From positions 868,001 through 932,000 of the forward strand of contig NC_017096.1 in assembly GCF_000284335.1 (NCBI RefSeq): a DNA stretch of 64,000 nucleotides, given 5' to 3'. Source of the stretch: Caldisericum exile AZM16c01. Its GTDB lineage: Bacteria > Caldisericota > Caldisericia > Caldisericales > Caldisericaceae. Position numbers and translations under genes: made by a program. Below, one piece after another: positions 1 to 64,000 of the stretch. Numbering within the stretch: the stretch's first letter is position 1; each line of letters starts with the position of its first letter. Under the pieces are notes generated by a model, which saw only the letters and a program-made list of their open reading frames with translations, was not told the origin of the DNA and ran no database searches.

Positions 1-224
1 TTTGATTCTGGATTTGGTTCTATTTCTGAATACACAACATATTTAATACCTACTTCATCTAATTGTTTAAGTGCTTTATCAAGTAATCCAGACTCTTTTG
101 CAAAACGTCTTCCCGTAACAACAAGTGCCTTCGTTCCGAGTTCTCTTGCATACTTTCCTAACGAGTTAAATTCACCTTTTCCAAATACTACTTTTGTTGG
201 TATATGTAATACAAAGTTATCCAT
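1..224 (-). CDS. Iron-containing alcohol dehydrogenase, 5' part (left copy, runs off window)
   Basis: This is the first 74 codons of an iron-dependent alcohol dehydrogenase (NAD(P)H-linked aldehyde/alcohol interconversion, cytoplasmic). The gene starts at 224 behind an AGGAGG at 231-236 and continues past the left edge. Positions 1-236 are the exact reverse complement of 34674-34909, so this copy is identical, including its ribosome-binding site, to the start of the complete gene at 34686. Identity stops at the AGGAGG: the DNA upstream here is the terminator of the flavoprotein operon, and I see no promoter. Whether the left copy is full length, truncated or expressed cannot be judged from this window. 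Confidence 0.85.
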   Translation of the reverse strand, partial: MDNFVLHIPTKVVFGKGEFNSLGKYARELGTKALVVTGRRFAKESGLLDKALKQLDEVGIKYVVYSEIEPNPES

Positions 225-236
225 ATTTTACCTCCT
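1..236. repeat. Inverted long repeat, left arm (alcohol dehydrogenase 5' end)
   Basis: At least 236 bp, identical by eye to the reverse complement of 34674-34909. The repeat reaches the window edge, so its true length is unknown. The inner boundary is the AGGAGG of the ribosome-binding site on both arms. The arms bracket about 34.4 kb. Confidence 0.9.
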
Positions 237-248
237 GTAAAAGATTGA

Positions 249-265
249 GGGGGCTATTAGCCCCC
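249..265 (-). terminator. GC-rich hairpin after the flavoprotein gene
   Basis: GGGGGC, loop TATTA, GCCCCC. It lies 23 bp past the stop codon of the oxidoreductase at 289 and 13 bp before the ribosome-binding site of the left alcohol dehydrogenase. A GC stem of this kind in AT-rich DNA fits an intrinsic terminator; the following T-run is interrupted. Confidence 0.6.
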
Positions 266-288
266 TTTATTGAAAATTGCAAATTTTA

Positions 289-1503
289 TTACGCACTAAT
301 TTCTTTAAGGGAAAAGTTGATATCACTTAGTTTATTTTTATACTGGGTGACATCAACTTGCTTTGAAACAAGTTTAGTTGCGATGTTTGCTTCTTTAATA
401 CCAAGAATAATTACTCCCACAACTTTGTTATCTTTAAGGACAATCTTCCGATATTTTCCCGAAGATTCATCGCTTGCCCTTATAACTTCAAAACCTTCTT
501 CTTTAGGATTTACAAGACCTACCGAAGTAAGATCAAGTCCAACAACCTTCAAAGTATTAGAGGGAACGGACCCTTTATACTCTATTGACCCATCTTTAAC
601 CATATTTGTTGCAGCGATTGTTGCTTGTTCAATCGCAGGTGGAATTATTCCATATACTATACCGTTAAATTCTGCAATATCACCCGCTGCAAAGATATCC
701 TCAGAAACCTGCATGTAAGAGTTAACAAGAGCACCTCTATTGAATGGGAGGTTCGAAAGCTCAAGAAGTGAAGTATTTGGTTTAACACCTGTTGAAAGAA
801 GAACCATTTCTGCAGGGACAACGGTGCCGTCAGCCAAAATTACTTTTTCTACGTTTCCATTTCCTATAATTCTTTCTGTTTTTGCATTTTCTAAAATACC
901 TATTCCCCAACTCATCAATATACCTTTGAGAATTTTTGCACCTTCCTCATCAAGTTGCCTTGGAAGGAGGTAGGGACCACCCTCAATTACTACTGGTTTT
1001 AACTTATTTTTAAGAAAAGAATAGGCCGCCTCCAATCCCAAAACTCCACCACCAATAACTACAACTGGTTTTCCATTACCTATAATAAAAGAATGTCTCC
1101 TTATTTTAAACGCATCGTTAAGATTCCTTAAAGTAAATACACCTTCATTGTACACGCCTTCTATTTGAGGTACAAAACAAGAGGCTCCATTAGCAATCAA
1201 TAGCTTATCATAGGCTACACTTCCACCCATGTCAAGAAGAAGGAGATGTTCCTTTGGATCGATTTTTCTTACTTTAACTCCGAGATGGAGTTTCAAATCT
1301 CTCTCCTCGTACCACATTGAATCATAGAAGTAAAGATCCCTAGCTTTGATCTCTTCTCTAATAACCTCAAAGAGTTTAGGTCTTGGATAGTAAAGAGTTT
1401 GTTCTTCGGAAAAAATATGTATTTCACCTTTAGGATCAAGTTGTCTGATTGTCTTTGCTGCAGTAATCCCAGCAACTCCTAAACCTATAATTGCATAAAT
1501 CAC
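289..1503 (-). CDS. FAD/NAD-dependent oxidoreductase, NADH:rubredoxin reductase-like
   Basis: A 404-residue flavoprotein of the pyridine nucleotide-disulfide oxidoreductase fold. The FAD-binding Gly motif is at residues 7-12 (GLGVAG), the NAD(P)-binding motif at 151-156 (GGGVLG), and the second FAD motif (AAGDIAEF) near 272. The length matches the NADH:rubredoxin reductase/nitrite reductase-like family. It starts at a GTG behind AAGGTGAT, 18 bp after the ferritin-like gene. Rubredoxin, rubrerythrin and ferritin-like genes upstream on the same strand suggest it passes electrons from NAD(P)H to rubredoxin for peroxide or oxygen reduction. The IS at 2079-4018 now separates it from the rubredoxin and rubrerythrin genes. 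Electron acceptor specificity is inferred from context. Confidence 0.8.
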   Translation of the reverse strand: MIYAIIGLGVAGITAAKTIRQLDPKGEIHIFSEEQTLYYPRPKLFEVIREEIKARDLYFYDSMWYEERDLKLHLGVKVRKIDPKEHLLLLDMGGSVAYDKLLIANGASCFVPQIEGVYNEGVFTLRNLNDAFKIRRHSFIIGNGKPVVVIGGGVLGLEAAYSFLKNKLKPVVIEGGPYLLPRQLDEEGAKILKGILMSWGIGILENAKTERIIGNGNVEKVILADGTVVPAEMVLLSTGVKPNTSLLELSNLPFNRGALVNSYMQVSEDIFAAGDIAEFNGIVYGIIPPAIEQATIAATNMVKDGSIEYKGSVPSNTLKVVGLDLTSVGLVNPKEEGFEVIRASDESSGKYRKIVLKDNKVVGVIILGIKEANIATKLVSKQVDVTQYKNKLSDINFSLKEISA

Positions 1504-1521
1504 GTTCTATCACCTTCCAGT

Positions 1522-2010
1522 TTAAAAAGGCGAGAAATCATTTACCTGCCAGAATCTTTCTTTCAAATCGTTATATTCGTTTGTGAGCATGTTCAAATGT
1601 TCTTCTTCCCACTTCATAAGTTCTTCAAAAAGATATCTAACCTTTGCATCATTAGCTTTTTCTGCTTGCTCTTTATAAAAGAGAATTGAATTCTTCTCCA
1701 AAATCATTCCCGTTGAAATAGCTGAAAATTCAAAATTCTTACCCTTTAGATTGTTTAAAAAATCCTCAGAAAAAATTCTTCTAAAAGATATGCTTGGTTT
1801 TGGGATATTAACTTCAATTTCTTTTTTGTCTTTTATTGCATCGTGCAAATCTTTCAGGTATTTGTAATGTTTCCCTTCCTCACTTGCAAGAAAGAGAAAT
1901 ACCTCTCTTGCCTGCTTATCATCCGTTTTCTCTGCTGCAACTTTATACAAATTTATGCCATTAAGTTCAACTTCCATTGCGGCTTTAAGCACTTCCAAAA
2001 CATCACTCAT
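1522..2010 (-). CDS. Ferritin-like (rubrerythrin-type) diiron protein, intact copy
   Basis: A 162-residue all-helical protein with two E..ExxH-type metal-binding halves: SEEGKHYKYL near residues 56-65 and KWEEEHLNML near 138-147. It belongs to the ferritin-like/rubrerythrin superfamily without a rubredoxin domain, and is probably a diiron peroxide-handling or iron-binding protein. The start at 2010 is chosen because it follows GGAGATGTAAT and overlaps the end of the upstream rubredoxin fragment; longer readings to 2046 run out of frame through rubredoxin. Its first part lies in the left 451-bp repeat (1628-2078), and a truncated duplicate lies at 3988-4401. The rubredoxin that normally precedes it is now 2.4 kb away, beyond the IS. 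Confidence 0.8.
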   Translation of the reverse strand: MSDVLEVLKAAMEVELNGINLYKVAAEKTDDKQAREVFLFLASEEGKHYKYLKDLHDAIKDKKEIEVNIPKPSISFRRIFSEDFLNNLKGKNFEFSAISTGMILEKNSILFYKEQAEKANDAKVRYLFEELMKWEEEHLNMLTNEYNDLKERFWQVNDFSPF

Positions 2011-2078
2011 ATTACATCTCCTCAAATTGATCTTTTGTTGCACCACACACCGGGCAAGTCCAATCTTCAGGTAAGTCT
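1628..2078. repeat. 451-bp direct repeat, left copy (target duplication of the IS)
   Basis: Identical by eye to 4019-4469. It covers the 5' part of the ferritin-like gene and the 3' part of rubredoxin. Identity ends exactly where the IS begins (2079) and resumes exactly where it ends (4018), as expected of a duplication made on insertion. Confidence 0.93.
2012..2078 (-). pseudogene. Rubredoxin 3' fragment
   Basis: The last 21 codons plus the stop of rubredoxin ([17 protein letters not shown]...), cut off by the left end of the IS at 2078/2079. It has the second CPVCG metal knuckle but lacks the first CxxCG and any start codon. It is the leftover of the target duplication; the intact gene is at 4403-4561. 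Confidence 0.85.
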
Positions 2079-2102
2079 CCCGACTTTATCAGTTGACCTT
2101 GA
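2079..2102 (+). repeat. IS terminal inverted repeat, left
   Basis: Outer end CCCGACTTTATCAGTT. It pairs with 3995-4018 at 18 of 24 positions. Confidence 0.8.
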
Positions 2103-2186
2103 ACCAACCCGCATAAATCCTAAGAATTAATTTTTAAAAACCTTCATTTTGCTACTACAAACTTCTGTTTGATCTTTTTGTTCTGA

Positions 2187-3857
2187 TTAGATTCTTAACT
2201 CTTCAAAGGGAGTAATGTTTTTTGGAGGTTTAATATGAAGTATTTTAAGAATCTTGTTACCAAGCTCATCCCACTTTGTTTTAAGATAGAATGAATGTCC
2301 TTCTGCACTAAATTCTGTAAGATTCATTAAGTTGAGTGCTTCTTTGATTCTTTCAGGTGATGCTTTGATATTATTCTCTTTAAGTGTTAGTTCAAGCGTT
2401 CTTTCAAGAAGGAAAGAGAGGAAACAAACAACAAAGTGGCCTTTGATTCTTTTTTCGGTCCAGTGGAAGATTGGCCTAACCTCCAACGTACTCTTCATTA
2501 TCCTGAATGATTCTTCTATCTTCCATAGAGCATGGTGTGCATCAAGAATGTCATTTACATTCATATCAGTCTTGCTTACCTCTATTGCATAGTATCCATC
2601 AAACATCTCATCCCTTGACATTGCATTTTTATCCAATTCCCAGTTCAGCTTGTTTGTCTCCTTGAGGTATTTTCTTCCTCCACGCTTCAAGCTTCCACTG
2701 ATAGCAGAAGGGTTATCAAGAAATTTTACTCCTTTATCAATCAACCTCTGCCTATCCTCTCTATCCTTTTGAGCTCTCAAGGGAGAATAAGTTACAAGGA
2801 GCTTCTCTTTGAGGTCATACAGTTTGTTATCTGTATCTCTTACAGTATTTACATAATCAAGCAGCTTGTATCTGAAGGTTTCTTCATCTTGGCTTGAATC
2901 GGCTGAATTGAGGTTAAGGGTATCTTTCCCTTTTATTGTGACGTACCCCTCTTCATTCAGGATACTTTCCTGCACATCCTTCTTCATGCTCTTTATGCGT
3001 GATGAAACAATGTAATCATACCCTTTATCTTTGATTTTCTTTAAGTTGAGCTTTGAATTTAGCCCTCTGTCTGCAACGATGATTACCCTGCGTATGCCAA
3101 ACCTTCCACTGAGTTTATCAAGGGACGACTCAAGTGTCTTACCTTCAAAGGTATTGCCAGGAAAGAGTTCATATCCTATTGGCCGACCAACCATATCAAT
3201 GAGCAGTCCTAAGACAACCTGCACTTCATTAACCCTATTTTCTTTGCTGAATCCAAAGTCTCTTAATGTATCCTTCTTTACGCTTTCAAACCTGAATGTT
3301 GTTGCATCATAGAAGACAACATCAACATTCATATTGAATAGGCTCTTCTGTTTGTTAAAAAGGTAATCTTCAATTGTTTCTTTATGCTCTGATAGTATGT
3401 CAAGGGAACGATAGAGGTGGTTTAATCCTACAGAAGGAAGATTAGCATAGTGCAGTTGATTGTTGTATGTTCCAAGCTTACTCTTTGGATTCATAAGGTG
3501 TTCTGCTGCCATTAAGAAGATAGAAGTGTTTAAGTCAAACTGGATATTTGTTTTCTCTCTCATATCATTAAGCAGTTTATTTAATCCATAGTTATCCCAG
3601 AGTTTCTTGTAGACAGCATAGCCAGTATTAACGACATTTCCACCTTTTACCGTATTCAGGTCAATCATATCCTTAAACTTTGATAGTTCTGCAAGGCGAA
3701 GGCCTAATCTTCCAAACATTGGGTTGTTCTCAATCATATCTAATCTACCAAGGTTAAGGATCACCTTGTGCTTTATGATACTTTTTTCTTTGTCTCTGTA
3801 TGCCGAGACTATGGAGACATACTTATGCTTTCCAGACTTAGTAACTTTTACAAACAT
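2187..3857 (-). CDS. IS1634-family DDE transposase
   Basis: A 556-residue transposase of the IS4 group, full length and uninterrupted. The DDE residues sit in VFYDATTF (near 180), VADRGLNS (near 261) and the LWKIEESFRIMK segment near 471 (Y/R-E-K-type signature). The N-terminus (GKHKYVSIVSAYRD...LNLGRL) and the EVQVVLGLL and YELFPGNTFEGKTL segments are typical of IS1634 proteins. The start at 3857 lies only 5 nt past a TACAAT box, and no clear Shine-Dalgarno is present (AGGAT only). The gene reads in the same direction as the interrupted operon, so its promoter may also drive the ferritin-like and flavoprotein genes downstream. Confidence 0.92.
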   Translation of the reverse strand: MFVKVTKSGKHKYVSIVSAYRDKEKSIIKHKVILNLGRLDMIENNPMFGRLGLRLAELSKFKDMIDLNTVKGGNVVNTGYAVYKKLWDNYGLNKLLNDMREKTNIQFDLNTSIFLMAAEHLMNPKSKLGTYNNQLHYANLPSVGLNHLYRSLDILSEHKETIEDYLFNKQKSLFNMNVDVVFYDATTFRFESVKKDTLRDFGFSKENRVNEVQVVLGLLIDMVGRPIGYELFPGNTFEGKTLESSLDKLSGRFGIRRVIIVADRGLNSKLNLKKIKDKGYDYIVSSRIKSMKKDVQESILNEEGYVTIKGKDTLNLNSADSSQDEETFRYKLLDYVNTVRDTDNKLYDLKEKLLVTYSPLRAQKDREDRQRLIDKGVKFLDNPSAISGSLKRGGRKYLKETNKLNWELDKNAMSRDEMFDGYYAIEVSKTDMNVNDILDAHHALWKIEESFRIMKSTLEVRPIFHWTEKRIKGHFVVCFLSFLLERTLELTLKENNIKASPERIKEALNLMNLTEFSAEGHSFYLKTKWDELGNKILKILHIKPPKNITPFEELRI

Positions 3858-3862
3858 ATCCT

Positions 3863-3890
3863 ATTGTATCATAAATATTAAAAAATGCAA
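3863..3890 (-). promoter_or_regulatory. Transposase promoter, candidate near-leaderless start
   Basis: On the minus strand: TTGCAT (3885-3890), 16-bp spacer, TACAAT (3863-3868). Five bases separate the -10 box from the ATG at 3857, so transcription would begin at or beside the start codon. Confidence 0.5.
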
Positions 3891-3987
3891 GCAAAAACAA
3901 GAAATAAATGATAAAATATTGCTACTACAATTTTAAAAAACAAAAAATTACAGCTACATAAATACTACATTCTTTAGATAAAAATAC

Positions 3988-4401
3988 TCAAAAATGAAGA
4001 GTAAGTGATAAAGTCAGGAAAAGATATCTAACCTTTGCATCATTAGCTTTTTCTGCTTGCTCTTTATAAAAGAGAATTGAATTCTTCTCCAAAATCATTC
4101 CCGTTGAAATAGCTGAAAATTCAAAATTCTTACCCTTTAGATTGTTTAAAAAATCCTCAGAAAAAATTCTTCTAAAAGATATGCTTGGTTTTGGGATATT
4201 AACTTCAATTTCTTTTTTGTCTTTTATTGCATCGTGCAAATCTTTCAGGTATTTGTAATGTTTCCCTTCCTCACTTGCAAGAAAGAGAAATACCTCTCTT
4301 GCCTGCTTATCATCCGTTTTCTCTGCTGCAACTTTATACAAATTTATGCCATTAAGTTCAACTTCCATTGCGGCTTTAAGCACTTCCAAAACATCACTCA
4401 T
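3988..4401 (-). pseudogene. Ferritin-like gene truncated by the IS
   Basis: The duplicate 5' part of the ferritin-like gene (about 128 residues, identical to the copy at 1522-2010) runs into the IS at 4018 and picks up nine IS-encoded residues (LTLSLTLHF) before a stop at 3988. The second ExxH metal-binding helix is lost, so the product is probably non-functional. It still follows the intact rubredoxin gene and may be translated. Confidence 0.85.
3995..4018 (-). repeat. IS terminal inverted repeat, right
   Basis: Read on the minus strand from 4018: CCTGACTTTATCACTT, matching the left end at 18 of 24 positions. Confidence 0.8.
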
Positions 4402-4469
4402 ATTACATCTCCTCAAATTGATCTTTTGTTGCACCACACACCGGGCAAGTCCAATCTTCAGGTAAGTCT
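4019..4469. repeat. 451-bp direct repeat, right copy (target duplication of the IS)
   Basis: Identical by eye to 1628-2078 at a constant offset of 2391. It carries the 3' part of the intact rubredoxin gene and the truncated ferritin-like gene. Confidence 0.93.
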
Positions 4470-4561
4470 TCAAAAGGCGTTCCTGGAGGAATGTCCTGAG
4501 TGTCATCACCTACTGTCGGGTCATAAATGTACCCACAAACCATACATTTGTACTTTTTCAT
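4403..4561 (-). CDS. Rubredoxin
   Basis: A 52-residue rubredoxin, the usual length. The iron-binding cysteines lie in CMVCG (residues 6-10) and CPVCG (39-43), and the conserved [13 protein letters not shown] and W37 positions are present. It is a small cytoplasmic electron carrier that reduces rubrerythrin and related peroxide or oxygen reductases. It starts at 4561 behind GGAGG, 16 bp after rubrerythrin, and its stop overlaps the ribosome-binding region of the (now truncated) ferritin-like gene. Its last 21 codons lie in the 451-bp repeat, so the intact gene survived the insertion only because the target was duplicated. Confidence 0.95.
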
Positions 4562-4577
4562 TTTTGCCTCCTATTTT

Positions 4578-5081
4578 TTAAAATTCTTTAAAAGCACTCT
4601 TCGGTGCACCACAAATTGGGCACTGTTCTGGCGCTTCGCCAATAACAGTGTATCCACAAACGGGACAAATATAGATTTTATCAAATTTAACTTCTTCACC
4701 CTTATCAATCATTTCCTTGGTATTTGCATAAAGCTCTCTGTGGATTTTTTCAGCAGACAATGCAAAATGGATCGATCTTTCTGCTTCTTTCTCATCTTGT
4801 AATGTTGCTATAGCATTATACGCCGGATACATCTCTTCAATTTCAAAGTTTTCTCCACCCCATGCTGTTTGAAGGTTCTCGGAGGTTTTTTTAAGATCCA
4901 TCAAAGCTTTGAAGTGATTTGTAGCATGTACCTGCTCAGCAAATGCAATTGCCCTAAATAGCCTTGCTACATCGTGTAGCCCTTCCTTTTCTGCTTGTTC
5001 TGCGAAGATTAGATACCTCATGTGTGCTTGTGACTCACCTGCAAAAGCCTCTCGTAAACTTCTTTCAGTCATTTGTCTCAT
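4578..5081 (-). CDS. rbr: Rubrerythrin
   Basis: A 167-residue rubrerythrin: an N-terminal ferritin-like diiron domain (GESQAHMRY near 17, EQVHATNHF near 50, AEKIHRELY near 110) and a C-terminal rubredoxin-like domain with CPVCGY and CPICGA. It reduces hydrogen peroxide using electrons from rubredoxin in anaerobes. The start at 5081 is chosen because AAAGGAGG sits just upstream; an in-frame ATG at 5099 lies before that site. It heads the oxygen-defence genes rubrerythrin, rubredoxin, ferritin-like protein and flavoprotein reductase, now split by the IS. A TATAAT at 5122-5127 on the minus strand may be its -10 box, with no clear -35. Confidence 0.95.
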   Translation of the reverse strand: MRQMTERSLREAFAGESQAHMRYLIFAEQAEKEGLHDVARLFRAIAFAEQVHATNHFKALMDLKKTSENLQTAWGGENFEIEEMYPAYNAIATLQDEKEAERSIHFALSAEKIHRELYANTKEMIDKGEEVKFDKIYICPVCGYTVIGEAPEQCPICGAPKSAFKEF

Positions 5082-5138
5082 AATCGTTCCTCCTTTCAAA
5101 TGATTAAAATTTAGCTATTATATTATAGCATAAATTTA

Positions 5139-5903
5139 TTATTCTTTTTTACTACAAATCTTACAATTCGGATCCTTTTCTAAATTTATTATTGAAAATT
5201 CGTTAGTTAACCCATCAATTAAAAGTAATTTATTCTTCAATACACTGCCAATACCCAATATATACTTAATGAATTCATTTGCAACCAAAGTTCCAGTAAT
5301 GCCCACAGTTGTTCCAATAATACCTTGGTTACGGTTTTCTACAGTTAGTTTGAACAGAATTTCCTTGTCTCTTTCAGGGAAAATGCAATTGAAACATGCA
5401 GTTTCGTAAGGAATGACAACCATAACCTGTCCTACAAATCTTCCTACAGCTCCTATAAAAAGAGGTTTGTTTAACTCAACCGCAATTTTATTTATTAAAT
5501 AACGAGTTTCATAGTTATCAGTTGCATCAATTACTGCGTCGTATTTTTTAAAAATTCTTCTTGTAATACTTTCATCCGTAAGCCAAGTATCGTATGCCTC
5601 AATAACTAGATACGGGTTTAACTTTTTTATTTTTTCCATAGCAATAAGTGCTTTTTTCTTTCCCAAGTCATCGGTGTTATATAAAATTTGTCTGTTAAGG
5701 TTGCTCAACGTAACAATATCACCATCAACAATTCCAACTCTTCCAACCCCAATAGATGCAAGATACATAAGTATTGGACTCCCAAGACCTCCAGCACCTA
5801 CAACCAACACATTAGAGTCTCTAAGTTTTTTTTGTCCTTCAAGGCCAATTTTATCAATTCTTATGTGCCTATCGTATCTTTCTAATTCTTCCTTTGATAA
5901 CAC
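5139..5903 (-). CDS. ThiF/MoeB-family adenylyltransferase
   Basis: A 254-residue E1-like enzyme. It has the ATP-binding GAGGLGS motif (residues 37-43), DGDIVTLSNLNRQ, the DATDNYETR segment and two Cys pairs for structural zinc (CFNC and CKIC). Such enzymes adenylate the C-terminal Gly-Gly of a small sulfur-carrier protein for thiamine, molybdopterin/tungstopterin or thiolation pathways. The GTG start at 5903 directly follows the stop of the YHS gene. A MoaD/ThiS-like gene lies two genes upstream and a cysteine desulfurase further up, giving a self-contained sulfur-carrier set. Which pathway it serves (ThiF, MoeB or other) is not decided by the sequence. The tungsten-type aldehyde oxidoreductase at 45897 makes a pterin role plausible. 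Confidence 0.85.
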   Translation of the reverse strand: MLSKEELERYDRHIRIDKIGLEGQKKLRDSNVLVVGAGGLGSPILMYLASIGVGRVGIVDGDIVTLSNLNRQILYNTDDLGKKKALIAMEKIKKLNPYLVIEAYDTWLTDESITRRIFKKYDAVIDATDNYETRYLINKIAVELNKPLFIGAVGRFVGQVMVVIPYETACFNCIFPERDKEILFKLTVENRNQGIIGTTVGITGTLVANEFIKYILGIGSVLKNKLLLIDGLTNEFSIINLEKDPNCKICSKKE

Positions 5904-6077
5904 TTAACACCCCGAATTTTCTATCCTATTAGGTCTCTTAAGATATTTTTCTGGATTTTTTAAAAACTCTTCTTTGCATTCCTCCGAACAAAAATAGTAA
6001 ATCTCGCCTTTATATTCAACTTTTTGACGCGCTTCGTTTTTCTCCATAATCATTTTACAAACAGGATCTTGCACCAT
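5904..6077 (-). CDS. YHS-domain protein (small metal-binding protein)
   Basis: A 57-residue protein with the YHS pattern: DPVCKM at residues 4-9, then YFCSEECKEEFLKNPEKYL. The cysteines probably bind a metal, as in YHS domains attached to metal transporters and oxygenases. It starts at 6077, and its ribosome-binding site (AGGAGGTGGG) is formed by the codons of the Gly-Gly-Gly tail of the MoaD-like gene, whose stop abuts it. It lies between a sulfur carrier and its E1 enzyme, so a role in metal or sulfur handling for that pathway is an inference. Confidence 0.8.
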   Translation of the reverse strand: MVQDPVCKMIMEKNEARQKVEYKGEIYYFCSEECKEEFLKNPEKYLKRPNRIENSGC

Positions 6078-6302
6078 TTACCCACCTCCTACTGGTGAAA
6101 ATACACTTACTACATCACCTTCGTTCAACTTATCATCAAACCACGCTCTTTTAAGATTAACTAAAACTATAATATATTTTCTTTCTTCTATGCCAAATTT
6201 GTTTAAAACATCCTCAACTGTTGAGTTATCCTCTATATTTATATAAGTTTCTTCAGGACCGTACTTTAAATAATCACCATAAAGTTTAACCTTGACAGTC
6301 AT
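6078..6302 (-). CDS. MoaD/ThiS-like ubiquitin-fold sulfur-carrier protein
   Basis: A 74-residue beta-grasp protein ending SPVGGG, the glycine tail needed for adenylation and thiocarboxylate formation. The DKLNEGDVVSVFSPVGGG end matches MoaD-type proteins better than ThiS. Its partner E1 is at 5139-5903. It starts at 6302 behind AAGGAG, 3 bp after the IscU-like gene, so it is transcribed with the iron-sulfur genes. Its final codons double as the ribosome-binding site of the YHS gene. Confidence 0.85.
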   Translation of the reverse strand: MTVKVKLYGDYLKYGPEETYINIEDNSTVEDVLNKFGIEERKYIIVLVNLKRAWFDDKLNEGDVVSVFSPVGGG

Positions 6303-6305
6303 AAC

Positions 6306-6941
6306 CTACTCCTTAAACAAGATTCTTACCTCCCTAATGTCCCAAAGATATTGAAGTCTTTCTTCTATTTCTTCTTTTATATTATCTGCAAACTGAGAAG
6401 TTTTAGGAATATTTAACGTTATTTCAACAATACCGGAATCCACAACCACGGACTTTACAATTTTCGACTTAACAACATCAATGCCAGTTTCAGGATTCAT
6501 AACATGAGATAAGCGTTCGTATACCTTATCAACTGTTGTAGGTTCATTTTCTTTAATCAAACCATTTTTTTCAAGATAGAGTTCCACTGCAGAGTGCAAT
6601 GCATCTGCTGCAAGAACTGAGCAGTGAACCTTTACTGGAGGAAGTCCACCTAAAGCCTCTGCTGCATCTTTCCATGTTATTTTTTTTGCTTCCTCGACTG
6701 TTTTTCCTTTGACTAAATCTGTAATAATTGAGGCAGTTGCAATATTCGAAGCACAACCATAAGATTTAAATTTTACATCAACAATTCTTTGAGTTTCAGG
6801 GTCAATTTTAAGATAAAGTGTAATCATGTCACCACATGCAGGACTTCCTTCGGTGACTTTTACATCCGCATCAGGGATTTCTCCAACATTGTGCGGATTT
6901 TTAAAGTGTTCGATAACTAATTTTGTATATGGAATTGGCAT
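6306..6941 (-). CDS. iscU: IscU/NifU-type Fe-S scaffold fused to a MIP18 (DUF59)-like domain
   Basis: A 211-residue protein. Residues 1-125 are an IscU scaffold with the three cluster cysteines in PACGD (near 37), YGCAS (near 63) and HCSVL (near 106). Residues from about 135 on resemble the MIP18/DUF59 fold: NPETGIDVVKSKIVKSVVV followed by VEITLNIP. IscU proteins usually end near residue 130-150, so the C-terminal part is an added domain. It lies directly downstream of the cysteine desulfurase (1-bp gap), its usual sulfur donor. A stand-alone MIP18 gene lies at the head of the same operon. The IscU part is certain; the C-terminal assignment is motif-based. Confidence 0.82.
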   Translation of the reverse strand: MPIPYTKLVIEHFKNPHNVGEIPDADVKVTEGSPACGDMITLYLKIDPETQRIVDVKFKSYGCASNIATASIITDLVKGKTVEEAKKITWKDAAEALGGLPPVKVHCSVLAADALHSAVELYLEKNGLIKENEPTTVDKVYERLSHVMNPETGIDVVKSKIVKSVVVDSGIVEITLNIPKTSQFADNIKEEIEERLQYLWDIREVRILFKE

Positions 6942-6942
6942 T

Positions 6943-8097
6943 TTAATTTCCTCCTAAGAGTGGACTTATTCTTCGTAAGTCTTCTACAATCTCCTTTAGC
7001 TTTACAACTGTATAATCTATTTCTTCTTTTGTGTTATATTTAGATAACGAGAATCTTATTGAACCATGAGAATCTTCATGACTTTTGCCCATCGAAAGTA
7101 GCACATGACTTGCTTGCAAATTTCTGCTGTAGCAAGCAGATCCTGTTGTTACACCAATACCTTCAAAGTCAAGCCTTAAAGCAATAGATTCACCTTCAAT
7201 ATATTTAAATGTAACATTCAAAATATGCGGAAGCGAGTTATCAAGAGTTCCATTAAGTTGAACATCTGAAATTTCGTGCATCAATTTCTCGTACAAGTAA
7301 ACTTTTAGATCTCTTAGATAGTCAGTAATATTCTCGCTCCACAATTCAAAGGCTTTCTTTGCGCCAATTATTGCAGGTGTATTTTCGTGTCCTGCCCTTA
7401 TATTAAATTCGTTAAATCCACCATCAATTAGTTTTTCAAGCTTTGTTCCATTTCTTACGAATAAAATTCCTATGCCCTTTGGACCATAGAACTTATGAGG
7501 AGATATAGTTAGCATATCAATCTGACATTTGGATAAATCAACAGGAACATATGGAACTGCAATTGCAGCATCAACATGCAGAATAATACCCTTTTCTTTT
7601 ACAATTTTTGCAATTTCTTCAATGTTTTGGATAGTTCCAACTTCGTGATTTGCAAGTTGAATTGAAACTAAAATAGTGTCATTACGTATTGCCTTTCTTA
7701 ATTCATCAATATCAACAAAACCTTTTTCATCAACACCAACATATGAAACATTAAAACCAGATAAGGCAAGTTTTTTAACAGTTTCTAAAACCGAAATGTG
7801 CTCAATCTTTGAAGCAATAATATGCTTACCTTTATCTTTATTTGCAAAGGCATAGCCTTTTATGGCAAGGTTGTTTGCTTTTGTTCCAGAAGAAGTAAAA
7901 ATAATTTCATTTCCCGAAACGCCTAACTTATGTGCTATATAATCTCTTGCTTCTTGAATTTTATCGGCAACTTGTAAACCCAAAGTGTGTGAAAAAATTG
8001 AAGAAGGAATTGCATAATACTCGCTTGTAAATTCACACATTTCATCCACTACAGCAGGATCGGGCTTTGTGGAACTCGCATTATCAAAATAAATCAT
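6943..8097 (-). CDS. iscS: Cysteine desulfurase (IscS/NifS family)
   Basis: A 384-residue PLP enzyme that takes sulfur from cysteine. The PLP lysine lies in SPHKFYGPKGIG (near 202), the NHEVGT motif is near 150, and the catalytic Cys is in TTGSACYSRN near residue 319 on the short loop typical of group I enzymes. It overlaps the end of the MIP18 gene by 4 nt (ATGA) and is followed by the IscU fusion. Its sulfur can serve both cluster assembly and the MoaD-like carrier downstream. Confidence 0.93.
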   Translation of the reverse strand: MIYFDNASSTKPDPAVVDEMCEFTSEYYAIPSSIFSHTLGLQVADKIQEARDYIAHKLGVSGNEIIFTSSGTKANNLAIKGYAFANKDKGKHIIASKIEHISVLETVKKLALSGFNVSYVGVDEKGFVDIDELRKAIRNDTILVSIQLANHEVGTIQNIEEIAKIVKEKGIILHVDAAIAVPYVPVDLSKCQIDMLTISPHKFYGPKGIGILFVRNGTKLEKLIDGGFNEFNIRAGHENTPAIIGAKKAFELWSENITDYLRDLKVYLYEKLMHEISDVQLNGTLDNSLPHILNVTFKYIEGESIALRLDFEGIGVTTGSACYSRNLQASHVLLSMGKSHEDSHGSIRFSLSKYNTKEEIDYTVVKLKEIVEDLRRISPLLGGN

Positions 8098-8399
8098 AAA
8101 TAACCTAACTCCTTTTTAGCTTCTTCGCTCATCATGTCAGGTGTCCACGGTGGATCATATGTAAGTTCAATTTGGACGTCTTTCACCCCATCAAGAGATC
8201 TTAAAACCATTTCAACATCATTCATTATGTAATTTCCCATAGGGCATCCAGGAGCAGTCATTGTCATTAGAACCTTTACAATTCCATTTTCTTCGTCTAC
8301 ATCAAGTTTGTAGATAAGTCCGAGATCAACAATGTTAATGGGAATCTCAGGATCATAAACATTTTTTAATGCATTAATTATTTCTTCTCTTGAAACCAT
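8094..8399 (-). CDS. MIP18/DUF59-family Fe-S assembly protein (SufT-like)
   Basis: A 101-residue protein of the metal-sulfur assembly factor family: YDPEIPINIVDLGLIY near residue 16, the MTAPGCPMG motif with the conserved Cys near residue 52, and the DPPWTPDMMSEEAK tail. Such proteins help mature or deliver Fe-S clusters. It starts at 8399 behind AAGGAGG and overlaps the cysteine desulfurase by 4 nt. It is one of three MIP18-type sequences in the window, with the C-terminus of the IscU fusion and 36683-36979. Confidence 0.9.
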   Translation of the reverse strand: MVSREEIINALKNVYDPEIPINIVDLGLIYKLDVDEENGIVKVLMTMTAPGCPMGNYIMNDVEMVLRSLDGVKDVQIELTYDPPWTPDMMSEEAKKELGYL

Positions 8400-8409
8400 T
8401 TTTTCCTCC

Positions 8410-9648
8410 TTACTCTTCCGAGTAAATTCTTTTCTCTCCTTCTAATTTTTTAATATCAGTAACATCTTGCGTTACTTCAAGTGTTCCAAGATAATTTCCG
8501 TTTGTATCACGCACCGCAAAATACCTAATATATATTAGTCGTCCTTGCAAATTTATCCAAAATTCTGCAAGATCACGCTTCCCACTTTTAAAATCCTCTA
8601 AAATCTTATTTACTATATGTACGCTTTTAGGTGGGTGGCAATTTTGTACGCTTCTTCCCAATACTGACTTTGTGCGTACAAAAATCCTTTTTTCACCTCT
8701 ATTAAAGAATTGAACTATATCATCTTTATTGATAAATGTAACTTCGAACGGGAGCGCCTCAAAAAATGCATTTAATTCATCTAGTGTGAATTTTCCAGAA
8801 CCAAGATAAACATACCTATCCTCTTGCTTACCATATCTATCCTGAGACTCAATAACTTCCGGAATAAGATTTCTGTCTGTAAACTTTGCATATCCTATCT
8901 CGCTCATACTTTCTAAAACTTTATTCCATTCTTCTTCATTAAGTCTGTCGATTGCAGTTGGAAATAAAATTTTGTTTTCCTTATAGATGTGAGATGTTTT
9001 GAGATCCACAATGTATTTCAAAAGATTCGGTATTTCTTTTAAATCTGCCTCTTCCAAATTGCTGGCCTTCTCTAAGTATTTTTTCAAATCTTTAAGTCTT
9101 GCACGAACTGAATCATGTTCATTCCAGAGAATCTGAGGAGGCTGAACAACATCATGCCTTTCCAAAAACGGAAATAGTGCATTTTCTTCCCTAACCATGT
9201 GGTTTTCAAGATCTAATAAGGCATCAAACACTTCAAAATTTTCTAGTAATACTTTTATTACTTCTTCTTTATTATTCAGGCTTTCAATCTTGGACGCAAT
9301 ACTCATAACTTTTCCTAAAACGAACGATATTTTTTTGTGCTCATCATATAGAATATACAGTGGATGCCCTGGCTGAACTTTTATTTCTTCGTTTTCAAGA
9401 GATTCCCTAAATATATCTATATGAACATCACATAGCTTATGGATTTTCTCTTGTGGAAAATGATCTTGGACAATAAGTGTATTCTCTATTATCGCTATTT
9501 CTGCAGGATGCACATTTTCAAGAATTTTTTTAAAACGTTCTTTCACCTCTTGAGGGGAAATTAAACCTTTATCCATATCAATAAGAAGATTCCTCATTAA
9601 ATTTAGTCTTTCCTCTCTACTTAAATTGTTTTGTATAAACTCACTCAT
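8410..9648 (-). CDS. DUF438-hemerythrin-PAS sensor protein
   Basis: A 412-residue protein. An N-terminal DUF438-like helical region is followed by a hemerythrin-type domain (HPLYILYDEHKK near 100, ENHMVREENALF near 155, WNEHDSVR near 180, SHIYKENKILF near 220), whose His and Glu residues would bind a diiron centre, and a C-terminal PAS domain (from about 275) containing GRSVQNCHPPKS and a DVTDIKKLE end. Hemerythrins bind oxygen or nitric oxide, so an O2/NO-sensing or repair role upstream of the Fe-S operon is likely. No output domain is visible. Start 9648 is preferred over a GTG at 9657 because GAGGTG lies 6 nt before it. It is probably the first gene of the operon running to 5139. Confidence 0.85.
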   Translation of the reverse strand: MSEFIQNNLSREERLNLMRNLLIDMDKGLISPQEVKERFKKILENVHPAEIAIIENTLIVQDHFPQEKIHKLCDVHIDIFRESLENEEIKVQPGHPLYILYDEHKKISFVLGKVMSIASKIESLNNKEEVIKVLLENFEVFDALLDLENHMVREENALFPFLERHDVVQPPQILWNEHDSVRARLKDLKKYLEKASNLEEADLKEIPNLLKYIVDLKTSHIYKENKILFPTAIDRLNEEEWNKVLESMSEIGYAKFTDRNLIPEVIESQDRYGKQEDRYVYLGSGKFTLDELNAFFEALPFEVTFINKDDIVQFFNRGEKRIFVRTKSVLGRSVQNCHPPKSVHIVNKILEDFKSGKRDLAEFWINLQGRLIYIRYFAVRDTNGNYLGTLEVTQDVTDIKKLEGEKRIYSEE

Positions 9649-9736
9649 TCTTCTCACCTCTGATAAATTATAACCATTAAAGTAATATTTTGCAAGAGAA
9701 AATTCAAAGAATTTTTAGAAATTTTAGTAAAAATTC

Positions 9737-9764
9737 TTGACAATAATTCAAAATTCTGTAAACT
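9737..9764 (+). promoter_or_regulatory. rpsU promoter
   Basis: TTGACA (9737-9742), 16-bp spacer, TAAACT (9759-9764), about 60 bp before the S21 start. The predicted leader of roughly 50 nt contains the hairpin at 9797-9815. Confidence 0.6.
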
Positions 9765-9796
9765 TGTAATGAGAAAATTGTGAAAGGAGGCGATTA

Positions 9797-9815
9797 TCCT
9801 AACGATTTGTTAGGA
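9797..9815 (+). promoter_or_regulatory. Hairpin covering the rpsU ribosome-binding site
   Basis: TCCTAAC, loop GATTT, GTTAGGA: a perfect 7-bp stem. Its 3' arm includes most of the AGGAG (9812-9816) that serves the GTG start at 9824. A second, stronger AAAGGAGG at 9783-9790 lies upstream with no canonical start codon at proper distance. The arrangement suggests translational control of S21. Confidence 0.5.
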
Positions 9816-9823
9816 GAAAACCA

Positions 9824-9985
9824 GTGGCAGAAGTACACAGAAGACAAAATGAGTCCCTAGAGGACATGCTAAAAAGATTTAGAAGGGAATGCGCAAAGGA
9901 TGGAATTTACGCGGAAATTAAAAAAAGACGCTATTATGTTCCGCCAAGCGTAAGAAAAAAACAAAAAGAAGCAAAGAAAAAGTAA
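9824..9985 (+). CDS. rpsU: Ribosomal protein bS21
   Basis: A 53-residue, highly basic small-subunit protein matching bS21: an ESLEDMLKRFRREC segment at the front, RRYYVPPSVRKK in the middle and a lysine-rich tail. It binds the 30S platform near the 3' end of 16S rRNA and affects Shine-Dalgarno use. GTG at 9824 is chosen because TAGGAG lies 8 nt upstream and no ATG fits. It is a single-gene unit with its own promoter and a strong terminator at 9994. The ribosome-binding site is held in a hairpin. Confidence 0.92.
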   Translation: MAEVHRRQNESLEDMLKRFRRECAKDGIYAEIKKRRYYVPPSVRKKQKEAKKK

Positions 9986-9993
9986 AAAAACTT

Positions 9994-10020
9994 AAAGGCA
10001 GGCTTTACCCTGCCTTTATT
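9994..10020 (+). terminator. rpsU terminator
   Basis: AAAGGCAGG, loop CTTTAC, CCTGCCTTT: a perfect 9-bp stem, with T-rich sequence after it. It starts 8 bp past the rpsU stop. Confidence 0.85.
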
Positions 10021-10037
10021 TGTTTTGGGGGATAAAA

Positions 10038-10292
10038 ATGGCGATTAATCCAAACACTAAAAAAACCGAAGTTACAATATTAACAGATGCATTTGTTATT
10101 AAAGGTTTCATTTATGTCCCTGCTAACATGCGCTTTTCTGATGCGTTGAATAAGTTTTTAAAAGATATACAATTTTTGCCTGTAGTTAACGCTGAAATTC
10201 GTGCCATTAACTCTAATCAAATAGTCGAAAAAAGAGATTTTATTCTAATCAAAAAAGAGATGATTGTAGTGATATCACCTTCTTCGGAATAA
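10038..10292 (+). CDS. Conserved hypothetical protein (DUF6812-like beta-barrel)
   Basis: An 84-residue protein of unknown function. It reads TEVTILTDAFVIKGFIYVP, RFSDALNKFLKDIQFLPVVNAEI and a short end with KKEMIVVISP, which resembles the small DUF6812-type proteins that pair a transmitter-like beta strand set with an 'FLPLTNVE' motif. No signal peptide or membrane segment is seen. The ATG at 10038 is preceded by GGGGGA, so an upstream TTG reading is not needed. The gene follows the rpsU terminator and its 3' end overlaps the convergent thrC by 18 bp. Confidence 0.6.
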   Translation: MAINPNTKKTEVTILTDAFVIKGFIYVPANMRFSDALNKFLKDIQFLPVVNAEIRAINSNQIVEKRDFILIKKEMIVVISPSSE

Positions 10293-11531
10293 TTCGTTTA
10301 TTTCCATTACTTTTCTCTTTACATCTTCAATAGTTGGATCGATATAAATCGGTTCTTTGACAGATTTCATGGCACTATCAATATCCTTTAAGCCGTTGCC
10401 GGTGATAATAACAACTACTTTATCACTTCCTTTGATAAGACCTTCCTTAAGAGCTTTTAAATACCCTGCAAATGAAGTAGAAGCGGCAGGTTCAGCAAAA
10501 ATACCACTCATAGTTCCAAGATATTTTATTGCTTTTAGAATTTCTTCGTCACTAACTTTTATTCCAAATCCATTCGAGTTTTTAATGTATTTAACAGCCA
10601 TGATTCCAGATCGAGGAATACCAACTGATATACTATCTGCAATCGTGTTTGGCACAACAGGTTTTATTATACCATCCCCATTTACAGCATCTACAACTGG
10701 AGAACAACCTTCCGCCTGGACTGCAACTATCTTAGGCATCCTATCTATAAAGCCAAGGTTCAACAAATCAAAAAATCCTTTATAAACTCCTGAAATAATA
10801 TTCCCATCCCCAACGGATACAAAAACATAATTTGGAACATCGAAACTTAACTGCTCTGCAATTTCAAGTGCAACGGTTTTCTTACCTTCAACAGTATATG
10901 GATTAAAACCTGTGTTTCTATTGTACCATCCAAATTCTCTCGTTGCTTTTATTGAAAGATCAAATGCTTCATCATAAGTGCCATTAACTGCAAAGACAGT
11001 TGCTCCGAACACTAAAAGTTGAGTTAATTTGGCTTTTGGAGCATTTTTAGGAACAAAAATATAAGACTTCAATCCAAGCGACGCAGTTGCTCCTGCAAGA
11101 GAAGAAGCAGCATTTCCGGTAGATGCACAAGTAATTTCAGTTTTGCCTAATTCTTGAGCCTTGCTAACTACTATTGCAGAAGCTCTATCCTTCAAAGAGG
11201 CGGTAGGGTTTCTGCCATCATCTTTAACGAAAAGGTTTGAAACTCCTAAATCCTCCCGAATTCTGGGAACCTGATAAAGAGGGGTAAATCCAACTTGGAG
11301 AGGCGCAATTTTTGAAGGATCATTAATTGGAAGTAGAGGCAAATATCGCCATAATGAGTAACTTTTATTATTTGAAAGATACTCTTTAGTAAATTCTCTT
11401 TTTATAGATTCGTAGTCATATTCAACTTCAAGCAATCCATTATCTCCACACTTGGGACAAGTGTACATTACCTCGTTTTCATCGTATTCTGTCCCGCAAA
11501 CTAAACACTTAAGTCTTTTAACATGACCCAT
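10275..11531 (-). CDS. thrC: Threonine synthase
   Basis: A 418-residue PLP enzyme that converts O-phosphohomoserine to threonine. An N-terminal zinc-ribbon-like part (CLVCGTEY and CPKCG, residues 8-30) precedes the PLP fold. The PLP lysine is in TASLKDRAS (near 111), followed by STGNAASSLAG and the C-terminal VIITGNGLKD. Start 11531 is preferred because AAAGGAG lies just upstream; 11567 would add 12 residues with no ribosome-binding site. It is a single gene facing the small plus-strand gene and divergent from the BMP operon. Confidence 0.92.
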   Translation of the reverse strand: MGHVKRLKCLVCGTEYDENEVMYTCPKCGDNGLLEVEYDYESIKREFTKEYLSNNKSYSLWRYLPLLPINDPSKIAPLQVGFTPLYQVPRIREDLGVSNLFVKDDGRNPTASLKDRASAIVVSKAQELGKTEITCASTGNAASSLAGATASLGLKSYIFVPKNAPKAKLTQLLVFGATVFAVNGTYDEAFDLSIKATREFGWYNRNTGFNPYTVEGKKTVALEIAEQLSFDVPNYVFVSVGDGNIISGVYKGFFDLLNLGFIDRMPKIVAVQAEGCSPVVDAVNGDGIIKPVVPNTIADSISVGIPRSGIMAVKYIKNSNGFGIKVSDEEILKAIKYLGTMSGIFAEPAASTSFAGYLKALKEGLIKGSDKVVVIITGNGLKDIDSAMKSVKEPIYIDPTIEDVKRKVMEINELFRRR

Positions 11532-11591
11532 ATCAACGCTCCTTTCTCTTTTTCTTATTATATTCAATCTTAAAAATTCTTCATAAATCTA

Positions 11592-11620
11592 TTGCAATTT
11601 TTAAGCAATTTTAATAAAAT
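11592..11620 (+). promoter_or_regulatory. Promoter of the nucleoside importer operon
   Basis: TTGCAA (11592-11597), 17-bp spacer, TAAAAT (11615-11620), 19 bp before the ATG of the binding-protein gene. Confidence 0.6.
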
Positions 11621-11639
11621 ACATTAAAGGAGGTGAAGT

Positions 11640-12842
11640 ATGTTAAAAAACAAATTAAAAACACTAGTTGTTGCATTAGTTATGCTAATGCTTGTATTTA
11701 CTGCTGTCTCATGTCAGCCTCAACAAACATCTCAAACAACTACACAAACTCAAACTCAAGAGAAGACTATTAAGGCTGGTTTCATCTATGTCGGACCTAC
11801 GGGAGACTATGGATGGACTGCCGCACATGACGAAGCAAGGAAACAACTTGAAAAGAAATTCCCATGGCTTAAAACTGTCTACATTGAATCAGTTCCAGAA
11901 ACTGATGCGGGACGTTACATTGACAGGTTGGTAAATGAGGAAAAGTGCAACATCATCTTCACAACCAGTTTTGGTTACATGGATGCAACTGCAGAAGCAG
12001 CAAAGAAATACCCGAATGTAATATTTGAACACTGCTCAGGTTACAAAAGAGATACTAATCTTGGAACATACTTCTCAGAACTCTACCAAGCATACTACTT
12101 AACAGGTCTTATGGCTGGTGCGTTAACAAAAAGCAATAAAGTAGGTTACGTTGCTGCCCATCCAATACCTGAGGTTGTAAGACACATTAACGCATTCGCA
12201 ATTGGCGTAAAAGAAGCAAATCCCAAAGCTAAGGTATATGTTAGGTGGCTTTTCTCTTGGTATGATCCTGCAAAGGCAAAGGAAGCAGCAGAATCACTAA
12301 TTTCCGAAGGTGTTGATGCGTTAGCCTTTACTGAAGACTCGACAGCTGTTATCGATGTTGGAGAGGAACATACGAAGAAGGGACAACAAATTTACACATT
12401 CTCACACTATAGCCCAATGCTTCAATATGGTCCTGATACAGTTGTTTCTGGACAACTTGCAGACTGGGAACCAATCTATGAAGATATTATAAGAAGAGTT
12501 TACACGAATACTTGGACCAACCAAGATTACTGGTGGCTAATGAAAGAAGGATCATGCATAGTTGGTGCAGATATGAATACACCAATTAATCCGAAATTTG
12601 TAGATGCACTTAAAGCAAAATTCGTAAACGATCCGATCTTTGGAAAAATTAGTATCTATGACCTCGTTATGAAGAGAAAAGAACAAATGAGCGAACCTAC
12701 AGTACTATTCGATCCGTTTACAGGCCCAATCTATGATCAAAAGGGAACTTTAAGGCTTAAACCAGGAGAAAGAGCATCACACGATACTCTTTGGAGTATC
12801 GATTGGTTTGTTGATAACGTTGTAGGAGAAATCCCGAAATAA
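11640..12842 (+). CDS. BMP-family substrate-binding lipoprotein (nucleoside importer)
   Basis: A 400-residue exported lipoprotein. The signal peptide ends in a lipobox at FTAVSC (Cys near residue 26), followed by a Gln/Thr-rich linker. The mature part matches the basic membrane protein (PnrA/Med) family: GFIYVGPTGDYGWTAAHD near 47 and VGYVAAHPIPEVVRHINAF near 168. In this family the ligands are purine nucleosides. It starts at 11640 behind AAAGGAGGTG and is followed by the ATPase and two permease genes, making a complete importer. A GC hairpin after it probably keeps its transcript more abundant than the downstream genes. Confidence 0.9.
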   Translation: MLKNKLKTLVVALVMLMLVFTAVSCQPQQTSQTTTQTQTQEKTIKAGFIYVGPTGDYGWTAAHDEARKQLEKKFPWLKTVYIESVPETDAGRYIDRLVNEEKCNIIFTTSFGYMDATAEAAKKYPNVIFEHCSGYKRDTNLGTYFSELYQAYYLTGLMAGALTKSNKVGYVAAHPIPEVVRHINAFAIGVKEANPKAKVYVRWLFSWYDPAKAKEAAESLISEGVDALAFTEDSTAVIDVGEEHTKKGQQIYTFSHYSPMLQYGPDTVVSGQLADWEPIYEDIIRRVYTNTWTNQDYWWLMKEGSCIVGADMNTPINPKFVDALKAKFVNDPIFGKISIYDLVMKRKEQMSEPTVLFDPFTGPIYDQKGTLRLKPGERASHDTLWSIDWFVDNVVGEIPK

Positions 12843-12867
12843 ATAGAAATAACAAGTAAACAACTTG

Positions 12868-12886
12868 GGGGGATTTATTCCCCCCT
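12868..12886 (+). terminator. Intercistronic hairpin after the binding-protein gene
   Basis: GGGGGG, ATTTATT, CCCCCC, 25 bp after the stop codon and 26 bp before the ATPase start. It is likely a partial terminator or mRNA-stabilising stem that favours the binding protein. Confidence 0.55.
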
Positions 12887-12912
12887 TCAATTAAATTAAG
12901 TGAGGTGAAACC

Positions 12913-14466
12913 TTGGATGGAAAAGAAATTGAATTCAAGTCAATCGAACTAAAAGATATATATAAAGAATTTCCAGGAGTTGTTGCAAACAACGGAATCT
13001 CTTTAAAAATTAATGCAGGAGAAATACATGCGCTTTTAGGAGAAAATGGTGCAGGAAAGACAACACTTATGAACATTATTTACGGAATTTATCAACCTGA
13101 TGAAGGAGAAATATTTATAAACGGAAAAAAAGTTTTTATTGACTCCCCACGAACAGCAATGAACTATGGAATTGGAATGGTTCACCAACACTTTATGCTC
13201 GTCGAGAATCATTCAGTCGCTGAAAATGTTGCCCTTGGACTTAAAGAAGCAAAATTTTTTAATCCAACAAAGGATATTGCAAAAGAAATAGAAAGATATA
13301 GTAGCGAAATTGGTTTACATGTAAATCCTGATGCAAAAATCTGGCAACTTTCAGCAGGAGAGCAACAGAGAGTAGAAATTTTAAAAGCATTAATGCGTGG
13401 TGCAAAACTTTTGATACTTGATGAACCCACATCAGTGTTAACACCACAAGAAGCAGGCGAACTTTTTAAAACAATTAAAAAACTTGTTAACCAAGGACAT
13501 TCGGTAATTTTCATTACACATAAGCTTGAGGAAGTCTACGAACTAGGTGGGATAGTAACAGTTTTGCGACAAGGTAAAGTAGTTGGCACCACCACAACAA
13601 AGCATGCAACAAAAGAAGAACTTGCAAAAATGATGGTTGGAAGAGAAATTATTTTCAATTTTGAGAAGGAAGTAGTCCCTCAAGGGAAAGTTATTGTTAA
13701 AGTTGAAAATCTTGAAGTTTTAAGCGATAAAGGAATAAAAGCTGTTAAGAATTTGTCCTTTGAGGTGCGTTCGGGTGAAATTTTAGGAATTGCAGGTGTT
13801 TCAGGAAATGGGCAAAAAGAGCTCGTTGAGGCGCTTACGGGCCTTAGACACGTAGAAAAAGGAAAGATCATTATAAATGGCAAAGAAATACAAAATAGTG
13901 GGGCAAGAGAAATCGGTGAAATGGGAGTTGCTCATATTCCAGAAGAAAGAATTAAATACGGAATTGTACCTAACCTTCCAGTTTACGAAAATGCAGTTCT
14001 AAGAGATTATTATAAAGAACCATTTTCGAATAAAGGCATTTTAAACTACAAATCAATTAAAGATTTTGCAATAAAACTGGTAAAAGATTTTTCTATTGCA
14101 ACGCCTTCTATCGAAACCAAAACAAAACTTTTATCTGGTGGAAACATACAAAAATTAATTCTTGCTCGCGAAACCACCACAAAGTCAGACTTCATTGTTG
14201 CAGCACATCCAACTTACGGTCTTGACATCGCAGCAACTGAATATATACGAAAATTATTGTTGAAGAAAAGAAAAGAAGGCTCAGCAATACTTCTTGTATC
14301 AGAAGATTTAGAAGAAATCCTACAACTAAGCGATAGAATTGCAGTTATGTTTATGGGAGAATTTATGGGTATAGTTGATCCTAAAAAAGTTTCAATTGAA
14401 GAAATCGGTTTGATGATGGCTGGGTCACTGAGGAAGCAGGAGGAGAATAATGCACATCTCAATTGA
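12913..14466 (+). CDS. ABC transporter ATPase, duplicated (nucleoside/sugar type)
   Basis: A 517-residue protein with two ABC domains, as in RbsA/YufO-type importers. The first has GENGAGKTT (near 42), LSAGEQQR and ILDEPTSVLT. The second has GVSGNGQKEL (near 297) and LSGGNIQK, and its Walker B region (AAHPTYGLD) is degenerate, typical of this family. It powers the BMP importer. The TTG start at 12913 is used because GAGGTG precedes it by 5 nt and the nearby ATG is out of frame. It overlaps the first permease by 17 nt. Confidence 0.92.
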   Translation: MDGKEIEFKSIELKDIYKEFPGVVANNGISLKINAGEIHALLGENGAGKTTLMNIIYGIYQPDEGEIFINGKKVFIDSPRTAMNYGIGMVHQHFMLVENHSVAENVALGLKEAKFFNPTKDIAKEIERYSSEIGLHVNPDAKIWQLSAGEQQRVEILKALMRGAKLLILDEPTSVLTPQEAGELFKTIKKLVNQGHSVIFITHKLEEVYELGGIVTVLRQGKVVGTTTTKHATKEELAKMMVGREIIFNFEKEVVPQGKVIVKVENLEVLSDKGIKAVKNLSFEVRSGEILGIAGVSGNGQKELVEALTGLRHVEKGKIIINGKEIQNSGAREIGEMGVAHIPEERIKYGIVPNLPVYENAVLRDYYKEPFSNKGILNYKSIKDFAIKLVKDFSIATPSIETKTKLLSGGNIQKLILARETTTKSDFIVAAHPTYGLDIAATEYIRKLLLKKRKEGSAILLVSEDLEEILQLSDRIAVMFMGEFMGIVDPKKVSIEEIGLMMAGSLRKQEENNAHLN

Positions 14467-15517
14467 AAAAAGAGGATATGTATCAAAAAATTTCTCAACT
14501 GCAATATATATTTCATCAATATTCTTCGCGGTAATAGTCTCAAGTTTTATATTTCTCTTTAGAGGGGTAAATCCATTCTACGCTTTTTATAAAATCTTTC
14601 AAGGTTCTTTCGGATCTCTTTATGGCATTAAGGAAACGATAACCAAGGCTATACCGTTACTACTTATTGCAGAAGGACTAATTGTAGCCTTTAAAGGTAA
14701 ATTCTGGAATATTGGTGCAAACGGTCAACTTCTAATTGGGGCAACATTATCGACTTGGGTAGCATTGAATTTTGGTCCAACCAACTCAACAATTCCAACA
14801 CTTCTTCTTATGTTCCTTGTAGGGTTTATAGGTGGTGCATTATACGGACTTATACCGGCGCTTATGAAAGTTAAATTAGGCATTAATGAAATCATAATAA
14901 CTCTTATGTTTAACTATATAGCAGAGGACTTTGTTGAGTATTTGGTATACGGTCCTTGGAAAGGTAAAACTCAGTATGGATTTCCCTACACAGACAACTT
15001 CCCTTCAAGTGCAACATTAGCACAGATTCCAGGAACAAGAATAAGTTATGTGACCTTAATAGTTGCATTGATCTCTGCGATTTTAATTTACTTTTTTATA
15101 GAAAAAACTAAATACGGATTTGAGATAAAAGTTACAGGAGAAAATCCACATGCAGCAAAGTATTCTGGCATAAACTTTGTAAAGATAACAATAATAATGA
15201 TGTTAATTTCAGGTGGGCTTGCAGGAATTGCAGGTGTTGGAGAGGTTGCAGGCATTCATAAACACCTAACTTATCCTTCGCAGGTTTCCTCTGGATATGG
15301 GTATACAGCCATAATTGTCGCATGGCTTGCGCAACTTAATCCGATTCTTGCAATAATTTCTGCATTTTTCTTTGGCGGAATTTTAGTCGGTGGAGATATA
15401 ATACAGACATCTCTCGGTTTTCCTTTTTCTACAATCAATGCATTTAACGGGTTTATATTGATATTTGTAATGGTTGGCAATTTCTTTACTGAATATAAAA
15501 TTAAAATTAGAAGGTGA
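14450..15517 (+). CDS. ABC transporter permease (nucleoside importer, subunit 1)
   Basis: A 355-residue inner-membrane permease of the branched-chain amino acid/ribose/nucleoside class, with about eight to ten hydrophobic segments. The family motifs GKFWNIGANGQLLIGA near 79 and GENPHAAKYSGI near 230 are clear. It starts inside the ATPase gene (17-nt overlap) behind GGAGGAG, indicating coupled translation. It forms the pore with the permease encoded next. Confidence 0.92.
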   Translation: MHISIEKRGYVSKNFSTAIYISSIFFAVIVSSFIFLFRGVNPFYAFYKIFQGSFGSLYGIKETITKAIPLLLIAEGLIVAFKGKFWNIGANGQLLIGATLSTWVALNFGPTNSTIPTLLLMFLVGFIGGALYGLIPALMKVKLGINEIIITLMFNYIAEDFVEYLVYGPWKGKTQYGFPYTDNFPSSATLAQIPGTRISYVTLIVALISAILIYFFIEKTKYGFEIKVTGENPHAAKYSGINFVKITIIMMLISGGLAGIAGVGEVAGIHKHLTYPSQVSSGYGYTAIIVAWLAQLNPILAIISAFFFGGILVGGDIIQTSLGFPFSTINAFNGFILIFVMVGNFFTEYKIKIRR

Positions 15518-15521
15518 TAAT

Positions 15522-16442
15522 ATGAACCTAATTATTTCAATTCTTCAAAGAACAATGGTTGCAGGAACTCCACTTCTTCTAGGAACAGTAGGAGAAATTC
15601 TTGCTGAACGATCTGGAATCCTAAACCTCGGTATAGAAGGAATGATGGCATTAGGTGCAATTGTTGGCTTTAGCATCACTTATGTAACAAAAAATCCAGT
15701 TATCGGTGTAGTTGCAGGCATTTTAGCAGGAGGAGTTCTATCTCTTATTCATGCGTTTGTTTCAATAACTATTAAGGGAAATCAAACTTTATCTGGTCTT
15801 GCCATTGCGATGATTGGATCAGGATTAGCGGGTATGCTTGGTAAAAGTTACATTGGTGTTGCTCTTCCTTCTAAATTTTCTGAAATAGCCATTCCGGGAT
15901 TATCCAATATTCCTTTTATTGGACCTATACTATTTAATAGAGACCCTCTTTTTTACATTGGCATTATATTAGCTGTTTTCTTTTGGTTCTTACTTTTTAA
16001 AACACGCTGGGGAATAAACATAAGGTCAGTTGGAGAAAATCCAAAAGCAGCAGATGCACTTGGAGTTAATGTTGGCCTAATTAGATATATCTCTACGTTT
16101 ATCGGTGGCTGTTTTGCGGGTTTTGCAGGTGCATATCTTACACTTGCATATATGCCAAACTGGATTGAAGGAATGACTGGCGGACGTGGGTGGATTGTTA
16201 TTGCACTTACAATTTTTGCTCAATGGAATCCATTGCGTGCAATTCTTGGAGCGTATATTTTTGGTGGTGTTGATGTTTTACAGTACATTTTGCAACCTCT
16301 TGGGATACCTGTACCGATTCTCAAAATGACACCATATATTGTCACAATTATAATACTTCTTATAACTGCAAGAGAAGTAATTAGAAAACATTTAGGAGCA
16401 CCTAACGCCTTGGGTGAACCTTTTGTTAAAGGTGAAAAATAA
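15522..16442 (+). CDS. ABC transporter permease (nucleoside importer, subunit 2)
   Basis: A 306-residue permease paralogous to its neighbour: LAERSGILNLGIEGMMALGA near residue 27 and SVGENPKAADALGV near 175. It spans the membrane several times and pairs with subunit 1. The ATG at 15522 follows AAGGTGAT, 4 bp after the previous stop; a TTG at 15474 would overlap the previous gene without a ribosome-binding site. It is the last gene of the importer operon, closed by the hairpin at 16447. Confidence 0.92.
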   Translation: MNLIISILQRTMVAGTPLLLGTVGEILAERSGILNLGIEGMMALGAIVGFSITYVTKNPVIGVVAGILAGGVLSLIHAFVSITIKGNQTLSGLAIAMIGSGLAGMLGKSYIGVALPSKFSEIAIPGLSNIPFIGPILFNRDPLFYIGIILAVFFWFLLFKTRWGINIRSVGENPKAADALGVNVGLIRYISTFIGGCFAGFAGAYLTLAYMPNWIEGMTGGRGWIVIALTIFAQWNPLRAILGAYIFGGVDVLQYILQPLGIPVPILKMTPYIVTIIILLITAREVIRKHLGAPNALGEPFVKGEK

Positions 16443-16446
16443 AATA

Positions 16447-16462
16447 GGGGGCTTTCGCCCCC
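16447..16462. terminator. Bidirectional hairpin between convergent operons
   Basis: GGGGGC, TTTC, GCCCCC, 4 bp after the permease stop and 24 bp after the stop of the convergent amidohydrolase. It can end transcription from either side. Confidence 0.75.
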
Positions 16463-16486
16463 ATTTATTAACTGAATAAACTTATA

Positions 16487-17863
16487 TCAATATTCACTTT
16501 TGATGAACTTTCCAAATCCTTGATTTGCAAGTATTCCCTCTTTCTTATCATAAACAACTTTTCCTCTAAGAATCGTTTTTTCGATAATGCCATTGAATGT
16601 GAAACCGTCAAACGGAGAGTATTTATTCTTACAAAGAAGATCTTCTTTTGCATTAAACTTAAAATCCTGGAAAGGATTAACAAGCACGAAATCTGCATCA
16701 AAACCAACTTCTATTCGTCCCTTGTTTTTCAAACCAAACCTCTTTGCTACATTTTCCGAAAGAACGCGCTTTAAATCTTCAAGTGTAAGCCGACCCTTCG
16801 AGTAGCCAAACGTAAACAACATATAGAAACGTGTTTGAACACCAGGAATTCCTGCATAGTTATCCCAAATACTTTCTCTACTCTTTTCTTCAGGATAAAC
16901 GCCGCCTGCATGATCAGTTGTTATAAAATCTATACTTCCAGTTTTAAGTCCGTTCCAAAGATATTCAGAATCCTCTTTTTTACGAACAGGCGGCGCTGTT
17001 TTTAGAATTGCACCAATCCTATTGAGATCCTCCTCATTAAATATAAGATAATGTGGACACGTCTCGGCTGTAATATCTACACCATCACTTTTTGCCATTT
17101 CTATCATCATAAGGCCAAGTTTAGTTGAAAGATGAACTATATGAACTTTGTTTTTAAATTCTCTTGCAAGCGCTATACTTCTCAAAATTGCAACAGCCTC
17201 TGCTTCATAATTTCTTCCTTTAGTCCACGCCAAAGGGGAGATATGATTTAAATTCTGTTCCCTTCTTGAAAAGTAGTCAACAAGTTCAAAATCTTCAGCG
17301 TGAATTCCTGCAACAAGCCCTAATTCTTTTATATACTCGAAAATAGATGCCATCTCTTCGGTATTAACTCTTGGGTATGTCTTCATTCCTGAAATTGTAT
17401 AAAGTTTAAGGCCAACAACACCTTCCTTCTTTAAATCTTTGATTGTCTTTTTATACTCGCCCGAGTGTAGTTGCATTGGGGTAACTCCACCCCAAAAAGC
17501 AAAATCTACAAATGCCTTCTTAGAAACTATTTCAAGTTTGTATAAAAGGTTTTCCTTTGTTGTAACTTCAGGAATTGAAGTGCAGGGCATATCTATTACT
17601 GTAGTTACTCCACCTTTTGCGGCACTTTGAGTGCCTGTAAAAAAATCCTCTCTTTCAGTATATCCAGGGTCATCAAAATGAACATGTGCATCGATAAAAC
17701 CAGGAAACACAATATAGTTTGTACAATCTATTGTTTCACTATCATTTACATTGTCGGAAAGATTGCCTTCGAAAATGTCCTTTATTTTTCCATCTTCAAT
17801 AAAAATATTAACTCTTCTAAGATTATTTCCATTTGTAACAATGTTTGCATTTTTTAGAAACAC
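16487..17863 (-). CDS. Dihydroorotase/allantoinase/hydantoinase-family amidohydrolase
   Basis: A 458-residue metal-dependent cyclic amidase. The metal site residues are visible: DAHVHFDDPGYTER near 60, a Lys in VGLKLYTISG (near 152, probably carbamylated), HAED, HLSTK and TTDHAGG. It would open a cyclic amide ring such as dihydroorotate, allantoin or a hydantoin. It follows adenine deaminase by 9 bp in an operon for nucleobase breakdown, so allantoinase or hydantoinase activity is as likely as pyrimidine synthesis. No other pyrimidine biosynthesis genes are near. The exact substrate cannot be read from the sequence. Confidence 0.82.
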   Translation of the reverse strand: MFLKNANIVTNGNNLRRVNIFIEDGKIKDIFEGNLSDNVNDSETIDCTNYIVFPGFIDAHVHFDDPGYTEREDFFTGTQSAAKGGVTTVIDMPCTSIPEVTTKENLLYKLEIVSKKAFVDFAFWGGVTPMQLHSGEYKKTIKDLKKEGVVGLKLYTISGMKTYPRVNTEEMASIFEYIKELGLVAGIHAEDFELVDYFSRREQNLNHISPLAWTKGRNYEAEAVAILRSIALAREFKNKVHIVHLSTKLGLMMIEMAKSDGVDITAETCPHYLIFNEEDLNRIGAILKTAPPVRKKEDSEYLWNGLKTGSIDFITTDHAGGVYPEEKSRESIWDNYAGIPGVQTRFYMLFTFGYSKGRLTLEDLKRVLSENVAKRFGLKNKGRIEVGFDADFVLVNPFQDFKFNAKEDLLCKNKYSPFDGFTFNGIIEKTILRGKVVYDKKEGILANQGFGKFIKSEY

Positions 17864-17872
17864 ACTATCCTC

Positions 17873-19600
17873 CTATTCAACAAACAGATCAACAAAACTA
17901 AATTTCTCCACATCTACAAGACCAGAATCCGTAATTTTAAGTTTTGGAATAACCGCAAGGTGCATAAACGCAAGAGCCATAAATGGATCAGGATAGGTCA
18001 CGCCAAGGCTTTCATGTGCAACTTTATGTAACCTTTTTAATATTTCTGCAACTTCGTATACTGATCTATTAGTCATGAGCCCACCATAAGGTAAAGCAAG
18101 ATAATCAAGTACAACCCCATTTTTTGCAAGAGCAATTCCACCACCCATAGCCTCTAATTGACTTACCGAAAGTAGCATATCTTTATCATTTTCCCCTGCA
18201 ACAATTATGTTGTGAGAATCATGAGCAATTGATGTTGCAAAAGCACCATTTTTGAGACCAAGCCCATGGATAAATCCAACCGCAACTTTCCCCGTTGCTT
18301 TGTGTCTTTCAAAAACAGCAATTTTTATTATGTCGTTCACAGTATCAGATACAACAAACCCGTTAACTATCTTTGGTTCTACTACAAGTTCATCCGTAAC
18401 TATTGAATCATTTCGCAATCCTATTACCCTAATTTTTTTACCTTTTACGGGAACTTTTAATTTCTCAAATGTTGCAGTCTTGAGGTTTATTGTGTTCTTT
18501 ACAGCATCATCGTGACGTGGCTCTTCAACATCGAAAAGAGGAACTCCGTCCTTCGCAACAAGTTGTCCATCCTTGAACACAAGATCCATTTTTTTCAAAC
18601 TCTCAAAAACAACAATATCCGCAATATAGCCAGGGGCAATACCACCTTTTCTTCTAAATCCAAAGAAAAGTGATGGGTTAAGAGTGGCAAGTCTAACAGC
18701 AGTAGGCAAAGGTATTCCATTTTCTACAAGAAGTCTAATTGCAAAGTTTATGTGTCCTTCTGAAATAAGATCCTCGGGATGTTTATCGTCAGTGCAAAGT
18801 AAGAAACGGTGTTTCGTGCTATCATTTAAAACTGGGAGCAAGTTTTTTGCATCTCTTGTAACCGATCCTTCACGCATCATTATCCACATACCTTTAGATA
18901 ATTTTTCAAGCGCTTCCTCTTTGGTTGTGCACTCGTGATCTGCAAGTATACCGGCTGAAAGATAAGCATTTAAATCATATCCTGAAAGGGTTGGAGAGTG
19001 TCCATCTATAACTCCATTTCTAAAAAGCAAAATTTTGTCCAAAATCTCTGGGTCTTTATTGATAACTCCAGGATAATTCATCATTTCTGCAAGACCCAGC
19101 ACTTTTTCATGATTTTTTAATACTGCAAGGTCCTCGGCATATAAAGTTGCTCCTGACGTTTCAAGATTTGTTGCAGGCACACAACTTGAAAGCATAAAAT
19201 AAATATCCATTGGTAAATTCTTTGAAGCATTTATCATAAATTGAATTCCTGGAATTCCAGCAACATTTGCAATTTCATGTGGGTCAACTATTGCAGTGGT
19301 TGTCCCAAGTGGCACAACAGCCTTTGCAAACTCTGTTGGTATAAGCATGGTGCTTTCAATATGCATATGAGAATCAATAAAAGAAGGGGAAACAAAAGCA
19401 CCATCAACATCAAAAACGGTGTTAGCCTCATCGTATCCACCTATACCGGCAATTACTCCTTCAGCGATTGCAACATTTCCTTCAACAATTGTTTCGTTAA
19501 ATACATTCACTATTTTTGCATTCTTAATTAGTATATCTGCCGCTTTCCTTCTCCTTGCAACATCAATAATATTTGAAAGTTTTCTTCTATCAAGTTCCAT
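17873..19600 (-). CDS. ade: Adenine deaminase
   Basis: A 575-residue amidohydrolase that converts adenine to hypoxanthine and ammonia. The metal-binding SHMHIEST motif is near residue 77 and DPHEIANVAG near 110, with HSPTLSG and CTDDKHPEDL further on. The C-terminal half carries the family's AHDSHNIIVAG and EAMGGGIALAKNG segments. The length is normal for the bacterial Ade family. It lies 2 bp after the SsnA-like gene and 9 bp before the dihydroorotase-like gene. The facing BMP importer would bring in the purines. Confidence 0.93.
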   Translation of the reverse strand: MELDRRKLSNIIDVARRRKAADILIKNAKIVNVFNETIVEGNVAIAEGVIAGIGGYDEANTVFDVDGAFVSPSFIDSHMHIESTMLIPTEFAKAVVPLGTTTAIVDPHEIANVAGIPGIQFMINASKNLPMDIYFMLSSCVPATNLETSGATLYAEDLAVLKNHEKVLGLAEMMNYPGVINKDPEILDKILLFRNGVIDGHSPTLSGYDLNAYLSAGILADHECTTKEEALEKLSKGMWIMMREGSVTRDAKNLLPVLNDSTKHRFLLCTDDKHPEDLISEGHINFAIRLLVENGIPLPTAVRLATLNPSLFFGFRRKGGIAPGYIADIVVFESLKKMDLVFKDGQLVAKDGVPLFDVEEPRHDDAVKNTINLKTATFEKLKVPVKGKKIRVIGLRNDSIVTDELVVEPKIVNGFVVSDTVNDIIKIAVFERHKATGKVAVGFIHGLGLKNGAFATSIAHDSHNIIVAGENDKDMLLSVSQLEAMGGGIALAKNGVVLDYLALPYGGLMTNRSVYEVAEILKRLHKVAHESLGVTYPDPFMALAFMHLAVIPKLKITDSGLVDVEKFSFVDLFVE

Positions 19601-19602
19601 GA

Positions 19603-20928
19603 CTAAAACCGCCTCCAGAAATTCTTTGCAATTTCTTGTGATTTTCTTGATACCTCAATCTCGTCAATGTGTGTAAGTTTTTGGTCTTTTACCAATAACC
19701 TACCATGAACGAAAACGTCTCTTACAGAGTTTTCCCTAATGCCGAAAATAAGATGGAAGAAGAAATTGTCTTCATTTAGCGGAGTTGGAGGATTGTAGTC
19801 AAGCACAACAAGATCCGCATATGCTCCTTCTTTTATGACACCCACAATTTTATTAAAGAAACGATTTGCAACCGAAGCATTATTTTCAAACAGCATTCTT
19901 CTTGCAAGATCACTTCCTACTCTCGGGTCTTTATAGTGAAGTTTAGGCAATATATACGCAACTTTTACTGATTCTATCATTGAAGGCGTGTAACCATCAG
20001 TTCCAAGTCCTATTAAAATACCTTTCCTATCCATTTCAAGAATTGGAGCAACACCTACTCCATTGTTCATATTAGACTCTGGATTATGAATAACAGTTGT
20101 ATGAGTTTCATTTAAAATATCAATTTCAACATCATTTATATTAATACAGTGAATTGCGAGTGTATCTTTTTTAAGTATTCCGAAATCTTTCAATCTTTCT
20201 ACGGTTCTCTTATTTGAAACTTTTAAGGCGCTTTCTACATCTTCAATACCTTCCGCAACATGAATATGAAACCCAACATTTAGAGAGTTTGCTATACTTG
20301 AGACTCTCTCAAGTGTTTCATCTGAAAGCGTAAAGGAAGCGTGTAATCCAAAAAGCGCATTGAAGAAATCTCTATCTTTTTCCTTTTTAATGTATCTTTC
20401 ATTTTCCCTTATTGACTGCTCAGATAATTCTTTACCCCATCGATCTGAGGTTTCGAATGCAAGCACTCCTCTTATACCGACATCTCTTAAAGCATTTTCT
20501 ACAATATCAAGAGAACCATCTATAAGTCCAAATGAGGCATGATGGTCAATAATAGTGGTCGTGCCAGATTTCAGTCCTTCAATTGCAGGCATTAAAGCAC
20601 TATAATAGATTTCCTCTTCAGAAATTAGGAGTTTATCAAGTTTCCACCAAATCTGCTCAAGAATTTCTTTAAATGAATAGGGACTCGCTCCGCCAAATCC
20701 GAAACCTCGTGCAAAAGTGCTATAAAGGTGCATGTGAGTGTTTATAAAACCTGGAATTACATATCTATTTTCAAGGTCGTATAGTTCTGCATCTTTATAC
20801 TTAGAAGTGATCTGCTGGGTTGTTCCCACATCGAAAATTACACCATCGTCAATTGCGATAGCACCATTTTCAATATATGGTCGGTCTTTGTCTAAAGTTA
20901 TAATTTTTCCGTTGTAAAGAACCTTCAT
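19603..20928 (-). CDS. ssnA: SsnA-like aminohydrolase (purine deaminase family)
   Basis: A 441-residue amidohydrolase whose length and EVSDRWG-like region (FETSDRWGKELSEQS near 165) match the SsnA family. Metal ligands: NTHMHLYS (near 62), HIHVAEG (near 221) and a TDGY segment near 301. SsnA proteins are found in purine catabolism clusters; guanine-deaminase-like chemistry is inferred and not proven. It starts at 20928 behind AAGGAGG, 13 bp after the DUF503 gene. With adenine deaminase and the dihydroorotase-like enzyme it forms a breakdown route for nucleobases. Confidence 0.78.
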   Translation of the reverse strand: MKVLYNGKIITLDKDRPYIENGAIAIDDGVIFDVGTTQQITSKYKDAELYDLENRYVIPGFINTHMHLYSTFARGFGFGGASPYSFKEILEQIWWKLDKLLISEEEIYYSALMPAIEGLKSGTTTIIDHHASFGLIDGSLDIVENALRDVGIRGVLAFETSDRWGKELSEQSIRENERYIKKEKDRDFFNALFGLHASFTLSDETLERVSSIANSLNVGFHIHVAEGIEDVESALKVSNKRTVERLKDFGILKKDTLAIHCININDVEIDILNETHTTVIHNPESNMNNGVGVAPILEMDRKGILIGLGTDGYTPSMIESVKVAYILPKLHYKDPRVGSDLARRMLFENNASVANRFFNKIVGVIKEGAYADLVVLDYNPPTPLNEDNFFFHLIFGIRENSVRDVFVHGRLLVKDQKLTHIDEIEVSRKSQEIAKNFWRRF

Positions 20929-20941
20929 TTAATCCTCCTCC

Positions 20942-21220
20942 TTATATGATTTCTATGTGATAGTCCTCAAGTACTACTCTTGGCTCACTTTTAATAAATT
21001 CCACTACCTTTGATAGTGTGCTAAAAAGATGTGACCTTTCCGTGTTTACACTAACAACTGTTATATAAACATCCTTCCAGGAGTCAACACTTTCTTCTGC
21101 AATAGATACGTTAAAATTGTTACGTAATTTTTTAAATAGGCTTTGAGTTACTTGCCTTTTATCTTTAAGTGAAAAAGAATCAGGAACTACAAACTTAATA
21201 TTACAAATACCAACCTGCAT
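20942..21220 (-). CDS. DUF503 (YlxP-like) family protein
   Basis: A 92-residue ferredoxin-like-fold protein: VGICNIKFVVPDSFSLKDKRQ at the start, a KLRNNFNVSIAE segment and IEII at the end. These are the DUF503 signatures, seen in YlxP, which is usually encoded beside rbfA and infB. Its function is unknown. Here it lies between an ABC ATPase and purine deaminases, far from translation genes. Its ATG overlaps the ATPase stop by one base (TAATG), implying coupling. Confidence 0.85.
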   Translation of the reverse strand: MQVGICNIKFVVPDSFSLKDKRQVTQSLFKKLRNNFNVSIAEESVDSWKDVYITVVSVNTERSHLFSTLSKVVEFIKSEPRVVLEDYHIEII

Positions 21221-22332
21221 TAGAAATAGGCAGATTCTGTCTCTTTATCAAAAACGTGAATGTTTCTTAGATCAACATATAACTCAACAATATCGCCCAT
21301 CGTATAGTCTGCGTTTGCAGATGCACGTGCGATTGCAAGAGTACCATTCAATTTAAAGTGTAAGAAAGTTTCAGATCCCATAAGTTCAACAAAATCAATT
21401 GGTGCCTTTAAATGTTCAACAAAAGGTTTCATATTCTCGAGCAATTCCTCCTTGGGGAAAATATCTTTTGGTCTTATTCCAAGGATAACTTCACGTCTTC
21501 TTAGATTTGCAGATTCCAATAGTTTTGCATGATCTTTTAAGAGTTTAAGTTTAAAATCAGAACCTTTTAATATAAGGTCTTCGCCCTCTTTTTCGACAGT
21601 TACGTTAAAGAAATTCATAGGAGGTGTGCCTACAAACCCTGCAACAAATTTGTTTGCTGGCTTATCGAAAACTTCCTTAGGTGTCCCTATCTGTTGCACT
21701 TTTCCTTTATTCATTACTACAACTCTGTCGCCGAGAGTCATTGCCTCAACTTGGTCGTGCGTCACATAAATTGTCGTAACACCAAGTCTCTCATGTAACT
21801 TGATAAGTTCACCCCTTGTTTGCACTCTGAGTTTTGCATCCAGGTTTGAAAGAGGCTCGTCCATAAGGTAAACTTTTGGGTCTCTTACAATCGCTCGGGC
21901 AAGTGCAACCCTCTGTCTCTGACCACCTGAAAGTTCCTTAGGTTTTCTTTCAAGAAGATTCTCAAGACCTAACATTTGTGCAACTTCTTTTACTTTTTTG
22001 TCAATTACATCTCTTGGAACTCTCCTCAATTCAAGTCCAAAAGATATATTTCTATACACGTTCATATGAGGATAAAGAGCATAATTTTGGAAAACCATTG
22101 CAATGTCACGATCCTTCGGTGGAATATCATTGACTAATTTACCTCCTATATAGACTTCTCCGGACGTAACTTCCTCAAGTCCTGCAACAATTCTAAGTGT
22201 GGTTGTTTTTCCACATCCCGAAGGTCCAAGTAGCACTAAGAATTCTCCATCTTTTACATCAATGTTTACATTGTCAACTGCGACTACGTTGCCAAATTTT
22301 TTTGTAACGTTAACCAATTTTACGTCAGCCAT
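21220..22332 (-). CDS. Sugar-type ABC transporter ATPase (MalK/UgpC/MsmX family)
   Basis: A 370-residue ATPase: GPSGCGKTT (near 37), the Q-loop QNYALYPHM, the signature LSGGQRQR and the Walker B VYLMDEPLSNLD, followed by the OB-fold regulatory domain typical of MalK (GIRPKDIF near 280). It energises carbohydrate importers. No permease or binding-protein gene lies beside it, so it may serve transporters encoded elsewhere, as MsmX does. Start 22332 follows GGAGAGGTG. It heads the operon leading into the purine deaminases and is divergent from the GH57/glycogen operon across a palindromic control region. Confidence 0.9.
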   Translation of the reverse strand: MADVKLVNVTKKFGNVVAVDNVNIDVKDGEFLVLLGPSGCGKTTTLRIVAGLEEVTSGEVYIGGKLVNDIPPKDRDIAMVFQNYALYPHMNVYRNISFGLELRRVPRDVIDKKVKEVAQMLGLENLLERKPKELSGGQRQRVALARAIVRDPKVYLMDEPLSNLDAKLRVQTRGELIKLHERLGVTTIYVTHDQVEAMTLGDRVVVMNKGKVQQIGTPKEVFDKPANKFVAGFVGTPPMNFFNVTVEKEGEDLILKGSDFKLKLLKDHAKLLESANLRRREVILGIRPKDIFPKEELLENMKPFVEHLKAPIDFVELMGSETFLHFKLNGTLAIARASANADYTMGDIVELYVDLRNIHVFDKETESAYF

Positions 22333-22359
22333 TGTTTCACCTCTCCTATTTTTTACATT

Positions 22360-22387
22360 TTGTAATAAATGCAATGTTATGTATACT
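22360..22387 (+). promoter_or_regulatory. Promoter of the GH57/glycogen operon
   Basis: TTGTAA (22360-22365), 16-bp spacer, TATACT (22382-22387). The -10 lies inside the palindrome at 22382-22398. Start of translation is at 22435. Confidence 0.5.
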
Positions 22388-22398
22388 ATTATAGTATA
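22382..22398. promoter_or_regulatory. 17-bp palindromic operator candidate between divergent operons
   Basis: TATACTATTATAGTATA, perfectly symmetric around the central T at 22390. It overlaps the -10 boxes of both divergent promoters, so one bound dimer could block both. No regulator gene is adjacent. Confidence 0.5.
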
Positions 22399-22416
22399 TT
22401 TTTATTAAAAATACAA
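22388..22416 (-). promoter_or_regulatory. Promoter of the ABC ATPase/purine operon
   Basis: On the minus strand: TTGTAT (22411-22416), 17-bp spacer, TATAAT (22388-22393), overlapping the palindrome. Translation starts at 22332. Confidence 0.55.
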
Positions 22417-22434
22417 AATAAATTGAGGTTAAAA

Positions 22435-23874
22435 ATGCAAAATAAACTATTTTTATGGCTTCACATGCACCAACCAGATTATTTAGATTCCTTAACAGGA
22501 AAAATTATTCTACCTTGGGTTAGAAGACATGCACTTAATGGCTATTATTCTGTTCCATCAATGCTTCTAAAAAGTGAGTTTAAGGCAAACATTAATTTTT
22601 CAGGAATTCTTATAGAGCAAATAAAACAATACCAAGATGGCGAGAAAGACGTTTACCAAGTTTATGAAGATGCAGAACCTGAAAGTTTAAGTGAAAGTGA
22701 AATAAATTTTATATTCAGGAGATTTAAAACACCTTATTCTTTTAAAAACAAGCGTTTCGATTACTTAAAAGAAAAATTTTCTAAAGGAGAAAAATTATCA
22801 TCCCAAGAAATTCTTGATTTTCAAGTTATTTTTAAGTTATCTGCTTTCGCTCAAATTGATGAGGAAATAATCGAATTGAGGAATAAAGGTATGAATTTTA
22901 CAAAACAAGATAAAGAAGTTCTTATCAATCTTGAAAAGAAGATTATACATAGCCTTTTCGATATTTACAAGGAATTAATTAAAAGAAACCAAATTGAAAT
23001 AACGGTTACACCATATTATCATCCAATAATTCCGCTTCTTCTTGACTTAAATTCTGCAGTTAAAAGCAAAAAAGATGCAAAAATCCCTAATTTGCAATCA
23101 AATTTATATGAAGATGCAAAAATACACATAGACAAGGCTCTAAGTATAGGTTTTGACACCTTTAACATACAAATTAATGGAATGTGGCCTGCAGAGGGAA
23201 GTATATCTGAAGAAACAGTCATCTTATTTAAAAACTCAAAAATTAAATGGATCGGAAGTGACGAAACCCTTGTAAGATCACTTGGTTTAGGACAGGGGGT
23301 TTACAACTATAAAGATGTTACCTTATTCCTGAGAAATCATTCTGTTTCTGATAAAATTGGCTTTATGTACAATAAAATGAAACCTAGCGATGCAGTAGCC
23401 GACCTGAAACATGAACTTGAAAAAAACGGTAATCTTATCCTTATCCTTGATGGAGAAAATCCATGGGAGTATTTTGAAAATTATGGTGCAAACTTCATGG
23501 AAGAATTATTTAAATCCTTCAGTGGAAAGGAAACTCTTCTTGGAAGTGAAGCAGAACCAATAAAAGAAATTAATTATTTTGTACCTGGCTCTTGGATAAA
23601 CGGACATTTTGACACATGGATTGGAGATGAAGAAACTAATACTGCTTGGACTTACCTAATTGAGACACGCAAATTCGTCAACAATGATACCGCAAAAGAA
23701 TTCATTTTGAAAGCACAAGCAAGTGATCACTTCTGGTGGTACAGTGATTTTCACAAGAATGAAATTAACTTTGATTTTGATTATCTTTTTAGAGGACATT
23801 TAATTAAAGCACTTTTGGAAAATAAAATCGATGTCAAACCATATTTGTATTACCCAATTAAAAGTTTCCCATAA
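22435..23874 (+). CDS. Glycoside hydrolase family 57 protein
   Basis: A 479-residue GH57 enzyme acting on alpha-glucans (amylase, glucanotransferase or branching type). The GH57 motifs are visible: HMHQPDY at residues 10-16, WPAEGS with the nucleophile Glu near 250, ILDGENPWE with the catalytic Asp near 337, and SWINGHFDTWIGDEE near 386. There is no signal peptide, so it acts inside the cell, probably on glycogen or imported maltodextrin. The ATG at 22435 follows TTGAGGTT. It leads the operon with GalT-like, glycogen synthase, phosphohexomutase and Pgi. Confidence 0.88.
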   Translation: MQNKLFLWLHMHQPDYLDSLTGKIILPWVRRHALNGYYSVPSMLLKSEFKANINFSGILIEQIKQYQDGEKDVYQVYEDAEPESLSESEINFIFRRFKTPYSFKNKRFDYLKEKFSKGEKLSSQEILDFQVIFKLSAFAQIDEEIIELRNKGMNFTKQDKEVLINLEKKIIHSLFDIYKELIKRNQIEITVTPYYHPIIPLLLDLNSAVKSKKDAKIPNLQSNLYEDAKIHIDKALSIGFDTFNIQINGMWPAEGSISEETVILFKNSKIKWIGSDETLVRSLGLGQGVYNYKDVTLFLRNHSVSDKIGFMYNKMKPSDAVADLKHELEKNGNLILILDGENPWEYFENYGANFMEELFKSFSGKETLLGSEAEPIKEINYFVPGSWINGHFDTWIGDEETNTAWTYLIETRKFVNNDTAKEFILKAQASDHFWWYSDFHKNEINFDFDYLFRGHLIKALLENKIDVKPYLYYPIKSFP

Positions 23875-23884
23875 GGAGGTTTAA

Positions 23885-24898
23885 ATGCCAGAACTAAGAA
23901 GAGATCCAACAACAGGAAAATGGGTTATTATCGCTACAGAAAGAGCATTAAGACCAACTGATTTTAAAAGCGAAGAAGAGGTTTTAAAAGGTCCTGAAAA
24001 CTGTCCATTTTGTGTCGGACATGAATCAATGACCCCCCCTGAAATTACTGCAATAAGAGAAGATGGATCATTTCCAAATGGTCCAGGGTGGGATGTACGT
24101 GTAGTACCAAACAAGTTTCCGGCATTAAAGGTGGAAGGAGAACTAAATCGTCATGGAAAAGGCATCTACGATGTTATGAATGGTATAGGAGCCCATGAAG
24201 TGATTATTGAATCAGGCGATCATTATAAATCTCTTGAATCTCTTCCACTTGACCAAGTTGAAAAAGTAATTTGGATGTTTAGAGAAAGGATGCTTGATTT
24301 AAGAAAGGACGTAAGACTTAAATATATTCTCGTCTTTAAGAACAAAGGAAGAAGGGCAGGCGCATCATTAGAGCACCCGCATTGTCAGTTAATTGCAACG
24401 CCTGTTTTACCAGATGTTGTCAAGCTTGAACTTGATATGGCCTTAAGATACTACCAGTATAAGGAAAGATGTATTTACTGCGATATCGTTCAGCAAGAAC
24501 TTGAAGAGAAGGAAAGACTGATTGACGAAAATGAAAAGTTTATTTCAATTGTTCCATTTGCAGCAGCCGTTCCTTTTGAAATAATGATTCTTCCAAAAGA
24601 ACACATTTCAGACTTTGGACAGATAAAAGCAAATGAAATTATAAAACTTGCAGAAATTCTTCAGAATTCTTTGAAAATGCTTGAAAAAGCAGTACCAAAT
24701 GTTCCCTATAATTTCTATATTCACACATCACCCCTTGATAATCTGAATATCTCATACTACCACTTCCATATCCACATAGTCCCGAGGCTTACACAACTTG
24801 CTGGGTTTGAATGGGGATCAGGTTTTTATATTAATCCAATGATTCCAGAACAGGCAGCACAATTCTTAAGAAATGCTAAGGAGGAAAAACAGGCATGA
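23885..24898 (+). CDS. galT: Galactose-1-phosphate uridylyltransferase family protein
   Basis: A 337-residue HIT-superfamily nucleotidyltransferase. It has RDPTTGKWVIIA at the N-terminus, two CxxC pairs (CPFC near 40 and CIYC near 198) for metal, the active-site HPHCQ near residue 162 and HFHIHIVPR near 296. GalT swaps UMP between UDP-glucose and hexose-1-phosphates. No galK or galE lies nearby. Its place before glycogen synthase, which overlaps it by 4 nt, suggests that it supplies or balances the sugar nucleotide for glycogen. That is an inference. Confidence 0.88.
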   Translation: MPELRRDPTTGKWVIIATERALRPTDFKSEEEVLKGPENCPFCVGHESMTPPEITAIREDGSFPNGPGWDVRVVPNKFPALKVEGELNRHGKGIYDVMNGIGAHEVIIESGDHYKSLESLPLDQVEKVIWMFRERMLDLRKDVRLKYILVFKNKGRRAGASLEHPHCQLIATPVLPDVVKLELDMALRYYQYKERCIYCDIVQQELEEKERLIDENEKFISIVPFAAAVPFEIMILPKEHISDFGQIKANEIIKLAEILQNSLKMLEKAVPNVPYNFYIHTSPLDNLNISYYHFHIHIVPRLTQLAGFEWGSGFYINPMIPEQAAQFLRNAKEEKQA

Positions 24899-26322
24899 AT
24901 ATAGGAATAGTTTCAAGCGAAGCAGTGCCATTTTCGAAAACAGGAGGACTTGCAGATGTTGCAGGAGCATTGTTTAAAGTGCTTTCAAGTATGGGAGAAA
25001 CAGTTTACCTGTTTACTCCTTACTATAAGAAAACTAAAGAACTATTCAAACAATTTGAAAAAAGAATTCCATTCAAAGTTAAAATTTATGGAAAAGATGT
25101 TGAAGGGATTGCAAATGTAGTTGAATTTTACAAAAACGGAATCGCTGTCTTAATAGAACAGAACGAGTATTTTAACAGAGATAGTCTATACGGGGAAAAA
25201 GGGGTAGATTATCCCGATAATCCTTTAAGATTCGGATTTTTTGATAAGGCTGTTCTTGAAACTTTAAAGGTTTTAAACCTCAAAGTAGATGTGCTACATC
25301 TAAACGACTGGCAAACAGGACTTATTTCTCTTTTTGTTAAGGATAAACAACTACCATATAAAACCCTTTATACAATTCACAACCTTGCATATCAAGGAAA
25401 TTTTGACTATGACTTTTTAAAGTTATTAGAAATTGATGAAAAATATTACTCAATTGATGGCGTTGAATTTTATGGAAAAGTGAGTTTCATGAAGGCAGGC
25501 ATTGTATACTCTGATAAAATAAGCACTGTAAGTCCGACCTATGCAAAGGAAATTCTTACTGAGGAGTTTGGTGAAAGAATGGAAGGAATTTTAAAATCGA
25601 GAAAAAACAATCTTATAGGAATACTAAACGGTATTGATTACGAAATTTGGAATCCGCAAACAGACACACTAATTTATAAAAAGTTTGATTTAGACAATTT
25701 ACAGGGTAAAAGAGAAAACAAAATTGAGTTCGTAAAAGAACTTGGGTTAAAAAGTATAGATGCACCACTTCTTGGAATGGTATCAAGAATTGCATCACAA
25801 AAGGGTTTAGATATACTTTCAGAGTCTCTAAAAGAGATTTTGAAAGAAGATGCAAATGTAGTAATTCTTGGAACTGGGGAAAAACCTCTTGAAGAAAAAT
25901 TAAAGGCACTTTCAGACCTTTATCCAGAAAAATTCAAATTATTTTTAACGTTTGACGAAGCGCTTGCTCATAAGATATATGCTTCATCTGACTTCTTCCT
26001 CATGCCTTCAAAATATGAACCTTGCGGGTTAGGGCAGATGATTGCATTAAGATATGGAACACTTCCAATCGTCCATGAAGTGGGTGGATTAAAGGATACA
26101 GTTGATAACTATTCAGATATAACACAATGTGGAAATGGTTTTTCTTTCGAAGAATATTCAAGCGATGAGTTAACTTCAGCAATAAACAGAGCGCTTTCTA
26201 TTTTCAAAAACAAAGATTTAATGTTAAAATTAATTAGGATTGGCATGAGCTGTAACTTTTCATGGGAACAATCAGCAATGAAATATTTAGAGATTTATAA
26301 GGAGCTATTAAATGCCAATTAA
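24895..26322 (+). CDS. glgA: Glycogen synthase
   Basis: A 475-residue GT5 glycosyltransferase that extends alpha-1,4-glucan from ADP- or UDP-glucose. The N-terminal KTGGLADVAG nucleotide-binding motif is at residues 15-24. LNDWQTG and the C-terminal SKYEPCGLGQM near 370, with the conserved Glu, match bacterial GlgA. The ATG overlaps the galT stop by 4 nt and it overlaps the next gene by 11 nt. No glgC is present in the window. Confidence 0.93.
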   Translation: MNIGIVSSEAVPFSKTGGLADVAGALFKVLSSMGETVYLFTPYYKKTKELFKQFEKRIPFKVKIYGKDVEGIANVVEFYKNGIAVLIEQNEYFNRDSLYGEKGVDYPDNPLRFGFFDKAVLETLKVLNLKVDVLHLNDWQTGLISLFVKDKQLPYKTLYTIHNLAYQGNFDYDFLKLLEIDEKYYSIDGVEFYGKVSFMKAGIVYSDKISTVSPTYAKEILTEEFGERMEGILKSRKNNLIGILNGIDYEIWNPQTDTLIYKKFDLDNLQGKRENKIEFVKELGLKSIDAPLLGMVSRIASQKGLDILSESLKEILKEDANVVILGTGEKPLEEKLKALSDLYPEKFKLFLTFDEALAHKIYASSDFFLMPSKYEPCGLGQMIALRYGTLPIVHEVGGLKDTVDNYSDITQCGNGFSFEEYSSDELTSAINRALSIFKNKDLMLKLIRIGMSCNFSWEQSAMKYLEIYKELLNAN

Positions 26323-27742
26323 ATTTGGTACATCAGGCTGGAGAGGAATAATTGCAGACGACTTTACTTTTGAAAATGTTAGGCTTGCTTCAGCGGGTAT
26401 AGCCTACTACCTTAAGGAAATTGGTGCAAGATCAATTATTGTAGGATACGATACACGTTTCATGTCTGAGGATTTTGCAAAAACTTCAGCATCGGTTGTT
26501 GCTGCATACGGAATTGAAGTTTATTTTTCCCAATACGATATACCAACTCCTGTCGTTGCCTTCGAAATATTAGATAAAAATGCAGACGGAGGAATTAATA
26601 TTACAGCGTCTCATAACGATTACATGTATAATGGCCTTAAATTTTCGAATAAAACAGGTGGACCTGCTCTTCCAGAAGAAACAAAGAGAATCGAGGAAAT
26701 AACCAACCAAATAAAAGAAAATAAAGAAAAAATTCAGATAACTAACTTTGATGAGGCAGTTTCGAAAGGTTTAATTCACATTTTTGATAAAACAAACTAC
26801 TTTGATAACTTACGAAAAATGGTCGACTTTGAAAAAATTAGAGAAAAACGTCTTAGAGTTGTTTATGAACCATTTTTCGGAACAGGAAGAAGATTTCTTC
26901 CGCCATTGATTCAAGATATTACTGATTTTGAAATGATTCACGGAGTGCGTGATCCACTTTTTGGAAAACTCCATCCAGAACCGATAGAAGAAAACCTTAA
27001 ACCTTTGCAAGAAGCCGTTCTTAAAAAACAAGCAAATATTGGAATCTCTACAGATGGCGATGCAGACCGTTTCGGCTTTATAGATTCAGACGGTAGCTTC
27101 GTTCCCCCAAATATTATCCTATCAATTATTTACCATTACCTTCTTGATGTAAGAAAACTTAAAGGGAATGTTGTTAGAACAATTTCAACGACAACACTAC
27201 TTGATAGAATCGCCCATGCACATGGTTTTGAAGCAATTGTTACACCTGTTGGTTTTAAGTACATAGGAGAAGCACTTTTTGAGAAAAAAGCAATTTTTGG
27301 AGGAGAAGAAAGTGGTGGTGCTTCGTTACAGGGATGGCTTCAAGAAAAAGACGGTATATTAATTGACACTCTTGTGCTCGAAATAATCTCTCACTACGGG
27401 AAAAGCCTTAGGCAATTAATGAACAATTTGTTCGAAAGATACGGCACGGTACATAATAAAAGGATAGACTTCTCATTTTCTAAAGAATTACAGTCTAAGT
27501 TAATGGGTCTCCTCAAAGAGTACATCATTCAAAACAAAGAGCTACTTGCTGTAACTAATATCAATGAACTTGATGGTTTGCAAATTACCCTCGAAGATCA
27601 AAGCACGATTCTTTTTAGACTCTCTGGAACAGAGCCAAAAATGAGAATTTATCTCGAAGCATATTCAGAAGAAAAACTAAATAAATTATCGCATTTTGCG
27701 ATTCAAATTCTTAACAAGGCAGGTGGATTAAGTGAAAATTGA
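26312..27742 (+). CDS. Phosphoglucomutase/phosphomannomutase family protein
   Basis: A 476-residue alpha-D-phosphohexomutase. GTSGWRG (residues 6-12), the phosphoserine loop TASHND (near 100, Ser as the phosphate carrier), the metal loop DGDADRFG (near 246), the sugar loop GGEESGG (near 330) and the phosphate-binding RLSGTEPK (near 434) are all present. It interconverts glucose-1-phosphate and glucose-6-phosphate, linking glycogen synthase to Pgi, which follows with an 11-nt overlap. Confidence 0.93.
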   Translation: MPIKFGTSGWRGIIADDFTFENVRLASAGIAYYLKEIGARSIIVGYDTRFMSEDFAKTSASVVAAYGIEVYFSQYDIPTPVVAFEILDKNADGGINITASHNDYMYNGLKFSNKTGGPALPEETKRIEEITNQIKENKEKIQITNFDEAVSKGLIHIFDKTNYFDNLRKMVDFEKIREKRLRVVYEPFFGTGRRFLPPLIQDITDFEMIHGVRDPLFGKLHPEPIEENLKPLQEAVLKKQANIGISTDGDADRFGFIDSDGSFVPPNIILSIIYHYLLDVRKLKGNVVRTISTTTLLDRIAHAHGFEAIVTPVGFKYIGEALFEKKAIFGGEESGGASLQGWLQEKDGILIDTLVLEIISHYGKSLRQLMNNLFERYGTVHNKRIDFSFSKELQSKLMGLLKEYIIQNKELLAVTNINELDGLQITLEDQSTILFRLSGTEPKMRIYLEAYSEEKLNKLSHFAIQILNKAGGLSEN

Positions 27743-29099
27743 TTATTCGAATATATTGAGTGAAAATATAGGCATTCGTGGGATACAAAAAGCTGAAATT
27801 TTAAAAGAAGAAGATTTACTTAAAACCGTTAAAAATAGAATACTGTCACGAATTAATGATGACTACTATCCCCTAAATCTTCCAGATGCAATGCTCAATG
27901 AGGTTCGTGAAATTAAAGACTACGCTTCAAATATAAAAGAAAGATTCGACAATCTTGTAGTAATTGGAATGGGTGGCTCAATTCTCGGTAATGAACTTCT
28001 TCATTATTCAATTAACGGTGTATATTCAAATTTAGAAAAATCTAAGAAAATCTATTTCATCGATAATATTGATCCAGAGACAAATATTACACTTCTTAGA
28101 AGTCTTGACCTTAAGAAAACGTTTTTCAATATCATAACAAAATCTGGGTCAACAAGTGAGACATTGTTAAATTTACTTTTACTGATCGACCTTTTTAAGA
28201 AAGAGGGGCTCAATCCGAAAGACCATTTTCTTTTCACAACTGACCCGGAAAAAGGCTTTCTAAGGAAACTTTCAGAGGAACTTGCGATTAAGACATATCC
28301 TATTCATCCGAAAGTGGGCGGTAGATATTCTGTTTTATCGCATGTTGGCCTATTTTCTGCTGCGTTTGAGGATGTTAATATTGAAAAACTCTTACTTTCT
28401 GCAAAAAAAAGGAAAGAAAAATTTTTGTCTAAGAAACCAATTGAAGATAGTGCGATGGTTTTTGCTTTGATTCAATACAAATTTTTTAGAGAAAAGGGTG
28501 TTAACATAAACGTTTTGTTCTCATATTCTGACGGTCTTGAATATTTAGGCAAGTTTTATGAACAACTCCTTGCAGAAAGCATTGGTAAAAAGTTTACAAG
28601 AGATGGACAAGAAATTCATTCAGGTATTACACCTGTTGTCGCAAGGGGACCGTACCATCAGCATTCAACACTCCAACTTTTCATGGAAGGTCCGTATGAC
28701 AAGTTAATTATTTTCGTTGCACCAAACAAATTTAGAAAAGACATAGAAATTAAGAAAAGCTTAGAACACGATGAAATTAACTTCTTAAGTGGAAAATATT
28801 ATTCAGAATTACTATTAAACGAATATATTGCAACCAAGATGGCCTTAACTCAGAACGGTAGACCAAACGTTTCGATAGAAATCGAAAAAATAAACGAAGA
28901 AACCTTGGGTGAATTAATTTACTTTTTAGAACTCGAAGTGCTTGCTTTGGGAGAGATTCTAAATATAAATCCAATTGATCAACCATCTGTTGAAATTGGT
29001 AAAAAATTTACACACGCCTTGATGGGAGATAAAAATTACTCTGAATACCTTAAAACTCTTGAAAAATTAGGAAATGTTGATAAACTAATCCTTGATTAA
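27732..29099 (+). CDS. pgi: Glucose-6-phosphate isomerase
   Basis: A 455-residue isomerase of glucose-6-phosphate and fructose-6-phosphate. The phosphate-binding region has GMGGSILGNE (near 78) and TKSGSTSETL (near 135). Catalytic-region segments are GGRYSVLSHVGL (near 195), ESIGK with the conserved Glu (near 285) and GPYHQHSTLQ (His near 318). The length is usual for small bacterial Pgi. GTG at 27732 follows AGGTGG inside the end of the mutase gene. Confidence 0.93.
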   Translation: MKIDYSNILSENIGIRGIQKAEILKEEDLLKTVKNRILSRINDDYYPLNLPDAMLNEVREIKDYASNIKERFDNLVVIGMGGSILGNELLHYSINGVYSNLEKSKKIYFIDNIDPETNITLLRSLDLKKTFFNIITKSGSTSETLLNLLLLIDLFKKEGLNPKDHFLFTTDPEKGFLRKLSEELAIKTYPIHPKVGGRYSVLSHVGLFSAAFEDVNIEKLLLSAKKRKEKFLSKKPIEDSAMVFALIQYKFFREKGVNINVLFSYSDGLEYLGKFYEQLLAESIGKKFTRDGQEIHSGITPVVARGPYHQHSTLQLFMEGPYDKLIIFVAPNKFRKDIEIKKSLEHDEINFLSGKYYSELLLNEYIATKMALTQNGRPNVSIEIEKINEETLGELIYFLELEVLALGEILNINPIDQPSVEIGKKFTHALMGDKNYSEYLKTLEKLGNVDKLILD

Positions 29100-29109
29100 G
29101 GAGATATAA

Positions 29110-30231
29110 ATGAAGAGAAACACCATACTTACAGTAATTTTGCTTTTAATAGTTTCGTTTGTCGCTGGTTATTTTGTAGGGTTCAGATATCCAATAGGAG
29201 TTAGTAAAACAAGCTCTCACTTGCTTCTTACGAGAACCGCAGATTACCTTCTTTCAAATTTCTATAAACCCATTACTGAAGAAGAACTCATAAAAGGAAT
29301 GGTTAACTCTTTGAATGATCCTTATACAGTTTTCATGAATCCAGAAGAAACAAAAGCACTTCAGGAAGAGGTAAAAGGAGAATATGCTGGAATTGGAGTT
29401 GTTATAAACAAAAACAAAGAATTAAATTACCCGGAAATTGTAACTGTTTTTAAAGATTCCCCTGCTGAAAAAAGTGGATTGATAAAAGGGGATATTATAG
29501 TCGAGGTAAACGGAAAATCTACATACGGCCTCACCTTAGATGAAGTTGCATCAATGGTAAAAGGTAAGGTTGGAACACAGGTAACATTAAAGATAAAAAG
29601 AAATAGCACGGAACTTACATTTAACATAATTAGAGCGACCATAAACATACCTTTAACTGAGATAAAGTATCTTGACAATGGTAGGATTGGCTATTTGAGC
29701 ATTTTTATGTTTTCTGAAGGAGCAGGAAAAGATGTTGAAAAAGCATTAAACGAATTTAAAGAGAAAAATGTACGAGGAATCATTTTAGATTTAAGAGGTA
29801 ATCCCGGTGGACTTTTGTCTGAATGTGAAAATGTTGCCAGTCAGTTTATTCCAAGTGGAGTTTTACTTTACACAAAAGATAGAAGCGGAAAACTAACACC
29901 AATTAATATAAGTGGTAAAAAACTTAGTATTCCAATGGTTGTTCTTGTCGATGGTGGCACTGCAAGTGCTTCAGAAATTTTAACAGGCGCGTTGAAATAC
30001 TATAAAGTTGCAAAAATTATTGGCGAAAAAACATTTGGTAAAGGCGTTATACAGCAAATTTTCCCTCTTCCTCAGTCATATTCTCTTAAGATAACGGTAG
30101 AGGAGTATCTTCTTCCTGACAAATCAAGTATTAATGGAATTGGCATTAAACCAGACATTGAAGTTCAAGATGACCCAAAAACTACACAGGATGAACAATT
30201 AGATAAAGCCTTGGAACTTTTAAAACCATGA
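29110..30231 (+). CDS. ctpA: C-terminal processing protease (S41)
   Basis: A 373-residue S41 protease. A single N-terminal membrane segment (residues 6-27) anchors it facing outward. A PDZ domain follows (GIGVVINKNKE near 97, GLIKGDIIVEVNG). The catalytic Ser is in DGGTASASEIL (near 290) and the Lys in GEKTFGKGVIQ (near 315). It trims the C-termini of envelope proteins. It starts 10 bp after pgi behind AAGGAGAT and overlaps guanylate kinase by 4 nt. Confidence 0.93.
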   Translation: MKRNTILTVILLLIVSFVAGYFVGFRYPIGVSKTSSHLLLTRTADYLLSNFYKPITEEELIKGMVNSLNDPYTVFMNPEETKALQEEVKGEYAGIGVVINKNKELNYPEIVTVFKDSPAEKSGLIKGDIIVEVNGKSTYGLTLDEVASMVKGKVGTQVTLKIKRNSTELTFNIIRATINIPLTEIKYLDNGRIGYLSIFMFSEGAGKDVEKALNEFKEKNVRGIILDLRGNPGGLLSECENVASQFIPSGVLLYTKDRSGKLTPINISGKKLSIPMVVLVDGGTASASEILTGALKYYKVAKIIGEKTFGKGVIQQIFPLPQSYSLKITVEEYLLPDKSSINGIGIKPDIEVQDDPKTTQDEQLDKALELLKP

Positions 30232-30791
30232 TTATAGTTATATCAGGTCCATCAGGTGTTGGAAAAGGTGCGGTTAGTAAAGAACTTGTTAAACTTGATC
30301 CACGTTTTGAAATTGCAATAACTTGCACAACAAGGCATCCAAGAGAAAACGAAATTGATGGTATAGATTATTTTTTTGTAAGCGAAGAATCCTTCAGAAA
30401 AATGATAGAAGAAGGGGAATTAGCAGAGTATTCTATTGTCCATGGGAATCTTTATGGTATACCACAAAGATTCGTCGACTTAGGTTTAAATAACGAAAAG
30501 GATGTTATCTTTCAAATTGATGTACAAGGAGCAAAAAAAATTAAAAATAAATATGATGAAGCACTTTTAATATTTTTAATGCCACCAAGCATAGAAGCGC
30601 TCATCGAAAGACTTAACAAAAGAGGAACCGAAAATTTATCTGAGATAGAAAAAAGAACAAAAAGAGCCAAAGAAGAGATTGAAGAAAGATACCTGTATGA
30701 CTATGTCGTTGTAAACGATATCTTGGAGAATACAGTTAAAGAGATTTACGAGATAATTTTAAAAGAGCGTAAGCTTCGCATCGGTCTTTAA
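30228..30791 (+). CDS. gmk: Guanylate kinase
   Basis: A 187-residue kinase converting GMP to GDP. The P-loop GPSGVGKG is at residues 7-14. The GMP-binding TTRHPRENEIDGIDYFF is near 36 and VQGAKKIK near 101, with a LID RGTENLSEIEKR. The ATG overlaps the ctpA stop (ATGA). Its last 56 bp overlap the convergent nuclease gene, so the two 3' ends share DNA. Confidence 0.95.
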   Translation: MIIVISGPSGVGKGAVSKELVKLDPRFEIAITCTTRHPRENEIDGIDYFFVSEESFRKMIEEGELAEYSIVHGNLYGIPQRFVDLGLNNEKDVIFQIDVQGAKKIKNKYDEALLIFLMPPSIEALIERLNKRGTENLSEIEKRTKRAKEEIEERYLYDYVVVNDILENTVKEIYEIILKERKLRIGL

Positions 30792-31503
30792 ACTCGCAGG
30801 AGTTACAACTTCCATTAACATTGGGTGGAAATTTCCCTTTAAATATATTCTCTGTAATTTCTGTAATTCTCTTTTTACTTTTTTCAATAAGATAAAGTCC
30901 AATATCAAAGTTAATTTTTTTCCCTTTCCTTAGATAATGAAAACTGATTTCTTTAATACTTTTCCCGTATTTATAATTGCCTGCAATTTTATAAATTACT
31001 GGTTGTAAAATTTCCTCTTCTCTGAATGAATCTGAAAGAAAGTTGTTGGTTTTATAATCAATTATTACAAAATCTTTTCCTACACTATCAACTCGGTCAA
31101 GACGTCCTCTCAACTCCAACCCCAAAAACGGAATTGAAAATTCAGATTCAACCTCAAAAGCAGGAGTAAATCCAAAAATGTTTTCTCTATAATAAGCAGT
31201 AAGCATTTCTTTGGCTTCATTTTTCGCTTTTATTTCTTCTATTTCGTTTTTATAACCAGCGCTTATCCAGTGCTTATCGAGAAGTTCAATGAGATACTTA
31301 TAAGGATCTTTCTTAAGAACTTTAAAGTTTTCATTGGGACTATAGAATTTCTCAAGGACTTTGTGAATAGAATTCCCAAGGCTAAAATAAGGTTTTATCT
31401 CTGTCTCCAAATTATCAATATAAATAAACTTATATCTTAACGGACATTTTACATATGTTGCGATTTTTGAATAACTCAAGTAGAACTTTTCATTTTCCGC
31501 CAT
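30736..31503 (-). CDS. PD-(D/E)XK nuclease with Fe-S-type cysteines (RecB/Cas4/AddB-like)
   Basis: A 255-residue exonuclease-family protein. The active site is visible as His in GNSIHKVLEKF (near 46), Asp in LRGRLDRVD (near 135) and IIDYKTN (near 150). One Cys near residue 18 (VKCPLRYKF) and a C-terminal CNSCEFKDRC (Cx2Cx5C near 235) match the 4Fe-4S arrangement of AddB and Cas4. There is no CRISPR array or cas gene in the window, so a role in DNA repair is more likely than in immunity. It follows coaE with a 28-bp overlap and ends inside gmk on the other strand. Confidence 0.82.
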   Translation of the reverse strand: MAENEKFYLSYSKIATYVKCPLRYKFIYIDNLETEIKPYFSLGNSIHKVLEKFYSPNENFKVLKKDPYKYLIELLDKHWISAGYKNEIEEIKAKNEAKEMLTAYYRENIFGFTPAFEVESEFSIPFLGLELRGRLDRVDSVGKDFVIIDYKTNNFLSDSFREEEILQPVIYKIAGNYKYGKSIKEISFHYLRKGKKINFDIGLYLIEKSKKRITEITENIFKGKFPPNVNGSCNSCEFKDRCEAYALLKLSRKSL

Positions 31504-32078
31504 AATTCCAATACCTTCTGCTTTAAATCTTCAAAATCTCCACTATTGTCAATAATTACATTAGCACGCTTCATTTTTTCCTCAATTCTCATTTGGGAAT
31601 TCACTCTTTCTAAAGCTAACTCTTTATCTATATTCTCCCTTTCAATTAATCTTTTTACTTGTAGTTCTTTAGGAGTATATACAACCCAAACTTCATCTGT
31701 AAATCTATCCCAATTTGCCTCAATAAGAATCGCAGCATCCACAACAACAACATCGACATTTTCATTTTTTGCTTTTTCTAATTCTTCCAAAAGTCTTTCA
31801 GTCATTACAGGTATCATGATGTTGTTCAATTTCTCAAGCATCTTTTTATCGCTAAAGACGATGTTTCCCAATGCACGTCTGTCAAGCTGCTTCCCATTTT
31901 GAAAAACGCTTACGCCAAAAGTTTCTCTAATTTTATCGACTACACCCTTATAGTTAGTGTTTTGAATTTCTTTTGCAATACTATCCATATCAATAATTTT
32001 TGCACCTAAGTCTCTTAATATTTTTGAAACTGAACTTTTTCCTGAGGCTATATTTCCAGTAAGCCCAATTACCTTCAC
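31476..32078 (-). CDS. coaE: Dephospho-CoA kinase
   Basis: A 200-residue P-loop kinase for the last step of coenzyme A synthesis. GLTGNIASGKSS at residues 5-16 is the Walker A region, followed by DMDSIAKE and VVDAAILIEANW. The GTG start at 32078 overlaps the polA stop (GTGA), the common polA-coaE pairing. It overlaps the nuclease gene by 28 bp. Confidence 0.95.
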   Translation of the reverse strand: MKVIGLTGNIASGKSSVSKILRDLGAKIIDMDSIAKEIQNTNYKGVVDKIRETFGVSVFQNGKQLDRRALGNIVFSDKKMLEKLNNIMIPVMTERLLEELEKAKNENVDVVVVDAAILIEANWDRFTDEVWVVYTPKELQVKRLIERENIDKELALERVNSQMRIEEKMKRANVIIDNSGDFEDLKQKVLELWRKMKSST

Positions 32079-34633
32079 GTACGTGCCTCCCCAAGGTTTC
32101 TACCATAAGAAATATCAACTTCAAGTGGCACACTCAGCTTACAAATATTTTCCATTGTATTTTTAATTAAGGGTAATTTTTCAATGAGTGCATCTCGCTT
32201 TATCTCAAACACAAGTTCATCGTGGATCTGCAGTAAAATTCTTATATCTTTTATTTTGTTTTCTATCTCGACCATTGCAAGTTTTATTATATCTGCAGCG
32301 CTTCCTTGAATAGGACTATTTATTGCAATTCTTTTTGCACTCTCTCTTATAACACCATTTTTGTCGTCGAGCCCATGTATAAACCGTCTTCTTCCAAATA
32401 TCGTTCGAGTTTCTCCTTTTTCTTTTGCTAAGACAATCTCTTTTTCAATATATTCTCTTACCATTGGATAACGATTAAAATAACGCTCAATATACTCTTT
32501 AGCCTCATCCTTTGAGATACCAATCTGCTTCGAAAGGCCATAAGGAGAAATTCCGTAAATAATTCCGAAATTTATAGCCTTTGCGAGATTTCGTTTCTCC
32601 TTGGTAACTTCACTTTCTTTTAAGTTAAATATTTCCATTGCGGTTCTTTTGTGGATATCTTCTTTATTTAAGAAAGATTCAATAAGATTTTTATCCTTTG
32701 ATAGATGTGCAAGTATGCGTAGTTCTATTTGAGAATAATCTGCACTTACAAGCACGTTATTTTCTCCTTGGGCTATAAAACCTCTTTGGATCTTATTCCC
32801 CCATTCATCTTTCACTGGTAAGTTTTGTAGATTAGGATTTGTGCTTCTTAATCTTCCTGTTGAGGTTCCAATCTGATGATATATAGTATGCAATCTCCCT
32901 GTTTCTTTTGAAACAAGATGTGGTATTGGTTCAATATATGTATTTTTTAATTTTACAAGGTGTCTATATTCAATAATGAGAGGGATTATCGGATGAGAAT
33001 TGCTTATTTCAGTTAAAATACTACTTCCTGTGCCACCAGAATAACCTTTTGGAAATTCAATTCCCAATACTTCATACAAAACAGAAGACAATTGCTTTGA
33101 AGATAATATGTTGAATGAGATACCTGCTAATTTATAAATTTTCTGTTCAAGCTCCTGAATTCTTGCATCAATTTCATCGTTCAGTCTTTCAAAATATTCT
33201 ACATCAATTGCTATACCTAATTTTTCCATGTTGTAAAGGACCTTCGCGAGCGGTAATTCAATATTTCTAAATACGAATTCCAAACCTTCCTTCTTTAGAT
33301 ACTCTAAAATATGATGTCCGTAGTTCTTTAGAAAGTTTAATTCATCATGTAAATTAGCAATTTCTATTTCTGCATTTAAGTAACGTTTAAAATTCTTTAT
33401 AGAAAAATCTTCTCCGTCTGGGTCTATAAGGTATAGAGCAAGTGATGAATCAAGCAAAACATTGTTTAAGGGCACTCCAATATAGTCTGCAACTTTATAA
33501 AGCATTTTCAAATTGTTCGTATACTTTTCCAAATTTGCATTTAAAAGAACATCTTTCAGAATTGGAAGATGTCTGTGATCAAGGAAAAGCTTGTTTTCAA
33601 AATCAAACTCATAAATAGATTCATTATATACAAGTATAACATTCTCTAATCGCTTTTCATTAGATGAAACATATAGAACTGCTTTTTCAGCAGAGTCCCC
33701 TCTATCTTCTATTTTTAAATTTGTAGACTTTAACTCCTCTTTATTAGCATTTCCAAAAAGCGAATCATTAACTAAATCTCCTTCTTTAAATCCAAATTCT
33801 TTTGATATCGAGTTAAATTCATATTTTTTGAGTGCCTTATGGGTATTCTCCGTTTTAAAATCTGGTACTTTTAGGTCATCAATTTCAAATTTAACTGGGA
33901 CATCTTTAACAAGCATACAAAGTGATTTATTTTTAAGTATCTTCTCTTCTTCATCTTTTAATCTAAATTTTAGTGCAACTTCCTCATTTTTAAGTATATC
34001 TTCAACATTTTTAAATTCACTTATTAGTTTGCTTGCAGTTTTTTCTCCTATCCCCTTAACTCCTTCAATATTATCTGAAACATCGCCCAATAGTGCCTTG
34101 TAGTCAACAAGATGTGTGGGCTCAAAACCAAATTCCTTGACGAATCTTTCCTCGTCGTAAACCTCAATCTTTGTTACACCTTTTCTAGTAATAAGTAGTT
34201 TAACATTCTTTTGAATAAGTTGGGCAAGATCAAAATCAGAAGATAGTATTAAAATTTCAAGTTCGAATTTTTTAAGTTTCTCTACAAACGTTGCTATTAT
34301 ATCATCTGCCTCAAAGCCTTCAAGCTCGTAATACCTTATCCCAATTGCATCAAGAATTTCCTTTACTATATCAAACTGAACTGATAGTTCGTCTGGCATT
34401 TTCGGTCTTTGAGATTTATATTCTTTATACTCTATGTGCCTAAAAGTGGGTGCTTTTTTATCAAAAGCAACAGCAATATATTCAGGTTTTTCATCTTTAA
34501 GGATTCTCAAAAGCATCCTCAGGAATCCATAAACTGCAGAAGTTGGAATACCATTTGAGGTCGTAAACTTAGGCAAGGCATAATAAGCCCTAAAAATTAC
34601 GCTACTTCCATCAACCAATATTATTTTCTTCAT
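32075..34633 (-). CDS. polA: DNA polymerase I
   Basis: An 852-residue family A polymerase. The N-terminal 5'-3' exonuclease (residues 1-290) has VDGSSVIFRAYY, FEADDIIATF and LLGDVSDNIEGVKGIG. The middle 3'-5' exonuclease-like region (about 300-450) lacks the DxE metal-binding motif, so proofreading is probably lost, as in Taq and Bst enzymes. The polymerase domain has SADYSQIELR, KRNLAKAINFGIIYG and QIHDELVFE. The ATG at 34633 has no Shine-Dalgarno. A TATAAT 8 nt upstream suggests a leaderless transcript. It heads the polA-coaE-nuclease operon. Confidence 0.95.
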   Translation of the reverse strand: MKKIILVDGSSVIFRAYYALPKFTTSNGIPTSAVYGFLRMLLRILKDEKPEYIAVAFDKKAPTFRHIEYKEYKSQRPKMPDELSVQFDIVKEILDAIGIRYYELEGFEADDIIATFVEKLKKFELEILILSSDFDLAQLIQKNVKLLITRKGVTKIEVYDEERFVKEFGFEPTHLVDYKALLGDVSDNIEGVKGIGEKTASKLISEFKNVEDILKNEEVALKFRLKDEEEKILKNKSLCMLVKDVPVKFEIDDLKVPDFKTENTHKALKKYEFNSISKEFGFKEGDLVNDSLFGNANKEELKSTNLKIEDRGDSAEKAVLYVSSNEKRLENVILVYNESIYEFDFENKLFLDHRHLPILKDVLLNANLEKYTNNLKMLYKVADYIGVPLNNVLLDSSLALYLIDPDGEDFSIKNFKRYLNAEIEIANLHDELNFLKNYGHHILEYLKKEGLEFVFRNIELPLAKVLYNMEKLGIAIDVEYFERLNDEIDARIQELEQKIYKLAGISFNILSSKQLSSVLYEVLGIEFPKGYSGGTGSSILTEISNSHPIIPLIIEYRHLVKLKNTYIEPIPHLVSKETGRLHTIYHQIGTSTGRLRSTNPNLQNLPVKDEWGNKIQRGFIAQGENNVLVSADYSQIELRILAHLSKDKNLIESFLNKEDIHKRTAMEIFNLKESEVTKEKRNLAKAINFGIIYGISPYGLSKQIGISKDEAKEYIERYFNRYPMVREYIEKEIVLAKEKGETRTIFGRRRFIHGLDDKNGVIRESAKRIAINSPIQGSAADIIKLAMVEIENKIKDIRILLQIHDELVFEIKRDALIEKLPLIKNTMENICKLSVPLEVDISYGRNLGEART

Positions 34634-34641
34634 TCACAATT

Positions 34642-34647
34642 ATTATA
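34642..34647 (-). promoter_or_regulatory. polA -10 box, candidate leaderless start
   Basis: TATAAT on the minus strand, 8 nt before the polA ATG, with no good -35 hexamer at 16-18 bp. A plus-strand TATAAT for the alcohol dehydrogenase lies nearby at 34661-34666. Confidence 0.4.
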
Positions 34648-34660
34648 TACGTTTTTGGGT

Positions 34661-34666
34661 TATAAT
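34661..34666 (+). promoter_or_regulatory. Alcohol dehydrogenase -10 box
   Basis: TATAAT, 19 nt before the start codon and 7 nt before the AGGAGG, giving a leader of about a dozen bases. No clear -35. The left copy of the gene lacks this box. Confidence 0.4.
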
Positions 34667-34673
34667 TAAATGA

Positions 34674-34909
34674 AGGAGGTAAAATATGGATAACTTTGTA
34701 TTACATATACCAACAAAAGTAGTATTTGGAAAAGGTGAATTTAACTCGTTAGGAAAGTATGCAAGAGAACTCGGAACGAAGGCACTTGTTGTTACGGGAA
34801 GACGTTTTGCAAAAGAGTCTGGATTACTTGATAAAGCACTTAAACAATTAGATGAAGTAGGTATTAAATATGTTGTGTATTCAGAAATAGAACCAAATCC
34901 AGAATCAAA
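34674..34909. repeat. Inverted long repeat, right arm (alcohol dehydrogenase 5' end)
   Basis: Identical by eye to the reverse complement of 1-236. The true end may lie further right, since the left arm is cut by the window edge. Confidence 0.9.
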
Positions 34910-35885
34910 GACAGTTGATAAAGGCGGTGAAGTTGCAAGAAATGAAAATGTTGATTTTATCATTGCAATAGGTGGTGGAAGCGTAATAGATGCAGCAAAA
35001 ATTATTAAGGTAATAGCAAAAACAGAGAAGTCTTGTTGGGATTACTTTGAAAGACCACCAAAAGAAACTATTCAAGATAAAACTCTCCCTCTCCTTACTA
35101 TCGTAACATTTGCAGCAACAGGCTCAGAACTTGACAACGCAGCAGTTGTAACAAATTCGGAGACAAGAGACAAAAGAGGGCTTTTCCATCCCGAGTTATT
35201 TCCCTCAATCTCAATAATCGACCCACTTCTTACACTCTCAGTTCCTCAAAGGTCTACAATAGATGGTGTAGTTGATATGTTCACTCATATCTTCGAAAGC
35301 TATCTTTCATCTAATGCACACGCACCTGTTTCAGACAGAATTTCTGAAGGTCTCTTAAAGGAATGTATGAAAGCGGGTGAAGTAGTTTTTCATGATCCTC
35401 AAAACATCGAGGCAAGAGAGGCACTTTCATGGATTGCGGCACTTGCGCTATCTGGAATACCGAATGCAGGAAGGAAAGGCCCTCATCCAATGCACAGATT
35501 GGAGCATCCAATTTCTGGTATCTATGGTATTGCACATGGAAGAGGGCTATCGGCAATTATTCCAGCATACTTAATTTTCACATATGACCTTCACAAAGAT
35601 AGACTTGCACTTTTTGGGGAGATGGTCTTTGGCATAACCAACCCAAGAGAAACTATCTTACGAATAGTTGATTGGCTCAGGCAAATTAACGCACTTAATG
35701 GTTTAAAAGACCTTGGAGTGAAAAAAGAATCTTTCAAAGCATTTGTTGAATCTGCCTTAAGAGATGACGGAAACCAAGACTTTATAAGAGCGAAGAAACC
35801 GATTTACAAAGATGAAATTATGAAAATTTACGAACTTGCATACGATTACTCAGAAATTGAAAAGAAAATTTTGGAACTTTTTTAA
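34686..35885 (+). CDS. Iron-containing alcohol dehydrogenase (complete copy)
   Basis: A 399-residue group III alcohol dehydrogenase of the BDH/YqhD type, interconverting aldehydes and alcohols with NAD(P)H. The nucleotide-binding GGGSVIDAAK is near residue 98. The metal ligands lie in DGVVDMFTHIFE (Asp and His near 193-200) and in the MHRLEHPISG...AHGRGL region (His near 268 and 282). The start follows AAGGAGG. Its first 224 bp are duplicated exactly, inverted, at the left edge of the window. It is probably the fermentative partner of the aldehyde:ferredoxin oxidoreductase at 45897. Confidence 0.93.
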   Translation: MDNFVLHIPTKVVFGKGEFNSLGKYARELGTKALVVTGRRFAKESGLLDKALKQLDEVGIKYVVYSEIEPNPESKTVDKGGEVARNENVDFIIAIGGGSVIDAAKIIKVIAKTEKSCWDYFERPPKETIQDKTLPLLTIVTFAATGSELDNAAVVTNSETRDKRGLFHPELFPSISIIDPLLTLSVPQRSTIDGVVDMFTHIFESYLSSNAHAPVSDRISEGLLKECMKAGEVVFHDPQNIEAREALSWIAALALSGIPNAGRKGPHPMHRLEHPISGIYGIAHGRGLSAIIPAYLIFTYDLHKDRLALFGEMVFGITNPRETILRIVDWLRQINALNGLKDLGVKKESFKAFVESALRDDGNQDFIRAKKPIYKDEIMKIYELAYDYSEIEKKILELF

Positions 35886-35918
35886 GACCGATAGTATCTA
35901 ATTAAAGAGGAGGTATAT

Positions 35919-36686
35919 ATGAAAAAAATTTTGGTAGTGTTTCTGGTTGTTTTAATGTTTTTATCTGGTTGTAGTATTTTTAAGGAAAGGGAAGTTTCAC
36001 TGTCAAAAGTAAGTGTAAATGGCGATGGCTCAATTCGTATCGAAGGCAGAGGTCGCGCATTTGAAAACACTATTGGTATTAAGGTAGTCGATGGTAATGA
36101 TTTTATTCTGTTTCAGGGCTCTACAATAACAGATGCAAAAGATATGGGTCAATTCGGAAATTTTAAAGAAGACATAAAATTGAAAGTATTTCCGCAAACC
36201 GATAAGATCAAAGTTGTAGCGTATATTGCTTCGCCAAAGGATGGTACAATCACAAGTTCCGACGAAAAAAGTATTAACTATGGAATGCCCTACAAAACAG
36301 TTTTAGTTTTTTACGGTAATACAAAGAAAAATCCTGAAATGCTTGACTGCACCAAGGTATTCCCAGTTGAGAGGCGTATAGCTTCAAGCTCTCAAGATAT
36401 ACCAATAGACACAATGAAGATATTCCTTTTGGGACCAACCAAAAATGAAGAATCCGAAGGCTATTTAATGACAACCCCGAAAAACCTAACGATAAACAAA
36501 ATTGAAAAAATAACAAGCAACAAGGTGCAAATTGATTTTGGTAAAGAGCTATTAGTCATTGCAGGTGGCTCTTGCCGAGTAGCAGCAATAAGGGCAGAAA
36601 TAACTAAAACTCTCGAGCAATTTTATCCTGGATACGAGGTTATAATTTCTGCAAATGGCAATACGGAAGAGGTGCTCCAGCCTTAA
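35919..36686 (+). CDS. Lipoprotein with Gmad2 and GerMN domains
   Basis: A 255-residue exported lipoprotein, with the lipobox at FLSGC (Cys 18). The first domain (about 25-115) resembles the Gmad2 immunoglobulin-like fold (IRIEGRGRAFENTIGIKVVD). The second (about 125-250) resembles GerMN (KTVLVFYGN..., TPKNLTINKIE..., VQIDFGKELL and an AAIRAEITKTLEQF end). Such proteins are known from spore germination and also from the envelopes of non-spore-formers. No sporulation genes are visible here. It starts behind GAGGAGG, 33 bp after the alcohol dehydrogenase. Confidence 0.8.
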   Translation: MKKILVVFLVVLMFLSGCSIFKEREVSLSKVSVNGDGSIRIEGRGRAFENTIGIKVVDGNDFILFQGSTITDAKDMGQFGNFKEDIKLKVFPQTDKIKVVAYIASPKDGTITSSDEKSINYGMPYKTVLVFYGNTKKNPEMLDCTKVFPVERRIASSSQDIPIDTMKIFLLGPTKNEESEGYLMTTPKNLTINKIEKITSNKVQIDFGKELLVIAGGSCRVAAIRAEITKTLEQFYPGYEVIISANGNTEEVLQP

Positions 36687-36979
36687 CCTGCTTTGTATAT
36701 AAGTTTTGGGTTCAACTCTTCAACAACCTCAACCGTTTCAAATCCAATTTCCTTTAAAGCAGAAATGATCTCAGATGAAATTTTGTCTATTATTGTCCAG
36801 GAAATTGCCTTACAAAAATTACAAGTGGGAGTTGAACCCTCGAAGGAAACAAAAACCTTTATGTATTGTTCCTTTGGTGTAAATCCATAAACAAGGTTTT
36901 CTGATATTATGTCATTTCCTGTTTCAGGGTCTTTCACCTTTTTTAATGCTTCAATTATTTTTCTTTCAAGTTCATTCAT
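36683..36979 (-). CDS. MIP18/DUF59-like protein, second copy
   Basis: A 98-residue protein with the MIP18-type start KKVKDPETGNDIISENLVYGF (cut in reading at residue 14-34) and a central FEGSTPTCNFCKAISW, where a CxxC replaces the usual TxPGC motif. It is probably a divergent metal-sulfur assembly factor. It overlaps the aldolase stop by 4 nt, so the two are co-transcribed, and its 3' end overlaps the convergent lipoprotein by 4 bp. Confidence 0.65.
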   Translation of the reverse strand: MNELERKIIEALKKVKDPETGNDIISENLVYGFTPKEQYIKVFVSFEGSTPTCNFCKAISWTIIDKISSEIISALKEIGFETVEVVEELNPKLIYKAG

Positions 36980-37860
36980 ATTAAACCTACCCCTTTAAGT
37001 ATATTTCTAAACTCCTCTTCGTTAAAAGAATCTTCCATAAGAGGTCTTCTTACATACCTTTCAATAGGGATGTTCATAAAACCAAGTGCAACTTTAATCG
37101 CATAACCAAAAGAAGTTGTAAGATTATAAATATACGTTAGCCTTGTAATTTTTTTGTGCAACTCTACTACCTTTTCTAAATCTCTTCTGATAAATGCAGC
37201 CTTAACCTCATTAAAAATATCGAGCGCTATATTTGCAAGAGCCATTACTCCTCCATCTCCACCTGTTACGATTAGTGGCACATAGAGTTGCTCAGTTCCT
37301 GTAAAAATTTCAAAGTCACTTTTTACTGCCTTTACTTCATTCACAAGCCTAACAAGGTATCCCATGTTATCATATGTTACCTTGATACCTTTTATTAAGG
37401 GATGCTTTGCAAGTTCCTTAATTAAATCTACCGATAGAGAGTAACCAGTGAGTGCTGGGATGTTATAGATAAACGTAGGTAACTCAGAAGTTTCTGCGAT
37501 TTTAATAAAATAATCATATAAGCCCCTTTGTGAAGGCACAAGGAAAAACGGTGGTGGGGAGACTATCGCATAGAAGTTTCCTTCTTTTGCAAATTCACAC
37601 ATTTCAAGAGTCTCTTCAAAAACCGTCGAGTGCACATTCACATATACAGGAATGTCTTTGGAATTTTTCTTTACAAAAAGTGCAACATTTTTCTTTTCCT
37701 GCAAACTTAAATTTGTAAATTCACCTGTAGTTGCGTTTGCAAAAAGACCATCGGGGGACTTAGTTGTAAGATAATCCAAAAATTTTTCGAATCCTTGGTA
37801 GTCAATTGCACCATCTTCCTTAAATGGTGTTATTAATGCAACTATATTTTTTATATCCAT
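36976..37860 (-). CDS. DapA/NanA-family class I aldolase
   Basis: A 294-residue (beta/alpha)8 lyase of the dihydrodipicolinate synthase/N-acetylneuraminate lyase family. ANATTGEFTNLS near 42, FIYNIPALTGY with the catalytic Tyr near 137, and the Schiff-base Lys in GIKVTYDN near 165 are present. The usual GTTGE signature is altered to ATTGE. No lysine-pathway genes lie nearby, so it could be a sugar-acid aldolase; the substrate is open. It starts at 37860 behind AGGAGG and pairs with the MIP18-like gene. Confidence 0.82.
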   Translation of the reverse strand: MDIKNIVALITPFKEDGAIDYQGFEKFLDYLTTKSPDGLFANATTGEFTNLSLQEKKNVALFVKKNSKDIPVYVNVHSTVFEETLEMCEFAKEGNFYAIVSPPPFFLVPSQRGLYDYFIKIAETSELPTFIYNIPALTGYSLSVDLIKELAKHPLIKGIKVTYDNMGYLVRLVNEVKAVKSDFEIFTGTEQLYVPLIVTGGDGGVMALANIALDIFNEVKAAFIRRDLEKVVELHKKITRLTYIYNLTTSFGYAIKVALGFMNIPIERYVRRPLMEDSFNEEEFRNILKGVGLI

Positions 37861-37916
37861 TTTTTCCTCCTAATACATTTTAACTTAATATTTCATATCC
37901 TGCAAGGTACTTTAAC

Positions 37917-37943
37917 TTGTAAAAAGTTGCAACTTCTTATAAA
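37917..37943 (+). promoter_or_regulatory. DUF89 gene promoter, candidate leaderless
   Basis: TTGTAA (37917-37922), 15-bp spacer, TATAAA (37938-37943), then 7 nt to the ATG at 37951. No Shine-Dalgarno is visible. Confidence 0.4.
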
Positions 37944-37950
37944 ATTTTGT

Positions 37951-38808
37951 ATGAAATCAGAAATTGAATGCCTTACCTGCGTATATAATCAGATACTTCG
38001 CATTTCAAAGGTTGCAACAGAAAGTAGCAGTGATATTGAAATTATATTAAAGGAAAGCGCAAAATACCTTGGTAATGCAAACCTTAATCTTACTCCACCT
38101 GAACTTGCACAACCACTTTACAAATTGGTATACAAAATAACTAAAAACGACGATCCATATAAAAACATAAAAGACGAACATATAAAAATTGCACTTACCC
38201 TATACCCAAAACTCAAAGAATTTGTTGAAAAAGGGTCTGATAGACTTTTAGAAAGCACAAAAGTTGCAATGATGGGTAATGCAATAGATCTTGGAAGCAC
38301 ATTCGATAAGATTGAAATAGATTTTGAAAAGTTTTTAACCGACAATTTTGAATTAAATGATTATATAGAATTTAAAAAGGCAATAGAAAGATCCAAAAAA
38401 ATTCTTTTCATTGGCGATAATGCTGGCGAAACCGTTTTTGATAGAGTGTTAATTGAAACTCTGTTAGACCTTGGAAAAGAAGTTAAGTATGCAGTAAAAA
38501 GTAAGGCAATAATAAATGACGCAACAAAGGAAGATGCACTAAAATCTGGAATACAAAATGTTGTCGAAACAGGCTCACAAATGGCAGGAACTGTATTGTA
38601 TAAATTAAGCGAAGACTTTATTCAAATCTTAAAAAATACTCAACTAATTATTGCAAAAGGACAAGCCAATTATGAAACACTATCTGACGAAGAACTGCCA
38701 ATATTCTTTCTTCTCAAAATAAAATGCGCCCCAATATCAAGATCAATCGGATATAATATTGGTACGAATATTTTACTAAAATCAAAAAAATATAAATTAA
38801 AATCTTGA
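37951..38808 (+). CDS. DUF89/ARMT1-family damage-control phosphatase-like protein
   Basis: A 285-residue protein of the DUF89 family. The CLTC near residue 8 belongs to the prokaryotic subgroup with an N-terminal Cys pair. IGDNAGETVFDR near 153 contains the metal-binding Asp-Asn, and ANYETLSDEE near 240 the conserved Asn/Asp region. DUF89 proteins are metal-dependent phosphatases of damaged or overflow phospho-metabolites; the substrate here is unknown. The ATG at 37951 is chosen over a TTG at 37927. Its TGA stop lies within the -35 box of the following dpp promoter. Confidence 0.8.
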   Translation: MKSEIECLTCVYNQILRISKVATESSSDIEIILKESAKYLGNANLNLTPPELAQPLYKLVYKITKNDDPYKNIKDEHIKIALTLYPKLKEFVEKGSDRLLESTKVAMMGNAIDLGSTFDKIEIDFEKFLTDNFELNDYIEFKKAIERSKKILFIGDNAGETVFDRVLIETLLDLGKEVKYAVKSKAIINDATKEDALKSGIQNVVETGSQMAGTVLYKLSEDFIQILKNTQLIIAKGQANYETLSDEELPIFFLLKIKCAPISRSIGYNIGTNILLKSKKYKLKS

Positions 38809-38832
38809 CTACAAAAACTTTTTTCATATAAT
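38805..38832 (+). promoter_or_regulatory. Promoter of the peptide importer
   Basis: TTGACT (38805-38810), 16-bp spacer, TATAAT (38827-38832): the best promoter in the window. The TGA in TTGACT is the stop codon of the DUF89 gene. Confidence 0.75.
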
Positions 38833-38882
38833 TACCTCAAAGCACAATGAAAAGAAAAATTTAAACCAAAGGAGGCGAAAGT

Positions 38883-40466
38883 ATGAAGAAAGTGTTGGTG
38901 TTGCTTATTACCGTATTTATGGTAGTAAGCCTATTTGCGGGATGTAAACAAGCAGCACAACCTACAACCCTTGTTTTTGCAAAAGCAGGAGATGCAGTTG
39001 AACTAGATCCAGCAGATGTAACAGATGGAGAATCTATAACTGTTATGAACAACATCTTTGAAGGTCTTGTCCGTTACAAGCCAGGCACAACTGAGGTAGA
39101 ACCATGGCTTGCAACAAGTTGGGATGTATCAAGCGATGGACTTATATGGACATTTCACCTAAGGCAAGGCGTAAAATTCCATGACGGAACACCATTTAAT
39201 GCGGATGCCGTGGTCTTCTCCTTCGAGCGTCAAAGGGATCCAAACCACCCGTTCCACAAGTATGGAAAGTGGGAATACTGGCAATGGTGCTTTAGTGAAA
39301 TTAGCAAGACTGAGAAGGTTGACGACTATACTGTAAAAATTACACTTAACCATCCATTTGCACCATTCCTCAGTACTATGGCGATGTTCACTGCTTATAT
39401 TGTAAGCCCTACAAACTGTGAGAAATGGGGAGATCAGTGGTTTGCACACCCAGTTGGTACTGGCCCATTTAAATTCGTAGAATGGATAAAAGGTGACCAC
39501 ATAACGCTTGAGAAAAATCCTGACTATTGGGGAGAGAAAGCAAAAATTGATAAACTCATTTTTAAGGTTATCCCAGACGCATCTCAAAGACTTCTTTCAT
39601 TACAAAAAGGTGAAGTGCAAGGAATGGAATTTCCAAACCCAGATGACCTACAAAAAATCTCTCAGGATAGCAATCTCCAAATTTTAAGCGAACCAGGTTT
39701 GAATGTTGGTTATCTTGCAATGAATATGGGTGAAGATACACCCGGTTTCCAAAAACCATTTGCAGATGTTAGGGTTAGACAGGCAATTAACTATGCAATA
39801 AATAAGAAGGCGATTGTTGACCAGCTCTACAAAGGAACTGCTGTCGTTGCAAAGAATCCTATTCCACCAACACTTTGGGGTTACAATGATTCAATTCAAG
39901 ATTATGAATATAATCCAACAAAAGCAAAAGAACTTCTAAAAGAAGCAGGTTATCCAAATGGATTTAAAACGCAACTTTGGGCAATGCCTGTTTCAAGACC
40001 TTACATGTTTGATCCCCAAAAGATTGCAACAGCAATCCAGGCAGATCTAAAGGCAGTTGGAATTGACGCTGAAATCGTAACCTATGATTGGGGAACATAC
40101 TTACAAAAGACAGAAAATGGAGAACACCCAATGGCACTTCTTGGATGGACAGCAGATTATGCAGATCCAGACGACTTTTTGTATGTCTTGCTTGACTCAG
40201 ATTCTGCAACAGTTGGAAGCGCAGGAAATATTGCATTTTACAGAAATCCGAAGGTGCATGAGTTAAATATTAAGGCACAAAGAGAAACAGACCAAGCAAA
40301 AAGAGCAGAACTTTACAAACAAGTCCAAGAGATAGTTCATAATGATGCACCTTGGGTGCCACTTGCACACGCAAAACAGATATTGGTTTTCAGTAAGAAC
40401 GTGCAAGGATTTGTGCTATACCCCACGGGTGATTACCACTTTGAAACAGTAAGTATCACCAAATAG
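38883..40466 (+). CDS. Oligopeptide/dipeptide-type ABC substrate-binding lipoprotein
   Basis: A 527-residue exported lipoprotein of the family 5 solute-binding proteins. The lipobox is SLFAGC (Cys near 21). DPADVTDGES, WTFHLRQGVKFHDGTPFNADAVVFSF (residues 90-115, seen in parts) and NYAINKKAIVDQLY near 300 are family hallmarks. It captures peptides, or possibly nickel or sugars, for the DppBC permeases encoded next. Its start follows GGAGGCG. A GC hairpin separates it from the permease genes. Confidence 0.93.
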   Translation: MKKVLVLLITVFMVVSLFAGCKQAAQPTTLVFAKAGDAVELDPADVTDGESITVMNNIFEGLVRYKPGTTEVEPWLATSWDVSSDGLIWTFHLRQGVKFHDGTPFNADAVVFSFERQRDPNHPFHKYGKWEYWQWCFSEISKTEKVDDYTVKITLNHPFAPFLSTMAMFTAYIVSPTNCEKWGDQWFAHPVGTGPFKFVEWIKGDHITLEKNPDYWGEKAKIDKLIFKVIPDASQRLLSLQKGEVQGMEFPNPDDLQKISQDSNLQILSEPGLNVGYLAMNMGEDTPGFQKPFADVRVRQAINYAINKKAIVDQLYKGTAVVAKNPIPPTLWGYNDSIQDYEYNPTKAKELLKEAGYPNGFKTQLWAMPVSRPYMFDPQKIATAIQADLKAVGIDAEIVTYDWGTYLQKTENGEHPMALLGWTADYADPDDFLYVLLDSDSATVGSAGNIAFYRNPKVHELNIKAQRETDQAKRAELYKQVQEIVHNDAPWVPLAHAKQILVFSKNVQGFVLYPTGDYHFETVSITK

Positions 40467-40480
40467 ATTGAATTTATGTA

Positions 40481-40496
40481 GGGGGCGAAAGCCCCC
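40481..40496 (+). terminator. Intercistronic hairpin after the binding-protein gene
   Basis: GGGGGC, GAAA, GCCCCC, 14 bp after the stop and 25 bp before dppB. It sits in the same position as the hairpin in the nucleoside importer operon, and probably limits transcription into the permease genes. Confidence 0.6.
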
Positions 40497-40521
40497 TTAA
40501 CTTAAAACAGAGGTGTGAAAA

Positions 40522-41523
40522 GTGAGAAATTATATAATTAAAAGGTTTATAAACATCTTGGTGATGCTTTTTGCAGTTTCGATCATTATTTTCTTACTTG
40601 TCCGCTTTATTCCTGGAGATCCTGCAAGAACAATGGCAGGTGAACATGCATCAAAAGAGATCCTTGAAGAAATGCGAAAAAAATGGGGACTTGATAAACC
40701 AATTTGGGAGCAATACCTTATATGGCTCAAATATGCGATTCGAGGAGATTTTGGAAGGTCAATTCTAACACACGAAAGTGTTCTAACAGAGATAACACTT
40801 AGGTTTCCTAATACTTTGGAGCTTTCAATATTTGCAATGCTTTTTGCAAGTATTTTTGGAATAACAGCAGGAATAATCTCTGCAATTAAAAGATACACGC
40901 TTTTTGATTATATCACGATGTTCTTGGCACTTTTTGGTGTTTCAATGCCTATATTTTGGCTTGCAATAATGCTTGTACTACTTTTTAGTATTAAACTGAA
41001 CTTACTTCCAACTGGTGGAAGGCTTTCGGTCTTCTATTCAATAAAACCAATAACTCATCTATATCTCATTGATAGCCTTTTAACACTAAATTTTGGCGCT
41101 TTCTTCGATGCACTGAAACACTTAATTCTCCCTTCCATTGCCCTTGGAACAATTCCAATGGCGTTCATCGCAAGGATAACTCGTTCAAGTATGCTAAACG
41201 TAATAAGCCAGGATTATATAAGAACAGCAAGAGCAAAAGGACTTCCCGAAAGAACTGTAATCGTTAAGCACGCATTAAGAAACGCTCTAATTCCAATTCT
41301 TACATCAGCCGGTACAGAGTTTGCAATGCTAATGGGAGGAGCTGTATTGACTGAAACAATTTTCTACTGGCCTGGATTGGGTACATATATAGTGCAAGCA
41401 GTAAACGCAAGAGATTATCCTGCAATTCAAGGTGCAGTGATTTTTGTTGCGTTCGTTGTTGCGATAGTAAATTTAATTGTCGATGTTTTATATGCCTATA
41501 TTGATCCAAGAATTCATTACTAA
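40522..41523 (+). CDS. dppB: Dipeptide-type ABC permease, DppB-like
   Basis: A 333-residue inner-membrane permease with about six membrane segments. The family motifs are FIPGDPARTMAGEHAS near 29 and the EAA loop DYIRTARAKGLPERTV near 230. The GTG start at 40522 follows GAGGTGTG. It is paired with dppC 9 bp downstream. No dppD or dppF ATPase gene follows, so the ATPases must be encoded elsewhere. Confidence 0.93.
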   Translation: MRNYIIKRFINILVMLFAVSIIIFLLVRFIPGDPARTMAGEHASKEILEEMRKKWGLDKPIWEQYLIWLKYAIRGDFGRSILTHESVLTEITLRFPNTLELSIFAMLFASIFGITAGIISAIKRYTLFDYITMFLALFGVSMPIFWLAIMLVLLFSIKLNLLPTGGRLSVFYSIKPITHLYLIDSLLTLNFGAFFDALKHLILPSIALGTIPMAFIARITRSSMLNVISQDYIRTARAKGLPERTVIVKHALRNALIPILTSAGTEFAMLMGGAVLTETIFYWPGLGTYIVQAVNARDYPAIQGAVIFVAFVVAIVNLIVDVLYAYIDPRIHY

Positions 41524-41532
41524 GGTGAGATT

Positions 41533-42417
41533 ATGAATGAAGAAATTCAAATACATGAGACATTCTTAAGCGATTCGCTAAAAAGTTTGAAGAAAAATAA
41601 ATCCGCAATTCTTGGTTTGATAATTGTTTCAATCCTTATTGTAACTTCAATTTTAGCACCAATAATATCACCAAATGATCCCATAGAACAAAACCTCTAC
41701 AACAATCTTAAACCGGGTATTTGGGCAGGAAATACAAAAAACATTTTGGGAACAGACGAATTTGGTAGAGATATTTTAAGCAGAATTATATATGGTGCTC
41801 GAGTATCTCTTTCGGTAGGTGTAATCGCAGTTATAATTGGGGTTTTCCTTGGAGGTATTGCAGGTATTTTTTCAGGATTTTACGGTGGGTGGATTGATAA
41901 TCTTCTTATGAGACTTACAGATATAATGTTTGCACTGCCTTCAATCTTGCTTGCTATTGTTATTGTTTCTGTCTTAGGAAGAGGATTATCAAAAGCCATG
42001 ATTGCAATTGGAATTACATATGCACCGCAAATTGCAAGAGTTGTAAGATCAGAGACAATTGTTGTAAGAAATAGCGAATACATTGAGGCAGCAAAAGCAA
42101 TTGGATCACCAAATTTAAGGACATTAAGAGTGCATGTATTGCCAAATGTCCTCTCTGTAATAATAGTTTATACTACGTTAAGTATCGGAAGTGCTATTCT
42201 TGATGCAGCGGCACTTGGTTTTTTGGGGTTAGGTGCTCAGCCTCCCACACCTGAATGGGGTGCAATGCTTGCCAATTCAAATCACTATATTACAGGTGGG
42301 TATTGGTGGCTTGCAACATTCCCAGGACTTGCAATCCTTATATCTGTTCTCGGTTTTAATTTGTTTGGTGATGGTTTAAGGGATGCAATTGACCCAAGAC
42401 TCAGAAAAAAACTCTAA
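41533..42417 (+). CDS. dppC: Dipeptide-type ABC permease, DppC-like
   Basis: A 294-residue permease. The N-terminal helix (NKSAILGLIIVSILI) and LGTDEFGRDILSRIIYGAR near 72 are DppC hallmarks, with the EAA loop SEYIEAAKAIGSPNLR near 178. It forms the channel with DppB. It ends the operon; a new promoter lies just downstream at 42426. Confidence 0.93.
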   Translation: MNEEIQIHETFLSDSLKSLKKNKSAILGLIIVSILIVTSILAPIISPNDPIEQNLYNNLKPGIWAGNTKNILGTDEFGRDILSRIIYGARVSLSVGVIAVIIGVFLGGIAGIFSGFYGGWIDNLLMRLTDIMFALPSILLAIVIVSVLGRGLSKAMIAIGITYAPQIARVVRSETIVVRNSEYIEAAKAIGSPNLRTLRVHVLPNVLSVIIVYTTLSIGSAILDAAALGFLGLGAQPPTPEWGAMLANSNHYITGGYWWLATFPGLAILISVLGFNLFGDGLRDAIDPRLRKKL

Positions 42418-42425
42418 ATTTTTCT

Positions 42426-42453
42426 TTGAAATTCCCCAAAAGTATTGTAAAAT
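42426..42453 (+). promoter_or_regulatory. Promoter of the lapA-like/queT/nadE operon
   Basis: TTGAAA (42426-42431), 16-bp spacer, TAAAAT (42448-42453), 30 bp before the next start codon. Confidence 0.6.
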
Positions 42454-42483
42454 TAAAAGCAAATATAAAAGTTGGAGGTTTAA

Positions 42484-42780
42484 ATGAAAAAAATTGGTGC
42501 CTTGCTTATAATTTTGCTTTTGCTCTCTGGATTTGCAACATGGTTTATACTTCTAAATATAAGTTACTTTACATCAATCAATCTCTTTGGTTATTTGATT
42601 GAAAATGTTTCTTCGGGCGCATTGGTTCTTGTGTCTTTCATCATCGGTGGAATCATAATATGGCTCATTTCATTCATTGCATACAGCATTGAAATACAAC
42701 AACTTAAGGAGCAAATCCAAAAAGCAAAGATTGAACGACAACCTTCTAATAGGGAGGAAGAACATAAAGAAGGGAAATGA
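42484..42780 (+). CDS. LapA-domain-like small membrane protein
   Basis: A 98-residue protein with two hydrophobic segments (about 5-27 and 40-65) followed by a charged coiled-coil-like tail (IEIQQLKEQIQKAKIERQ). The second segment (GALVLVSFIIGGIIIWLIS) resembles the LapA/DUF1049 domain. Its function is unknown. It starts behind TGGAGG and overlaps the queT start by 4 nt. Confidence 0.6.
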   Translation: MKKIGALLIILLLLSGFATWFILLNISYFTSINLFGYLIENVSSGALVLVSFIIGGIIIWLISFIAYSIEIQQLKEQIQKAKIERQPSNREEEHKEGK

Positions 42781-43316
42781 AAACAGAAAGAGATGATTTA
42801 ATTATTCTTTTAAGATCTGCGATCATCGCTGGGCTCTACTTCGCCTTAACAACAATATTAGCACCAATTTCATTTGGTGTAATTCAAGTTAGGATATCTG
42901 AGGCATTAGTTGTGCTCCCATATAGTTTCCCTGAGGCAATATTGGGTGTTACAATTGGATGCTTTCTTTCGAATTTATTTTCACCTTTTGGACCTATTGA
43001 TTGGATTTTTGGAACATTCTTGACCTTAATCTCTGCTCTCTTAACCTACTTTATTGGAAAGAAAAAACTTAAAAAATACTTTGCACCACTTCCACCAATT
43101 ATCTTTAATGCATTAGGAGTTAGTTCTTATGTAGTAACGCTTGCAACTTTAAATACAAAACTTGGACTTATTGACGCATTCAAATACTCATTTAAACACT
43201 TTGCCTTGAAACCATATTTATTTGGAGTACTTACAATAGGCATAGGTGAAGCAATTGCAACATATCTTTTAGGATTGCCACTATTATATGCATTGGAAAG
43301 GAGATTTAATAGATGA
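42777..43316 (+). CDS. queT: QueT-family transporter
   Basis: A 179-residue membrane protein with about five hydrophobic segments. FGVIQVRISEALVVLPYSFPEA near residue 38 (partly quoted) and IGCFLSNLFSPFGPIDWIFGT are the QueT family signatures. QueT proteins are predicted uptake components for queuosine precursors. No preQ1 riboswitch is seen upstream, and no queuosine genes are near. It overlaps its neighbours by 4 nt on both sides. Confidence 0.88.
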   Translation: MKTERDDLIILLRSAIIAGLYFALTTILAPISFGVIQVRISEALVVLPYSFPEAILGVTIGCFLSNLFSPFGPIDWIFGTFLTLISALLTYFIGKKKLKKYFAPLPPIIFNALGVSSYVVTLATLNTKLGLIDAFKYSFKHFALKPYLFGVLTIGIGEAIATYLLGLPLLYALERRFNR

Positions 43317-44161
43317 AATTCAAAATTTCTCTTGCACAAATTAATCCAACGCTTGGAAATCTTGAAAAAAATCTTGTAAAACATCTTGAATTTGCAGAAA
43401 AGGCAATTTTAGAAGGTGCAAGAGTTATAGTGTTTCCAGAACTAAGTATCACAGGATATCTATTAAGAGACCTCACATATGAAGTTGCGCTTCCTTCAAA
43501 TTCAGACTTTTTCAAACCTATCAAAGAAATGAGTAAAAACATTGATATTGTACTTGGGTTTGCGGAAAAAGGTGAAGATAAAATTATCTACAACTCAGCA
43601 CTGTATCTCTCTAAAGGAGAAATAAAATTACTGTATAGAAAAATGTTTCCTCCAACACACGGAATGTTTGAAGAGTTAAGATTCTTTGGAAGAGGAGAAA
43701 CATATAAATCAATAAAAACTGACTATGGAAAAATAAGTGTAATAATATGCAGGGACTTCTTTCATCCACCGCTTCTAAGTCTTGCTTATTTTGATAATGT
43801 GGATTTTGTTTTTGCTATTAGTAATATGCCACTTAGAGGACTTAAAGGCGAAAAACCACAAATCCAAGAAACCGTTGAAAACGCTTCATCAGTATATACT
43901 AATTTCTTTAGTTTTTTTATCGTTTACGTAAATAGGGTTGGTTTTGATGATGGGCTTGGCTTTTACGGAGGAAGTTTTGTACAGTCACCTACTGGAAAAA
44001 AAATTGTTAGAGCAGGACTTTTTGAGGAGGAAATTGTTACTGGAACCGTAGATACGGAAGACATTTACAAAAAGAGGACGTCATTTCCACTTATTAAAGA
44101 AGAAAACAAGCAAGTTTTTGAAGAAAATCTTCGAAAAATAATTGGAGGAAGCGATGATTGA
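43313..44161 (+). CDS. Carbon-nitrogen hydrolase, NAD synthetase glutaminase-like
   Basis: A 282-residue nitrilase-superfamily amidase. The catalytic Glu is in VFPELSITGY (near 43), the Lys in YRKMFPPTHGMFEELRFFG (near 110), and the Cys in VIICRDFF (near 145). The second motif matches the glutaminase domain fused to NAD synthetase in many bacteria. It overlaps the ammonia-type nadE by 8 nt, so it probably releases ammonia from glutamine for that enzyme. Start 43313 overlaps the queT stop. Confidence 0.82.
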   Translation: MKFKISLAQINPTLGNLEKNLVKHLEFAEKAILEGARVIVFPELSITGYLLRDLTYEVALPSNSDFFKPIKEMSKNIDIVLGFAEKGEDKIIYNSALYLSKGEIKLLYRKMFPPTHGMFEELRFFGRGETYKSIKTDYGKISVIICRDFFHPPLLSLAYFDNVDFVFAISNMPLRGLKGEKPQIQETVENASSVYTNFFSFFIVYVNRVGFDDGLGFYGGSFVQSPTGKKIVRAGLFEEEIVTGTVDTEDIYKKRTSFPLIKEENKQVFEENLRKIIGGSDD

Positions 44162-44975
44162 CCTCTCGCTTAATTATGAACTAACAAAGAAATTTATAGT
44201 TAAGTTTATACAGGAAGAATTAAAAAGTAATAACTTCGAGCACGCATTAATCGGAATTTCTGGTGGCATTGATTCGGCTCTTGTTGCGTATCTTGCAGTA
44301 GAGGCGCTTGGAAAAGAAAATGTTTTTGGAGTTCTTCTTCCGTATAAATTAAGTTCAAAAGAGTCAATTGAAGACGGACTAAAAGTCGTAAAAGATTTAG
44401 GTATAGAACATGAAGTCATTGAAATCACAGACATCGCTGATTGCTACTTTGAAAGAGAAAAGATTCAAGATAAATTTAGAATTGGTAATTTTCTTGCACG
44501 TATCCGCATGAGTATAATATTTGATAAAGCAAGAGAATTTGACTCAATAGTTCTTGGCACAAGTAACAAAAGTGAAATACTTTTAGGATACACAACATGG
44601 TATGGGGACATGGCTGCAGGCATTTATCCTATAGGGGATTTGTATAAAACTCAGGTTTTTGGTCTTTCCAAATATATAGGTGTGCCGGAAAGTATACTTA
44701 ATAAAAAGCCCTCAGCAGATCTGTGGCCAGGACAAACTGATGAGGACGAAATTGGAACTCCATATTCTGAAATTGACCAAATTCTATACCTCTATCTTGA
44801 AGAAAGAAAAACAAAAGATGAGATAATGGAAATGGGCTTTAAAAAAGAGCATGTAGAAAATGTCTTGAACAGGATGTTCTCAACTCAATTTAAAAGAACT
44901 TTACCACCTGTATGCAAAATTTCGTTACGTACTTTTGGACACGATTTCCTTTACCCGCACGATGTATTCAAATAA
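44154..44975 (+). CDS. nadE: NAD synthetase (ammonia-dependent type)
   Basis: A 273-residue ATP pyrophosphatase that amidates nicotinic acid adenine dinucleotide to NAD. The P-loop ISGGIDSALVAY is near residue 37, with the GTSNKSEILLGYTTWYGD region near 138 and KKPSADLWPGQTDEDEIG near 183. It lacks its own glutaminase domain; the neighbouring hydrolase probably supplies it. Start 44154 is preferred because GGAGG precedes it; the TTG at 44142 does not fit. It ends the operon before a strong hairpin. Confidence 0.94.
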   Translation: MIDLSLNYELTKKFIVKFIQEELKSNNFEHALIGISGGIDSALVAYLAVEALGKENVFGVLLPYKLSSKESIEDGLKVVKDLGIEHEVIEITDIADCYFEREKIQDKFRIGNFLARIRMSIIFDKAREFDSIVLGTSNKSEILLGYTTWYGDMAAGIYPIGDLYKTQVFGLSKYIGVPESILNKKPSADLWPGQTDEDEIGTPYSEIDQILYLYLEERKTKDEIMEMGFKKEHVENVLNRMFSTQFKRTLPPVCKISLRTFGHDFLYPHDVFK

Positions 44976-44978
44976 AAA

Positions 44979-44998
44979 TACCGGGCAAGAGCCCGGTA
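44979..44998. terminator. Bidirectional terminator between nadE and the roadblock gene
   Basis: TACCGGGC, AAGA, GCCCGGTA: a perfect 8-bp stem, 3 bp after nadE and 18 bp after the convergent roadblock stop. Confidence 0.8.
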
Positions 44999-45016
44999 AA
45001 CAAGTATTTAAAATAA

Positions 45017-45388
45017 TTAGATCAATTTAGATAGTTCTTCAACCCCTTTCTTAATTGTAAGCATTACCATTCCAAGTTTTGCTTCTCTATTGGTAACAAC
45101 CATTAGCGCAGCAAGGTTTTTAATACCAGTTGTAATAACATAACCGAATTCACCTTTTACATAAGCCTGTTCCAAAGTTCCTTTCTTAAGTTCATCAAGC
45201 GCTCTTTCTCCCAATGCAAGAATTGCAGCGGACATTGCAGCTACTCTGTCCTCTTCTGCATCTGGTGGTAACAAACTTGCAATTGGAAGACCATCAAGAC
45301 TTACCACTGAAAGTGCTTCAACATCAGGATTTTCCTGTTTTAGCTGCCTTAAAACCTCAACGATTTGTGCTGGTTTTCCTTCAACCAT
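45017..45388 (-). CDS. Roadblock/LC7-domain protein
   Basis: A 123-residue protein of the Roadblock/LC7 (MglB-like) fold: VEALSVVSLDGLPIAS near residue 22, AAMSAAILALGERALDEL near 49 and YVITTGIKNLAALMVVT near 81. Bacterial members regulate small MglA-type GTPases or act in dimeric signalling. No GTPase gene lies adjacent. It starts at 45388 behind AAGGAGG, 30 bp after the phosphodiesterase, and is the last gene of the long minus-strand operon. Confidence 0.85.
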   Translation of the reverse strand: MVEGKPAQIVEVLRQLKQENPDVEALSVVSLDGLPIASLLPPDAEEDRVAAMSAAILALGERALDELKKGTLEQAYVKGEFGYVITTGIKNLAALMVVTNREAKLGMVMLTIKKGVEELSKLI

Positions 45389-45418
45389 TTTCGCCTCCTT
45401 ATTTTTGTATAATTAAAT

Positions 45419-45895
45419 CTACAAATAAACAATATCACCCCAGATATTCTTATCTTCCGCATACAAATACCCCAAACTTGCATTTTGGATGGCAAGTGAA
45501 CCTGGGTTAAACAAAAGTATCTCATCAATATACCTATTCATAGGCTGATGTGTATGACCAAAAACATACGCATCGCATTTCGTCTCAAAAGAAGCTCTGA
45601 TTCTTTCTTCTATTCCTTTCGGTCCGCCACTCCCATGAGTTAAACAAACTTTCAAGCCTCCAATATTAACCATTATTTTGTCCTTCAAATGTTCTCTAAT
45701 TATAAGCTCGTCCATGTTACCAAATACTGCATAAACTGCTTTTTTAAATGAGTTAAGATAGTTTAGCACATCAATAGACGTAAAATCCCCAAGTGCAAAA
45801 ATAGCATCAACATCTCTCACAAAAGCACTCAAATCAGGTATTACTGAGATCCTATCGGGATAATGTATATCAGAAACAACAAGTATCTTAATCAT
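45419..45895 (-). CDS. YfcE/MJ0936-type metallophosphoesterase
   Basis: A 158-residue phosphodiesterase with the calcineurin-like metal site: VSDIHYPDR (residues 6-14), GDFTSID near 45, GNMDE near 70, THGSGG near 96 and GHTHQP near 121. It hydrolyses phosphodiesters in vitro in this family; the natural substrate is unknown. The ATG at 45895 lies one base past the stop of the aldehyde oxidoreductase, pointing to coupled translation. Confidence 0.88.
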   Translation of the reverse strand: MIKILVVSDIHYPDRISVIPDLSAFVRDVDAIFALGDFTSIDVLNYLNSFKKAVYAVFGNMDELIIREHLKDKIMVNIGGLKVCLTHGSGGPKGIEERIRASFETKCDAYVFGHTHQPMNRYIDEILLFNPGSLAIQNASLGYLYAEDKNIWGDIVYL

Positions 45896-45896
45896 G

Positions 45897-47783
45897 TTAA
45901 ATAGGTGCGCCGTAATCCTCTGATTCCTTATCAAGTCCCAGTCTCTTTAAGTGCATTTTAGTCGGAATACCATCTTTTGACCAACCTCTTGCCATATAAT
46001 ATTCATCAAGCATCTTTTGTAATTCTTCCTCATTTACATAATGTCCTTTACTTACGCCGTTTGAAATTGGCTCGTGAGTTACCCTATAAGGCAAATAGTC
46101 GTCTTTTCTTCCAAAGCCTTCACGAATGTTAAACAACTTCTGTAAGTTATAAATACGTTCACCAATTGTCATTAACCAATCAACACCGAATTTTACACCA
46201 GTAACTGCCTCGATCCCTTCTCGTATTTCATCTTCCAGCCAGAAAAGACTTCTTGAGAATTTGCACATCCCGATTGTATCATAAACAGTCATGAAGTCTT
46301 CACCAGTCTTTACCTCATAACCTTTCCAGTTAGTTGAAAGTCTATCAACGTTTGAAAGTCTCCAGAACTTACCAGTTAACTCTGGCGCATAGATTCCACC
46401 TGTTAGGTGACAAGCACCTCTTACGGATACCGCAATTGCAAGTGCCATTCCCTTAAGACCTCTTACATCATAAGCAGGTGGCTCAAGGCCTTTTACTTCA
46501 AGAGCAAATTTATCGGAGCCTTTGCCAAGTTTTTGAGATGCTTCTTTTACCCCGTTAAACAATAACTCTCCAAGTTTACCTTCTCGTCTTGCGAGTTTTT
46601 CCATAGCCTGGACTGCAGCATCGCCATTTCCAAACCTGAGATCAAGGCCATCTGTGTCTTCTTTAGTTAACAAGCCCTTTTCATATGCTTCCATTGCCCA
46701 TGCTAAAGTTACACCTGCGGAAATCCCGTCAAGTCCAGCTCTATCACAGATGGAGTTCAATTTTGCTGTAACCTCTATATCCTCAATCCCGAGAACTCCA
46801 CCTAAGGAATACAGAAGTTCATATTCAACGCCTTCAACACGAAGACCAGCATATTTACCTTCTTTAATGACTATATGCCTCCCACATGGCTTATTGCAAT
46901 TTGGGCATGGGTGTAACTTTTCAGTGTAAATGGGAGACCAATAATATGGATCGAGATGTGATTTTCCATCAGGGTGTGCCTTAAAACTATCCTCAAAATA
47001 ACTTTGTTGCCAGTTTTTAACTGGAAACACGCCAATTTCTTTATTTACCCACTCATAGAACTCTCCAGAGCCATAAGCCATATCAAGTTTTGCAACTTCA
47101 CTTCCAATAATTTTTCCATTCCATTTCTTGATTGCTTCTTTCAGCTTTTCATTACTTGCAACAGGGATTTCCTTTGTGCCTTTTATGGCAATTGCCTTAA
47201 GCAGTTTGCTTCCCATTACTGCACCACCGCCTGCACGGGCTGCCTGGCGCTCTTCAAAATCAATCCCAGCTATCTTCGAAAGCATTTCTCCAGAATAACC
47301 GATCGCACATGTATTTACACCACTATGCTCATTTTTTAAAATTTCCTGAGTTTCAATAGCATCTTTTCCCCAGAGATTTGTTGCATCACGAATCTCAACT
47401 TTGTCATCGTCAATTAAAAGGTAAACTGGCCTTGAACTTTTACCTTTTATCACAAGTGCGTCAAAACCTGCCTTTTTAAGTGCAACACCAAGATAAGCGC
47501 CTGCTACACTTCGTCCAAAACCATTCGTTAAAGGAGATTTAAAAGTAAGAGCAGTTTTTGATGCAGTTGGAAGCCCAGTTCCGACAAGCAGGCCAGATGC
47601 TACTATAAGAACATTCCCTTCTGACAGGGGATCAACATGAGGATCTGTGTAATCAAAAAGTAATCTTGTTGCAAGCCCAAGCCCTCCAAGATACTTTAAC
47701 AAAATTTCTTCTGGAAGATTTTTTACTTCATAACTTCCTTTTGTAAGATCAACTTCTAAATACTTTCCAAAAACTCCATGCAT
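45897..47783 (-). CDS. Aldehyde:ferredoxin oxidoreductase (tungsten type)
   Basis: A 628-residue enzyme of the AOR family, oxidising aldehydes to acids with ferredoxin. The 4Fe-4S ligands are visible as CPNCNKPC near residue 292 and a late Cys in DTIGMCKF near 503. The pterin-binding segments FEERQAARAGGGAVMG (near 175) and GLDGISAGV (near 354) match the family. It needs a tungstopterin cofactor; the MoaD-like and MoeB-like genes at 5139-6302 could contribute to making it. It starts behind AAAAGGAGGTG, 17 bp after an M42 peptidase, and may use aldehydes from amino acid fermentation. Confidence 0.93.
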   Translation of the reverse strand: MHGVFGKYLEVDLTKGSYEVKNLPEEILLKYLGGLGLATRLLFDYTDPHVDPLSEGNVLIVASGLLVGTGLPTASKTALTFKSPLTNGFGRSVAGAYLGVALKKAGFDALVIKGKSSRPVYLLIDDDKVEIRDATNLWGKDAIETQEILKNEHSGVNTCAIGYSGEMLSKIAGIDFEERQAARAGGGAVMGSKLLKAIAIKGTKEIPVASNEKLKEAIKKWNGKIIGSEVAKLDMAYGSGEFYEWVNKEIGVFPVKNWQQSYFEDSFKAHPDGKSHLDPYYWSPIYTEKLHPCPNCNKPCGRHIVIKEGKYAGLRVEGVEYELLYSLGGVLGIEDIEVTAKLNSICDRAGLDGISAGVTLAWAMEAYEKGLLTKEDTDGLDLRFGNGDAAVQAMEKLARREGKLGELLFNGVKEASQKLGKGSDKFALEVKGLEPPAYDVRGLKGMALAIAVSVRGACHLTGGIYAPELTGKFWRLSNVDRLSTNWKGYEVKTGEDFMTVYDTIGMCKFSRSLFWLEDEIREGIEAVTGVKFGVDWLMTIGERIYNLQKLFNIREGFGRKDDYLPYRVTHEPISNGVSKGHYVNEEELQKMLDEYYMARGWSKDGIPTKMHLKRLGLDKESEDYGAPI

Positions 47784-47800
47784 ACGATAATCACCTCCTT

Positions 47801-48793
47801 TTATTTTTCAATGAAGTTCTTTAACAAAGCCACTGTATTTTTAATGTCATTAATATCAGCCAGTTCGCCTTGTGTATGAACATAACGAGTTGGAATTGAA
47901 ATAGCAGCAGTCTTTACACCTTCCTTTGTAATTTGCATTGCAAACGCATCAGTTGTTCCACCAGTTATTACTTCAAGCTGGTAAGGAATATTATTTTTTC
48001 TTGCAATATTGACTAGTTCGTTTCTCAAATCAGTATTTGTTATCATTCCACCGTCCATAACCTTTATTGCAGGTCCTTTTCCTAACTCGAGTGCATTAAT
48101 ATGGGGATCTAAAAAATCACCCGCAGTTGTTACATCAACTGCAATTCCAAAATCTGGCGTAATTTCATAAGTAGAAGTTCTTGCTCCTTTAACGCCAACT
48201 TCTTCTTGCACGGTAAAGACCGCGTACAAGTCATATTTTAGACTTTTTTTCTTTACGTTCTTCAGAAGTTCAACAAGAACAGCACAGCCAGACCTGTCGT
48301 CAAGTGAAGGTGAAATTATCCTATCACCGTTTAAAAAAAATTGCGGATAAAAAATACCTTCCATTCCAATACTTACAAGATTTAAGGCATCCTTCTTGCT
48401 TTTTGCACCTATGTCTATAAAATATTTCTCAATTTTAAACTCTTTGGGCTCCCAAAGATTTTCTCTATCATCGTAATAAATTGTACCCAAAATGCCATTC
48501 TCAAAAAGTACACGACTACCCAATAAAAAAGAAGTCCTCAATCCACCAATCGAAGTAAACCTTATTAAACCGTTTTTATCAACATCAGTTATTATGAAGC
48601 CAATCGTGTCAAGATGAGAAGCAAGCATTAGTTTCGGCCCATTTTGAGGAATATGCGCAATAAGATTTCCAAACTTATCAATCGAAATTTCGCACTCACA
48701 CTTTTTAAGTTCTTCCTTTATTAGGTTTTTAACTTTATCTTCTCTTGACGAAGGCCCAAAAACCTTAACCAATTTTTCTATTAACTCTTCCAT
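47801..48793 (-). CDS. M42 family aminopeptidase, paralogue A
   Basis: A 330-residue dimetal aminopeptidase of the TET/endoglucanase M family. Metal and catalytic residues: LASHLDTIGF (near 57), LDDRSGC (near 165), VQEEVG (near 197), VDVTTAGD (near 220) and PTRYVHTQGE (near 303). Such enzymes form large tetrahedral complexes that trim peptides to amino acids in the cytoplasm. It is the third of three adjacent M42 genes and lies just upstream of the aldehyde oxidoreductase. Confidence 0.93.
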   Translation of the reverse strand: MEELIEKLVKVFGPSSREDKVKNLIKEELKKCECEISIDKFGNLIAHIPQNGPKLMLASHLDTIGFIITDVDKNGLIRFTSIGGLRTSFLLGSRVLFENGILGTIYYDDRENLWEPKEFKIEKYFIDIGAKSKKDALNLVSIGMEGIFYPQFFLNGDRIISPSLDDRSGCAVLVELLKNVKKKSLKYDLYAVFTVQEEVGVKGARTSTYEITPDFGIAVDVTTAGDFLDPHINALELGKGPAIKVMDGGMITNTDLRNELVNIARKNNIPYQLEVITGGTTDAFAMQITKEGVKTAAISIPTRYVHTQGELADINDIKNTVALLKNFIEK

Positions 48794-48804
48794 TATTACC
48801 CCCT

Positions 48805-49821
48805 TTATAGAGACTTCAAAAACTCAATAATAAGTTTTTTTGTGTTTTCATAATCATTTATATTGAAGAGAGAAATTGGTGAGTGAATATACCTTACTGG
48901 AACTGCTACAACAAGTACTTTTACTCCAGCTTTGGTAAGTTGAATTCTTGAAGAGTCAGTGCCACCTACAAAAACTTGTTTAAATTGATAAGGAACTTTA
49001 AGTTTTTCTGCTATCTTAACAAGTTTACCTCTCAACTCGTGATCGGTAATAACAGAATTATCTTTAATCGTAATTACTGGGCCATTACCCACAGTAGTGC
49101 ACTTCTCGTGATCGCTTACATCTGGAAAGTCTGCAGATATTGTTCCCTCAATAGTGATTGATATTTGCGGTGTATACTTAAAGGCTCCAACCGTTGCACC
49201 ACGCAAACCAATTTCTTCTTGTGAGGAAAAAAGTGCAACAATAGGAAAATTAAATTTTTCCTTTAAAATTTCTGTTATAAGGGCACATCCAAGTCTATCG
49301 TCAAGCGCTTTTCCAACAAAGGTATTCTCTGATAATTGCTCAAATTTTACATCAAAACCAACAAAATCGCCTAAACTTACAAGTTTTTCCGCTTCCTCTT
49401 TTGATTTTACTCCGATATCAATAACCATGTCCTTTGCTTTTTCAACACGGTTGCGTTCACTTTGTTCTTGAAGATGAATCGGAACTGTTGCTATAACTCC
49501 TTTTACTCTGTTTTTTCCGATGACAACTCTTTTGCCTAAAAGTACTCTATCATCAATTCCACCAACTTTACTAAACTTTAGATATCCCTCAGAAGTAAAT
49601 CCCTTTACAATAAGACCAACTTCGTCCATGTGCGCATTGAGCATTACTATAGGCTTTGCCAATTCAAGAGATTTGACCGCAATAAAGTTTTTAAGTGGGT
49701 CAACTTCAAAACTATCAACATAACCTCTTACTTCACTTTTCAAAATTTCAATTACTTCATCCTCAAACCCCGAAATTCCAAACGAATTGCTCAATTTCTT
49801 TATAAGTTCAATATTCGCCAT
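48805..49821 (-). CDS. M42 family aminopeptidase, paralogue B
   Basis: A 338-residue M42 peptidase. It has NAHMDEVGL (near 63), LDDRLGC (near 172), SQEEIGLRGA (near 202) and PVRYIHSP (near 310). The fourth ligand region reads IEGTISAD instead of VDVT-AGD, which may change metal binding or specificity. It overlaps paralogue C's end by 14 nt and is followed 11 bp later by paralogue A. Start 49821 follows AGAGGA. Confidence 0.92.
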   Translation of the reverse strand: MANIELIKKLSNSFGISGFEDEVIEILKSEVRGYVDSFEVDPLKNFIAVKSLELAKPIVMLNAHMDEVGLIVKGFTSEGYLKFSKVGGIDDRVLLGKRVVIGKNRVKGVIATVPIHLQEQSERNRVEKAKDMVIDIGVKSKEEAEKLVSLGDFVGFDVKFEQLSENTFVGKALDDRLGCALITEILKEKFNFPIVALFSSQEEIGLRGATVGAFKYTPQISITIEGTISADFPDVSDHEKCTTVGNGPVITIKDNSVITDHELRGKLVKIAEKLKVPYQFKQVFVGGTDSSRIQLTKAGVKVLVVAVPVRYIHSPISLFNINDYENTKKLIIEFLKSL

Positions 49822-50842
49822 TTTTATCCTCTAAAGGTTTGAATTCTTCAATAAAAAGTTTCAATATTTGCACAGTTTTGTCTACATCAAAAGGATCAAA
49901 CATTTCAATAGGAGTATGCATGTATCTTATCGGTATGCTTATAAGCGTAACAGGAATTCCTGATCTTACAAGAGAAATTTTGTCTGCATCAGTTGATGAA
50001 AGTACTCCCACCTCTTTTTGATAAGGAATTCCGTACTTATTTGCAACCGAAGAAAGTTTATCTGTCAAATCTCTGTTCACGGATATACCATAAAATATCG
50101 CAGGTCCTTTTCCTAATTCAAAACCATCAGAAGAAGTTATTCTGTACTGAGTTCCAAATGTTACATCAATTACAACAGAAGCACTCGGGAAAATCGAAAA
50201 AGTAGCAGTTATTGCACCAAGCCCTGTAAATTCTTCCTGCGAAGAGAAGAGAAAATACACATTTACATCGTGCCTAATATTTTTCAGAACCCGCGCTGTT
50301 TCAATCAGCACATACACACCAAGCCTGTTATCAAAAGACTTATTTACGAAATAATTTCCAATTTTATCAAAGTTTGGAGCAAATGTCACGTAATCACCAA
50401 CGGAAACTAAATCTCTTATTTCGCTTTCAGAAAGACCAGTATCAACAAATAGTTTATTAAAATCATACGCGACATTCTCATCGCCTTCTTTCACAAGGTG
50501 ATAAGGTTTTACTCCAATAACTCCCTTTATTCTTTTCTTCCCATGAATAATGACTTCTGAACCTGGCAAAATTTTAGGGTCAATTGATCTTGAGGTAACT
50601 TTTAAAAAACCATTTTTCTCTAAGTTGCTAACAACCATAACTACTTCATCTACGTGTGCTTCAAGCATCAAGGCACACTTTCCTGTTCCTTTTTTAAAAC
50701 CTATGAGAGAATTACTTGGCTCATGAACTTTAATTTCATCTATGTAACCCTTTAACGCACTTTCAATAACAGGAAAAATGGACCTTTCACTTCCGGTTGG
50801 CGCAAAGTTTTCAGTAAGATTTCGTAAAAGATTCTCGTCCAT
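49808..50842 (-). CDS. M42 family aminopeptidase, paralogue C
   Basis: A 344-residue M42 peptidase, the first of the three. It has EAHVDEVVM (near 62), FDNRLG (near 170), SSQEEFTGLGA (near 200), VIDVTFGTQ (near 225) and PIRYMHTP (near 308). The AGD of the VDVT-AGD motif is replaced by FGTQ. It starts 3 bp after ndk and overlaps paralogue B by 14 nt. The three genes have diverged widely, so this is an old expansion with possible specialised or mixed complexes. Confidence 0.9.
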   Translation of the reverse strand: MDENLLRNLTENFAPTGSERSIFPVIESALKGYIDEIKVHEPSNSLIGFKKGTGKCALMLEAHVDEVVMVVSNLEKNGFLKVTSRSIDPKILPGSEVIIHGKKRIKGVIGVKPYHLVKEGDENVAYDFNKLFVDTGLSESEIRDLVSVGDYVTFAPNFDKIGNYFVNKSFDNRLGVYVLIETARVLKNIRHDVNVYFLFSSQEEFTGLGAITATFSIFPSASVVIDVTFGTQYRITSSDGFELGKGPAIFYGISVNRDLTDKLSSVANKYGIPYQKEVGVLSSTDADKISLVRSGIPVTLISIPIRYMHTPIEMFDPFDVDKTVQILKLFIEEFKPLEDKNGEY

Positions 50843-50845
50843 ACA

Positions 50846-51247
50846 TCACCCGAAAAAGATCCTAAGTTCACGTTCAGCATCTTCCTTACTTGAAGATGCA
50901 TGCACAACATTCTCGGTGAGATACGGTGAAAAATCTCCTCTAATACTTCCAGGAACTCTTTTTTCAGGATAGGTATCTCCAACAAGAATCCTACAGTTCA
51001 TAATTGCATTTTCTCCCACGATTTTCATTACAACAACAGGTCCAGATATACTATAGTTAATGAGTTTTTCGAAGTAGTCTCTTCCTTTATGTTCAGCATA
51101 AAGTTCTTCTGCCAACTCCCTTGTTAGAGTAAGCATTCTGAGTTCAGTAATTGACATTAATTTTCGCTCAAACCTGGAAATTATCTCGCCTATCAATCCT
51201 CTTTTAACGCCATCCGGCTTTATCATTACAAAAGTTTCTTCTATCAT
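50846..51247 (-). CDS. ndk: Nucleoside diphosphate kinase
   Basis: A 133-residue kinase balancing NTP pools. TFVMIKPDGVKRG at residues 5-17, KGRDYFEKLINY near 54, MNCRILVGDT and the catalytic His in NVVHASSSKEDAE near 114 are present. It is slightly shorter than typical (about 140-150). Its start overlaps the AAA-associated gene stop by 4 nt. Confidence 0.95.
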   Translation of the reverse strand: MIEETFVMIKPDGVKRGLIGEIISRFERKLMSITELRMLTLTRELAEELYAEHKGRDYFEKLINYSISGPVVVMKIVGENAIMNCRILVGDTYPEKRVPGSIRGDFSPYLTENVVHASSSKEDAERELRIFFG

Positions 51248-51735
51248 ATCTCCTCCAGTTTATCAAGATAAACTTCCTTGTCTTCAGGGTTGTAACCAAT
51301 TAATTCAGCATATCTTCCAAGTTCAATGATGCTTTTGAGTGTCTCTTCTGCTTCGACATCTGACATCTCTTCCTGAAGGAGTTCAAGAAGGTCATCTTTG
51401 TCAATTGAGTTTTCTGTTGCTTTGATAAGAATATTTATTACCTTCTTAAAAATGGGAAGTTTTTTTAACGACTCCTTAAAAATGAGTTTCCTCTTATTTT
51501 CATCACCATCAACAAGTTCACGTCCAATATCTGTGATAAAAACATCTCCTTCTCTAACTTCAACGAAACCGAGCATTTGGGCAAGACGCAAAAGTGAAAT
51601 TAATTCATCAGCTTCGATTTCAATGTCCTCGGGAATCATGTAAATGTCAACTTTTCCATCTGAATCTTCAAGATAAACAAGCAAACCAATAAGCTTGCCA
51701 ACTTCTACGTACGGCAATGGCGATATGTCATCCAT
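51244..51735 (-). CDS. Stand-alone AAA-associated C-terminal domain protein
   Basis: A 163-residue protein that resembles the AAA_assoc_C domain usually fused to the C-terminus of nitrate/sulfonate-type ABC ATPases: PYVEVGKLIGLLVYLED near residue 8, a winged-helix-like LISLLRLAQMLGFVEVREGDVFIT region (in part) and the GRYAELIGYNPEDKEVYL end. It has no ATPase motifs. Its ATG overlaps the stop of the ABC ATPase by one base (TAATG), so it looks like the detached tail of that protein. It probably regulates the transporter. Confidence 0.75.
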   Translation of the reverse strand: MDDISPLPYVEVGKLIGLLVYLEDSDGKVDIYMIPEDIEIEADELISLLRLAQMLGFVEVREGDVFITDIGRELVDGDENKRKLIFKESLKKLPIFKKVINILIKATENSIDKDDLLELLQEEMSDVEAEETLKSIIELGRYAELIGYNPEDKEVYLDKLEEI

Positions 51736-52526
51736 TATTTCCCCTTACCGGGATTCACCTCCTTACTTAAACTTGAACCAAGTATCATTGAATATATTTT
51801 ATCATAAATTTTGTAAAATTCCTTGCTTTCTCTATCACGAGGTCGAGGTAAATCAATCCTTTCATCGGCAATAATTTTTCCGGGATGAGTTGAAAGGATA
51901 ATAATCCTGTCTGAAAGATAAACTGCTTCCTCGATATTATGCGTTACAAGAAGAATAGACTTTAAAGAGAGTTTCCTTGATTCCCATAGGTCTATTATCT
52001 CAGACCTCAAGTTTTCGGCAGTCAAAGCATCAAGTGCAGAAAAAGGCTCGTCCATTAGAAGAAGTTCCGGTTCCATAACCAAAGCTCTTGCGATACCAAC
52101 TCTTTGTTTCATACCACCAGATAGTTCCCGTGGATATGCCTCTTCAAAACCTTCAAGGCCTACCATATCAATATATTTAAAAGCCTTCTTAAGGCGCTCC
52201 TTTAGAGGAACCCCTCTTGCCTCCAAACCAAGTGTTATGTTTTCGGTTACATCAAGCCATGGAAGTAGTCCAAACGTCTGGAAAACCATGCTTGTAAATG
52301 GGTTAATTCCTTTTATCTCTTGTCCTCTAAAAAATACGCTTCCAGACGTTGGTTTTAAAAGACCTGCAATGATTCTTAAAAGCGTGCTCTTTCCGCATCC
52401 TGATGGCCCAACAAGACTAACAAATTCGTTTTCTTGAATATCAAAACTTACATCTTCAAGTATCACAACCTCTTTATTTTTGAGAGGAAATGTTTGGTAT
52501 ACGCTTTTAACACTTAAAAAGTCCAT
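51735..52526 (-). CDS. ABC transporter ATPase, nitrate/sulfonate/taurine type
   Basis: A 263-residue ATPase: GPSGCGKST (near 37), FQTFGLLPW Q-loop, LSGGMKQR signature (near 135) and LLMDEPFSALD Walker B. The Leu-Pro-Trp Q-loop and the DLPRPRDRES end are typical of the SsuB/TauB/NrtD group. It pairs with the double permease encoded just upstream (1-nt overlap). No substrate-binding protein gene is present in the operon. Confidence 0.92.
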   Translation of the reverse strand: MDFLSVKSVYQTFPLKNKEVVILEDVSFDIQENEFVSLVGPSGCGKSTLLRIIAGLLKPTSGSVFFRGQEIKGINPFTSMVFQTFGLLPWLDVTENITLGLEARGVPLKERLKKAFKYIDMVGLEGFEEAYPRELSGGMKQRVGIARALVMEPELLLMDEPFSALDALTAENLRSEIIDLWESRKLSLKSILLVTHNIEEAVYLSDRIIILSTHPGKIIADERIDLPRPRDRESKEFYKIYDKIYSMILGSSLSKEVNPGKGK

Positions 52527-54223
52527 TATGCCTCCATCCTATACCTATCAAGGATTTTATCATAAAGAGGTCTATAAACAAAATGATTGATTGAGTAGAC
52601 CATAAAAACAAGTGACACAAGAGCAAGTGTAAAAAGAGCTTTTTCATTCTGAGCCAAAGATGTATTTAAAAGTGCTCCGATACCTTCAACTGAAAACGGC
52701 TGTCCTTTTATGTCTATGTATTCTGCAACAACTAAAGCATTCCAGGCACCACCCATTGCAGTAATCGTGCCAGTAAGAAATGAAGGTAATATCGAAGGAA
52801 TTAACAATCTCCTTAGTCTTAAATTTCCTTTAACGCCGTAAGAGTCAACTACTTCAAGAAGATCATTGGGTATTGCCTTTAAACCTCCCAAAACAAGGAA
52901 GAAAATATACCACTGCATTCCCGTAAGAATTAGTATTATTGAAGATAACTCTAGTCCAAACTTGAAGGGCAAAAGAAAATAAAGAAGTAAAGGAAAGAAT
53001 GAAATAGCAGGGATTGATGAAAGTATTTGAAAAACAGGCAAAATAAAATTTGCTATCTTTTTTCTATTGTAGAGAAAAATTGCAAAAGGCACCGTCCACA
53101 ATACAGCAAACACATACGAGGAAAGAACTCGTAAGGTTGAAAATAATAGAGATCTCAAAACAATCAAAATATAGGAGAGCTTAAATGACAACGCAATGCT
53201 ATATATACCTTTGACCGTATAGAACACTATGTATATTACAGCAATTACAGAAGCCGCAAGCAAACCATACTTTATTATTCTCTCTACAATCTCAAATACT
53301 TTGAATCTGAAAACGTTTTTTAGATTAAGACGCTCGAATTCGATTTTATCAAAAGGCTTTTTAATTGCGTTAATGATACTGCCAACGAATTCCCAAAAGA
53401 TAATTACAATATCAAGGACTTCTCTTTCCTCCTCTTCACCCGGGCTTATCGAGTATCTAAATTTCCTTGACCACTGTAACAGTGGTCGCCACATAAACAT
53501 GTCAAGGAAAAATATTGTTACACCAAGGCTAAGAATTCCCAAAAGAACTAAACCAATTTTGTTTTCAGTCGCAGAAACAAGTATAAAACTTCCAATACCG
53601 GGAAGTCTGAAAGATTTTTCTCCCACAGCAAATATTTCAGATGCAACGAGAAAATACCAACCATTGGACCAACTTACAATGCTATTATAAATGATTTTTG
53701 GAACGGATGCAGGTATATAGAGCCTTCTGAGTTTAAGATTACAAACTGGGTCAAAAAATTCATAGGCTTCTTTAATATCCTTTGGTATTGCTTTAATGCT
53801 TTCGTAAACACCAAACGCAATATTCCACGATTGAGAAGTAAAAATAAGAAATATTGACGCAAGTTCAACACCAAGAATTGAATTTGGAAAAAGAGAAATA
53901 AAGAAAGCAATTGCAACAGGAAAGAACCCTAAAATTGGCACAGACTGAAGGATATCAAGTATTGGTATCATTAAGGCTTCTCTTCTTTCACTTGTTGCTG
54001 CAAGGTATCCATAGGTAAAAGCAAATAGAAGAGATATAACATATGCTGTAAACATTCTTATAAGGGACCGAAAGATATAATACGGAAGCGATGAAACCCT
54101 TAAATCTTCGACATAACTTGCAATGTTAATTTGTTTTTTATAAAAGGCATAAACAACTCCAATAAGAAGTATTATTATAAGCAATTGGGAAATTATTTGT
54201 GTTAGTATCCTTTTCTCTTTCAT
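52526..54223 (-). CDS. ABC permease with two fused membrane domains (NitT/TauT type)
   Basis: A 565-residue inner-membrane protein made of two tandem permease domains (about 1-260 and 310-565), each with an EAA-type loop: KDIKEAYEFFDPVCNLKLRRL near 148 (partly quoted) and NDLLEVVDSYGVKGNLRLRRL near 455. The fused form probably provides both halves of the channel in one chain. It lies between the TIGR04076 gene and the ATPase. The substrate is unknown. Confidence 0.9.
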   Translation of the reverse strand: MKEKRILTQIISQLLIIILLIGVVYAFYKKQINIASYVEDLRVSSLPYYIFRSLIRMFTAYVISLLFAFTYGYLAATSERREALMIPILDILQSVPILGFFPVAIAFFISLFPNSILGVELASIFLIFTSQSWNIAFGVYESIKAIPKDIKEAYEFFDPVCNLKLRRLYIPASVPKIIYNSIVSWSNGWYFLVASEIFAVGEKSFRLPGIGSFILVSATENKIGLVLLGILSLGVTIFFLDMFMWRPLLQWSRKFRYSISPGEEEEREVLDIVIIFWEFVGSIINAIKKPFDKIEFERLNLKNVFRFKVFEIVERIIKYGLLAASVIAVIYIVFYTVKGIYSIALSFKLSYILIVLRSLLFSTLRVLSSYVFAVLWTVPFAIFLYNRKKIANFILPVFQILSSIPAISFFPLLLYFLLPFKFGLELSSIILILTGMQWYIFFLVLGGLKAIPNDLLEVVDSYGVKGNLRLRRLLIPSILPSFLTGTITAMGGAWNALVVAEYIDIKGQPFSVEGIGALLNTSLAQNEKALFTLALVSLVFMVYSINHFVYRPLYDKILDRYRMEA

Positions 54224-54226
54224 CTT

Positions 54227-54532
54227 CTAAAAAGCGGGTGGATTTTCCTCATTTATTTCATCTTCTTTTTCTCTTATAATTTCAAATACAACAGTATTAT
54301 AAGGATCCGGACAAGAAACATACGTCTTGTTTTCGTCTTTTTCCCATGGTAACCTTCCACCATAGCGGAGCGGCGTTATAAAAGGCCACAAGGAAACAAA
54401 GGCCCAGCCACAGAAATTAATTGGAACTGGTTGGCCGTTTTCATTTATTTCAAACTCATCTCCAACTTTTAAATTGGCAGAGCATGTTCCTCTTACTTCA
54501 ACAACTCTTATCTTTATCCTGTATATGGCCAT
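54227..54532 (-). CDS. TIGR04076 family protein
   Basis: A 101-residue protein with the TIGR04076 pattern: IRVVEVRGTCSANLKVGDEF, CGWAFVSLWPFITPLRYGG and VSCPDPYNTVVFEI (each partly quoted), including three conserved cysteines. Its function is unknown. It heads a run of ten closely packed minus-strand genes. The ATG at 54532 has no Shine-Dalgarno, and a TAAAAT box ends 8 nt before it, suggesting a leaderless mRNA. Confidence 0.82.
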   Translation of the reverse strand: MAIYRIKIRVVEVRGTCSANLKVGDEFEINENGQPVPINFCGWAFVSLWPFITPLRYGGRLPWEKDENKTYVSCPDPYNTVVFEIIREKEDEINEENPPAF

Positions 54533-54540
54533 ATCATTTC

Positions 54541-54568
54541 ATTTTATTAAAAATATGTATTTTTCCAA
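54541..54568 (-). promoter_or_regulatory. Promoter of the ten-gene minus operon, candidate leaderless
   Basis: On the minus strand: TTGGAA (54563-54568), 16-bp spacer, TAAAAT (54541-54546), 8 nt before the ATG at 54532. Confidence 0.55.
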
Positions 54569-54590
54569 ATACAAATAGGAACATTTTGTG

Positions 54591-54596
54591 TATAAT
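54591..54596 (+). promoter_or_regulatory. -10 box of the phospholipase D-like gene, candidate leaderless
   Basis: TATAAT, 6 nt before the ATG at 54603. No Shine-Dalgarno and no clear -35 hexamer. Confidence 0.45.
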
Positions 54597-54602
54597 TCAA
54601 GT

Positions 54603-55640
54603 ATGGGAAAAGAGAAAATTGATAGAAGTATCAAAGAAAAGGTTCTTGGCAAAAAGGCTTATGTCTATAATGTAATTATTTCGGTTTTGTTCATTGTCCT
54701 TCTTTTTGTATATTACAAGTTAATCCCGCAGCAAAGTACACCAGCAATTCAATCTTATAGTGGTACTGTCAATATTTTTTACACCCCTGATATGGGAAAA
54801 ACTTCAGTAGTAGATGGAATAAAAAATGCAAAAAACTCAATCGATATCGAAATTTACACATTCTCAGATACAGAAATTCTCCAAGAACTTGTTAGCGCCA
54901 AAAAAAGAGGCGTAAAGATACGGGTTATTCTTGAGGAAAACCCGTATGGTGGATACAGTGCAAACAAAGAAACAAAGGATAAACTTTCTTACTATGGGAT
55001 AGAAACGAAATGGGATAACAAGGCTTATAACTACACACATTCAAAGTTCATGATTATTGATAGTAGAACTGGCTATATAATGACACTCAATTTTACAAAA
55101 TCTGCTTTTACTAAAAATAGAGAATTTGGGGTTATTGTAAATGATGAAAATATCGTGCAGGAACTTATTAAAATTTTTGAGGCTGATTGGAAGAGGTCAC
55201 CATACAATCCAAAAGGAGATACTCCTCTTGTTGTAAGTCCTGAAAATTCAAGAGAAAAGATTGAAACTCTTCTTAAAAGCGCAATAGGTGAAATTCTCAT
55301 TTATGCAGAGGAAATTCAAGATCCATCGGTTATGGACATATTGAAAAAGCGTAGAGCATATGGTGCAGATGTGAAAATAATTATTGCAGACCCAAAGAAT
55401 ATTCAGGGAAACGATGTGGTAATATCAGAATTAAAAAGATACGGTATTGACATCAAATATATAACGAGCCCATTTATTCATGCAAAGATAATCATTGTTG
55501 ACAGAAAGTATGCATTTGTGGGATCGGAAAACCTATCTTCAAATTCACTGGACAATAACAGAGAGGTTGGAATTATTCTTTCAAATCCCGAGGTTATAGA
55601 TAAATTGAGAGAGGTTTTCTTCTGGGACTTTGCAAAATAA
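54603..55640 (+). CDS. Phospholipase D-like (HKD) protein with N-terminal membrane anchor
   Basis: A 345-residue phospholipase D superfamily protein. One membrane segment (about 20-40) anchors it, with the catalytic part probably outside the membrane. Two HKD motifs are present: HSKFMIIDS (near 147) and HAKIIIVDR (near 300), followed by NFTKSAF and SENLSSNSLDNNREVG. It may be a phosphodiesterase or nuclease such as Nuc, or a lipid-modifying enzyme. The ATG at 54603 is preferred over a GTG at 54588 because the latter lies upstream of the -10 box. It converges on malQ. Confidence 0.85.
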   Translation: MGKEKIDRSIKEKVLGKKAYVYNVIISVLFIVLLFVYYKLIPQQSTPAIQSYSGTVNIFYTPDMGKTSVVDGIKNAKNSIDIEIYTFSDTEILQELVSAKKRGVKIRVILEENPYGGYSANKETKDKLSYYGIETKWDNKAYNYTHSKFMIIDSRTGYIMTLNFTKSAFTKNREFGVIVNDENIVQELIKIFEADWKRSPYNPKGDTPLVVSPENSREKIETLLKSAIGEILIYAEEIQDPSVMDILKKRRAYGADVKIIIADPKNIQGNDVVISELKRYGIDIKYITSPFIHAKIIIVDRKYAFVGSENLSSNSLDNNREVGIILSNPEVIDKLREVFFWDFAK

Positions 55641-55650
55641 ATGAATGAAT

Positions 55651-57138
55651 TCACCGTCCGTAAACTTCTGTAATTTCCTTTAGTTGTAAAAATTTTTCCT
55701 CATCTATATCGCTAAATTTTAATTTGAAGCGCCAATTTCCCGTCGATGTGCCTGGAGTATTCACTCTAAAGCGTTCATCGAGACCCAAAACATCCTGGAC
55801 AGGAACAATTGAAAATTGTGCAATAGAAGAGTGAGCAAGTCTTATTAAATCAAAATTAATTGTTTGAATCGTTATTGCCTTCCCCAAGTATTTTTCAAGA
55901 TACTCCTTGCCTTTTTCTGTAAGTTCATATTTAAACCAACCCACTGTTGTGTTATGATCATGTGTGCCTGTATACACAACCGTTGGATTTTTATAATTAT
56001 GTGGAAGATACCCGTTTTCAGGAGATCCATCAAATGCAAATTGAAGAATCCTCATATTTGGAATATTGTAGTGCTCAATTACCTCTACAACATCCTCTGT
56101 AATTAGTCCAAGATCTTCTGCTATAAAAGGCATCGATGGAAAATGATTTTTAATGGCGTCAAAAAATTCATACACAGGAACCCTTATCCAGTCGCCAACT
56201 TTTGCATTTTCTCGCCCTGCATCTATTGCGTAATATGCAACAAATCCTCTAAAGTGATCAATCCTTACGATGTCTACAAATTTTAAAAGATGAGAAATTC
56301 TTCTTATCCACCATTCAAAACCTATTTCTTTATGCTTATCCCAATTATAAACAGGATTACCCCATAATTGTCCATTTTCATTGAAGTAATCCGGCGGAAC
56401 TCCTGCAACTTTTATAGGATACCCTTCCTCATTTAAGTTAAATAACTCTCTATTTGCCCACACATCAGGGCTATCGAGATCAACGTATATTGGAAGATCT
56501 CCAATTATTTCAATTCCGTTTTCATTTGCATAGGCTTTCATCTCCAAGAGCTGTTTGTATGCGATAAATTGTAAAAATTTAACAAAACGAATTTCATCTT
56601 TTAAAATATCTTTTGCAAGATTTAAGGCAACTTTGTCTCTATTTTTAAACTCTAAAGGCCACTCTTGCCACGGTTTATTTCCAAATCTCTTTTTTAATGC
56701 TGTGAAATTTGCATAATCATCTAACCAAAAAGAATTCTCAGCACAAAATTTCTCAAATTCATCACTTTCTTTAAAATTTTTGAACGCAACACCAAAGGCC
56801 CTGAATTTATTCTCAATAACTTCTCCAAAGGGAACAATATTAGATTCCACAACTTCGTAATCAGAAAGATTGCTTTCAAGAAGTCCTTCTTCTTTAAGTT
56901 TTTCAAGACTTATAAACAACGGATTTATTGCAAAAGCGGATACTGAGTGATACGGCGAATTGTCAAAGAAAGGCTCCGTTGGGCCTATCGGTAAAATCTG
57001 CATTAATTTTTGAGATGAGTTTTTAAGTAAATCAATAAAATTCTTTGCTGAATATCCAACATCACCAATTCCAAACTTACTTGGCAAACTTGTAATGTGA
57101 ACTAAAACTCCACTTTTTCGAATATTTTTTCCTCTCAT
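55651..57138 (-). CDS. malQ: 4-alpha-glucanotransferase (amylomaltase)
   Basis: A 495-residue GH77 enzyme that transfers alpha-1,4-glucan segments between maltodextrins. SGVLVHITSLPSKFGIGD at residues 9-26, the nucleophile region RIDHFRGFVAYY (near 290), the acid/base region AEDLGLITEDV (near 338) and TGTHDHNTTVGW (near 390) are diagnostic. It is cytoplasmic and works with GH57 and glycogen genes elsewhere in the window. The start follows AGGAGATT. A predicted leader of about 115 nt contains two stem-loops. Confidence 0.95.
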   Translation of the reverse strand: MRGKNIRKSGVLVHITSLPSKFGIGDVGYSAKNFIDLLKNSSQKLMQILPIGPTEPFFDNSPYHSVSAFAINPLFISLEKLKEEGLLESNLSDYEVVESNIVPFGEVIENKFRAFGVAFKNFKESDEFEKFCAENSFWLDDYANFTALKKRFGNKPWQEWPLEFKNRDKVALNLAKDILKDEIRFVKFLQFIAYKQLLEMKAYANENGIEIIGDLPIYVDLDSPDVWANRELFNLNEEGYPIKVAGVPPDYFNENGQLWGNPVYNWDKHKEIGFEWWIRRISHLLKFVDIVRIDHFRGFVAYYAIDAGRENAKVGDWIRVPVYEFFDAIKNHFPSMPFIAEDLGLITEDVVEVIEHYNIPNMRILQFAFDGSPENGYLPHNYKNPTVVYTGTHDHNTTVGWFKYELTEKGKEYLEKYLGKAITIQTINFDLIRLAHSSIAQFSIVPVQDVLGLDERFRVNTPGTSTGNWRFKLKFSDIDEEKFLQLKEITEVYGR

Positions 57139-57171
57139 ATTCCAATCTCCTAAAATATATTTTCAATGCCT

Positions 57172-57255
57172 GCAAAGTTTCTTAGCCAAATCTAAAGCAA
57201 TTCTCCACTCAATATGTATAAGAAACTTTTGCTTAATTGTAGGTCGTTATCCTAC
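57172..57255 (-). promoter_or_regulatory. Structured malQ mRNA leader (two stem-loops)
   Basis: Stem 1, at the predicted 5' end: GTAGG (57239-57243) with CCTAC (57251-57255). Stem 2: GCAAAGTTTCTTA (57172-57184) pairs with TAAGAAACTTTTGC (57219-57232) apart from one bulged base, enclosing 34 nt. Stem 2 ends about 33 nt before the malQ ATG. It may be a cis-regulatory RNA or transcript-stabilising element. Confidence 0.5.
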
Positions 57256-57259
57256 TTAA

Positions 57260-57290
57260 AGTATACCATTAATTGAGGTTTTTTTGTCGA
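57260..57290 (-). promoter_or_regulatory. malQ promoter candidate
   Basis: On the minus strand: TCGACA (57285-57290), a long 19-bp spacer, TATACT (57260-57265). A start near 57253 would place the first hairpin at the very 5' end of the mRNA. Confidence 0.4.
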
Positions 57291-57373
57291 ATTTTCAACA
57301 AAGAGAAAATAAAATGCCCAACAGATATAATTGACCTAAATCTTCAAGTATTTGATTGAGTTTGCTACAATAA

Positions 57374-57420
57374 ATTTCCCCAAGCGAAACTTTTAAGGGA
57401 GTATTAAAGCTTTGGGAAAT
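57374..57420. other. Stem-loop, function unknown
   Basis: ATTTCCCCAAGC (57374-57385) and GCTTTGGGAAAT (57409-57420) pair at 11 of 12 positions around 23 nt. It could form in RNA from either strand. Confidence 0.45.
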
Positions 57421-57575
57421 GTTTTTGAAACAGTTTAAAGTTTATTAACCAGTAAAGAAGTGTAAATAAAACGATCTATTGAACCTTGGAAATTTTTTAT
57501 ACTCATATTCAAATTTTTCATTGCCTTTGCATTTAGTAACTCAACTTTTAAGTTTCAATAAACATTTCATAGTCC

Positions 57576-57630
57576 TGCAACCAGATAGGAGTTTTATGCA
57601 CATAAAAGTTGTATTTTATCTGAAATTGCA
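57576..57630. other. Nested stem-loop, function unknown
   Basis: Three nested arms: TGCAA/TTGCA (57576-57580, 57626-57630), CAGATA/TATCTG (57582-57587, 57617-57622) and TTTTAT/ATAAAA (57592-57597, 57602-57607) around a GCAC loop. Nesting of three arms is more than expected by chance from base composition, but I assign no family. Confidence 0.4.
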
Positions 57631-57967
57631 TTTTCAAGAAACATTGATTTTGAAAAGTGCCGTATGATTTAATTTGTTTATGACGAAAGCGATTTAAAAA
57701 AATCAAAAACTACACAGTGCATATTATCTAAACTTTAAATAGATCTTCTTGGAATTAAGAAAACAATGGCTTACAAACTCAATAAAGTGCTTCTATCCTT
57801 TTATTATACCTTTATTAATACAACCTAATAAAAAGGAATCTTAGGAAAAGGCTAATTTTTCGTTTGAATAGGATAAGTTTTCAAACGTTAGAATATGAAA
57901 ACCAATAAAAAAGTTTGTGGAGTCAAGCTAAGACAGTTATCTAGTTTAGAAACTCATAAAATAAATT

Positions 57968-58043
57968 TGGCTCCCCGTGTAGGACTCGAACCTACAACCT
58001 AGTGGTTAACAGCCACCCGCTCTGCCGGTTGAGCTAACGGGGA
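57968..58043 (-). tRNA. tRNA-Asn (GTT anticodon)
   Basis: 76 nt on the minus strand. The acceptor stem TCCCCGT pairs with ACGGGGA, the D-arm starts TAGCTC, the anticodon loop is CTGTTAACC with GUU, and the T-arm is GTAGG-TTCGAGT-CCTAC. The discriminator is G and the 3' CCA is encoded (57968-57970). All stems pair. It is transcribed in the same direction as the radical SAM gene, from a promoter of its own. Confidence 0.95.
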
Positions 58044-58060
58044 ACCCGGTCTCGCTATAT

Positions 58061-58088
58061 AGAATAATAAATTTTTTCTTTTTGTCAA
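58061..58088 (-). promoter_or_regulatory. tRNA-Asn promoter
   Basis: On the minus strand: TTGACA (58083-58088), 16-bp spacer, TATTCT (58061-58066), about 18 bp before the tRNA 5' end. The TGA in TTGACA is the stop codon of the radical SAM gene. Confidence 0.6.
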
Positions 58089-59887
58089 GAGGCTGAAACC
58101 TTTTTCTCAAGAATTGGGCAAAATAAAGGTATATTTATACCACACCCGGCACAAATGCCATTCCTACAATCTTCAGTTATAACGCCGTTTATTGCATTCT
58201 TATATTCTTTCAATAAAAATTGCTTTGAAACTCCAGAATCTATATGCTCCCAGGGGAGTTTTTCATCTGTTTTAAACTCCCTTAAATATAGATTCATATC
58301 AACGCTTTCCTCTTCAAAAGCCCTTTTCCAGATTTCAAAATTGAAATGCTCGCTCCATGAATCCATTTTTGCACCAAGCTTAAACGCTTTTTCGATAACG
58401 TTTGAAATTTGTCTATCACCCCTATCAAGAATTACTTCAAGCGCACTCATCCTAAAATCGGAAAAATCAACTTTTACATTCCTTATTCTCAATTCTTTTA
58501 AAAGAACTCTCTTTTTTTCTTCAAGAGATTCAATGCTCTCAAATTGAGCCCATTGGAATGGAGTATTTGGTTGTGGCATAAACGGATTAATACTCAAATG
58601 AATCTCAAAAGGCTTTCTAAATGCTTTGTTTGCTTCGCCAACTTTAAGCATTTCTTTTGTTAATGTTACAATCTCAAGAACATCCTCCATCGTTTCAGTG
58701 GGAAGGCCAACGATATAGTAAAATTTCAGCGTATGAAATCCAAGAGAAACAGCCGTTTTTACCACATTAAGAATTTCTTCATTTGAAATCGTTTTATTGA
58801 TTACTCGTCTAAGTCTTGGCGTTGCAGCCTCAATTGCAAAAGTAAGACTATGAACTTTTTGTTCAAGAATTGCCTCTCCAAGTTCCTTGGTAAATTTATC
58901 AATTCTAAGCGAAGGAAGTGATATAGATACATTAAAATCCTTTGTTAGTTTCCTAATAAGGGCAATTAAGCCATTCATATCTGAATAATCGTTAGTGCTC
59001 AAAGACAGGAACGTAATCTCTTCATAACCTGTATTTTTTAATACTTCATAAGAATATTCTTCTATTTTCTCAATGCTCCTCTCTCGTACAGGCCTATAGA
59101 CAACACCTGCTTCGCAAAACCTACAACCACGAGTGCAACCTCTAAAAATTTCAACATACGCCTTATCCATTATTATACTTCCAAGTGGAACAATAGGCTT
59201 TGTCGGAAAATATGAATGCTCAAAATCTTTTATTGCATCTTTTACTACTTTTTTACCATTTTTCTCAACTATTAAACTGTTGTACTTTTCGAATTCAAAA
59301 AATTTAGGGACATAAACGCCTCTTATCTTTGAAACTTCTTCCAAAAATTTTTCTTTATCTTTTATTTCCTTTCCAATTTCAAGGATTTTTATAAATGAAT
59401 TTTCTCCCTCTCCTAAAACAAAAAAGTCCATAAACTTTGAAAGAGGCTCTGGATTATACGAAGAAGTTCCACCCATAAAAATAATGGGACGATTTCTTTT
59501 GTCTGCGTGTAAAGGAATCATTGACAAATCAAGTATGTTAAGTATATTCGTGTAGTCAAGTCCAGTTTGAACGGAAAACCCAATAAGATCAAATTCATTC
59601 AACGGTGTTCTTGATTCAAGAGAAAATAATGGTATTGACTTTTGCCTTAAATACTCTTCAAGATCTCTCAAAGGTGCAAATGCTCTTTCAACGGAAACTC
59701 CATTTAACTCATTTCCGAGGTGATACAGAATTTTGAAACCAAAAGAGGACATGCCAACTTCATATGTATCGGGATATACAAGCGCAACTTTTAGTAATCC
59801 AATGCCCTCTTTATGGATACTATTAAATTCATTTCCAAAATAATAATAAGGCTTCTTAAATTTTATAAGTTCATAATCCTTAATCAT
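58085..59887 (-). CDS. Radical SAM protein, TIGR03960-like (B12-binding type)
   Basis: A 600-residue radical SAM protein. An N-terminal B12-binding-like region (VALVYPDTYEVGMSSFG near 32) precedes the cluster motif CTRGCRFCEAG (CxxxCxxC near 254). The C-terminus has a CRNGICAGCGI cysteine motif near 580. This matches the TIGR03960 family, which in other bacteria precedes TIGR03936 and ribonuclease G genes near mreB/min loci. Its reaction is unknown to me. It starts inside the end of rodA (4-nt overlap), so it belongs to the cell-shape operon. Confidence 0.85.
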   Translation of the reverse strand: MIKDYELIKFKKPYYYFGNEFNSIHKEGIGLLKVALVYPDTYEVGMSSFGFKILYHLGNELNGVSVERAFAPLRDLEEYLRQKSIPLFSLESRTPLNEFDLIGFSVQTGLDYTNILNILDLSMIPLHADKRNRPIIFMGGTSSYNPEPLSKFMDFFVLGEGENSFIKILEIGKEIKDKEKFLEEVSKIRGVYVPKFFEFEKYNSLIVEKNGKKVVKDAIKDFEHSYFPTKPIVPLGSIIMDKAYVEIFRGCTRGCRFCEAGVVYRPVRERSIEKIEEYSYEVLKNTGYEEITFLSLSTNDYSDMNGLIALIRKLTKDFNVSISLPSLRIDKFTKELGEAILEQKVHSLTFAIEAATPRLRRVINKTISNEEILNVVKTAVSLGFHTLKFYYIVGLPTETMEDVLEIVTLTKEMLKVGEANKAFRKPFEIHLSINPFMPQPNTPFQWAQFESIESLEEKKRVLLKELRIRNVKVDFSDFRMSALEVILDRGDRQISNVIEKAFKLGAKMDSWSEHFNFEIWKRAFEEESVDMNLYLREFKTDEKLPWEHIDSGVSKQFLLKEYKNAINGVITEDCRNGICAGCGINIPLFCPILEKKVSAS

Positions 59888-60942
59888 AGGTTAATTTCAT
59901 CCTTATAATTATACACGCTTACCGAAAGCCCCAGTGCAAGAAAATTCACAATTTCTGAACTTCCCCCGAAACTTAAAAAAGGCAAGGGGACTCCTGTAAC
60001 CGGCATAATACCCATGTTCATTCCAGCGTTAATGAGTATTTGAAAGAAAAACATTGCAAATACACCAAGCGCAATTGCTCTTCCGAAAATATTTTTTGTC
60101 GAAAACGCTGCCTTTGAAGTAAAGTATAAAATGTAAGAATAACATAGTAAAACCACAACAACTCCTATAAAACCCCAAATTTCTCCAATTGCCGAAAGTA
60201 TAAAATCAGCATATTGCACAGGAACAAAGTTAAGTTTAGTCATTGTACTTCCTGAAATTCCTTTTCCAAAAAGTCTTCCTGAACTAAATGAAATTATGGA
60301 TTGTAGAACATTATAGCCACTTCCCAATGGATCTCGGTATGGATCAAAGAAAGTTAAAATCCTTTCAATTTGGTACGGTTTGAGTATTTTTGGTAACAGC
60401 GGAATCATAGACAGCGCTAAAATAACCAATGTTAATGCATATTTGTAGTGAAGAAAAGCCAAAATTAAGAAAAAGTAAATGAACGCAAACACAAGAGAAG
60501 TTCCCATATCAGGTTGCAAAAATACAATCATCGCATATGGTATAAGTAATAATGCAGAATATACAAATTTTTGAAAGTTATTCCACATTTTATGTTCATA
60601 AATCCAGGCCAGGACTATTATGAGAGAAATTTTTGCAAATTCGGAAGGTTGTATTGTAAAAAGCCCTGCAATACTTATCCACCTTCTCGAACTATTTATT
60701 GCAACACCCACTATAAGGACACCAATAAGAAGCACTAAAACTGCTGAATAAAGTGGGATTGCATAGAATTTGTATACTCTAAAGTTTACTGAAGAAACAA
60801 TTAAAAAAATGAAGAACCCTGCAAGAAAATAAATAACTTCTTTTGGCACAAATTTCCTAAAATTGATAATATAAAGCGCAGTTATCGAAAAAAACGTCAA
60901 AATTGTAACAGAAAAAATTAATAAATATGGAACTTTTCTCAC
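59884..60942 (-). CDS. rodA: RodA, SEDS-family peptidoglycan polymerase
   Basis: A 352-residue SEDS protein with about ten membrane segments. RRWISIAGLFTIQPSEFAKI near residue 86 (partly quoted), FLQPDMGTSLVF near 140 and PVTGVPLPFLSFGGSS near 314 are family signatures. It polymerises peptidoglycan for side-wall growth with the PBP2 encoded at 62610. It overlaps minE and the radical SAM gene by 4 nt each. Confidence 0.94.
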   Translation of the reverse strand: MRKVPYLLIFSVTILTFFSITALYIINFRKFVPKEVIYFLAGFFIFLIVSSVNFRVYKFYAIPLYSAVLVLLIGVLIVGVAINSSRRWISIAGLFTIQPSEFAKISLIIVLAWIYEHKMWNNFQKFVYSALLLIPYAMIVFLQPDMGTSLVFAFIYFFLILAFLHYKYALTLVILALSMIPLLPKILKPYQIERILTFFDPYRDPLGSGYNVLQSIISFSSGRLFGKGISGSTMTKLNFVPVQYADFILSAIGEIWGFIGVVVVLLCYSYILYFTSKAAFSTKNIFGRAIALGVFAMFFFQILINAGMNMGIMPVTGVPLPFLSFGGSSEIVNFLALGLSVSVYNYKDEINL

Positions 60943-61187
60943 TTTTCTTTTTTTGTTTGAATTAGCGGCACGATCGCTTCAAATATACTCTTTTCTTTTG
61001 TTCTTTCTAAATTTATTTTTATTCCATTTTCTTCAATATCAAAATACTTAGAGAGTACTTTTATAATATCTTCTTTTAACATTTCAAACTCTTTTGAAGA
61101 AAGCGATAAGCGGTCCTGAATAAGAATCAATTTTAGTCTTTCCTGCGCTATATCACTTGCATTTTTCCCGCCTTTAAAGATATTCAT
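60939..61187 (-). CDS. minE: Cell division topological factor MinE
   Basis: An 82-residue MinE: AQERLKLILIQDRLSLS at residues 13-29 is the MinD-binding, membrane-targeting part, and the C-terminal half is the dimerisation domain. It makes MinCD oscillate or localise so the Z-ring forms at midcell. It overlaps minD and rodA by 4 nt. Confidence 0.92.
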   Translation of the reverse strand: MNIFKGGKNASDIAQERLKLILIQDRLSLSSKEFEMLKEDIIKVLSKYFDIEENGIKINLERTKEKSIFEAIVPLIQTKKEK

Positions 61188-61972
61188 GAACCTCTCCTAA
61201 ATAAATTACCCAAAAATCCTTTTTGCTCTTCAATTTTTATTGGAATCGATTCACCTTCAATTCTTCTTGCAATTAACCCGAATTCCTTTGCTGCAGGAGA
61301 TCCAGGCAAGTAATTCACAAGTATTTCTCCCCTATTTGTTGTTTCAATAACATTTTTATCTTCAGGAACAACTCCAATTGCATCAATGCCTAAGATATCA
61401 ACAATGCTGTCAAAGTCGAGCATTTTCTTCTTCGCTACTAAAGCAAGGTCATACCTATTTACTATAAGACTTATTGAGAAGATTCCTTTGCTTTCTATAA
61501 TACCAACCACTCTATCTGCGTCTCTTACAGAAGAAACATCAGGCGTTGCAACAACAAGCGCCTCTTTTGCAGGTGCAACAGAAGATTCAAATCCTTTTTC
61601 AATGCCTGCTGGAGAGTCTAACAAAATGTAATCAAAACTACCTTCAAGCGTTGTAACAATGTCGACTATTCGATCGATATCCACGTCATCTTTGTTGTGA
61701 ATTTGAGAAGCGGGAAGTAAGAAAAGATTCTCCAAATGTTTATCTCTGACAAGAGCCTGGTTAATCTTACAACGTCCTTCAACAATATCCATAATATTAT
61801 AAACAACACGATTTTCAAGTCCCATAACAACGTCAAGATTCCTAAGCCCAATATCCATGTCAATAACTACAACACTTTTCCCAAGTTTCGACAAGGATGC
61901 ACCTAAATTTGCAGTTACTGTAGTCTTACCAACTCCACCTTTTCCAGCCGTTACCACAATTGATCTACCCAT
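61184..61972 (-). CDS. minD: Septum site-determining protein MinD
   Basis: A 262-residue ATPase with the deviant Walker A GKGGVGKTT (residues 9-17), VIDMDIGLRNLD near 36 and ILLDSPAGIEKG near 114. The C-terminal amphipathic helix (FLGNLFRR) inserts in the membrane. It recruits MinC. It overlaps minC by 8 nt. Confidence 0.95.
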   Translation of the reverse strand: MGRSIVVTAGKGGVGKTTVTANLGASLSKLGKSVVVIDMDIGLRNLDVVMGLENRVVYNIMDIVEGRCKINQALVRDKHLENLFLLPASQIHNKDDVDIDRIVDIVTTLEGSFDYILLDSPAGIEKGFESSVAPAKEALVVATPDVSSVRDADRVVGIIESKGIFSISLIVNRYDLALVAKKKMLDFDSIVDILGIDAIGVVPEDKNVIETTNRGEILVNYLPGSPAAKEFGLIARRIEGESIPIKIEEQKGFLGNLFRRGS

Positions 61973-62585
61973 TCTTTCTTCTCCTTACAGGTTTTGCTTC
62001 TCTTTCATCCAAAGGAACAATTGTAACTTTTTTATCTGTATCTATTTCTATAATATAAGGCTTTCGACTTTTTTCGGGAGTCTTTGCTTCAACTTCGATA
62101 CCATTTATATTCAAATACTGTTGTTGAAATCCAAGTGCGACAACTCGCTTTCCTGCTGTAACTTTTCCCTTTATAACACCATACACATATACGTCAGATT
62201 CTGACTCGACAACCCCATCCGGATTTACATTTCCAAGAATTACGATATCACCTTTATATCGCACGACTTGGCCGGAGCGCACCGTATGGTCAACAACAAA
62301 AAACGATGGCTGTGATTGTTCGAAAGTCCCACCAAAAACCTTCTCCCCTTCGTTTATTCTAAACGAAACGTTTATTCCATTAAAAAGACTTTCCAATTTG
62401 CTTATTTCTAATTCACTTAGCTCTCTTCCTTGAGTATCTATTGATAAAAAGCCCTTACTAAAGAAGTTTCTTTCGCTTTCTATAAGGTTCCTAATTCTAT
62501 CAAGCACATCCTCAAATGGTGCTACCGGGTCAATCTTTAAAACAACATCGCCATTAATCCCTTTAAGAGTCACAATGTCCTTCAT
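61965..62585 (-). CDS. minC: Septum site-determining protein MinC
   Basis: A 206-residue FtsZ inhibitor. The N-terminal domain is divergent (about 1-100). The C-terminal beta-helix has VRSGQVVRYKGDIVILGNVNPDG near 118 (partly quoted), VYVYGVIKGKVTAG and ALGFQ, typical of MinC. It starts at 62585 behind AAGGAGG, 24 bp after the PBP2 stop. Confidence 0.92.
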   Translation of the reverse strand: MKDIVTLKGINGDVVLKIDPVAPFEDVLDRIRNLIESERNFFSKGFLSIDTQGRELSELEISKLESLFNGINVSFRINEGEKVFGGTFEQSQPSFFVVDHTVRSGQVVRYKGDIVILGNVNPDGVVESESDVYVYGVIKGKVTAGKRVVALGFQQQYLNINGIEVEAKTPEKSRKPYIIEIDTDKKVTIVPLDEREAKPVRRRKNG

Positions 62586-62609
62586 GGTTTCCTCCTTACA
62601 TATTTTTAC

Positions 62610-64000
62610 TCAAAAAAAGTTTTTTAGCAAGTCCCTCATAAGAGGAGCAAGTGCATGCGACGATGGAAAAGTAGAATACTCAAAAAAGAAAAGCCCTAAA
62701 ACTGAAGCATTTTCACGAGGTGAAAAAGAGACAAGCCAATGGTGAACATGTGCTTCTTTATCACCAACTTCAGCAGTGCCTGTTTTTGAACAAACAATCA
62801 CTCCATTTACACGCATAATCCTCATATCGGGTTTATTAGAAAGACCTTCAAGGCCATCTTTCACTGTGTTAAGTGTGTCTTGCTTGAACTTGTATTCAAC
62901 TCTAACTTGTGGTTTATATTCAAAAATAATTTCCCCTTTTGGAGATACTATTTTATCTAATAAATGTGGCGTTAGTCCAACTCCATTATTGGCTATTATT
63001 TGATAAAAAGAAGCAACTTCAATCGGAGTAAGGGATACGAACCCTTGACCAATTGACATATTCGCAGTATCGCCCAAATACCACTGTTCTCCCATTATTT
63101 CCTTCTTCCATTGAGGAGACGGAACAATCCCACTTATTTCAAAAGGAAGGTCTATTTGAGTTAAATCGGCTACCTTTAAAAGGTCAGCATAATGTTTTAT
63201 CGTATCTTCTCCAGTCATAAGACCTAATTTGTAGAAAAACACATCGCTTGAATTTGCTAAAGCAACAGAAGGAGTTTGTCTTCCAAATGAAGAAGGATAA
63301 ACCCAATCTTTAAAATTTCTTCCACCTATTGTTACATAAGGGCCACAGTCAATGATGGTTTCCTTTGTAATAACACCTTTTTCGAGAGCAGAAATAAGTG
63401 TCAAACTCTTAAAAGTTGAACCAGGTGGAAATCTTGATTGCACCGCACGATTTATAAAGGCATTCTTTTCTAAAAGGGTTTTATAGTCTTTTTCGCTTAT
63501 TCCATTTACAAAAAGATTTGGATCAAACGTTGGATGTGATACCATTGCAATTATACCACCAGTCCTTGGGTCCATCACAATTGAAACGCCAGTTCTATCT
63601 CCAACAAGATCTTCAAGATTCTTTTGTACATTTATATCAATATTAAGATAAATGTCATTTCCAGGAATTGGTTTTTCCTCGTATAAAACAGATTTTACCC
63701 TGCCAATGGCATCAACAAGCACCTCTTTCTTTCCTTTAATTCCCCTTAAATATTTCTCATACTGAAGTTCTAGTCCTTGTTTCCCGATTACATCGTTTAT
63801 ATCGTAATAACTATCCGTTTTTATGTCATCAAGGGTAACTGGTCCTACATACCCAAGAAAGGCAGAACCAATTTCTTTAAAAGGATAATATCTTTTATAA
63901 GATGTGATAACGTTTATTCCTGGTAATCTATCCTGCAACTCCTCTATCTGGACTCTTTCTTTGATTGAAATGTCTTTCTTTATGATAACATTCTCATAAG
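62610..64000 (-). CDS. mrdA: Penicillin-binding protein 2 (MrdA), C-terminal 463 residues
   Basis: Partial: the reading frame stays open to the right edge, beyond the internal Met-like start at 63938, and the upstream segment (KERVQIEELQDRLPGI) belongs to the PBP2 dimerisation domain. The transpeptidase domain has SxxK in PPGSTFKSL, SSDVFFYKLG as the SxN-equivalent, and CSKTGTAE as KTG. It cross-links peptidoglycan with RodA in the elongasome. It is upstream of minC in the same operon. Confidence 0.93.
   Translation of the reverse strand, partial: YENVIIKKDISIKERVQIEELQDRLPGINVITSYKRYYPFKEIGSAFLGYVGPVTLDDIKTDSYYDINDVIGKQGLELQYEKYLRGIKGKKEVLVDAIGRVKSVLYEEKPIPGNDIYLNIDINVQKNLEDLVGDRTGVSIVMDPRTGGIIAMVSHPTFDPNLFVNGISEKDYKTLLEKNAFINRAVQSRFPPGSTFKSLTLISALEKGVITKETIIDCGPYVTIGGRNFKDWVYPSSFGRQTPSVALANSSDVFFYKLGLMTGEDTIKHYADLLKVADLTQIDLPFEISGIVPSPQWKKEIMGEQWYLGDTANMSIGQGFVSLTPIEVASFYQIIANNGVGLTPHLLDKIVSPKGEIIFEYKPQVRVEYKFKQDTLNTVKDGLEGLSNKPDMRIMRVNGVIVCSKTGTAEVGDKEAHVHHWLVSFSPRENASVLGLFFFEYSTFPSSHALAPLMRDLLKNFF

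Follow-up and report, generated by a model that had tools for sequence, protein, structure and literature searches.

In the genome of Caldisericum exile AZM16c01, two divergent sets of metabolic genes are separated by a short spacer in which a perfect 17-bp palindrome overlaps the -10 boxes of two promoter-like sequences. Is this palindrome the operator of a single dimeric repressor that switches both operons, as the first-pass annotation of this DNA had suggested, or does its symmetry belong to the promoters themselves? We analyzed a window of 64,000 nucleotides (positions 868001-932000 of the single 1,558,103-bp contig; positions below are those of the window unless stated otherwise), further stretches of the same genome and the corresponding loci of relatives.

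The divergent operons and the palindrome between them

The plus-strand operon starts with a GH57 glycoside hydrolase gene (22435..23874; assigned by Pfam, with relatives found), followed by overlapping or nearly abutting genes with Pfam matches to GalT-like proteins, starch/glycogen synthase, phosphoglucomutase/phosphomannomutase and phosphoglucose isomerase (23885..29099). The minus-strand operon, also assigned by Pfam, encodes (i) a MalK-type ABC transporter ATPase (21220..22332; ABC_tran, OB_MalK and TOBE_2), (ii) a DUF503 protein (20942..21220), (iii) an amidohydrolase, putatively purine/pyrimidine deaminase-like (19603..20928; Amidohydro_1), (iv) an adenine deaminase-type amidohydrolase (17873..19600; Adenine_deam_C), and (v) another amidohydrolase, putatively dihydropyrimidinase/allantoinase-like (16487..17863; Amidohydro_1). 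The division into glycogen genes on one side and a MalK-type ATPase with purine breakdown genes on the other, as initially annotated, was thus borne out. The MalK protein has 29 matches in the genome at an E-value of 1e-20 or better, itself included, the two closest others sharing 53% and 51% across the ATPase portion; therefore, it is not the sole ATPase of its kind in this organism.

The gap between the start codons of malK (22332, minus strand) and GH57 (22435, plus strand) is 102 bp long and has 19% GC. Two predicted sigma-70-type promoters lie in it at the places first assigned to them: TTGTAA (22360-22365)-16-TATACT (22382-22387) for the GH57 operon (22360..22387, plus strand), and TTGTAT (22416-22411)-17-TATAAT (22393-22388) for the malK operon (22388..22416, minus strand). 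Each pair scores 9/12 against the consensus under a looser rule; a stricter scan lists the plus pair and misses the minus pair, because the -35 box of the latter fits the consensus at 3/6 bases and the scan needs 4. The stricter scan returns 6 promoter-like matches in a 1-kb stretch compared to 3.7 in its shuffles, so that consensus matches alone are weak evidence in DNA this AT-rich. The two -10 hexamers abut without shared bases, a distance of 6, 7 or 8 bases from -10 box to start would separate the predicted starts by 11, 13 or 15 bp, and the -35 regions are near mirror images of each other (ATTTTGTA at 22357-22364 and TACAAAAT at 22412-22419). Abutting -10 boxes were also considered as a recurrent architecture of this genome, and the idea was rejected: the pattern TATAMTAKTATA occurs elsewhere in 2 places, compared to 3 for the control.

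The palindrome itself, TATACTATTATAGTATA, occupies positions 22382-22398 (no strand). Both the sequence and an inverted-repeat listing confirm its perfect symmetry: 8-bp arms flank one central T, and nothing symmetric lies further out. It is the only place in the genome that matches within two mismatches, once per strand. A shared operator implies a dyad-symmetric site over a promoter, and 22382-22398 is such a site. The -10 boxes account for only 12 of its 17 bp, and when both boxes were held fixed and the flanks shuffled, a full 8-bp-arm dyad appeared in 2.4% of cases.

The initial annotation cautioned that AT-rich DNA gives palindromes by chance. Dinucleotide shuffling of the 102-bp gap gave a perfect 8-bp-arm dyad in 1.8% (spacer 1), 3.3% (spacer 0-1) and 11.5% (spacer 0-8) of sequences. 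A 624-kb sample of the genome, comprising the window and 28 other stretches, contains 24 perfect 8+1+8 dyads, which scales to about 60 per genome; nine of them fall in 87 kb to which a crude gene caller assigned no coding sequence, and two of these nine are in the malK-GH57 gap. Given the shuffle rates and this count, the palindrome stands out mildly and is nothing extraordinary. Among 41 sampled divergent gaps of 40-400 bp, four contain a perfect 8-bp-arm dyad with a spacer of 0-8 and only one, the malK-GH57 gap, with a spacer of 0-1. The second 8+1+8 palindrome of this gap, TATTTTTATTAAAAATA (22397-22413), overlaps TATACTATTATAGTATA by two bases and is perfect in none of the three other genus members aligned. 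Apart from these, two G+C-rich palindromes that share their outer arms, GGGGGCTNNNAGCCCCC, were observed at window positions 249-265 and at L064:1794-1810; they are perhaps terminators or repeats.

Conservation of the gene pair and of the spacer

A GH57 match was found in 39 of the 61 genomes searched, and a close one (at least 46% identity) in 17 of the 18 family members, C. exile included; the 56% complete genome G001 has a weak match only. In 15 of the 17 with a close match, malK is divergent from GH57. Genome G012 holds GH57 only in part on its contig and has no malK match, and G007 has no malK match in the flank, its nearest upstream gene of at least 80 codons being DUF503-like, as judged by eye. 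At locus L018 (5461-6001), which we assign to G007 from matching alignments, a DUF503-like gene and then an amidohydrolase-like one, both named by eye, lie directly opposite GH57.

The palindrome has a narrower distribution than the gene pair. Three of the four genus members with the locus (C. exile, G002 and G003) have the perfect dyad and the same plus promoter. The fourth, G004, has a single deviating base among the 17, by which the symmetry is lost and TATAAT stands in place of TATACT; its plus promoter is TTGTAA-15-TATAAT, with a 15-bp instead of a 16-bp spacer. The -10 box of the minus promoter is TATAAT in all four. None of the 11 other family members with the divergent pair has a perfect 8-bp-arm dyad (spacer 0-4), so that symmetry among the relatives keeping the gene pair is perfect in 3 of 15, all from one genus. 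Within this spacer range, the arms of their longest perfect dyads measure 4-7 bp, and the sequences are different ones. Promoter-like consensus matches recur in these 11 genomes: the best malK pair is TTGACT-16-TATAAT or TATACT in 9 of the 11 and the top GH57 -10 box is TATAGT in 8, counts that are not independent, as one genus contributes five of these genomes and a second genus two. The family thus shares the divergent gene pair, and the palindrome is seen in one genus only.

Within that genus, three species agree at all 17 palindrome positions and four species at 16, a level of conservation across four species reached by only 0.3% of the 17-bp windows over 15 kb. The 17 positions lie within a longer run of 76 bp (22328..22403, no strand), invariant in three species, that begins slightly within malK, stops shortly beyond the palindrome and includes the malK start codon, its ribosome site and leader, the plus promoter and the palindrome. 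For comparison, overall invariance in the three species is 68% over 15 kb (MAFFT) and 69% over 30,450 window bases (BLAST). In about 45 kb compared, this run is the longest outside a tRNA pair; that pair gives the longest run (123 bp) of a second region of 14,628 bases, where the next run, of 50 bp, lies in a 6S-RNA-like element. Among window gaps of at least 40 bp, 13 aligned in both species and 11 did not (the gene caller is crude, and some of these gaps hold real genes); the malK-GH57 gap is the most conserved of the 13 (0.90, longest run 71; the next are 0.82 and 0.79). One of the five aligned gaps of the second region, that of the 6S-like element, is more conserved (0.92), and a 67-bp divergent gap there is nearly as conserved (0.88, longest run 12).

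The 6S-like element, at L062:9631-9802 on the minus strand (G000:C1 about 359631-359802), is non-coding and lies in a gap that is 92% invariant in three species. It matches the full model of the 6S RNA family with a score of 36.8 bits (E 4e-6), short of the curated cut-off of 46.4, and is probably the 6S RNA of this lineage.

Conservation of the 76-bp run exceeds the need of two core promoters, and more than the two -10 boxes is constrained here. The invariance is lopsided: in three species, 49/49 bases are invariant on the malK side (22333-22381), from the malK start codon through the leader, compared to 72% on the GH57 side (22399-22434). The malK side also contains a second, imperfect dyad, ATTTTTTACATTTTGTAATAAAT (22348..22370, no strand), which has 10-bp arms with one mismatch, lies over the -35 box of the plus promoter and is centered 31 bp from TATACTATTATAGTATA. 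In 624 kb of C. exile sequence there is a single copy of its core, TTACANNNTGTAA, compared to none for the reversed control; allowing one mismatch, the core is not enriched in the window over chance expectation (6 compared to 4.8). The second dyad is a candidate alternative operator. In a reading that builds on the conserved block, it or the malK leader would be the element that matters, as the target of a regulator or as a leader signal, and the symmetry over the -10 boxes would be incidental. We regard this reading as unlikely, though slightly less so than the other alternatives. Adding G004 lowers the invariance of 22333-22381 to 78% and changes one base in the left arm of ATTTTTTACATTTTGTAATAAAT; the malK leader folds weakly (z -1.41), the GH57 leader folds no better than shuffles (z 0.49), and no Rfam family matches 22100-22700 up to an E-value of 1, by which a known RNA element there was discarded; and the 71-bp block 22333-22403 has no second copy in the C. 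exile genome (next best E 0.335). A 34-base, 82% match to this block in G024 (E 0.0026) was set aside as a probable chance match in AT-rich DNA.

Further sites and candidate regulators

A repressor that binds the palindrome as a dimer, covers both -10 boxes and shuts both operons is about as likely as a regulator on another part of the block, that is, doubtful. It would account for the perfect 8-bp arms centered on both -10 boxes and for the conservation of the dyad, identical in three of the four genus members with the locus and embedded in the 76-bp run; few 17-bp windows match this conservation, as noted above. The difference in G004 weighs against it, since it breaks the dyad and yields a consensus -10 box, as does the absence of the dyad from the 11 other family members with the gene pair.

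Additional copies of an operator near related genes are usual, although not required, and a local repressor with a single target needs none. The first-pass annotation had proposed a genome search for further copies of the 17-mer near sugar genes; none emerged above the control, with 17 matches at up to three mismatches (two of them the site itself, on each strand) compared to 24 for the reversed control. No second place for the gapped half-sites TATACTA-N0..8-TAGTATA was found in the genome, and a regulon built on the 17-mer was rejected. The core CTATWATAG was likewise rejected as a recurrent site: it occurs 9 times in 624 kb (3 non-coding) compared to 6 (1 non-coding) for its control. At up to two mismatches, the 17-mer is found only at the site itself in C. 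exile, G002 and G003, nowhere in G001, and at the locus and three other places in G004. One copy elsewhere in a genus member, L070 (G004:C20:4265-4281), has a single mismatch.

Regulator genes were sought by family (LacI, GntR and TrmB). No LacI-family gene was found in the genome by a search that was positive in 9 of 14 known genomes, and none of the 10 genes that the Pfam scan covered in the two operons is a regulator gene; both results count against a dedicated repressor. The genome has two GntR-type genes and three TrmB-type matches, one of them over the cut-off, which could provide one. In an open library, we found no paper joining Caldisericum with transcription start sites and none joining Caldiserica with operator and regulon.

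More speculatively, and with a rather small probability, the 76-bp block may be a genus-specific device, in which one regulator on the two dyads, centered 31 bp or about three helical turns apart, one over the plus -35 box and the other over both -10 boxes, would set the direction of polymerase and so favor either glycogen metabolism or, at its expense, solute uptake and nucleobase breakdown. Least probable is that the AT-rich spacer yielded the palindrome by chance and the real promoters lie elsewhere: the abundance of 8+1+8 dyads in the genome, the unconserved second one in the same gap and the 11.5% shuffle rate are in its favor, and it is opposed by the invariance of all 17 bp in three species, and of 16 in four, and by the singularity of this gap among the 41 divergent gaps at a spacer of 0-1.

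A probable compact bidirectional promoter and its known counterparts

We favor, with a probability of about 0.65, the reading of 22360-22416 as a compact bidirectional sigma-70-type promoter with no dedicated repressor on the dyad. Housekeeping-sigma RNA polymerase would bind this 57-bp stretch in either direction, transcribing the GH57/glycogen operon one way and the malK/DUF503/deaminase operon the other. With abutting -10 boxes, the open complexes of the two directions would melt one shared stretch of DNA and leave room for a single polymerase at a time. The palindrome would then owe its origin mainly to the near self-symmetry of -10 boxes and to the head-to-head placement of two of them. 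Sequence, positions, conservation and gene layout are observed here; we infer the use of both promoters, their mutual exclusion and the lack of a dedicated repressor on the dyad. By transfer from the bidirectional promoters of Escherichia coli and Salmonella, the two operons may be coupled without any repressor at this site. Of the original proposal, the gene content and the two abutting divergent promoter-like pairs, kept at these positions in the genus, are supported. The single repressor is not: no further copies rose above the control, which is one half of the outcome that the annotation itself had named as refuting, no LacI-family gene was found, the 11 other family members with the gene pair lack the dyad, and the one difference within the genus breaks the symmetry in favor of a consensus -10 box.

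Several observations favor the bidirectional promoter: both pairs score 9/12 with spacers of 16 and 17 bp, divergent promoter-like pairs recur in the family without the dyad, the single difference in G004 breaks the dyad and yields a consensus -10 box, the 17-mer is not above its control, and no LacI family member was found. Other observations oppose it. The shuffled flanks seldom reproduce the full arms (2.4%), the 76-bp run exceeds two core promoters, the minus pair fails the stricter scan, abutting -10 boxes are no commoner in the genome than in the control, the predicted start spacing falls outside the common values of 18, 10 and 23 bp, and the difference in G004 is a single event that may have had either direction. 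The confidences given to the different readings overlap, as a regulator could sit atop a bidirectional promoter.

If the favored reading is correct, the locus would be a probable bidirectional promoter with metabolic gene sets on both sides, in a deep-branching thermophilic lineage and between genes paired across the family. It would also be a clean example of promoter symmetry that can pass for a repressor site. What deserves bench work is the unusual conservation of the 76-bp run.

Divergent operator-promoter regions with one repressor site form a general class. The C. exile locus resembles it in that a single dyad sits between divergent operons and lies over both core promoters, and differs in the lack of a regulator among the 10 operon genes scanned, of a repeated site, and of the dyad in other genera with the gene pair.

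Bidirectional promoters, as described by Warman, Grainger and colleagues in the passages cited here, are defined in Escherichia coli and Salmonella by divergent starts 7-25 bp apart (PMC10268837) and explained by the symmetry of the -10 region (PMC10268837; PMC12825309), with start spacings commonly of 18 bp, also of 10 or 23 bp (PMC12825309). According to the latter source, two polymerases cannot bind at once owing to steric constraints; in five bidirectional promoters tested, basal activity was too low for competition, and a strongly activated direction can repress the opposite one (PMC12825309). Unlike these promoters, the C. exile locus has -10 boxes that abut without shared bases and a predicted spacing other than 18, 10 or 23 bp (PMC12825309); because the abutting boxes depart from the common 18-bp geometry, membership in this class is likely rather than established. 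Like them, it has a pseudo-symmetrical -10 region (PMC12825309; PMC10268837), divergent starts predicted 11-15 bp apart, inside the 7-25 bp range (PMC10268837), and an arrangement in which binding one way would, by analogy, be expected to exclude binding the other (PMC12825309).
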